From: Saprospiraceae bacterium
GTDB lineage: Bacteria > Bacteroidota > Bacteroidia > Chitinophagales > Saprospiraceae
DNA length: 38,106 nt
Reading direction: 5' to 3'
Assembly: GCA_027009605.1 (NCBI GenBank)
Contig: JALVCY010000203.1
Coordinates: 1-38,106, forward strand
Below, piece by piece: positions 1 to 38,106 of this stretch; within the stretch, counting starts at the first letter, position 1, and each line of letters begins with the position of its first letter. A model generated the notes under the pieces. That model did not search any database, had not been told where the DNA came from, and worked only from the letters and a program-made list of their open reading frames with translations. The position numbers were made by a program, and so were the translations under genes.

Positions 1-480
1 ATAATACAAGTCAAAACCCAATAATCCATTAAAATAGCCTTCATCACCATAGCAATCCATGGCTTCTTGATAGAGCTTTTTGATGGTATTGACGTATTGG
101 CGTTGTTGGGTGGTATCCTTTGTTTGGTTGTAGAATTGGATATTGAATTCGACCCCATCCAAGAAGACGGTTTTGCGCATTCCATCAGCGGCGGGTGCTT
201 TTTCATAGACTTTCTTCCAAAAATCATAGGCACTTTTATAATCTTTGTTTTTTAGCCGTCCCCGATAGATGACGTAGTTATTTTCGGCTTCTTCTTTTTC
301 GGCGTAGGGCAGGTCATCCCATTTGACACAACCGGGTTTGGAAAGATATTTTTTCTTTGGTTTTGGGGGCGTTTTCTCTTCCGGCGTGGTGGTCGTTTCA
401 GAGACGGCAGGCTTAGAAGAAGAGCAATCGGCAAAAAATAGCCCTGTAAAGAGCACAAAAAGGAGCATTAATTTTTTCAT
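1..480 (-). CDS. TPR-type lipoprotein-like protein, partial (runs off left edge); paralog of the 1046..2419 product
   Basis: Manual reverse-strand translation from ATG at 480: MKKLMLLFVLFTGLFFADCSSSKPAVSETTTTPEEKTPPKPKKKYLSKPGCVKWDDLPYAEKEEAENNYVIYRGRLKNKDYKSAYDFWKKVYEKAPAADG..., open to position 1. Signal peptide followed by Cys. Shares NN.VIYR....K.D.K.AY..WKKV...APAADG with the 1046..2419 product. Absent from the ORF track because it is truncated by the window edge. Confidence 0.85.
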   Translation of the reverse strand, partial: MKKLMLLFVLFTGLFFADCSSSKPAVSETTTTPEEKTPPKPKKKYLSKPGCVKWDDLPYAEKEEAENNYVIYRGRLKNKDYKSAYDFWKKVYEKAPAADGMRKTVFLDGVEFNIQFYNQTKDTTQQRQYVNTIKKLYQEAMDCYGDEGYFNGLLGFDLYY

Positions 481-499
481 CGGTAATCATTTTATTTTT

Positions 500-520
500 A
501 GTAACTACGATGTAGTTACT
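500..520. promoter_or_regulatory. Inverted repeat AGTAACTAC-GAT-GTAGTTACT just upstream of the partial lipoprotein gene
   Basis: Perfect 9-bp arms with 3-nt spacer, 20 bp upstream of the ATG at 480 (minus strand). Confidence 0.5.
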
Positions 521-545
521 TTTCGTAAAAATACTAATTATTTTT

Positions 546-706
546 GTAACTGTTTAGGTACCCACTATTTTGGTCAAAAAATGCCCTTTTTGCGCCTGTT
601 TTTGCTAAAATTTTCTCACGTAGGGACGCACGGCCGTGCGTCCCTACGTCAACATACACAAAAACGCCTATTTTTTGCCTTAAAATAGAATCACCTAAAC
701 AGTTAC
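546..706. mobile_element. MITE-like non-coding element, IS66-like ends
   Basis: Perfect 14-bp terminal inverted repeats GTAACTGTTTAGGT (546-559) / ACCTAAACAGTTAC (693-706). Flanked by an identical 8-bp direct repeat TTATTTTT (538-545 and 707-714). Inner arms are also imperfectly complementary. No credible ORF inside. The 5'-GTAA terminus and 8-bp target duplication match IS66-family conventions. Confidence 0.7.
618..649. repeat. 32-bp perfect palindrome ACGTAGGGACGCACGGCCGTGCGTCCCTACGT
   Basis: Sequence equals its own reverse complement; located inside the MITE-like element. Confidence 0.95.
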
Positions 707-724
707 TTATTTTTTTTGACCAAA

Positions 725-753
725 CTTTCCAAAAGCTCCAAACTTTTGGAAAG
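725..753. repeat. Hairpin repeat copy 1: CTTTCCAAAAG-CTCCAAA-CTTTTGGAAAG
   Basis: 11-bp perfect arms; near-identical second copy exactly 100 bp downstream. Confidence 0.85.
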
Positions 754-822
754 ATAATAGTTCACGCCCCTAACAAATAGTAGATGCAATAATCCCATAA
801 AATGGTGTATGGTAGCCTACTT

Positions 823-855
823 AACTTTCCAAAAGTTCTAAACTTTTGGAAAGTT
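823..855. repeat. Hairpin repeat copy 2: AACTTTCCAAAAGTT-CTA-AACTTTTGGAAAGTT
   Basis: 15-bp perfect arms, 3-nt loop; same family as 725..753. Confidence 0.85.
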
Positions 856-867
856 GAATTACGAAAC

Positions 868-900
868 AAAAAAAGCCCTACTAATTTTTAGTAGGGCTTT
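868..900 (-). terminator. Rho-independent terminator for the minus-strand TPR operon
   Basis: AAAGCCCTACTAATTTTTAGTAGGGCTTT; on the minus strand the stem is followed by a T-tract. Confidence 0.75.
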
Positions 901-1005
901 CCCGATAAGTTTTTCAGGCAAGAAGATTAGTTAACTCGAAGTTTTGGCACTCGTAAAGTCTCGTCTTTTATTGAAGTTTTGGTACTTTATTTCCGGAGTT
1001 GGATG

Positions 1006-1041
1006 CCGTTATACCGTTACACCGTTATACCGTTACACCGT
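1006..1041. repeat. Short tandem repeat, 8-bp unit CCGTTAYA x ~4.5
   Basis: ccgttata ccgttaca ccgttata ccgttaca ccgt, immediately after the stop of the TPR CDS. Confidence 0.85.
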
Positions 1042-1045
1042 CATT

Positions 1046-2419
1046 TTAGTTGACTCGAAGTTTTACGGTTTCTCCAATCCAGCATTTTACTTTTACGGGA
1101 CTTCCGGAGTGTAATCCGCGCATGTGCGCTTCACCTTTATCGGGGAAGTGTTTGCGGTAGGAAGCAATTTTTTTATTGGCATTGGAAGCCACACTAGGGT
1201 CAATGGATTTGGCGTAAGCCCATTTGTCAACGGCTGCGATAATAGCGAGGCGTGACTCGAAGGCATCTCCACACTTCTTACTGGTCTTAGCGTACAGGTC
1301 GCCAATTAGAATGTAAGGTTTTCCCCAGCCGCTGCGTAGTTTGGCTGCTTGCAAAGCATCCGCACGGGATTTGGAGTACTGCCCTAATTTTCTACCTTCG
1401 ATAGAAGCTAAAGAAAAATAAAGCGTGGCTTTTTTGTCCTGGTCACTTTCTGCGGCGATGGCTTCCCGGTATTTCGCTGCTGCTCCGCGATAGTCACCAG
1501 ATTTATATAGTTTACTGGCAACTAGAGCAGGATGCTCGGCTTCAAACTCCGCTGTTTTTTGTGCATTGATAGCACTGGCCTTGGCATCATATTTTGCCGC
1601 AAGGCTGGCAATCTCAGGATCATCCTTCGTGCAACCATGTTGGACAAGCTCTTTGTAGGTGGACTTGATTAGTTCATAGTTTTCAGGATCTGCTTTGTAA
1701 GCAGGCATTAACTTGGCTTTGAAGTAGTCACAGTCAAAGATATAGTCTTCGATGGCTTCAAAAGCTGTTTTAGTATCTCCTTTAGTTTTTTGCCAATTAG
1801 CGGCTTCGGCCTTATTGTTTTTGATATTCAAATCAGCAACTTCCATCATTTTTTGGTAGGCGGCTCTGGCTTCTTCCTTAGAAAGTTGCTTTAAAGGGAA
1901 GAGATAAAGAACGGCTTCCGTCAAAGGATAATAAACGATGTACTCTGTTTTTTCACCACCCAACTCCAGTGCTTTCATGCCGGCATCATAGATTTCTTTT
2001 CTAGGCGCATTGAAAGTGTAGAGCAAATCATAGGCTTTTCGGCCGTAAGCATAACTGGCTTCGTCCGGGTAGCATTGAGCCATTTGGTCATACAAGGCCA
2101 CTATTTTTTTCTTGTAGTCTGCTTTTTTGGCTTCGTCCGTCTCTGTTTTTAGGAAGTCCTTGTAGATATCGACACCATCCGTATATTGTGTGGATCGTTT
2201 GCCATCGGCTGCCGGAGCAACATCAAAAACTTTTTTCCAAATGGGATAAGCGGCCTTAAAATCCCCTTTTTTGATTTGTTGGCGATAGATTACGTGATTG
2301 TTTACGGCTTCGTCTTTGTTGGGTGCTTGGTCAAAAGTCCCGCATTGGGCGACACTTTGTGTGACAACAGCAAAAACAAATAGAGCGATAAGCAAGAGTG
2401 CGGATTTCGTCTTTGTCAT
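1046..2419 (-). CDS. Tetratricopeptide-repeat-containing secreted/periplasmic protein
   Basis: 457-aa ORF with signal peptide; TPR-like helical repeats such as LYKSGDYRGAAAKYREAIA; same strand as and abutting the OMP gene (1-nt gap). Confidence 0.8.
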   Translation of the reverse strand: MTKTKSALLLIALFVFAVVTQSVAQCGTFDQAPNKDEAVNNHVIYRQQIKKGDFKAAYPIWKKVFDVAPAADGKRSTQYTDGVDIYKDFLKTETDEAKKADYKKKIVALYDQMAQCYPDEASYAYGRKAYDLLYTFNAPRKEIYDAGMKALELGGEKTEYIVYYPLTEAVLYLFPLKQLSKEEARAAYQKMMEVADLNIKNNKAEAANWQKTKGDTKTAFEAIEDYIFDCDYFKAKLMPAYKADPENYELIKSTYKELVQHGCTKDDPEIASLAAKYDAKASAINAQKTAEFEAEHPALVASKLYKSGDYRGAAAKYREAIAAESDQDKKATLYFSLASIEGRKLGQYSKSRADALQAAKLRSGWGKPYILIGDLYAKTSKKCGDAFESRLAIIAAVDKWAYAKSIDPSVASNANKKIASYRKHFPDKGEAHMRGLHSGSPVKVKCWIGETVKLRVN

Positions 2420-2420
2420 T

Positions 2421-3740
2421 TTAGTAGTATTTTTGTTTGAAAAACCATGATTTATCGGTTAGGCTAAAACTCATTGAAAACTTCACATAAGTCTGATCCA
2501 AGTCTGTCGGAATCCCGCTTTTCCCAATCTCTAATCCAAGATTGACAAAAGAAATGTCCTGTCTGGGAATGATAACGGGGAATCCCCCGCCTATCGTTAT
2601 ACCATAGAAGCGAATTTGCGAATCATTAACAAATCTAGGGTCTTTACCATAGAAGGCGCCGGCTCTAAAGGCCATTTTCTTCCAATAGCTGTCGTAGGCT
2701 TTCAAATCGGGTAGTTTTTCGTAGCCCAAAGAGATTTTACCGGCACTTCCTAGATGGTCTTGGCGGAAGCCTCGAGAAAATTGACTCCAGTTTGCGCCTT
2801 CGTAATTGATGCCTAGGCGATAGAGTGTTTTGAATTCGTAGCCGACCCCGATGGCATAGAGCATGGGGTGTTGGCCGCTATATTTTTCTTCATTCGCATA
2901 CAATACAGAATCTCGGATGCCATAGGCTCTGCTGATTCTATTGATTTTTTGATTCAGGGTGGTTTTTAGGTTGAAACCGGGTTGGATGTAGCCGCCGATG
3001 GTCATTAAATCACCGCGCAAACCATCTTCTTTGGTCTTGTCTTTGAAGTGATAATCCCATATTCCACCTAGTTTTAAGTTGGTGCCTTTGTAGCTATAAT
3101 CTGTGATGAATTCGTTATTGTAAATGTGTACTACCGTGTCCTGAAAGGTGTTTTTCTGTGTTTCGGAGACTTTCCCTAATAAGAAGCCTAGATTGGCGCC
3201 AAAGGCAAAATTTTTGTATTTGGCCGCATTCGACCAGTTAATTTGGTAGGAGCCACCGTTGCCGGAAAATGTATAATCTGCGGTCAAGTCATTTTTGGTG
3301 ATGGTGGTCTCAATGTCATAGCCTACAGTCGTGTAAGGAGCCAAGCCAATCCCCATTCCAAAGCGCCAATTACTTTTTTTCCCTTCCAACTCTCTATTGT
3401 AGTCATTGACTAAGGAAATCCCCAAGTTGATATTGTCCATGGCGCCGGACCAGTTGGTGATGGATGTGTTTTGAGACTTTATGGTGTAGTTGCGTGCACT
3501 AATCCCAATGTCAAACGAAGTCGCCCCCAAAAAGGCAAAAGAAGCCGGATTCATGGGGTTCATGTTGTTTCTGTCATGATAAATAGCCGAAAGCCCCCCC
3601 ATAGAACGGGAAGACAGGGTCTCAAATGACTTGAAGTCCCCCATGCCTAATCTCGAATAAGGGGATTGGACTTGGGGTTGACAAAAAGCAATCGTAGGGA
3701 CAAGTAGTCCAAGGATAAAAAAGAATTTCTTTATGTTCAT
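2421..3740 (-). CDS. Outer-membrane beta-barrel protein of the Bacteroidota 'YSRLGMGD' type
   Basis: 439 aa, signal peptide, N-terminal SPYSRLGMGDF...RSMGG motif, alternating aromatic/polar beta-strand pattern; next to coaX. Confidence 0.75.
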   Translation of the reverse strand: MNIKKFFFILGLLVPTIAFCQPQVQSPYSRLGMGDFKSFETLSSRSMGGLSAIYHDRNNMNPMNPASFAFLGATSFDIGISARNYTIKSQNTSITNWSGAMDNINLGISLVNDYNRELEGKKSNWRFGMGIGLAPYTTVGYDIETTITKNDLTADYTFSGNGGSYQINWSNAAKYKNFAFGANLGFLLGKVSETQKNTFQDTVVHIYNNEFITDYSYKGTNLKLGGIWDYHFKDKTKEDGLRGDLMTIGGYIQPGFNLKTTLNQKINRISRAYGIRDSVLYANEEKYSGQHPMLYAIGVGYEFKTLYRLGINYEGANWSQFSRGFRQDHLGSAGKISLGYEKLPDLKAYDSYWKKMAFRAGAFYGKDPRFVNDSQIRFYGITIGGGFPVIIPRQDISFVNLGLEIGKSGIPTDLDQTYVKFSMSFSLTDKSWFFKQKYY

Positions 3741-3818
3741 TCAGTATTTTTTCTGAAATGATAAGCCTAGTAAGGCTGCTATCAAATGTGGTGTCTTGTG
3801 ACAAACAGGGTTTAAAAA

Positions 3819-4550
3819 CTACACTTTCGTAAAAAAATTGTACGCATAAATGCTATACAATCCGGTCAAAACAAGGTCACGATGGACAAAGGTCTTAAAT
3901 TTTAAGCTATTTGCCAAGAAAATCGCATCTCCACCGGTAAGAATTGTTTTGGTTTTACCGAGCTTCCGCTGAATTCGACGCCTAAAGTCTGATATTTCCA
4001 TCAAACTCCCCATCACGGCTCCGTTTTGTAGGGCTGTTTTTGTACTATTGCCAATAAAACTTGGTGGCAAAGATAAGGGAACTATTGGCAATTGGGCAGT
4101 AAACTCGTGCATGGCCTGCAATCTCATCTTCAATCCCGGGGCAATATTGCCCCCAAGATAGTGCCCGTTGGCGGTCAATACTTCATAAGTGATGCAGGTT
4201 CCGGCATCAATTATCAAGATGTTTTGCTCCGGAAATAACCAATGAGCCCCACAAACCGCTGCTAACCGGTCTCTCCCTAAGGTGGCAGGAGTCGTGTATT
4301 CAGAAGTAATGGGCACAGGGATGAGATGGTCTAATTTTACGTGGTGTTCAAATCCTTTGATTTGAGCCATCATAACGTCAGAGATTTGACCTGTCGCACT
4401 ATAAATGGCCGATTTAACAGAATATTCTTCCAATATGTTTTGGGGGATACTCGAAGGGTTAGTCACCACGCCCCTGTGCAGTAAGCTTCCCTTGCGGTCA
4501 AAAATACCATATTTGGTGGCGGTATTGCCGATGTCTATGGTTAGGAGCAT
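3819..4550 (-). CDS. coaX: Type III pantothenate kinase
   Basis: N-terminal MLLTIDIGNTATKYGIFD, GRDRLAAVCGA, IIDAGTCITYEVL, GGNIAPGLKMRLQAMHEFTAQLP motifs. Confidence 0.95.
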   Translation of the reverse strand: MLLTIDIGNTATKYGIFDRKGSLLHRGVVTNPSSIPQNILEEYSVKSAIYSATGQISDVMMAQIKGFEHHVKLDHLIPVPITSEYTTPATLGRDRLAAVCGAHWLFPEQNILIIDAGTCITYEVLTANGHYLGGNIAPGLKMRLQAMHEFTAQLPIVPLSLPPSFIGNSTKTALQNGAVMGSLMEISDFRRRIQRKLGKTKTILTGGDAIFLANSLKFKTFVHRDLVLTGLYSIYAYNFFTKV

Positions 4551-4577
4551 GGCTTCAAAGGTTGGTGCACAGGAAGA

Positions 4578-5171
4578 TTAATCATTCGCATGAAAATCCA
4601 TTATATTGCCCATCGAAAAACATTTTCGGCAACGGGGCTCGTAACTATCCTTCTCTCCAAGCAATACTTTTGATTTTTCAGCCGTAAGGCGATAAGAGTG
4701 GGTCGCTAAATTGCCACAATGGACACAGATAGGGTGAACTTTTGTAATGTATTCAGCAACGGCCAATAAAGAAGGAATCGGGCCGAATGGCTTGCCCAAA
4801 AAATCCATATCCAAGCCGGCTACCACAATCCTTTTGCCATCTAAAGCCAGTTGTTGGCAGACTTCGACTAATCCATCGTCAAAAAATTGAGCTTCATCAA
4901 CCCCGACAACGGTGGCCTCGCCGACTTGCTTCAATATTTCGGATGAATGATCTACCGGAATCGCTAATAAAGCATTTTTATCATGAGATACGACTTCGGT
5001 ATCTGCGTAGCGGATGTCAATGCTGGGTTTGAAAATAACAACTTTTTGGTGGGCAAAAGTCGCCCGCTTCAATCGGCGGATAAGTTCTTCTGTTTTACCT
5101 GAAAACATGGCGCCGCACACGACTTCAATCCAACCGCTACGTTGACCCTTAAAATGTGGTTCTAAAAACAT
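4578..5171 (-). CDS. tdk: Thymidine kinase
   Basis: P-loop [26 protein letters not shown]-terminal zinc-binding CVHCG...CRKCF. Confidence 0.97.
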
Positions 5172-5189
5172 CTATTTGAGAATTTGCTG

Positions 5190-5197
5190 CAAAAGTA
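5190..5197 (-). promoter_or_regulatory. Bacteroidota -7-like box (TACTTTTG) upstream of tdk
   Basis: Matches TAnnTTTG on the minus strand, 19 bp upstream of the tdk start. Confidence 0.4.
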
Positions 5198-5435
5198 CAA
5201 TTTTCAATCGGGTCTGACCTAAGACTTCGTTTGATTTTTTGGGTGATATGATTCACCAAACTACCATTCTGAGCTTTTTTTTATCCAAAAAGGTTCAAAA
5301 ATCATCGAAGTCAACAGGATATTATAGGTGAAAAGTGAATATTAGTTATACTTGCGTAAAATAATCAACAAGTTTTTATACCTTTACCGTTTGGAAGTCG
5401 TTAATAATTCTTGTTCTTTAGTAAAAAATTGACCC

Positions 5436-6134
5436 ATGCCAATAGATGTAAAAAAAGGCCAAATGCTAATCCGCAAAATTCAATATTTGTTGGATGGCTT
5501 GGAGCTGAATGCCGCTGAAATATCTGACATCGAAAAAGATTTGATGAAAGGATACATCCGTTCGCTTTATGAGATGTTTTTGTTTGAAGAGAAAAAGAGT
5601 ACGCCCAAAAGAGTCAAAACGAAGCCCAAACCGGTCAAGGCGGTTCCGGTAACCAAAAAGGTACAAGATATTGTCCCACCGGTGGCTGAAGAGCCTGTTT
5701 TGGAAAAAACGGTGGTAGTAGAAAAATCAGTACCGCCCCCTTCTCCAGAGCCGAAGCCTGAACCGATACCGGAATCGGTAGCCGCTCCGGTAGTGCCCCC
5801 ACCACCGCCACCAAAGGCCATTCGTGAGGAGCACGAAAAGCTTTTTACCTTTAAGAAAGCGACCGACCTTTCGGAAAAATTACAGAATCGGCCGGTTTCG
5901 GACTTGAATAAAGCCTTTGCCATTAATGATCGACTGTTGACTATCAGCAAGCTCTTTGATGGGGACGATAAGCTGTTTAAGGCCACGCTTAAGGACTTGA
6001 ATACACTCAACTCTTTTGAAGATGCTAAGGTTTATCTTAGTCATAACGTGGTAGATAAATTGAACTGGATGTCGAAAGATAGGCTTAAAACAGCGAAAGT
6101 CTTTATGAAAACGGTTAGGCGTAGGTATTTGTAA
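5436..6134 (+). CDS. Conserved hypothetical protein with proline-rich linker
   Basis: 232-aa ORF; N-terminal helical domain, central Pro/Val/Glu-rich linker (PPPSPEPKPEPIPE...PPPPPPK), C-terminal helical domain. Confidence 0.75.
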   Translation: MPIDVKKGQMLIRKIQYLLDGLELNAAEISDIEKDLMKGYIRSLYEMFLFEEKKSTPKRVKTKPKPVKAVPVTKKVQDIVPPVAEEPVLEKTVVVEKSVPPPSPEPKPEPIPESVAAPVVPPPPPPKAIREEHEKLFTFKKATDLSEKLQNRPVSDLNKAFAINDRLLTISKLFDGDDKLFKATLKDLNTLNSFEDAKVYLSHNVVDKLNWMSKDRLKTAKVFMKTVRRRYL

Positions 6135-6240
6135 TCAACTAGTATGAAACTTAGAGAAGTAACCTTATTTGGAAAGTCTCTTTTGGGATTTTTTCCGCAA
6201 GGATTCTTGTCAGTACACATAAACCAAAAAATAGAAACAG

Positions 6241-7215
6241 ATGAAGAAAATTGGTGTTTTTACCTCCGGTGGAGATTCACCGGGTATGAACGCAGCCATT
6301 CGCGCTGTCGTTCGCACCGCTATCAATTCCGGAATTACTCCTTATGGAATCTATCGGGGGTATCGTGGAATGATAGAAGACGAAATCGAAGAAATGGATG
6401 GACATTCTGTTAGTAATATCCTTCAGCTTGGCGGGACAATCTTGCGCTCCGCAAGAAGTAATCGATTTCGGACGCCTGAAGGGCGACAGATTGCCTATGA
6501 CAATCTAAAAAAACATGGTATTGAAGGTGTCGTAGGGATTGGAGGAGATGGGACACTCACCGGTGCACGTATTTTCATGAAAGAACATCCGGATATTAGG
6601 TTTGTGGGACTGCCGGGGACGATTGATAATGATTTGGTTGGGACAGATTATACGATAGGGTATGATACCGCTATCAATACAGCTATGCGAGCGATTGATA
6701 AAATAAAAGATACGGCCAATTCATTTGATCGTTTGTTTTTTGTTGAAGTGATGGGGCGTGATGCCGGATTTATTGCTTTGCGGGTGGGTATCGCTACCGG
6801 AGCCGAAGCGGTGTTGATACCGGAAAGTAAGACGGATATAGATGAACTGGTGCATCGCTTGCGCAAAAACTCCCTGAAAAGGAAAAATTCGGCCTTGGTC
6901 ATTGTCGCCGAAGGAGATGATGCCGGTGGCGCTTTTGCCATTGCAGACCAAGTCAAGGCTAAGGGCTTCGAACAGTACGAAATGCGTGTTTCCATACTGG
7001 GGCACATCCAACGGGGAGGAAGCCCGACTTGTATGGATCGTATGCTTGCCAGTAGATTGGGGATGGAAGCCGTGAAGGCTCTAGTAGATGGGGTGAGTGG
7101 CGTATTGGTCGGAAAAAAGTGTAAGGACATCGTTTATACCCCTTTTGAGAAGGCCATCAAGGATAAGCAAAAGCTAAATCCTTTACTTTTGGATATTGTT
7201 GATTTGTTGTCTTAG
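6241..7215 (+). CDS. pfkA: ATP-dependent 6-phosphofructokinase
   Basis: GVFTSGGDSPGMNAAIRAVVR, GIGGDGTLTGA, LPGTIDNDLVGTDYTIGYDTA, EVMGRDAGFIAL motifs. Confidence 0.97.
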   Translation: MKKIGVFTSGGDSPGMNAAIRAVVRTAINSGITPYGIYRGYRGMIEDEIEEMDGHSVSNILQLGGTILRSARSNRFRTPEGRQIAYDNLKKHGIEGVVGIGGDGTLTGARIFMKEHPDIRFVGLPGTIDNDLVGTDYTIGYDTAINTAMRAIDKIKDTANSFDRLFFVEVMGRDAGFIALRVGIATGAEAVLIPESKTDIDELVHRLRKNSLKRKNSALVIVAEGDDAGGAFAIADQVKAKGFEQYEMRVSILGHIQRGGSPTCMDRMLASRLGMEAVKALVDGVSGVLVGKKCKDIVYTPFEKAIKDKQKLNPLLLDIVDLLS

Positions 7216-7246
7216 TCTGAGTTGCTGAAACTAAATTTAAGACTTT

Positions 7247-7990
7247 TTGTTTTTGAATCAAATCAAATTATCTACTGTGGGTAGTCCCAAGACAGCGTGG
7301 AGTAAAAAAGAGTGGCGAAAATTGGCCTTTCCAATTGGATTCTTAATCCTAATTTGGGTCATTCACATTGTCAAAGTGGTCGGTGGGTATGAGTTGGGTC
7401 TCTATTTTGGTCTAAAGCCTTTGTCCGTGCCTAGAATATCCGGTATTTTGACAAGTCCATTGATTCATGGGGATTGGGGGCATTTGTTTGGCAATACGTT
7501 GTCTTTTGCCGGTTTGAGCTTTTTTTTGTTCTATTTTTATCGGAAGATAGCCCTAAAAAGCTTTTTTTTGATATATTTTTTGACGGGTATCGGCGTCTGG
7601 CTTTTTGGGAAGGAGACCGCTTTTCATATTGGCGCAAGCGGTATCATATATGGGATGGCGGCCTTATTGTTTTGGACAGGTGTCTTTCGACGAAATGTTA
7701 GATCTATTGCCATCTCCTTAGTTGTTTTGACCTTGTATAGCGGGCTGTTTTACGGCTTTTTGCCCAAAGCTAGGATTTCGTATGAAAGTCATATCATAGG
7801 GGCTATCGCAGGTATTTTTGCTGCCTACTACTATAAGGACGAATTAGAAGATGCCGAGTCGGCCAAGCCGTCTCAGCCGGAAGGGGCTAAAAAGTTCTTT
7901 CTTCCGCGTGATATTTTTGCCAAAACAAAGTATGAACGGATGAGAGAAGAGCAGCAGCGCCGGCTGGAAGAAGGAGACACTGACCATTAA
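7247..7990 (+). CDS. Rhomboid family intramembrane serine protease
   Basis: HGDWGHLFGNTLSF, GASG catalytic Ser motif (FHIGASGIIYG) and catalytic His (YESHIIGAIAG) within TM segments. Probable TTG start. Confidence 0.9.
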   Translation: MFLNQIKLSTVGSPKTAWSKKEWRKLAFPIGFLILIWVIHIVKVVGGYELGLYFGLKPLSVPRISGILTSPLIHGDWGHLFGNTLSFAGLSFFLFYFYRKIALKSFFLIYFLTGIGVWLFGKETAFHIGASGIIYGMAALLFWTGVFRRNVRSIAISLVVLTLYSGLFYGFLPKARISYESHIIGAIAGIFAAYYYKDELEDAESAKPSQPEGAKKFFLPRDIFAKTKYERMREEQQRRLEEGDTDH

Positions 7991-7999
7991 AAATCTGAA

Positions 8000-8281
8000 A
8001 TGAGATACACAAAAGGTACACTTAAGAAGGTAGAGACATTGCTGAAAGAAATCGGCTATACCATTCGATACGAAAAGGGCAGCTTTGTTTCGGGATATGC
8101 CATCGTAGAGCATCGTAAAATAGCCGTCATTAATCGTTTTTTTGATACAGAAGCACGAATCAATGCCCTTTCAGAGATTTTGTCCAGCATCGAAGTGGAT
8201 GAAAAGAGTTTGACCGAAGAGTCTTTGGATATGTACTATCTGTTGCAAGTGGCCAAAAAGAAATTAGAAGATGAAACGTAG
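8000..8281 (+). CDS. Small conserved hypothetical protein
   Basis: 93-aa ORF in a tightly packed operon; its 3' end overlaps the next gene by 11 nt. Confidence 0.7.
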   Translation: MRYTKGTLKKVETLLKEIGYTIRYEKGSFVSGYAIVEHRKIAVINRFFDTEARINALSEILSSIEVDEKSLTEESLDMYYLLQVAKKKLEDET

Positions 8282-9041
8282 TTTTACCTTCTTGGGGACC
8301 GGCACATCTCAAGGGGTGCCTGTGATTGGCTGTGATTGTGCCGTTTGCCAATCTTCAGACCCTCGGGACAAACGACTCCGTGTGGCCGGTTTAATTTCCT
8401 TTGGAGCGCATCGGATAGTGATTGATTCCGGGCCGGATTTTAGGCAGCAGATGCTTGCGCAAAAGGTCCATTCTATAGATGCTATCTTATTGACCCATGA
8501 ACATAATGATCATATCATTGGCTTGGATGATGTGCGGCCTATTTTTTTTCGCCGAAAGGCAGATATGCCCGTGTATGGCTTAGCCCGCGTCTTGGAAGAC
8601 GTGAAAGTTCGATTCAGTTATTGCTTTTCCGCAAATCCATATCCCGGAGTCCCTAGGTTTGCTCTCCATCCGATTGCTAAAGACCCGGTTTTTTCTATTG
8701 CCGGCTTGGATATTCAGCCTATAGAAGTGATTCATGGGCAATTGCCGATATTGGGTTTTCGATTTGATGGTTTGGTGTATATTACGGATGCCAAATATGT
8801 AAGCGAGACTGAGATGGCAAAGATTATCGGCTGTGATATACTCATTGTCAATGCCTTGCATAAGCATGAGCACCATTCTCATTTTAACTTGACCGAATCT
8901 TTAGCCTTTATAGAGAAAGTCAAGCCAAAGAAATCTTTTTTGATACACATGAGTCATATCATGGGCAAATACGAAACCATTAGCCGGCAATTACCGATAA
9001 ATGTACAGCTTGCTTATGATGGTTTGCAAATTGAGTTTTAG
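8271..9041 (+). CDS. MBL-fold metallohydrolase, PhnP/phosphodiesterase-like
   Basis: LGTGTSQGVPVIGCDCAVCQSSDPRDKRLR, DSGPDFRQQML, LTHEHNDHIIGLDD, HGQLPILGFRF, YITDAKYVS. Confidence 0.88.
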   Translation: MKRSFTFLGTGTSQGVPVIGCDCAVCQSSDPRDKRLRVAGLISFGAHRIVIDSGPDFRQQMLAQKVHSIDAILLTHEHNDHIIGLDDVRPIFFRRKADMPVYGLARVLEDVKVRFSYCFSANPYPGVPRFALHPIAKDPVFSIAGLDIQPIEVIHGQLPILGFRFDGLVYITDAKYVSETEMAKIIGCDILIVNALHKHEHHSHFNLTESLAFIEKVKPKKSFLIHMSHIMGKYETISRQLPINVQLAYDGLQIEF

Positions 9042-9175
9042 CCCAAAAACCGACAAAAAAACAGTTTTGGGAAAAAAAGTGCTTCAAGTAGTAAAAAAAA
9101 GAAGCAGATTGATGAGATAATTACTATCTTCGCAAGCCTTCATTTTGTTTATTCTGCTAAACCCTTTCAAAAGAG

Positions 9176-10135
9176 TTGAAAAAACTAATATTTTTCTTTC
9201 TATTCTTTGCTACCGTGCTGCATGGCCAACAGGTGGAGCAGTATAGTTTTGCTATGCTCCATGATGGGTTGCGGAATCCGGCTGCTGTAGGGACTTCGGA
9301 ATCACTTCAAGCGGTGGGGCTAGTGCGCCAACAATGGGCGGGGTTTTCCGGCAGCCCGTCGAGTCAATACTTCTCCTTGGATATGCCGGTGGGTATCATG
9401 TCCGGTGGGGTTAGCACAGGTTTTCAGCAGACGAATATCGGGGCACATAAGATACAACGGATTCAATTAGGAATCAGCTATCAAAAGGTAGTAGGGGATG
9501 ATGCTTTTGTGGCCATCGGTACTCGAGGCGGGTTGCTTAGGATTGAGTATGACGGCTCCAAGCTGCGTACACCGGGTGGTGATTATGGCAATGGGCAAGT
9601 GAACCACCATGATGTTTTGTTGAGTTCGGTGCCTTTCTCGGGCAACACTTATACCGTTGATTTTGGATTGTATAGCCGTTATCGTAACTTAGGTATAGGG
9701 GTTTCTGTGCTCAATGCCCTTGCGGGAAAAGCCAAAATAGATCCATTGTCTATCCCGATAGAACGGCATTATTTTGCGCAAGCTAATTATAAGTTAGAAG
9801 TATCCAGTGCCATCAGTTTGCAATTAAGGCTGCAAGCTTACGCAAATAATAAAATAGTACAAAGTCAAGCGATGGTCATGGGCGTGTGGAATGGGGTCTA
9901 TTCACTAGGCATCAGTTTGCGTGGGATAGAGAAAAAGACAAGAGAGTCCGTAGGAGGAATAGCAGGAATTAGGCTAAATGAGCACTTTCAGCTTTTTTAT
10001 TCCTACGAATACAATATTTTGCCGCTCAGAACGGTTTTTGATGCGAACCACGAAGTAGCAGTGGTCTATACGCTAAATAAAAAATTAGGGGAAGGACGGC
10101 TGCCAAAAGTGATTTATAATCCCCGTTACTTTTAG
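9176..10135 (+). CDS. PorP/SprF family type IX secretion system membrane protein
   Basis: Signal peptide then QQVEQYSFAMLHDGLRNPAAVGTSESLQAVGLVRQQWAGFSGSPSSQYFSLDMP, the classic PorP/SprF N-terminus; directly upstream of gldK. TTG start. Confidence 0.92.
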   Translation: MKKLIFFFLFFATVLHGQQVEQYSFAMLHDGLRNPAAVGTSESLQAVGLVRQQWAGFSGSPSSQYFSLDMPVGIMSGGVSTGFQQTNIGAHKIQRIQLGISYQKVVGDDAFVAIGTRGGLLRIEYDGSKLRTPGGDYGNGQVNHHDVLLSSVPFSGNTYTVDFGLYSRYRNLGIGVSVLNALAGKAKIDPLSIPIERHYFAQANYKLEVSSAISLQLRLQAYANNKIVQSQAMVMGVWNGVYSLGISLRGIEKKTRESVGGIAGIRLNEHFQLFYSYEYNILPLRTVFDANHEVAVVYTLNKKLGEGRLPKVIYNPRYF

Positions 10136-10325
10136 CAGGTTTAGCGCAAATATCTTGTTGAAAGAGAATATTGGTACGAATATTGTCGTTTGGAATGCGG
10201 AAGATTTGCAAAATAATTATTACTTTTGCTTTTCTTTTGTTGGTTTTAAAGTTCTAGCTTGGTCTTTAACCGGCAAAACGTACACATTCCAGTAATTTTA
10301 AAATGTGAAAATTAGGGTGTCAAAA

Positions 10326-11567
10326 ATGAGAAATTTAACTAAGTTTTTAATGGTTGGTCTAGTACTAACAATTGGCCTGTCTTCATGTGGCCGCAAAGGA
10401 AACGGACAGCTTGTCGGAGTACTGGATCGTCCATCTTGGAAAGGTATTAATCCTTATGGAATGGAGAATGTGCCATCCGGAAGATTGCACATCGGTGCAA
10501 GTGATGAAGATATTACAGGGACCATGATGGCTCGAAACAAAGCCATATCCATTAGTGGATTTTATATGGATGCCACCGAAATCACCAATAATGAGTATCG
10601 GCAGTTTGTGGATTGGGTTAGAGACTCTATCGCACATGCTATGATGGATCATTTTATTGAAGATGATAATGGAAATACATACATTGATTGGGATCAAGAC
10701 TTGGATTATACCGATGAAACTTTGGAAGATATGTTTTATCAAGGAGATGACCGTTTTGCCGGACAACGGGAAATGGACGTCTCTCAACTAAAATTCGAGT
10801 ATCAATGGAAAGATTGGAAAGGAATGGCACATGCCAGACCGGATCAGTCTAGAACCGATTTTCTCCATAAAGAAGAGGTCAATATTTATCCGGACACATT
10901 GGTTTGGATTCGTGACTTTGCTTATTCTTATAATGAGCCGATGACACGTAACTATTTTTGGCATCCGGCGTTTGATGACTATCCTGTAGTTGGTGTTAGC
11001 TGGAAGACAGCTAGAGCATTCTCCTACTGGCGAACATTACTGTGGAATTCTTATGGCGGAAATGGTGCGCTAAATTCAGAAGATTTTAGATTACCTTTTG
11101 AGCATGAATGGGAATATGCGGCTCGCGGTGGACACGATTTGGTCAGATTCCCTTGGGGAGATTATTATCTAAGAAACTCTAAAGGCTGCTTGTTGGCCAA
11201 CTTTAAGCCGGGTAGAGGTAATTATCCTGAAGATGGTGGGCTCTATACCGTAAAGGCAGATGCTTATTATCCAAATGATTTTGGACTGTATAATATGGCC
11301 GGTAATGTAGCGGAGTGGACAGAGTCTGCGTTCTATGAGAACTCTTATTCTTTCATTCATGATTTGAATCCGGACGTGAGATTTGCAGCGGACGAAGATG
11401 CTCCCGAAGCACAAAAGAGAAAAGTTGTCCGTGGTGGCTCATGGAAAGATGTGGGGTACTTCTTGGAAACAGGAACCCGCTCTTGGGAATTCCAAGATAC
11501 TACGAAGTCATACATTGGATTCCGTTGTGCCTTGTCTTTCTTAGGACGTTCGGCCAAGGACTTTTAA
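10326..11567 (+). CDS. gldK: Gliding motility/T9SS lipoprotein GldK (FGE-sulfatase-like domain)
   Basis: Lipobox LTIGLSSC, TEITNNEYRQFVDWVRDS, VVGVSWKTARAFSYWR, LPFEHEWEYAARGG, GNVAEWTESAF, VRGGSWKD...RCALS. The track start (GTG 10305) precedes a better ATG at 10326. Confidence 0.95.
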   Translation: MRNLTKFLMVGLVLTIGLSSCGRKGNGQLVGVLDRPSWKGINPYGMENVPSGRLHIGASDEDITGTMMARNKAISISGFYMDATEITNNEYRQFVDWVRDSIAHAMMDHFIEDDNGNTYIDWDQDLDYTDETLEDMFYQGDDRFAGQREMDVSQLKFEYQWKDWKGMAHARPDQSRTDFLHKEEVNIYPDTLVWIRDFAYSYNEPMTRNYFWHPAFDDYPVVGVSWKTARAFSYWRTLLWNSYGGNGALNSEDFRLPFEHEWEYAARGGHDLVRFPWGDYYLRNSKGCLLANFKPGRGNYPEDGGLYTVKADAYYPNDFGLYNMAGNVAEWTESAFYENSYSFIHDLNPDVRFAADEDAPEAQKRKVVRGGSWKDVGYFLETGTRSWEFQDTTKSYIGFRCALSFLGRSAKDF

Positions 11568-11589
11568 TCGAATACATCAGTGATGTTTT

Positions 11590-11632
11590 AGCAGAATTAG
11601 AGAAAATGGGGAGTTCTGCTCCCCATTCTGCT
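11590..11632 (+). promoter_or_regulatory. gldK-gldL intergenic stem-loop
   Basis: Inner perfect 8-bp stem ATGGGGAG-TTCTG-CTCCCCAT (606-626) with outer AGCAGA/TCTGCT pairing; no U-tract. Confidence 0.65.
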
Positions 11633-11749
11633 GAAATTTGTTCATATTTTCACAAAAAAACATACTTTTCTTGCTGTACATGTGGCAATTAGCCAATTTT
11701 GTGTACATTTGGCATTGGAAATTAATTTGTAACCGAAAAATTTTAAAAA

Positions 11750-12328
11750 ATGAGTTTTCTTCATTCAAAGGGGTTTAAGTACCTAAAGAATTTAATTATT
11801 GGGGTTGGGGCATCAGTTGTACTTCTTGGTGCACTTTTCAAAATCTTGCACTGGCCTCATGCGACAGAAATGCTAACTGCCGGAATGATGACAGAAGCAT
11901 TTATCTTCTTTTTCCTTGGGATTATTGGGCCGGAGCCTGATTACTATTGGGAAAAGCTTTATCCCGGATTGAATCAATATGATGGGGATGTGACTCCTTT
12001 AGTCGCCGGTGCTTCCGGTGGAGGTCTGGGAGGTGAAGCTGTCGAAGAAAAACTAGGCGGTATGCTTAGTGAGCTTCAAATCATGTCTAAGAGTATGTCT
12101 TCTCTAAAGGCATTGCAGGAGGTGGACTTCTCCGGTACGTCCGAACAAATCAAAGCAATGGGCGGCTTTTATGCTAAGCTGAATGAAGCCATGTCCAATC
12201 TGGCAGATTCTGTCGAAGACGCTAAGCGTTATAAAGAAGAAATGAAATCACTTAACCAAAACCTTGGTTCTTTGAATAGTGTGTATGGTAATATGTTGAA
12301 TGCGATGAATCCTAATCGTCAGGCATAA
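11750..12328 (+). CDS. gldL: T9SS inner-membrane motor protein GldL
   Basis: Two TM helices, GVGASVVLLGALFKILHWPHATEMLTAGMMTEAFIFFFLGI; flanked by gldK and gldM. Confidence 0.95.
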   Translation: MSFLHSKGFKYLKNLIIGVGASVVLLGALFKILHWPHATEMLTAGMMTEAFIFFFLGIIGPEPDYYWEKLYPGLNQYDGDVTPLVAGASGGGLGGEAVEEKLGGMLSELQIMSKSMSSLKALQEVDFSGTSEQIKAMGGFYAKLNEAMSNLADSVEDAKRYKEEMKSLNQNLGSLNSVYGNMLNAMNPNRQA

Positions 12329-12374
12329 GCCATTTCAATCGAAATAATTCTCTCAAATTAAAAACGATTAACCT

Positions 12375-13922
12375 ATGTCAATACCAAAGGAGCCGCGACA
12401 GTTAATGATTAACTTAATGTACTTAGTTCTGACAGCAATGTTGGCTTTGAGTGCGTCTGCGGAAATATTTAATGCCTTTTTCAAACTGGATAAAGGAAAT
12501 ATAAAAAGTGGTCAGATTGTCACATCCAGCAATGGGGAGATAAAGAAAATCATTGATAAACAAGCTGATACCTACAAAACGGATGAAAATAAGGCCTACA
12601 AACAGAAGGCAGACCAGGTCATCAGTATGGCGAATGATTTTAACCAATACATTGAAGACTTGAGAAATCGCTTGATTGAAGAGTCAGGGGGGGTTGATGA
12701 AGAGACGAACCTGCCGGTTGGATACAAAGACCAAAGTGTACCTACAAGAATCTTAGTAGGGATGGATCCTTCTGATGATTCTGAAGGTATGAAGCTAAAA
12801 GCGAAGATTGATGAAGTCCGGGCTCAGTTGTTGGGTCTTGTTGATGAAAAGGATAGAGCGAGCTTTGAAAGCGCTTTACCTCTAAAAACGGAGCCTATAC
12901 CGGAAAAAACGGAGAAGAAAAACTGGGCGGATTATAACTTCTACCAAATGCCCGTAGCAGCGGTGTTGCCTATGCTGTCTAAGTTTCAGGTGGATGCAAA
13001 GTCATCGGCTACTGCTTTGCTTAACTACTTTTTGAATAAAGTAAAAGGAGAAACCATCGTCATGGACAAGTATAACGTGGTAGCTAAAGCGCCTAAGGGA
13101 TACTTGTTGGAAGGTCAGAAATATACTGCTGAAATCTTTTTGAGTGCGTATTCTTCTCAGGTAAAGAATATGACCATTAAGGTCGATGGAAAGAGTTTGC
13201 CGGTAAAGGATGGTAAAGCACAATTCTCTGAAACTGCCGGAAGAATTGGGACGCACAAACACACTGTGGCGATTACTTTGACGAATCCCTTGACCGGAAA
13301 AGCGGAAACGACCAAAGGAGAATTTGCTTACGAAGTAGGACAAAAATCAGTAGCCGTGGCTGCGGATAAGATGAATGTGTTTTATGTAGGGGTGGACAAT
13401 CCGGTGACGGTATCTGCGGCAGGAATTGAGACAAGTAAATTAAAAGTCTCTGCTCCCGGTTTAGGAATCAAGAAGACAGGTAAAAGCTCTTATGTAGTAC
13501 ATCCTACCCGCCCGATGAAAGAAGCTTATATCATTGTTACCGGTGGAGATAAGCCGGTGAAGAAGAAGTTTAGAGTCAAGAAGATTCCTGATCCGGTACC
13601 TATGATGGGTACAGGGCCTACCGCACGCGGTGGACGTATAGGAAGTGGAACTATGAAAGCCCAGCCCGGTATTCGAGCGGAGTTGGTTGGGTTTGACTTT
13701 GACGCAAGATGTAAGATACAAGGCTATGAATTTACCTACCAGAAGAAAAGACAAGATCCTGTGCCGATTATAGTGAAAGGAGAGCGTTTTAGTCCACAGG
13801 CAAAGAGAATGGTCATGGCTGCGAAACCTGGAGATGTCTATTACTTTGATAAAATCAAAGCAAGATGTCCGGGGGATAAGGCCGGTCGCCCTATAGGATC
13901 TATGGTCTTCAAAATAAAGTAA
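12375..13922 (+). CDS. gldM: T9SS inner-membrane motor protein GldM
   Basis: MSIPKEPRQLMINLMYLVLTAMLALSASAEIFNAF N-terminal TM; tandem periplasmic domains; gene order. Confidence 0.95.
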   Translation: MSIPKEPRQLMINLMYLVLTAMLALSASAEIFNAFFKLDKGNIKSGQIVTSSNGEIKKIIDKQADTYKTDENKAYKQKADQVISMANDFNQYIEDLRNRLIEESGGVDEETNLPVGYKDQSVPTRILVGMDPSDDSEGMKLKAKIDEVRAQLLGLVDEKDRASFESALPLKTEPIPEKTEKKNWADYNFYQMPVAAVLPMLSKFQVDAKSSATALLNYFLNKVKGETIVMDKYNVVAKAPKGYLLEGQKYTAEIFLSAYSSQVKNMTIKVDGKSLPVKDGKAQFSETAGRIGTHKHTVAITLTNPLTGKAETTKGEFAYEVGQKSVAVAADKMNVFYVGVDNPVTVSAAGIETSKLKVSAPGLGIKKTGKSSYVVHPTRPMKEAYIIVTGGDKPVKKKFRVKKIPDPVPMMGTGPTARGGRIGSGTMKAQPGIRAELVGFDFDARCKIQGYEFTYQKKRQDPVPIIVKGERFSPQAKRMVMAAKPGDVYYFDKIKARCPGDKAGRPIGSMVFKIK

Positions 13923-13974
13923 CATCAAAATTCGTTTAGGTAATCTAAACACAGATAAATAAATAATTGAGAAA

Positions 13975-14844
13975 ATGAAGATGCTAAAATTGATTTTGCC
14001 ATTATTCGTGGTTGCTTTTTTGTCCACAGGACTTTATGCCCAAGATGCAGAAAGTGTAAAAACCGAGACATCAGATTTGGATTATCCGGACAAGCCTTTG
14101 GATGATGTTGTAGAGCGCAAATTGATAGGAGAAAAGAGAATCCTGCCCTATGAAGCTTTGCGTGAAGGAGACATCTTGTGGTCAAAAAAAATCTGGAGGG
14201 TCATAGATGTGAGAGAGAAAATGAATCTGAGCTTTGCTTATCCGGAGAAGCCTTTCTTTTCTATCATTGTGGATGGATTGAAGGATGGTGCTCTCACAGC
14301 GTATAGTGTGCTGGATGATAAGTTTTCTAATCCCATCTCCAGTGCTGATGTTGAAGAAATGCTCTTTTTTGCAGATACATCCTATGTTGTGGATCCGGAT
14401 ACCTATGAAGAGAAAATGGTCGTCACAAGGAATGAAACAAATCCGGAAGACGTAAAGCGTTTTAGAATTAAGGAAATGTGGTTCTTTGATGCGGAGTCCT
14501 CTACCATGAGAGTGCGAATCCTTGGGATTGCTCCGATTATTGACAAATTGGATGAGAATGGTAATTTTTTAAGAGAGCAACCGCTATTTTGGATTTATTA
14601 TCCGGATTCCCGGGAATGGTTTGCCAAGTATCGAGTAGCTAACTTTGAAGGGAATGAAGCCAGTCCAATTTCTTGGGAAGATTTGTTGGAGATGAGATTC
14701 TTCTCCAGTTATATTATCAAGGAGTCTAATAACCGGGATCGAAGGATTGCGGACTACATGACAAATGGTGTCGATGCCTTGTTAGAAGGTCAGAAAATCA
14801 AGAATTCCATCTTCAATTATGAGCAAGATCTTTGGTCTTACTAG
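13975..14844 (+). CDS. gldN: T9SS periplasmic ring protein GldN
   Basis: Signal peptide, IWRVIDVREKMNLSFAYP, ALTAYSVLDDKFSNPIS, WFFDAESSTMRVRILGIAP; last gene of gldKLMN. Confidence 0.95.
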   Translation: MKMLKLILPLFVVAFLSTGLYAQDAESVKTETSDLDYPDKPLDDVVERKLIGEKRILPYEALREGDILWSKKIWRVIDVREKMNLSFAYPEKPFFSIIVDGLKDGALTAYSVLDDKFSNPISSADVEEMLFFADTSYVVDPDTYEEKMVVTRNETNPEDVKRFRIKEMWFFDAESSTMRVRILGIAPIIDKLDENGNFLREQPLFWIYYPDSREWFAKYRVANFEGNEASPISWEDLLEMRFFSSYIIKESNNRDRRIADYMTNGVDALLEGQKIKNSIFNYEQDLWSY

Positions 14845-14887
14845 TCTCAAAATGAAAGTGATATTTTCCCTTAGTGGGAAGTAAAAC

Positions 14888-14920
14888 AAAAGGAGTAGCT
14901 GCTTAGCTGCTCCTTTTTTT
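14888..14920 (+). terminator. Rho-independent terminator after gldN
   Basis: AAAGGAGTAGCTGCTTAGCTGCTCCTTTTTTT stem plus T-tract. Confidence 0.88.
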
Positions 14921-15082
14921 ATTGGTTTTGATTAAATTACCTAGATGTAGGGGCCAATTTATTTTCTTTTTTAAAGGGGCTGAGCTAGCTGTAAGTTACT
15001 GATAATCAAATAGTTGTAAAAACACACGTGGAGAGAATCTTTTTTTTTTGAAAAATAAGTTTCATCTTATCAGAAAAAATAG

Positions 15083-15090
15083 TACCTTTG
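15083..15090 (+). promoter_or_regulatory. -7-like box TACCTTTG upstream of rpsL
   Basis: Exact TAnnTTTG match 57 bp before the rpsL ATG; AT-rich upstream including a T10 run. Confidence 0.55.
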
Positions 15091-15139
15091 CATTCGCTTT
15101 TTTAACAAGGTGGTTTGTCCACTAATTAAGAATTACTTT

Positions 15140-15514
15140 ATGCCAACAATTAACCAATTAGTTCGTAAAAGCCGCAAGAAGATCGTCATGGCGAGCAAGT
15201 CTAGGGCTTTGGATAGTTGTCCCCAAAAACGGGGCGTGTGCACAAGAGTGTACACCACAACACCAAAGAAACCAAACTCCGCCTTGAGAAAGGTCGCCAA
15301 GGTGAAATTGACCAACGGAATTGAGGTGATTGCTTATATCCCCGGTGAAGGTCACAACCTTCAAGAACACTCCATCGTGCTGATTAGAGGGGGGAGAGTA
15401 AAGGATTTGCCGGGTGTAAGATATACCGTGGTAAGAGGCGCATTGGATACAGCGGGTGTAGATGATAGAAAACAAAGTCGTTCAAAATATGGCACAAAGC
15501 GGCCTAAAAAATAA
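15140..15514 (+). CDS. rpsL: 30S ribosomal protein S12
   Basis: [14 protein letters not shown]...[34 protein letters not shown] at 15140 rather than the track start at 15110. Confidence 0.98.
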
Positions 15515-15523
15515 TCTGAAAAG

Positions 15524-15991
15524 ATGAGAAAAAGAAAACCAAAAGTAAGGTATCTCGCTCCGGATCCACGGTACAATGACCAGATGGTTACTCGTTTTGT
15601 TAATAACTTGATGCTTGAAGGTAAAAAAAGCTTGGCTTTTAAAATCTTTTACGATGCTATGGATATCGTCAAAGAAAAGACTTCTGAAAACGAATTGGAA
15701 ATCTGGAGAAAAGCGTTGAACAATGTGATGCCACAAGTGGAAGTGAGAAGCAGAAGAATTGGTGGAGCGACCTTTCAGATTCCGGTTGAATTGCCGGCTA
15801 GACGTAAAGTGACCGTCGGGATGAAATGGTTAATTACTTTTGCGCGTAAGCGTGGAGGACGAGGAATGGCTGAAAAATTAGCTAACGAAGTGATGGCTGC
15901 AGCAAAAGGAGAAGGCGCCGCAGTAAAGAGAAGAGAAGATGTACACAAAATGGCTGAATCGAACAGAGCGTTTGCTCATTTTAAAGCATAA
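15524..15991 (+). CDS. rpsG: 30S ribosomal protein S7
   Basis: [19 protein letters not shown]...[10 protein letters not shown]...[27 protein letters not shown]. Confidence 0.98.
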
Positions 15992-15999
15992 TAGTAGAA

Positions 16000-18132
16000 A
16001 TGACTGATTTAAGGTTTACACGGAATATTGGAATTGCAGCACATGTTGACGCCGGAAAAACGACTATGACCGAGCGAATCTTGTACTATACCGGTATCAA
16101 TCATAAGATTGGGGAAGTGCATGACGGTGCCGCTACAATGGACTTCATGGAGCAAGAGCAGGAAAGGGGCATTACCATTACTTCCGCTGCAACAAGAACC
16201 CATTGGAATTGGAAAGGCAAGGAGTACGTAATCAATATTATTGATACTCCGGGACACGTGGATTTTACGGTCGAAGTAGAACGTTCACTCCGGGTGTTGG
16301 ACGGTGTGGTCGCTTTGTTTTGTGCAGTTTCAGGTGTAGAACCACAATCGGAAACAGTATGGCGGCAGGCGGATAGATATAAGGTGCCGCGTTTAGGCTT
16401 TGTCAATAAGATGGATCGCTCCGGGGCAGACTTCTTTAATGTGGTTAATGATGTTAGAGAAAAATTAGGTGCTAATCCGGTGCCTTTGCAAGTACCAATT
16501 GGTGCAGAGGATGATTTTAGAGGGGTTGTTGATTTATTATCCAATAAGGCGATTGTTTGGGATGATGAGACACATGGAATGACCTACAAAGAAATTCCGA
16601 TTCCGGAAGATTTAAAGGATACAGTCGAAGAATATAGAAGCAATTTGATAGAGTCGGTCGCTGAATATAATGACGAAATCTTAGAGAAATTCTTTGATGA
16701 TCCGGATTCTATTTCCATAGAAGAGTTACAGACAGCAATTCGGGCTGCTGTGTTGGATATGAAAATTATCCCAATGATGTGTGGGTCGGCTTTCAAAAAC
16801 AAAGGTGTACAAGCAGCACTCGATGCAGTTTGTACTTACCTGCCATCTCCAGTAGATATTGACGGTATCGAAGGCATTAACCCGGACACAGAAGAACCGG
16901 AGATACGAAGGCCTTCAGTCGATGAGCCTTTTGCTGCTCTAGCGTTTAAGATTGCCACAGACCCTTATGTCGGTCGATTGGCTTATATGCGTGTGTACTC
17001 CGGTCACTTAGATGCAGGGTCTTATGTCTTGAATACCAGATCCGGTAAAAAAGAGCGGATTTCACGCATCTTTCAGATGCATGCCAATCAGCAAAATTCT
17101 ATTCCGGAAGTACAAGCCGGTGATATTGCAGCGGTTGTAGGATTCAAAGATGTACGTACAGGTGATACGCTTTGTGCTTTGGATAAGCCGATTGTGCTGG
17201 AAAGTATGACTTTCCCCGATCCTGTAATCAGTGTGGCGATTGAGCCAAAATCACAAAAAGATATTGATAAATTAGGAACGGGTTTGGCAAAGTTAGCTGA
17301 GGAAGATCCTACATTTATCGTAAGATACAATGAAGATACCAACCAAACCGTGATAAGCGGAATGGGTGAGCTACACCTAGAAATTCTTGTCGATCGTTTG
17401 AAAAGAGAATTTAAGGTAGAATGTAACCAAGGAGCACCACAAGTAAACTATAAAGAAGCACTTACGCATACTGTGGATCATACCGAGCGTTTGAAAAAAC
17501 AAAGTGGTGGCTCCGGGCTGTTTGCAGTGATGAGCTTTGAATTAGGGCCGGCCGACGAAGAATTCTTAGAGTCCGAAGACTTTAAATCAGGAAAGACTAA
17601 GCTCCAGTTTGTAAATGATATTGTAGGGGGATCAATTCCCAAGGAATTGTTGCCATCCGTTATCAAAGGCTTTGAGTCAATGATGAGCAATGGTGTCCTT
17701 GCCGGATACACTATTGATAGCATGAAGGTGAGAGTGTATGATGGAAAAACTCACCCGGTGGATTCTAAGCCGATAGCTTTTGAGCTTTGTGCTAAAGAAG
17801 GATTTAAAGCTGCCGCAAAACAAGCTAAACCGGTTCTTCTTGAACCAATTATGAAGCTGGAAGTTGTTACACCGGAAGAGTATGTAGGGGCTGTAATTGG
17901 TGATTTGAACAGAAGACGCGGGTTGCCCAAAGGGCAAAATTCTGCGCCAGGAGGTGCCATAGCAATCCAAGCGGATGTGCCTCTTTCTGAAATGTTTGGT
18001 TATGTAACCAACTTGCGTACCATTACCGCAGGGCGTGCATCTTCAGCCATGGAGTTTTCGCATTATGCACCAACTCCAAAAGGAATATCGAAGAAAGTAA
18101 TTGACGAAGCCAATGGCGTTGTTAATTCATAA
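16000..18132 (+). CDS. fusA: Elongation factor G
   Basis: [33 protein letters not shown]; full-length 710 aa. Confidence 0.99.
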
Positions 18133-18163
18133 ATAAATTTTTTAATTGATTTGAAACAGGGTT

Positions 18164-18472
18164 ATGAATCAGAAAATCAGGATTAAGTTACGTTCGTATG
18201 ACCACAATTTGGTTGATAAGTCAACCGCCAAAATTGTGAAGACGGTACGTAACAGCGGGGCTCTAGTAGTCGGTCCGATTCCGCTGCCCACGAAGAAAGA
18301 GATCTTTACGGTCTTGCGTTCACCCCATGTGAACAAGAAATCTCGTGAGCAGTTCCAGCTAAGAACGCATAAGCGTTTGATTGAAATCTTTACTCCAACT
18401 CCTAAGACGGTCGATGCACTGTCCAAGTTGGAATTGCCGAGTGGTGTAGATATTCAGGTGAAGCTTTTCTAA
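18164..18472 (+). CDS. rpsJ: 30S ribosomal protein S10
   Basis: [16 protein letters not shown]...[28 protein letters not shown]. Confidence 0.98.
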
Positions 18473-18539
18473 GCAGCATCCTGATGATCCATCAACTGAT
18501 ATAAACATATTTCCTTTTTAAATTTTAAAATCGTTAACT

Positions 18540-19160
18540 GTGAACGGTTTAATAGGTAGAAAAATTGGCATGACCAGTATCTATGATGATGCGGGTCGTA
18601 ATGTGGCGTGTACGGTAATTGAAGCCGGACCTTGTACCATTACTCAAGTGAAACGCCCCGAGACAGATGGCTACTACGCTATCCAACTGGGGTTTGCTGA
18701 TGCTAAAGAAAAGAATACAACGAAATCTTTAAAAGGCCATTTTGCGAAAGCCAATACAAGCCCTAAAAGAAAATTAGTTGAGTTTAGAGATGCTGAGATT
18801 GATAAAGGTCTCGGTGATACACTGACTGTAGCCGATGTCTTTGAAGAAGGTGACCTAGTCGATGTGGTCGGCACATCCAAAGGTAAAGGCTTTCAAGGTG
18901 TCGTGAAAAGACATGGCTTTGGAGGGGTCGGAGACCAGACGCATGGACAGCACAACCGGCTAAGAGCACCGGGGTCTATTGGCGCCGCATCTTATCCTGC
19001 AAAAGTAGTCAAAGGCATGAGAATGGCCGGCCAAATGGGTAACAAAAGGGTGAAGGCCTTAAACCTTACTGTTTTGAAAGTCCTTCCGGAAAAGAACTTG
19101 ATTTTAATAAAAGGTGCAGTACCCGGTCATAAAGGTGCTTTTGTAATCATTGAAAAATAA
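18540..19160 (+). CDS. rplC: 50S ribosomal protein L3 (GTG start)
   Basis: [14 protein letters not shown]...[16 protein letters not shown]...[23 protein letters not shown]. Confidence 0.98.
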
Positions 19161-19191
19161 AAGAACTTAGGTTCTATTAAATCGACGACAA

Positions 19192-19833
19192 ATGAAAATC
19201 GATATATTAAATACTCAAGGAAGTGCCACCGGACGTCAAGCTGACCTACTGGATAGCGTCTTCGGTATCGAAGTCAATGAGCACGCTATGTACCTTGCGG
19301 TAAAACAATTCTTGGCCAGACAGAGACAAGGTACACACAAGGCTAAAGAGCGTGGAGAAATTAAAGGCTCTACCAAAAAGCTTTTCAAGCAAAAAGGAAC
19401 GGGAGGGGCTAGACGGGGTAGTATAAAGAGTCCGGTGCTGCGCGGTGGTGGACGTGTATTCGGTCCCAAGCCTAGAAATTATGGCTTCAAATTGAATAAA
19501 AAGGTCAAAGCGCTTGCCAGAAACTCAGCCCTGTCCTCCAAATTGGCCGCCGGTGAAATCATAATCATTGAAGATTTTATAATGGAGACTCCTAGCACTA
19601 AAGCCATGAATAACATATTAGACGGAGTGAAAGGAGGTTTCAAAAAAGTGCTATTGGTTACGAAAGAGTTTGACCCGATAGTGATGAAAGCAGCAAGTAA
19701 TATTCCCGGTGTGGATGTACTTGCAGCTAAAGATATTAATACGTACCAGCTTTTGAAGGGGGATGTCATACTTTTACAAGAAGGTGCAGTGAACGTGGTC
19801 AATGAGCTGTGCTCTAAATACACTAAGAATTAA
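19192..19833 (+). CDS. rplD: 50S ribosomal protein L4
   Basis: RQRQGTHKAKERGEIKGSTKKLFKQKGTGGARRGSIKSPVLRGGGRVFGPKPR. Confidence 0.98.
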   Translation: MKIDILNTQGSATGRQADLLDSVFGIEVNEHAMYLAVKQFLARQRQGTHKAKERGEIKGSTKKLFKQKGTGGARRGSIKSPVLRGGGRVFGPKPRNYGFKLNKKVKALARNSALSSKLAAGEIIIIEDFIMETPSTKAMNNILDGVKGGFKKVLLVTKEFDPIVMKAASNIPGVDVLAAKDINTYQLLKGDVILLQEGAVNVVNELCSKYTKN

Positions 19834-19844
19834 ATTGTCTGAAG

Positions 19845-20141
19845 ATGATAAAACGCATTTTAATCAAGCCGGTCATTACTGAAAAATCTGAGCTTTTGAG
19901 TTCAAACCATAATCAGTACTCTTTTGTAGTCGATAAAAAGGCCAACAAAATTGAGATAAAAAAGGCTATTGAATCAAAATTTGATGTGACAGTGGAGCAC
20001 GTCAGTACGATGATTGTACCTGGTAAGTCCAAGTTGAGAGCCACTCGGTCTGGGTATGTTAAAGGTCGTACTTCAAGCTATAAAAAGGCCATCGTAACTG
20101 TTGCGGAAGGTGAACAGCTTGATATTTACGGAGAAGTTTAA
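19845..20141 (+). CDS. rplW: 50S ribosomal protein L23
   Basis: LIKPVITEKSELL...YSFVVDKKANKIEIKKAIESKFDVTVEHVSTM. Confidence 0.98.
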   Translation: MIKRILIKPVITEKSELLSSNHNQYSFVVDKKANKIEIKKAIESKFDVTVEHVSTMIVPGKSKLRATRSGYVKGRTSSYKKAIVTVAEGEQLDIYGEV

Positions 20142-20152
20142 AAGTTTAACTC

Positions 20153-20977
20153 ATGGGAATTAAGAAATATAAACCAGTAAGTCCGGGACTTCGTACGAGA
20201 GTATCGAACTCTTTTGAGGAGCTTACTACGGATAAGCCGGAAAAGAGCCTTTTGGCAAAGAAGAAAAAGTCTGGTGGTCGTAATAGCTCCGGGCGTATGA
20301 CGGTTCGCCAAAAAGGTGGTGGGCACAAACAACGCTATAGAGTGATTGATTTTAAACGTGATAAAGATGGTGTACCGGGAACGGTTAAGACCATAGAGTA
20401 TGATCCGAATAGATCTTCCTTTATTGCGCTCGTATGGTATGCGGATGGTGACAAGAGATATATCTTGGCTCCACGCGGAATCAAAGTTGGAGCTACCATT
20501 ATGTCCGGTGAGAAAGCAACTCCGGATGTTGGAAATGCTCTTTACCTGAAAGATATTCCTTTAGGTTCTGAAATCCACAACATTGAGATGCATCCGGGGC
20601 AAGGCGGGGCGATTGTACGTAGTGCAGGGGTCTATGCGGTCTTAACGGGTAAAGAAGGACGGTATGCCATCGTAAAACTTCCTTCCGGTGAAATGAGAAG
20701 AATTTTGATGACTTGCAAAGCAACCATGGGTAAAGTGGGCAACCAAGACCATAACTTATTGGTAGTGGGTAAAGCAGGAGCGAATAGATGGCGCGGTAAA
20801 CGTCCACATGTTCGGGGTGTTGTGATGAACCCGGTCGATCACCCAATGGGTGGTGGAGAAGGAAGAGCATCTGGTGGACACCCAAGATCAAGAACCGGAA
20901 TCAAGGCAAAAGGTCAGAAGACAAGAAGCCGCACGAAGCACTCCAACAAGTTAATCATTTCAAAACGGAAAAAATAA
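20153..20977 (+). CDS. rplB: 50S ribosomal protein L2
   Basis: Canonical [22 protein letters not shown] and [22 protein letters not shown]. Confidence 0.99.
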
Positions 20978-20988
20978 ATTCTTAAGAT

Positions 20989-21258
20989 ATGCCTAGATCG
21001 CTGAAAAAAGGACCTTATGTTTACCATAAATTGCTAAAAAAACTAGCAAGGGTCAAAGAATCGAATAAAAAGCAGTTGATTAAGACTTGGTCAAGATCAT
21101 CGATGATAATTCCGGATATGGTTGGTGAAACCATCGGGGTACATAATGGGAAGATTCATGTTCCTGTATTTGTCACAGAGAGTATGGTCGGCCACAAATT
21201 GGGTGAGTTTGCTGCGACAAGAACCTTTAAAGGTCATTCCGGTAACCGGAAGAAATAA
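20989..21258 (+). CDS. rpsS: 30S ribosomal protein S19
   Basis: [11 protein letters not shown]...[22 protein letters not shown]...[15 protein letters not shown]. Confidence 0.99.
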
Positions 21259-21294
21259 ACCATTTTTTTAGAGTTTGTAACTGAATAGTGTGAA

Positions 21295-21684
21295 ATGGAA
21301 GCTATAGCAAAATTAAATAATTGTCCCATGTCTCCTCGTAAGATGAGATTGATTGCGGATCTTATTCGGAACAAACCGGTGGATGAAGCACTTGGTATCT
21401 TAAAGTTTACTAAGAACGAAGCAGCCACTTGGTTGGAAAAATTACTTCTATCGGCCGTCGCCAATTGGGAGTATAAGTTGGATGGTAGCGTTGATTCGGA
21501 TGATTATGCATTGGTGGTCAAGACGATATTTGTTAACGGCGGCAGAATGTTAAAAAGAATTCAGCCGGCACCACAAGGTCGAGCGCATCGTGTTAGAAAA
21601 AGATCTAACCATGTGACCATAATAATTGAAAACACCCTACCATTGGAGACGGAGTCTTCTGTGGTAGAAATTGAAGAAGAATAA
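21295..21684 (+). CDS. rplV: 50S ribosomal protein L22
   Basis: [29 protein letters not shown]...[19 protein letters not shown]. Confidence 0.98.
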
Positions 21685-21694
21685 ATCACTCATA

Positions 21695-22405
21695 ATGGGT
21701 CAAAAAACAAATCCAATAGGTAACAGATTGGGCGTCATCCGCGGATGGGAATCCAATTGGTATGGTGGCAAAAACTTTGCTGAGAATGTTGTTCAAGATG
21801 AAGAAATTCGTCGCTATTTAAGAGCACGTATTAGCAAAGGTGGCATCTCAAGAATTATTCTTGAAAGGACTTTGAAAAGAGTTACTGTGACCATCCACAC
21901 ATCTAGACCGGGTATCGTAATCGGTAAAGGGGGAAAAGAAGTGGAAAGACTAAAGCAGGAATTGAGAAAACTAACAGGCAAGGATGTTCAAATTAATATC
22001 CATGAAGTTAGAAGACCTGAGTTAGACGCTTATATCGTAGGAGAAACGGTTGCTCGCCAATTAGAAGCACGGATGAATTATCGCCGTGCTATTAAGGGAG
22101 CCATTCAATCTACGATTAGAGCAGGTGCAGGAGGTATCAAGATTCGTATCTCCGGTCGTTTGAACGGTGCAGAGATTGCTCGTTCAGAAGAGTATAAAGA
22201 AGGACGAATTCCTTTGCATACCTTCCGTGCGGATATCGACTATGCGCTAGTGGAAGCATTGACCATGTATGGGATTATTGGGATTAAGGTGTGGATATTT
22301 AAGGGAGAAGTACTGGTGAGAAGGGATTTAATGCCAACATCTGCGTCGAAAGAGCAAAAGCCGCATCATAGGAAAGGTGGCGGTAGAAGAAATAGACGTC
22401 GATAA
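21695..22405 (+). CDS. rpsC: 30S ribosomal protein S3
   Basis: [26 protein letters not shown] domain [17 protein letters not shown] at 21695 preferred to the upstream TTG at 21671. Confidence 0.98.
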
Positions 22406-22431
22406 AACTAGATTTTTCAAAAATAAAGCCG

Positions 22432-22439
22432 TAACTTTG
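22432..22439 (+). promoter_or_regulatory. -7-like box TAACTTTG in the rpsC-rplP gap
   Basis: TAnnTTTG match in a 69-bp intergenic gap, longer than most neighbouring gaps in the operon. Confidence 0.5.
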
Positions 22440-22474
22440 CAGCCCTTTTTAGGGTCGAGTAAAAATTTAACGTC

Positions 22475-22894
22475 ATGTTACAACCAAAAAGAACAAAATA
22501 TAGAAAACAGCAGAAGGGTAGAAACCGCGGCTTGGCTTATAGAGGCAGCACTGTTGATTTCGGAAGCTATGGGTTGAAATCTTTAGAAGCAGGTCGCTTG
22601 ACCAGCAGACAGATAGAAGCTGCCCGTGTTGCTTTGACACGATACCTAAAAAGAGAGGGAAAAGTGTGGATTCGGATTTTTCCGGATAAGCCGATTACGT
22701 CTAAGCCGTTAGAAGTACGGATGGGTAAAGGTAAGGGAGCTTTGGATCACTATGTGGCAGTTATCAAACCCGGTAGAATTTTGTTTGAAATTGATGGTGT
22801 GGACTTTGAGTTAGCCAAAGAAGCTTTTAGATTGGCAGCACAAAAATTGCCTGTATTAACCAAAACAGTTAAAAGAATCGATTTAAGATCGTAA
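22475..22894 (+). CDS. rplP: 50S ribosomal protein L16
   Basis: [19 protein letters not shown]...[49 protein letters not shown]. Confidence 0.99.
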
Positions 22895-22906
22895 AATTAG
22901 TTTGAT

Positions 22907-23170
22907 ATGGCTTCAGATAAGATGAAAGAATTAATGGACATGTCAGTTGAAGAGCTTAACAATAAGCTCACCGAGCTGGAAGTCGATTTCAATGATACCA
23001 AATTTGATAATGCGACGATGGGTATGGAAAACCCTTTGCTTTTGCGTTCTAAAAGACGTGATATCGCTCGTATCAAAACTGTCCTTAGACAACGCGAATT
23101 GGCTGATATGACGCCCGAAGCATTGGCTAAACGCTCAAAAATTGTCCAACGTAGAAAAAAACGTAGGTAA
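22907..23170 (+). CDS. rpmC: 50S ribosomal protein L29
   Basis: MSVEELNNKLTELEVDFNDTKF...NPLLLRSKRRDIARIKTVLRQRE; position in operon. Confidence 0.95.
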   Translation: MASDKMKELMDMSVEELNNKLTELEVDFNDTKFDNATMGMENPLLLRSKRRDIARIKTVLRQRELADMTPEALAKRSKIVQRRKKRR

Positions 23171-23188
23171 AACTACTGAAACAGAGAT

Positions 23189-23446
23189 ATGATGGAAAGA
23201 AATCTTAGAAAGATACGTACAGGCGTAGTTTCCAGTAACAAAATGGAGAAAACGATTACTGTTGTAGTTGAAAAACGCTTAAAGCATCCCATTTATGGTA
23301 AGTATGTGAAGCGGACTAAAAAATTTGTGGCTCATGATGAAAAGAATGAGTGCAATATAGGTGATGTAGTTAACATTATGGAGACTAGACCACTTAGCAA
23401 AAGAAAAAGATGGCGCTTGATCGAAATCATTGAGAAAGCCAAATAA
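23189..23446 (+). CDS. rpsQ: 30S ribosomal protein S17
   Basis: [43 protein letters not shown]. Confidence 0.98.
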
Positions 23447-23469
23447 ATAATACTTTAACCGGAAAGATC

Positions 23470-23838
23470 ATGATACAGCAAGAGTCAAGACTGAAAGTTG
23501 CCGACAATAGTGGAGCCAAAGAAGTACTTTGTATTAGAGTTTTAGGAAACTCAAAACAGCGTTATGCTTCTATTGGTGACCAGATTGTTGTCACCGTAAA
23601 ATCGGCATTTCCCGGGGGAGGTGTCAAAAAAGGGACTGTCACCAAAGCAGTTGTCGTAAGAACCAAAAAACCTTTGAGAAGGGATGATGGCTCTTATATT
23701 CGCTTTGATGATAATGCGGTCGTTTTGCTTAATGAAGCTGAAGAGCCTAGAGGAACTCGTATTTTTGGCCCTGTAGCTCGTGAATTGAGAGCAAAAGATT
23801 ATATGAAGATTGTTTCACTGGCTCCTGAAGTACTTTAA
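23470..23838 (+). CDS. rplN: 50S ribosomal protein L14
   Basis: [26 protein letters not shown]...[29 protein letters not shown]. Confidence 0.99.
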
Positions 23839-23849
23839 ATATTGCAAAA

Positions 23850-24200
23850 ATGGCTTTGAAAAAGAAAGAATATAAATCAGGCAATCGCTTTGAACCTAAA
23901 CTCCACATCCGAAAGGATGATATGGTGGTAGTTATCTCTGGCAACCATAAAGGAGAAAAAGGTAAAGTGATTCAAGTTTTTCCTAAACTTGGGAAAGCAA
24001 TTGTCGAAGGGGTAAATATGGTCACTAAGCACCTTAAACCTACCCAAAAAAATGAAGGCGGACGTATCAAAGAACCAGCTCCTATTCATGTAGCAAAGTT
24101 GATGGTCATTGATAAGTCCGGCAACGCAACAAGAATTGGCCGCAAACTAGTCGATGGTAAGTTGGTCAGATATTCTAAAAAATCTGGTGAAATAATTTAA
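23850..24200 (+). CDS. rplX: 50S ribosomal protein L24
   Basis: [29 protein letters not shown]...[13 protein letters not shown]. Confidence 0.97.
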
Positions 24201-24772
24201 TGATGAGCACAACGACGACACCAAGACTGAAGGACTATTATAGGGAGACAATTGTACCGGCTTTGATGAAGCAGTTCAATTATAGTTCTGTAATGCAAGT
24301 GCCTAAGTTAGTAAAAATTACAGTTAATCAAACCATTGGGGATGCTGTAAATGATAAAAAACTGATTGATATTGCGGCAGAAGAATTGACCATCATTACA
24401 GGCCAAAAACCGGCAGTGATTCACGCCAAACGTTCAGTCTCTAACTTTAAGCTGAGAGAAGGGATGCCGATTGCGGTTAAAGTGACCTTGCGGAAAGTTA
24501 TGATGTATGAATTTTTGGAGCGCCTAGTCTCTATTGCCTTACCTCGTGTAAGGGACTTTAGAGGGATTAACGATAAGGGCTTTGACGGACGCGGCAACTA
24601 CTCAATGGGAATCAAAGAACAAATTATCTTTCCGGAAATTAATTTGGATAAGATTAACAGAATTCAAGGAATGGACATTTCTTTCGTAACTACAGCGCAA
24701 ACAGATGCTGAAGCATTGGCTTTGTTGAAAGCTTTCGGAATGCCGTTTAAGAATCAAAATAAAAACAACTAG
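24200..24772 (+). CDS. rplE: 50S ribosomal protein L5
   Basis: [36 protein letters not shown]...[16 protein letters not shown]; start overlaps the rplX stop (TAATG). Confidence 0.98.
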
Positions 24773-24776
24773 CTTT

Positions 24777-25046
24777 ATGTCAAAGAAATCATTGATAGCA
24801 AGAGAGCGGAAGAGAGAAAAAATGGTCGCTAAGTATGCCGACCTTCGTAAGAAGTTGAAGGAGGCCGGGGATTATGAAGCATTGGATAAGTTGCCTAAAA
24901 ATTCTGCAGCTGTTAGATTACATAACAGATGCAAATTGACAGGACGTCCAAAGGGGTATATGAGACGCTTCGGTATTAGCCGGGTAACCTTTAGAGAAAT
25001 GGCTTTAGCAGGGAAAATTCCCGGAATAACCAAAGCTAGTTGGTAA
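24777..25046 (+). CDS. rpsN: 30S ribosomal protein S14 (zinc-free form)
   Basis: 89 aa, [27 protein letters not shown]...[10 protein letters not shown]; no paired CxxC. Confidence 0.98.
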
Positions 25047-25064
25047 TTTTAAACAAAACAGAAG

Positions 25065-25466
25065 ATGTACGTTACTGATCCAATTGCAGACTACTTAACT
25101 AGAATTCGTAATGCTCAAAGTGCCGGGCATAAGGTGGTTGATATTCCTGCGTCAAAGATGAAAAAAAGTATCACTGAGATACTTTATAATCATGGTTATA
25201 TTTTGAAGTATAAGTTTGTTGAAGACAGCAAACAGGGCATCATTAAGATAGCGCTAAAATATGACCCTGTGACCAAAGCTCCGGTGATTAGAAGCTTGAA
25301 AAGATATTCTAAGCCGGGCTTAAGAAAATATTTTGGTGTGGATAATATCCCCCGTGTTATTAATGGTTTGGGTATTGCCATCGTTTCTACCTCTAAAGGG
25401 GTGATTACGGACAAAGAAGCCAGAAAATATAATGTAGGAGGCGAAGTCCTTTGTACCATTTACTAA
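25065..25466 (+). CDS. rpsH: 30S ribosomal protein S8
   Basis: [19 protein letters not shown]...[33 protein letters not shown]. Confidence 0.99.
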
Positions 25467-25485
25467 TTTTGAAGAAGTATTAATC

Positions 25486-26040
25486 ATGTCAAGAATAGGA
25501 AACGCACCAGTCTTTATCCCTGCTAATGTCGAAATTAGTGTGGATGCTGGAAATGTAGTCACAGTTAAAGGACCAAAAGGAACTTTGACCCAAAAGGTAG
25601 ATCCGGACATGTCTATCACAATCGAAGATGGACAGCTAGGGGTTAAAAGACCTACAGATCAAAAGCGCCATAAAGCGATGCACGGACTTTACCGCTCCTT
25701 AATCAATAATATGGTTGAAGGTGTGAGTAACGGCTTTGTCAAAGAGCTTGAATTGGTCGGGGTTGGATACAGAGCTTCTAACAAAGGCAATTTGTTAGAA
25801 ATTCAAGTAGGCTATTCTCACCCGATTATGTTTTATATTCCTGATGATTTGAAATTAGAGACTGTTACCGAAAAAGGAAAACCGCCTCTTGTTCGTTTAG
25901 AAGGGATTGATAAACAGTTGATTGGTCAAGTAGCCGCAAAGATTAGAAGCTTCCGTAAACCTGAGCCTTACAAAGGAAAGGGGATTAAGTATAAAGGAGA
26001 AATCCTTAGAAGAAAAGCAGGTAAGACTGCAGCTAAGTAA
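25486..26040 (+). CDS. rplF: 50S ribosomal protein L6
   Basis: [34 protein letters not shown]...GVGYRA...[23 protein letters not shown]. Confidence 0.99.
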
Positions 26041-26059
26041 ACAAGAAGAACTTATTAGC

Positions 26060-26401
26060 ATGGGACAATTAACAAAAAGAAAACGCATCCACTTGCGCAT
26101 TAGAAAGAAGGTCAAAGGAACTTCTGTGAAGCCAAGATTGAATGTGTTCAGAAGTAATAAACACATTTATTGTCAATTGATTGATGATAGAAAAGGGGTG
26201 ACTATCGTTGGGGCGTCTTCTAAGGAAGTCTCTAATGAGGGCACAAGGACTGATGTGGCTAAACGTGTCGGTGAAAAGCTTGCCGAAAGAGCATTAGCGA
26301 TGTCCATCAATACAAGTGTCTTTGATAGGGGGGGATACCTTTATCACGGACGAGTAAAGGCCTTGGCAGATGGGGCTAGAGAAAAGGGTCTTCAATTTTA
26401 A
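26060..26401 (+). CDS. rplR: 50S ribosomal protein L18
   Basis: [29 protein letters not shown]...[21 protein letters not shown]. Confidence 0.98.
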
Positions 26402-26422
26402 ACCACACCATATTTTTCAATA

Positions 26423-26959
26423 ATGGCTAGAGAAAGAAAGAATAACAAAGGAAAACAAGATGCACGGTCTAATGCAGACAGCAGTCTTCAAGATAGATTA
26501 GTTACAGTCAACAGAGTTGCTAAAGTAACTAAAGGTGGACGTACCTTCAGCTTCGCAGCAATTGTTGTTGTTGGTGATGGAGATGGTACCGTCGGCCATG
26601 GCTTAGGAAAAGCTAGACAGGTTTCTGAAGCGATTGCGAAAGCAATTGAAGATGCTAAAAGAAACTTGGTTAAAGTACCGGTTCATAATGGGACAATCCC
26701 TCATGAACAAAACGGTAAGTATAGTGCCGCTAGAGTGTTCATTAAGCCTGCTTCCGGTGGTACCGGTGTCATTGCCGGTGGGGCGATGCGTGCCGTATTG
26801 GAATTGGCCGGAGTACACAACGTACTAGCGAAGTCGATTGGCTCAACAAACCCGCATAATGTTGTGAAAGCAACTATTGATGCACTTCTAAAACTAAGAT
26901 CTCCGCTTACTATTGCAAAGCAAAGAAATGTACCGGTAGGTAAGGTCTTTAACGGATAA
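26423..26959 (+). CDS. rpsE: 30S ribosomal protein S5
   Basis: [47 protein letters not shown]...[21 protein letters not shown]. Confidence 0.99.
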
Positions 26960-26970
26960 ATGTTATTGAA

Positions 26971-27150
26971 ATGGGAAAGATAAAGGTCACACAAGTTAAA
27001 AGTGCTATTGATCGCTCTAAAAGGCAGAAGAATACGCTAAAAGCTTTAGGATTAAAAAGAATTAATCAATCTGTTGAGCATCATGCTACTCCACAAATTT
27101 TGGGGATGGTAGCGAAGGTTGCACATTTGGTTGTTACAGAAGAAATTTAA
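26971..27150 (+). CDS. rpmD: 50S ribosomal protein L30 (missing from ORF track)
   Basis: Manual translation MGKIKVTQVKSAIDRSKRQKNTLKALGLKRINQSVEHHATPQILGMVAKVAHLVVTEEI*; 59 aa, between rpsE and rplO. Confidence 0.97.
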   Translation: MGKIKVTQVKSAIDRSKRQKNTLKALGLKRINQSVEHHATPQILGMVAKVAHLVVTEEI

Positions 27151-27187
27151 CTGTCAAAGTCTTTGTAAGTTAAAAAAAATTAAACTG

Positions 27188-27634
27188 ATGAAACTTAACG
27201 AATTAAAGCCGGCTAAAGGAGCGGTACATTCAACGAAAAGAATTGGTAGAGGACAAGGTTCTGGTAGAGGAGGTACTTCTACTCGTGGGCATAAAGGCCA
27301 AAAGTCTCGTTCTGGATATAGCAGAAAGCGTGGGTTTGAAGGTGGACAATTGCCATTGCAGGCTCGTTTGCCGAAGCGGGGGTTTAGATCTCGTAACAGA
27401 ATAGCTTATGTTCCGTTAAACTTTAGCCGAATCCAAGAGATTTTAGACAAATATAGCTTGGATAGCATTACGGTGGAGTCTTTACGAGCCAATGGTATCT
27501 TGAGAAAGAATGAACTAGTGAAAATCTTGGCTTGGGGAGAAATGAAGAAGGGTATCCAAATTGAAGCACATGCTGCATCAAAGAAAGCCCTAGAAGAGGT
27601 CGAAAAGATGGGCGGAAAGATTACTATTCTTTAA
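27188..27634 (+). CDS. rplO: 50S ribosomal protein L15
   Basis: MKLNELKPAKGAVHSTKRIGRGQGSGRGGTSTRGHKGQKSRSG; ATG at 27188, the upstream ORF extension overlaps rpmD. Confidence 0.97.
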   Translation: MKLNELKPAKGAVHSTKRIGRGQGSGRGGTSTRGHKGQKSRSGYSRKRGFEGGQLPLQARLPKRGFRSRNRIAYVPLNFSRIQEILDKYSLDSITVESLRANGILRKNELVKILAWGEMKKGIQIEAHAASKKALEEVEKMGGKITIL

Positions 27635-27720
27635 AATATAGTATCTTTTTGAGATATATTGCTGAATAACCCTTAGTTTTGGGATGAGAGAACATAACAA
27701 AGTATGAGACTAATTGCTAC

Positions 27721-27743
27721 AAACACACTGACAGGGTGTGTTT
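27721..27743 (+). promoter_or_regulatory. secY leader stem-loop
   Basis: AAACACAC-TGACAGG-GTGTGTTT followed by T/TG, 24 bp before the secY ATG. Confidence 0.5.
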
Positions 27744-27766
27744 TGTGCTGTAAATAAGAAAATCTG

Positions 27767-29128
27767 ATGAAACGATTAATTGATACGCTGAAGAATATCT
27801 GGAAGATTGAAGAGCTTCGTAAGAGAATTCTTGTCACCTTGGGCCTTATCCTTGTTTATAGGATTGGGGCTTTTGTGGTTTTACCGGGGGTAGTTGCGTC
27901 TAAAATTACTGCCGGAAATCCGGACAATCCCGGAGATTTACTTCAAATCTTGAATATGTTTACAGGTGGTGCTTTCAAAGCGGCGTCTATTTTTGCTTTA
28001 GGGATTATGCCTTATATTACGGCCTCTATTGTGATTCAAGTCTTAGGCTTTGCGGTACCGTATTTTCAGCGTTTACAGCAGAAAGAAGGGGAGTCCGGCC
28101 GAAAAAAGATTACCCAAATTACTAGAATATTGACGGTGTTTATTACGCTAGTGCAAGGTAGTGCATACTTGACTATGATTCAGAGTCAGGGCGCTATTGA
28201 TCCTAATATTAGCACCACGGTTTTCTGGTTCTCTAACATTATTATCTTGATGACCGGAACCATCTTTGCGATGTGGCTTGGGGAAAGAATAACCGAAAGA
28301 GGGGTTGGTAACGGGGTGTCTATTTTGATTTTGATTGGTATTATTGCTCGTTTGCCACAGTCTTTTATTGCTGAGTTTCAGTCTAAGATTGGAGCCAATG
28401 GGGGACTAGTGGCCTTCGTACTAGAAATGGTCTTTTTATTCTTAGTTGTTTTGGCTACGGTTATGATTACTCAAGCAATTCGTAGAATCCCTATTCAGTT
28501 TGCCAAAAGAATGGTTGGACGGGGAACATCCAACATGCCTGTTGCCGGAGCAAGAGATTTTATCCCAATTAAATTAAATGCTTCCGGCGTAATGCCCATC
28601 ATTTTTGCGCAAGCGCTGATGATGTTGCCGGCTATGTTGGGACGAGCCATGTCCAAAGGTACGCCAAGTAGTTTTGTAATGGCATTGAATGATTTTACAT
28701 CTGTACCTTACAATGCCATCTATTTTGTCTTAATTGTGCTTTTTACCTACATATACACTGCGTTGATTGTAGATCCAAAGCAATACTCAGAGTATTTGAA
28801 GCATCAAAATGCTTTTATTCCCGGTGTAAAGCCGGGCAGAAGTACGTCAGAATTTATAGACACTATTACCAGTAGAATTACTTTGCCGGGCGCTATTTTT
28901 CTTGGGGTTATCGCAATTATGCCTGCGTTTGCTAATATTTTTGGTGTAAATCGTTCATTTGCTTATTTCTTTGGAGGTACATCTCTATTGATTTTGGTTG
29001 GTGTCGCTTTAGACACTTTGCAGCAAATTGAGAGCTACCTATTGATGAGAAAGTATGACGGTTTGATTAAATCAGGAAAATTACAAGGTAGAGGTAGTGG
29101 TTTACAAGGTATTGGTGCAAGCATGTAA
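27767..29128 (+). CDS. secY: Preprotein translocase subunit SecY
   Basis: 453 aa, ten TM-like segments, FALGIMPYITASIVIQ, YSEYLKHQNAFIPGVKPGRSTSEFID. Confidence 0.98.
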   Translation: MKRLIDTLKNIWKIEELRKRILVTLGLILVYRIGAFVVLPGVVASKITAGNPDNPGDLLQILNMFTGGAFKAASIFALGIMPYITASIVIQVLGFAVPYFQRLQQKEGESGRKKITQITRILTVFITLVQGSAYLTMIQSQGAIDPNISTTVFWFSNIIILMTGTIFAMWLGERITERGVGNGVSILILIGIIARLPQSFIAEFQSKIGANGGLVAFVLEMVFLFLVVLATVMITQAIRRIPIQFAKRMVGRGTSNMPVAGARDFIPIKLNASGVMPIIFAQALMMLPAMLGRAMSKGTPSSFVMALNDFTSVPYNAIYFVLIVLFTYIYTALIVDPKQYSEYLKHQNAFIPGVKPGRSTSEFIDTITSRITLPGAIFLGVIAIMPAFANIFGVNRSFAYFFGGTSLLILVGVALDTLQQIESYLLMRKYDGLIKSGKLQGRGSGLQGIGASM

Positions 29129-29154
29129 TAAACTTTGCTCCAAAGCAAAATTGA

Positions 29155-29952
29155 ATGATATACTACAAGACGGAAGAAGAAATTGAGCTGATTCGCGAAA
29201 GCTGTTTGTGGGTTTGTAAGACCTTAGCGTATGCAGGCTCTCTCTTAAAGCCTGGTGTCACAGGTGCATATATCGATGCAAAGGCAGAAGAATTTATTCG
29301 AGATAATAATGGAGTTCCGGGCTTTAAAGGGTATGGAGGATTCCCCGGTACGTTGTGTATTTCCATAAATGAGCAAGTGGTTCATGGGATTCCTAGTGAC
29401 CGTCCATTTGAAGATGGGGATATCGTGTCATTGGATTGTGGTGTCATTATGAATGAATATAACGGCGATGCTGCTTACACTTTTGCGCTTGGTGACGTTG
29501 CCGAAGAGACAATGGAGCTCTTAAGAGTGACTAAAGAATCCTTATACAGAGGGATTGACCAAGCTGTCAAAGGAAATAGAATAGGAGATATTGGTTATGC
29601 TATCCAAAATTTTGCCGAAAGGCAGAAAGGGTATGGGATTGTGAGAGAGTTAGTTGGGCACGGTATCGGCAAAGCGTTGCATGAAGATCCGGAAGTACCC
29701 AATTATGGAAGAAGAGGTCGTGGGATTTTGATGAAGGAGAATTTAGTGATAGCGATAGAGCCCATGGTTAACTTGAAAACCAAACATGTAGTCCAAGAAA
29801 AGGATGGTTGGACTATCCGAACAAAAGATAAAAAGCCGTCTGCTCATTATGAACATACGGTTGTAGTAAAGAAAAACAAGGCAGAGATACTATCAGATCA
29901 CTCTTTTATAGAGGAAATGATAAAAAGTAATCAAGAACTTAAGCAAGTTTAA
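29155..29952 (+). CDS. map: Type I methionine aminopeptidase
   Basis: [66 protein letters not shown]. Confidence 0.98.
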
Positions 29953-29963
29953 GATTTTATGCG

Positions 29964-29971
29964 TATCTTTG
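29964..29971 (+). promoter_or_regulatory. -7-like box TATCTTTG upstream of infA
   Basis: TAnnTTTG in the map-infA gap, 16 bp before the ATG. Confidence 0.5.
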
Positions 29972-29987
29972 CACTCCGAATTTTGAT

Positions 29988-30206
29988 ATGGCAAAGAAAA
30001 ACTTAATTAAACAGGACGGAACAATTGAAGAGGCATTGTCTAACGCAATGTTCCGTGTAAGGTTAGAAAATGGCCATTTAATTGTGGCTACAATTTCTGG
30101 AAAGATGAGAATGCACTTCATTCGTATCCTGCCCGGAGATAAGGTAGCCGTGGAAATGTCTCCTTACGATTTGACTAGGGGGCGTATTACTTATCGTTAC
30201 AAATAA
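29988..30206 (+). CDS. infA: Translation initiation factor IF-1
   Basis: [66 protein letters not shown]. Confidence 0.99.
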
Positions 30207-30213
30207 CAGAGTT

Positions 30214-30330
30214 ATGAAAGTGAGAGCTTCCGTGAAAAAACGCTCGAGTACGAGCAAAATTGTTCGTCGTAAGGGACGTGTGTACGTCATAGACAAAAAG
30301 AACCCAAGATTTAAACAACGTCAAGGTTAA
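30214..30330 (+). CDS. rpmJ: 50S ribosomal protein L36 (cysteine-free form; missing from ORF track)
   Basis: Manual translation [38 protein letters not shown], between infA and rpsM. Confidence 0.97.
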
Positions 30331-30335
30331 GAATT

Positions 30336-30713
30336 ATGGCAAGAATTGCAGGTATTGATTTACCAAAGAACAAAATAGGTGCGATAGGCCTGACCTATAT
30401 ATATGGTATTGGCCGTTCTGGCGCAAAAGCCATCTTGGACACAGCCGGTGTCGGTCATGATGTAAAAGTTAAGGACTGGACAGATGAAAATGTATTGGCT
30501 ATTTCTAAGATTATTGCAGATGATTTTACGGTAGAAGGGGAGTTGAGATCCGAAGTACAATCTAACATCAAGCGTTTGATGGATATTGTCAGCTATCGAG
30601 GATTGAGACATAGAAAAGGTCTGCCGGTAAGAGGGCAAAGAACAAAAACTAACGCACGGACTAGAAAAGGTCGTAAGAAAACAGTTGCTAACAAAAAGAA
30701 AGTAACTAAGTAA
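30336..30713 (+). CDS. rpsM: 30S ribosomal protein S13
   Basis: [34 protein letters not shown]...[26 protein letters not shown]. Confidence 0.99.
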
Positions 30714-30730
30714 TCCTAAACAGCAAATAA

Positions 30731-31117
30731 ATGGCAAAGGGAAAAAAGTCAACAAAGAAAAAGCTTAGAGTCGAACCGGAAGGACTAGTCTATATTAAAG
30801 CTAGCTTTAATAATATTATCGTAACGGTTACGAACAAAGCGGGTAAAGTGATTAGTTGGTCATCTGCAGGTAAAGGTGGCTTTAGAGGTTCTAAAAAGAA
30901 CACGCCTTACGCTGCACAGGTGGCAGCTAATGATTGTGGAAAGATAGCTTATGATGCCGGCATGAGAACAGCAAAGGTCTTTGTGAAAGGACCCGGTTCA
31001 GGAAGAGAAGCAGCTATCAGAGCGATTGATACTTTGGGAATAAAAATCACAAAGATTATTGATGTGACTCCTATTCCTCATAACGGTTGTCGTCCTCCAA
31101 AGAAGAGACGCGTTTAA
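30731..31117 (+). CDS. rpsK: 30S ribosomal protein S11
   Basis: [43 protein letters not shown]...[18 protein letters not shown]. Confidence 0.99.
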
Positions 31118-31141
31118 TTCATTGAGAAAGACCTAATAATT

Positions 31142-31750
31142 ATGGCAAGATATATCGGCCCAACAACAAAAAAAGCTAGAGCACTTGGAGAACCTATCTT
31201 CGGATTTGACAAGAGCTTCGATAGAAAAAAGTATGGCCCCGGTCAGCATGGACAGTCTAGAAGACGCCAAAAGTCTGATTATGGTTTACAATTATTGGAA
31301 AAGCAGAAGGCTAAGTTTACTTATGGCCTTTTAGAACGCCAATTTAGAAATCTTTTCAAAAAAGCAGCTAGTAAGCAAGGAGTAACCGGTGAGGTACTTC
31401 TACAGTTTTTGGAAGCTAGATTGGATAATACGGTTTATCGATTGGGTATTGCACCAACTCGTAATGCGGCCAGACAATTGGTCACCCACAAGCACATTAC
31501 CGTAAATGGTGTTTTGACAAATATTCCTTCTTTTACTTTGCGCCCGGGTGATGTCGTGGCTGTAAGAGCGAAGTCTAGAGGCAAGGAAGTCATCGTCAAC
31601 TCTATTGAGTCTAATTCAGATGTGAAAAAATTCTCTTGGTTAGAATGGAATCCTGATACTTTTCAAGGGGTTTTCCTAGCTTTACCACAGAGAGCAGAAA
31701 TCCCTGAGAAGATTAATGAGCAGTTGATTGTTGAATTGTACTCTAAGTAA
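31142..31750 (+). CDS. rpsD: 30S ribosomal protein S4
   Basis: [21 protein letters not shown]...[34 protein letters not shown]. Confidence 0.99.
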
Positions 31751-31798
31751 TCTTAGTTTTTTCGTTCTCTCTTTTTTCATTCTTGAAAATTTTAATCT

Positions 31799-32797
31799 AT
31801 GGCTATTATTCCGTTTACTAAGCCGGAAAAAATATTGCTTCAAAAAGCGAATGATTTTGAAGGCTCTTTTGAGTTTAAACCTTTGGAGCCTGGCTACGGA
31901 CAAACAATAGGCAACTCCCTTAGAAGAATTCTATTGTCATCTCTTCCCGGTTTTGCTATTTCTGCAGTCCGGATTGGTGGTGTTCAACATGAGTTCTCTA
32001 CGATTAAAGGGGTTGTAGAAGATGTTGTTGATATCATTCTGAACCTTAAGCAGGTGCGTTTGAAACAACAAATCGTGGATGAGAACTCCGTCGAAGAAAA
32101 GATTTATTTGACTATCTCCGGAAAGGAAGTCTTTACAGCAGGAGACATTGCGACCTATACCAATGCTTTCGTAGTGACCAATCCTGATTTGGTGATTTGC
32201 CGGATGGAGCCTTTTGTTAGCTTAGAAATCGAATTGACGGTGACTAAAGGCAGAGGATATGTCCTTGCGGATGAAAATTTACCCAAAGATGCGGCTATTG
32301 GATTGATTCCGGTTGATGCTACTTATACGCCGGTCAAAAAAGTCGCTTATCGCGTAGAGAATACGCGGGTAGGACAGCGTACTGATTTTGAAAAGTTAAT
32401 TGTTGAGATTAAGACAGACGGGACTATTCATCCGGAGAAAGCTTTGAAGGAAGCTGCTAAAATTATGGTTCAGCACTTGATGTTGATTACCGATGAGCAC
32501 ATGACCTTCGAGGACGATACGACAAAGGAAGAAAACATCGTGGATGAGCACATCTTGCACATGAGAAAGTTATTAAAGACTTCTTTAGAAGATTTGGACT
32601 TATCCGTGAGAGCTTATAACTGCTTAAAAGGTGCCAAAATTGACTCTTTGGGTGAATTGGTGCAGTATGAGACACATAAATTATTGAAGTTCAGAAACTT
32701 TGGTAAAAAATCACTTGTAGAAATCGAAGAGCTTCTTACAGAAAAAGGCTTGACCTTTGGGATGGATCTCGCCAAATACAAGTTGGACGATAATTAA
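31799..32797 (+). CDS. rpoA: DNA-directed RNA polymerase subunit alpha
   Basis: LEPGYGQTIGNSLRRILLSSLPGFAISAVRI; C-terminal domain LSVRAYNCLKGAKIDSLGELV...LLKFRNFGKKSLVEIEELL. Confidence 0.99.
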   Translation: MAIIPFTKPEKILLQKANDFEGSFEFKPLEPGYGQTIGNSLRRILLSSLPGFAISAVRIGGVQHEFSTIKGVVEDVVDIILNLKQVRLKQQIVDENSVEEKIYLTISGKEVFTAGDIATYTNAFVVTNPDLVICRMEPFVSLEIELTVTKGRGYVLADENLPKDAAIGLIPVDATYTPVKKVAYRVENTRVGQRTDFEKLIVEIKTDGTIHPEKALKEAAKIMVQHLMLITDEHMTFEDDTTKEENIVDEHILHMRKLLKTSLEDLDLSVRAYNCLKGAKIDSLGELVQYETHKLLKFRNFGKKSLVEIEELLTEKGLTFGMDLAKYKLDDN

Positions 32798-32855
32798 TTT
32801 TTAACCTGTAATAACTGTTGAGACCACTCCAGTGTTACGATGATAATCTTGAAAA

Positions 32856-33347
32856 ATGAGACACGGAAAGAAATTTAACAAGCTAAGTAGAAAGAAAGGA
32901 CACAGAAAAGCACTGTTGCGTAACCTTTCTATTGCTTTGATTACCCACAAAAGAATCAAGACTACTTTGCCTAAAGCAAAAGCTTTAAGAAGACATTTGG
33001 AGCCTATTATTACAAAGGCGAAGGATAATACTACTCACTCTCGTAGAGTCGTGTACTCTTATATTCAGGATAATACCGCAATCAAAGAGCTTTTTGGGCC
33101 GATTGCTGCAAAAATAGGAGACAGACCCGGGGGGTATTTGAGAATTATCCGCATGGGCTTTAGATTGGGCGATGCTGCTGAAATGGCTTTGATTGAGTTT
33201 GTTGACTTTAATGAAGTTATGTTGGCTGCTAAAGGGGCAGCCGGTGCGACGAAGCGGAAGAGAACTCGACGCGGAAGAAAAAAATCTTCTGATACCACAA
33301 CGACGTCTCCTGAAGCATCAAATGATGCGCCAACTACAGAAGAATAA
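32856..33347 (+). CDS. rplQ: 50S ribosomal protein L17 with Ser/Thr/Glu-rich C-terminal extension
   Basis: [45 protein letters not shown]...[10 protein letters not shown]; tail [22 protein letters not shown]. Confidence 0.98.
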
Positions 33348-33370
33348 GCATTTTAAGTTTAGAATACCTG

Positions 33371-33407
33371 AAAAGCGATTTTGCCAGAAGCAAAATCGCT
33401 TTTTTTA
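33371..33407 (+). terminator. Rho-independent terminator after rplQ
   Basis: AAAAGCGATTTTGC-CAGAA-GCAAAATCGCTTTT followed by TTTT: 14-bp perfect stem. Confidence 0.95.
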
Positions 33408-33440
33408 TTTAATATCATTACTTTTATTAGTGAATAGGTG

Positions 33441-33448
33441 TATATTTG
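33441..33448 (+). promoter_or_regulatory. -7-like box TATATTTG upstream of eno
   Basis: TAnnTTTG between the rplQ terminator and the eno ATG. Confidence 0.5.
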
Positions 33449-33501
33449 CCATCAGGTAAGTGGACGCATTTTTTTTGCGTTTTGAGCCAAAGAAAACCTA
33501 A

Positions 33502-34785
<1,284 letters not shown>

Positions 34786-34795
34786 AAAAAAAATT

Positions 34796-35113
34796 ATGGC
34801 CTCTAAAAAAATCCTTAATCCGTTTGAACCTATCTTGAAAAAGCTGCCCGCTCCTTTTCGGAATAGGTCTTTTCTCGTCCTAGCAGCTTTTTTCTTTATT
34901 ATGGTTTTTGTGGACAGGCATAATGTCATTACTCAGTATAGATTACAAAAAGCGGTGGATCACTTAAAGAGTGATAAAGTCTTTTACGAGAAAAAAATCA
35001 AAGAAACCAAGCAGGAAAGATTAGATTTTGAAAAAAATCAAGAGAAATATGCTAGAGAAAAGTATTTTGTGAAAAAGCCCAAAGAAGAGGTCTTTGTCAT
35101 CGAAGAATACTAA
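34796..35113 (+). CDS. Septum formation initiator (FtsB/DivIC)-family protein
   Basis: ATG at 34796; short N-terminus, single TM (FLVLAAFFFIMVFV), coiled coil, AREKYFVKKPKEEVFVIEE C-terminus typical of the family; follows eno. Confidence 0.8.
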   Translation: MASKKILNPFEPILKKLPAPFRNRSFLVLAAFFFIMVFVDRHNVITQYRLQKAVDHLKSDKVFYEKKIKETKQERLDFEKNQEKYAREKYFVKKPKEEVFVIEEY

Positions 35114-35147
35114 TCCCTAATTCATCAACCTAACCAAAATAAAGAGA

Positions 35148-36017
35148 ATGTCAGTTTTAGTCAATAAGGACTCTAAAGTTATAGTCCAAGGAATTACCGG
35201 AAAAGAAGGTACTTTTCATGCTACTCAAATGATTGAATATGGGACTAACGTTGTTGGGGGTGTTACACCCGGCAAAGGAGGTCAAGTCCATTTGGATCGT
35301 CCGGTTTTTAATACTGTGGAAGATGCAGTAAAGAAGGTAGGTGCTGATGTGTCTATCATATTTGTTCCGCCTAGATTTGCAGCAGAAGCCATTATGGAAG
35401 CTGCGAATGCAGGCATTAAAGTAGTGGTTTGCATTACAGAAGGGATTCCGGTTCAAGATATGGTCAAGGCCAAAGAATACATTCGAGGAATGGATGTCAC
35501 CCTAATTGGCCCTAATTGCCCGGGGCTTATCACACCCGGAGAAGCTAAAGTGGGTATTATGCCCGGCTTTATTCACCGGAAAGGTAGGGTTGGGATTGTT
35601 TCGCGCTCAGGTACTTTGACCTATGAAGCGGTTGACCAAGTGACCAAAGCAGGTATGGGACAGTCCACTTGTATCGGTATCGGAGGAGACCCGGTATTGG
35701 GATTTACAACAAAAATGGCCGTAGAACAATTGATGAATGATCCGGAAACCGATGGTATTATCATGATAGGTGAGATTGGTGGTGGCATGGAGGCCGAAGC
35801 GGCTCGCTATGTTCGGGATTTTGGTACCAAGCCGGTTGTTGGGTTTATTGCCGGACAAACCGCTCCGAAAGGACGTAAGATGGGACATGCCGGAGCTATT
35901 GTTGGTGGAAAAGATGATACGGCTGCCGCAAAAATGAAGATTCTAACTGAGTGTGGAGTCCATGTCGTTCAATCTCCGGCTGATATTGGAGCTAAGATGG
36001 CTGAACTATTGTCTTAG
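35148..36017 (+). CDS. sucD: Succinate-CoA ligase subunit alpha
   Basis: [36 protein letters not shown], active-site GHAGAIVGG. Confidence 0.97.
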
Positions 36018-36061
36018 GATTAACTTAAATATGAATGGGGCGATTTTAATCGCCAATTAGG

Positions 36062-36094
36062 CAAAGAGCAAACCGATTACCGGTTTGCTCTTTG
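36062..36094. terminator. Hairpin in the convergent sucD/hypothetical gap, probable bidirectional terminator
   Basis: CAAAGAGCAAACCG-ATTAC-CGGTTTGCTCTTTG, 14-bp perfect stem; lacks a long U-tract. A second hairpin GGCGATTTTAATCGCC lies at 36039-36054. Confidence 0.6.
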
Positions 36095-36130
36095 TGCAAT
36101 GGATGGGGAATTATTTGATTCCTTAGCTTA

Positions 36131-36700
36131 TCACCAAAAAATAGAAAGAAGTAATATGCCGACCACGAGGATAAAGAAAAAGACCATAAAAGTGTATAAC
36201 CAATTATTCCTGTAAAGGTCATACATCTTATCCATTAAGTCCAGCCAATCTAGTTTGGCGTTACCTTTTTCTGCGGCGAGAACGAGGTATTTCTTTTTAT
36301 TGATTCTTTTTTGATTGCCGTGTTTTTTGAGGATAAAGAAATCTTTATTTAGAAAGGCTAAGTCATACAATTCTGCCTTTTGTTTTTTTCCGCCACTTTC
36401 CAGAATCAAAGACGATTTTTCGATAACTTCCCAGCCACCGGTACCGATATTTCCATCAATAGAGAGTAGGAGAGAGCCGTCATCATCATTTTGGAAGATA
36501 TAAAGGACGGCTTCGTGGAAATCTTCATCGTCTCTAAATTCCTTCCAACGTTTGTTGACAAAAAGTTTTTGGTTGGAGAGCTCTTCTGAGTAGGGCTTTA
36601 TTTGTGGGAGGATAAAATCCAGATAGGCGTCCATATTGTCAAAAACAGGGAGATCGTTTTTGAAGAGTGAACCAAAAATGCTGTCTATGCTGACTTTCAC
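36131..36700 (-). CDS. Hypothetical protein with C-terminal transmembrane anchor
   Basis: 189-aa ORF, soluble N-terminal region and final hydrophobic helix LYTFMVFFFILVVGILLLSIFW. Confidence 0.7.
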   Translation of the reverse strand: MKVSIDSIFGSLFKNDLPVFDNMDAYLDFILPQIKPYSEELSNQKLFVNKRWKEFRDDEDFHEAVLYIFQNDDDGSLLLSIDGNIGTGGWEVIEKSSLILESGGKKQKAELYDLAFLNKDFFILKKHGNQKRINKKKYLVLAAEKGNAKLDWLDLMDKMYDLYRNNWLYTFMVFFFILVVGILLLSIFW

Positions 36701-36764
36701 TTTTTATGCAAAAGTAGGATATAAATGGCTTTCTACCAAGAAATTAGGGCTATTTTTGCGCAAG

Positions 36765-38106
36765 CTATGCAGGCGTCGGCTCCAAATTACTTTTAATCCG
36801 GGAGGGTTTTAGCCGAACGGTAAATGTCGTGCCTTCCCCCCGCTCGGTGACAAAATCAATCATCCCTTGATGATTTTCTACGATGCTTTTGCAAATATGA
36901 AGCCCTAGACCGGTACCGGAGTTTTTAGTGGTAAAGTTTGGCGTAAATACCTTATTGGTCATGTGCTCAGGAATTCCCGACCCGTTGTCCGAAACTCTGA
37001 CAACAGCAAATTTGTCTTCAATAGAAAGAGAGATTAAAATAGTGCCATACCTGTCTTGCGGAATGGCTTGAATCGCATTTTTGACAAGATTACCAAAAAT
37101 TCTTTCAATCTGGCCTTTGTTACCATATACATAAACGGTCTCATCTGTGAGCTTTAGCAGCACATCCATGTTATTTTCATTTTCATGAAGGAGCACGATG
37201 TCTTTAAGAATTTTATTTAGGGAAACCTGCTCTCTAGAACCTTCAGCGACATTGGCTACATCTTGGAAGTTGGCGACTTTGCGCAGCAAGGAGTTAATTT
37301 GGGTTAAAATAATATTTGTTACCCGGTCTGTGCGTTCTTCAATTTGATCCATGTCCATTTTTCGGTCATGGATACTTCGTTGGAAGTGCTGGATATGCAG
37401 TTGAATAGGAGTCAGTGGGTTTTTGATATCATGAGCGACTTGCTTGGCCATATCTCTCCAAGCACTTTCTTTTTCCATCTTAATCATGAGTTGATGGTGG
37501 TTTTCTTTTTCACGCAAACTTTCGTTGTAAACTTCAACAAAGTCCTTGAATTCATCGTCATCGTCCCAGACAATGGGCTCCGTTGTGTTGAGACGGATGG
37601 CATTACTCAAGCGGCGAATGGGCTTGGCTAGTAGTCTGGAACCGGCCACAATAAGGGTTAGGGCAATGATAAACAAAGCAATATAAGCAATCAAAAGGCG
37701 ACTCACAAAATCGTTAAGATCATTCAGCCTGGCTTGTTTTTTTGTGTAATAGGGAATTCCTAAATAGCCAATTAAATCACCGGCATGTTTGATTGGGAAA
37801 TAGGAAGACTTAAAGTGTACATTACCAATCTGTTCTTTGTTGATTTGTTGAGCAGAGATTCGTTTGGATAGATAATTGTAGGCGTAGGCGTCCATCTCCG
37901 GGGGGACTACTCCTTTGAGAAAAATCTCACTTTTAGAAGAAAAAATCAACTTACCATCTAGGTCGTAAAAGTTAATCGCATCCATTTTGTGAATAATAGA
38001 TAATGGCTCAATTTGGGCTTCTACTTTTTCTTGAAGCTTTTTAATGGGAGTCGTGTTGGGTAAGTCCAAAAGTGAGTAGTTTAATGCCGTGTGAATGGCT
38101 CTACTT
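36765..38106 (-). CDS. Sensor histidine kinase, NtrY-like (N-terminus beyond right edge)
   Basis: TM + HAMP-like region, H-box AKQVAHDIKNPLTPIQLHIQHFQRS, N-box LVKNAIQAIP, DNGSGIP, GTGLGLHICKSIVE. Frame remains open upstream of the track start (SRAIHTALNYSLLDLPNTT...), so the gene is probably partial. Confidence 0.9.
   Translation of the reverse strand, partial: SRAIHTALNYSLLDLPNTTPIKKLQEKVEAQIEPLSIIHKMDAINFYDLDGKLIFSSKSEIFLKGVVPPEMDAYAYNYLSKRISAQQINKEQIGNVHFKSSYFPIKHAGDLIGYLGIPYYTKKQARLNDLNDFVSRLLIAYIALFIIALTLIVAGSRLLAKPIRRLSNAIRLNTTEPIVWDDDDEFKDFVEVYNESLREKENHHQLMIKMEKESAWRDMAKQVAHDIKNPLTPIQLHIQHFQRSIHDRKMDMDQIEERTDRVTNIILTQINSLLRKVANFQDVANVAEGSREQVSLNKILKDIVLLHENENNMDVLLKLTDETVYVYGNKGQIERIFGNLVKNAIQAIPQDRYGTILISLSIEDKFAVVRVSDNGSGIPEHMTNKVFTPNFTTKNSGTGLGLHICKSIVENHQGMIDFVTERGEGTTFTVRLKPSRIKSNLEPTPA

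Follow-up and report, generated by a model that had tools for sequence, protein, structure and literature searches.

What is the 161-bp non-coding segment that lies between two related genes near the start of the Saprospiraceae contig analysed here, and how did it get there? The window (38,106 nt) is the entire contig C203 of genome G000 (4.36 Mb, 708 contigs). The segment (546-706, forward strand) was described in the original prediction as an IS66-like MITE of this length with perfect 14-bp ends and an identical 8-bp flanking repeat, and the sequence is exactly so. The left terminal inverted repeat, GTAACTGTTTAGGT, is at 546-559 on the forward strand and the right one, which reads ACCTAAACAGTTAC on the forward strand, is at 693-706 on the reverse strand. 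The two copies of the target-site duplication TTATTTTT, at 538-545 and 707-714, abut these ends directly, and the whole unit spans 538-714 of the window. Pairing of the inner arms had also been claimed and is borne out by a single-strand fold of -40.5 kcal/mol (z = -8.8), matched by none of the 200 shuffled sequences. Repeat search and folding place the inner arms at 568-591 and 661-684 (both on the forward strand), the left pairing in part with the right, and the arms of 546-706 as a whole pair along much of their length. At the centre is a feature absent from the earlier description, a perfect 32-bp GC-rich palindrome, ACGTAGGGACGCACGGCCGTGCGTCCCTACGT (618-649), which on consensus comparison replaces the probable ancestral core. 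The sole listed ORF that overlaps the element (323-688, forward strand) has its start antisense to the neighbouring lipoprotein gene and is no more than a mechanical frame. The segment is thus built like a MITE, being short, bounded by perfect terminal inverted repeats and without coding capacity.

The copy statistics given here are based on extracted loci, chosen for their resemblance to the copy in the window. G000 contains at least 40 copies with identities of 92-97% (40 scored, from 341 candidates), and the 14-bp end occurs at 332 sites with at most one mismatch as against 13 for a reversed control pattern; the 161-bp segment is therefore not a product of chance. On inspection of 158 distinct end sites, 146 were found by simple matching to be MITE arms and most of the remaining 12 to be variants, and none of the 158 could be read clearly as an IS end in this gapped assembly. 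The copies form sub-families of 57, 78, about 140, 161 and 163 bp, of which the 57-bp one comes close to a perfect palindrome and the 78-bp one consists of the left and right arms with the core missing. Nearly all copies tested are intergenic; at L002 and L010 a frame spans the rejoined flanks, but both look intergenic on reading. Diverged copies (74-80%) occur in 3 of the 4 other genomes of the genus. The 56 genomes outside the genus gave weak matches only, which covered the palindrome or a short piece (G048, G012), and a 17-base end motif is present in 1 of the 99 sampled genera of the Saprospiraceae. No MITE was found in the plasmids and viral contigs searched, nor was the exact core palindrome found in the viral contigs. 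The element is a member of a large, genus-wide bacterial MITE family, which is a kind of mobile DNA already known.

An exact 8-bp duplication flanks 31 of the 42 distinct copies in G000 (40 of 42 with up to two mismatches), where a mean of 0.24 is expected from pairing left flanks with the right flanks of other copies. In a larger copy set the duplication is exact in 57 of 83. The duplications differ from copy to copy, as the original prediction had anticipated, with 28 different sequences in the 42-copy set that are together 82% A+T. The low complexity of TTATTTTT had earlier been a cause for worry, but given this composition it fits a preference for AT-rich targets, and the duplication is real. 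Empty sites are a further trace of mobility. At L080 in the sister genome G003 one copy is nested within another, with GGTAAAAT as the inner and AAATGCTC as the outer duplication, and at L037 in G000 a palindromic repeat, CTTTCCAAAAG...CTTTTGGA, is split by a 57-bp copy and is restored exactly on joining the flanks with one duplication retained. Uninterrupted copies of this repeat are seen at L043 and in the window at 725-753 and 825-853. L080 and L037 both close cleanly. In G002 (C1) and G003 (C158) the orthologous gap, bounded by the same gene pair as in the window, lacks the element, its flanks being too diverged to give an exact pre-insertion site. The MITE copies compared diverge on average by 4.6% from their consensus, and this value together with the mostly intact duplications suggests that the copies spread fairly recently, though they need not still be spreading.

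Which transposase could have moved these copies? The claim of an IS66 derivative stands as far as the IS66 ends and 8-bp duplications are concerned, but the partner is not of the tnpABC type and belongs instead to the single-ORF ISBst12 group. The only complete tnpABC element in the genus (L082, G002) was rejected as partner, its ends, GTAAGCGTCCGAGCAA, being unlike those of the MITE. In the sister-species genome G001, three contig ends carry GTAACTGTTTAGGTCA along with a TnpC N-terminus, and three others carry GTAACTGTTTAGGTAGG behind a peptide (YARLQSVFSTWRKHGYNVFEELKTMI...) that matches the TnpC profile in its final columns, this C-terminal match being short (9 bits over 26 residues; the six loci are L154, L156, L158, L209, L226 and L228). 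All 14 bases at both ends of the G001 element are identical to the MITE end, so that an IS66 element with the same ends, as looked for, does occur in a sister species. Its flanks match across contigs as exact 8-bp duplications in 2 of 3 pairs (AAAATTTC for C294/C131 and ATTGATTC for C231/C221). In G003, a search with a profile built from single-ORF IS66 proteins of other genera in the family found a TnpC N-terminus that carries DUF6444, directly behind GTAACTGTTTAGGTCA at a contig end (L142:1-316, contig C50). The partner is known in both genomes from contig ends, its middle, including the catalytic residues, being unassembled as is expected of a repeat. Taken together, the assembled ends make it very probable that the sister species have a multi-copy, single-gene IS66 element with the 14-bp ends of the MITE and 8-bp duplications. 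Single-ORF IS66 elements from other genera of the family have the ends GTAACTACTCAGGTAC, GTAACTATTCAGGTAC and GTAACTGGTTAGCC, and three of these elements (L102, L103, L106) have exact 8-bp duplications; those of their proteins that were tested are IS66 transposases and have DUF6444 at the N-terminus. Inside the 14-bp ends, the MITE shows no evident resemblance to the IS element. In G000 itself no IS66 transposase of either type was found by PF03050, profile A1 or DNA search among the 708 contigs, many of which break inside these repeats. Two single-end sites with GTAACTGTTTAGGTCA, L161 (G000) and L160 (G002), were tried as IS remnants and rejected for want of a recognisable transposase frame. 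A MITE can outlive its partner, and a partner transposase in the same genome is not a defining feature of a MITE.

On comparing the consensus of 40 palindrome-core copies with that of 27 copies of about 163 bp, both arms are nearly identical and only the core differs, GTAGGGACGCACGGCCGTGCGTCCCTACG in the palindrome form occupying the place of GTAGCCCAGCTACGCTTCAAAAATTGTAGCT. The GC-rich GTAG-type palindrome is thus the core of 40 of the 67 long copies, a ratio (40:27) that is biased toward the form in the window by the way the loci were fetched. Both core forms have moved, since exact duplications are found in 30 of the 40 palindrome-core copies and in 18 of the 27 of the other form. The sister-species copies that were read have a core of the second kind (GTAGCCCAGCTACGCTTCAAAAATTGTAGCT type), and on this comparison it is probably the palindrome form that is derived. 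Both cores start with CACGTAG and a truncated copy, L040, begins exactly at the palindrome, which suggests that the core was exchanged by recombination or template switching at the hairpin. G000, G004 and another family all have palindromes related to the core that lie outside the MITE. One of them, GTAGAGACGCACGGCCGTGCGTCTCTAC, is located outside any MITE at L063:1505-1532 in G004, the fifth genome of the genus, and recurs with A for the first G at L064:1500-1527 in G048, which is of another family; the GTAGAGACGCACGGCCGTGCGTCTCTAC palindromes are a wider repeat family. A literature search for the palindrome sequence gave no match. Because GTAG is paired with CTAC in the perfect palindrome, and is not the unpaired tag of a GTAG REP, the core is REP-like at most. 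We lean slightly toward regarding the sub-family in the window as a chimera, that is, an IS66 MITE in which a REP-like palindrome from a separate repeat family took the place of the core hairpin and which then became commoner than its parent form. If true, one transposon spreads another type of repeat.

The observations on ends and partner bear directly on whether the MITE could belong to some other family that makes 8-bp duplications (e.g. IS256, ISL3, IS1595 or ISAs1), its GTAA start being a coincidence. The missing IS66 transposase in the assembly of the window's own genome is in line with this, but we hold it very improbable, as both ends of the sister-species IS66 TnpC element agree with the MITE end in 14 of 14 bases, that element itself makes 8-bp duplications, and the ends of related single-ORF IS66 elements differ by a few bases only. 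An equally small chance is given to a structured RNA or regulatory cassette (terminator, attenuator or small RNA) that is retained for its function and not for its mobility. Such a cassette would account for the strong fold and for the intergenic placement of nearly all tested copies, and a role as RNA hairpins is known for MITEs (PMC3733652). Yet most copies have exact 8-bp duplications, a nested insertion exists, the orthologous gaps examined lack the element, the size sub-families retain only the ends, and Rfam gave no match at the gathering level, the sub-threshold matches being chance ones only.

The palindrome itself could be held responsible, as a REP that a RAYT tyrosine transposase mobilises while the IS66 ends are carried along passively. 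It does resemble the GTAG-tagged repeats (PMC3733652), it has relatives outside the MITE, and the truncated copy L040 starts at it. However, the palindrome-free 163-bp sub-family has the same duplications (18/27), and duplications adjoin the IS66 ends and not the palindrome. As the main route of spread we regard this as next to impossible; for the family as a whole it is refuted by the palindrome-free copies, although a REP/RAYT route could still account for the exchange of the core.

We are therefore highly confident that the element in the window is an IS66-type MITE mobilised through shared ends by an IS66 TnpC, its sub-family having arisen by core exchange. The evidence is the shared ends, the 8-bp duplications, the empty sites, the many copies and the TnpC element of the sister species; from it we infer that the sister-species TnpC moves the MITE and that such a partner existed in the lineage of the window. 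In the proposed mechanism, TnpC would bind the 14-bp ends GTAACTGTTTAGGT common to IS and MITE, and insertion by an 8-bp staggered cut at AT-rich targets would leave the 8-bp duplication. An IS with a single protein would make mobilisation in trans simple. The older 163-bp form would have exchanged its core for the GC-rich palindrome and the new form would then have spread alone, the enzyme in G000 being presumably either lost or unassembled.

It is instructive to compare these results with known systems. The ISBst12 group of IS66 (single-ORF tnpC, e.g. ISDge4) is alike in its ends, GTAACT.nT.AG, and in its 8-bp duplications, ISDge4 being an active member with ends GTGACTACTCAGCA/GTAACTGCTCAGCA and an 8-bp repeat (PMC12898284). 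The partner element here has a TnpC with an N-terminal DUF6444, and the element in the window differs from that group in being gene-less and 161 bp long with an interior that is unrelated as far as seen. MITECca01 of Cardinium (IS982-derived, PMC9769881) and BrickBuilt of Porphyromonas gingivalis (PMC4596501) are likewise short, gene-less, of high copy number and mostly intergenic, and each is thought to be moved by its parental IS; they differ in transposase family and ends, the partner here being IS66. BrickBuilt has also trapped a foreign repeat in its middle (PMC4596501), whereas here the trapped sequence is a palindrome. The MITE core GTAGGGACGCACGGCCGTGCGTCCCTAC is like the GTAG-tagged REP palindromes (PMC3733652) in being a short GC-rich palindrome that starts with GTAG and has relatives outside the MITE, but here the GTAG is paired and the palindrome lies inside a transposon. 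The core-swapped chimera would be the most unusual feature of the family. MITEs tied to a single-gene IS66 seem little described in the literature, and in this genus nature provides a compact series (57, 78, 140, 161 and 163 bp, and core-swapped) built on the same 14-bp ends, which is useful for finding the minimal DNA needed by an ISBst12-group transposase. Such repeats also help explain why these MAGs are fragmented into hundreds of contigs.

As regards the locus itself, the gene at 1046-2419 is followed downstream by a terminator-like hairpin (869-903, minus strand), and the MITE is situated between this hairpin and the partial lipoprotein gene, whose start codon is at 480. The two flanking genes are paralogous as claimed, their N-terminal parts being related (42% over 111 aa). 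The upstream distance to the start codon of the lipoprotein gene, given earlier as about 58 bp, is 57 bp for the duplication and 65 bp for the edge of the element itself. Since the insert leaves these 65 bp upstream of the start codon, an effect on the expression of the lipoprotein gene is possible, and in general hairpin-rich inserts may influence the expression of adjacent genes. A sigma-70 promoter scan of the gap found none, such a scan being uninformative for Bacteroidota. The stretch from the MITE to the lipoprotein start contains a short palindrome, GTAACTACGATGTAGTTAC (501-519), which begins and finishes like an IS66 end, yet has no 8-bp duplication. On the other side of the MITE are the two copies (723-753 and 823-853) of the palindromic repeat AACTTTCCAAAAGnnnnnAAACTTTTGGAAAG, which is found elsewhere in the genome too (L043). 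Farther along, the protein encoded at 2421-3740 on the reverse strand matches NCBIfam BamG (beta-barrel assembly) with 232.7 bits, as against a curated cut-off of 250.
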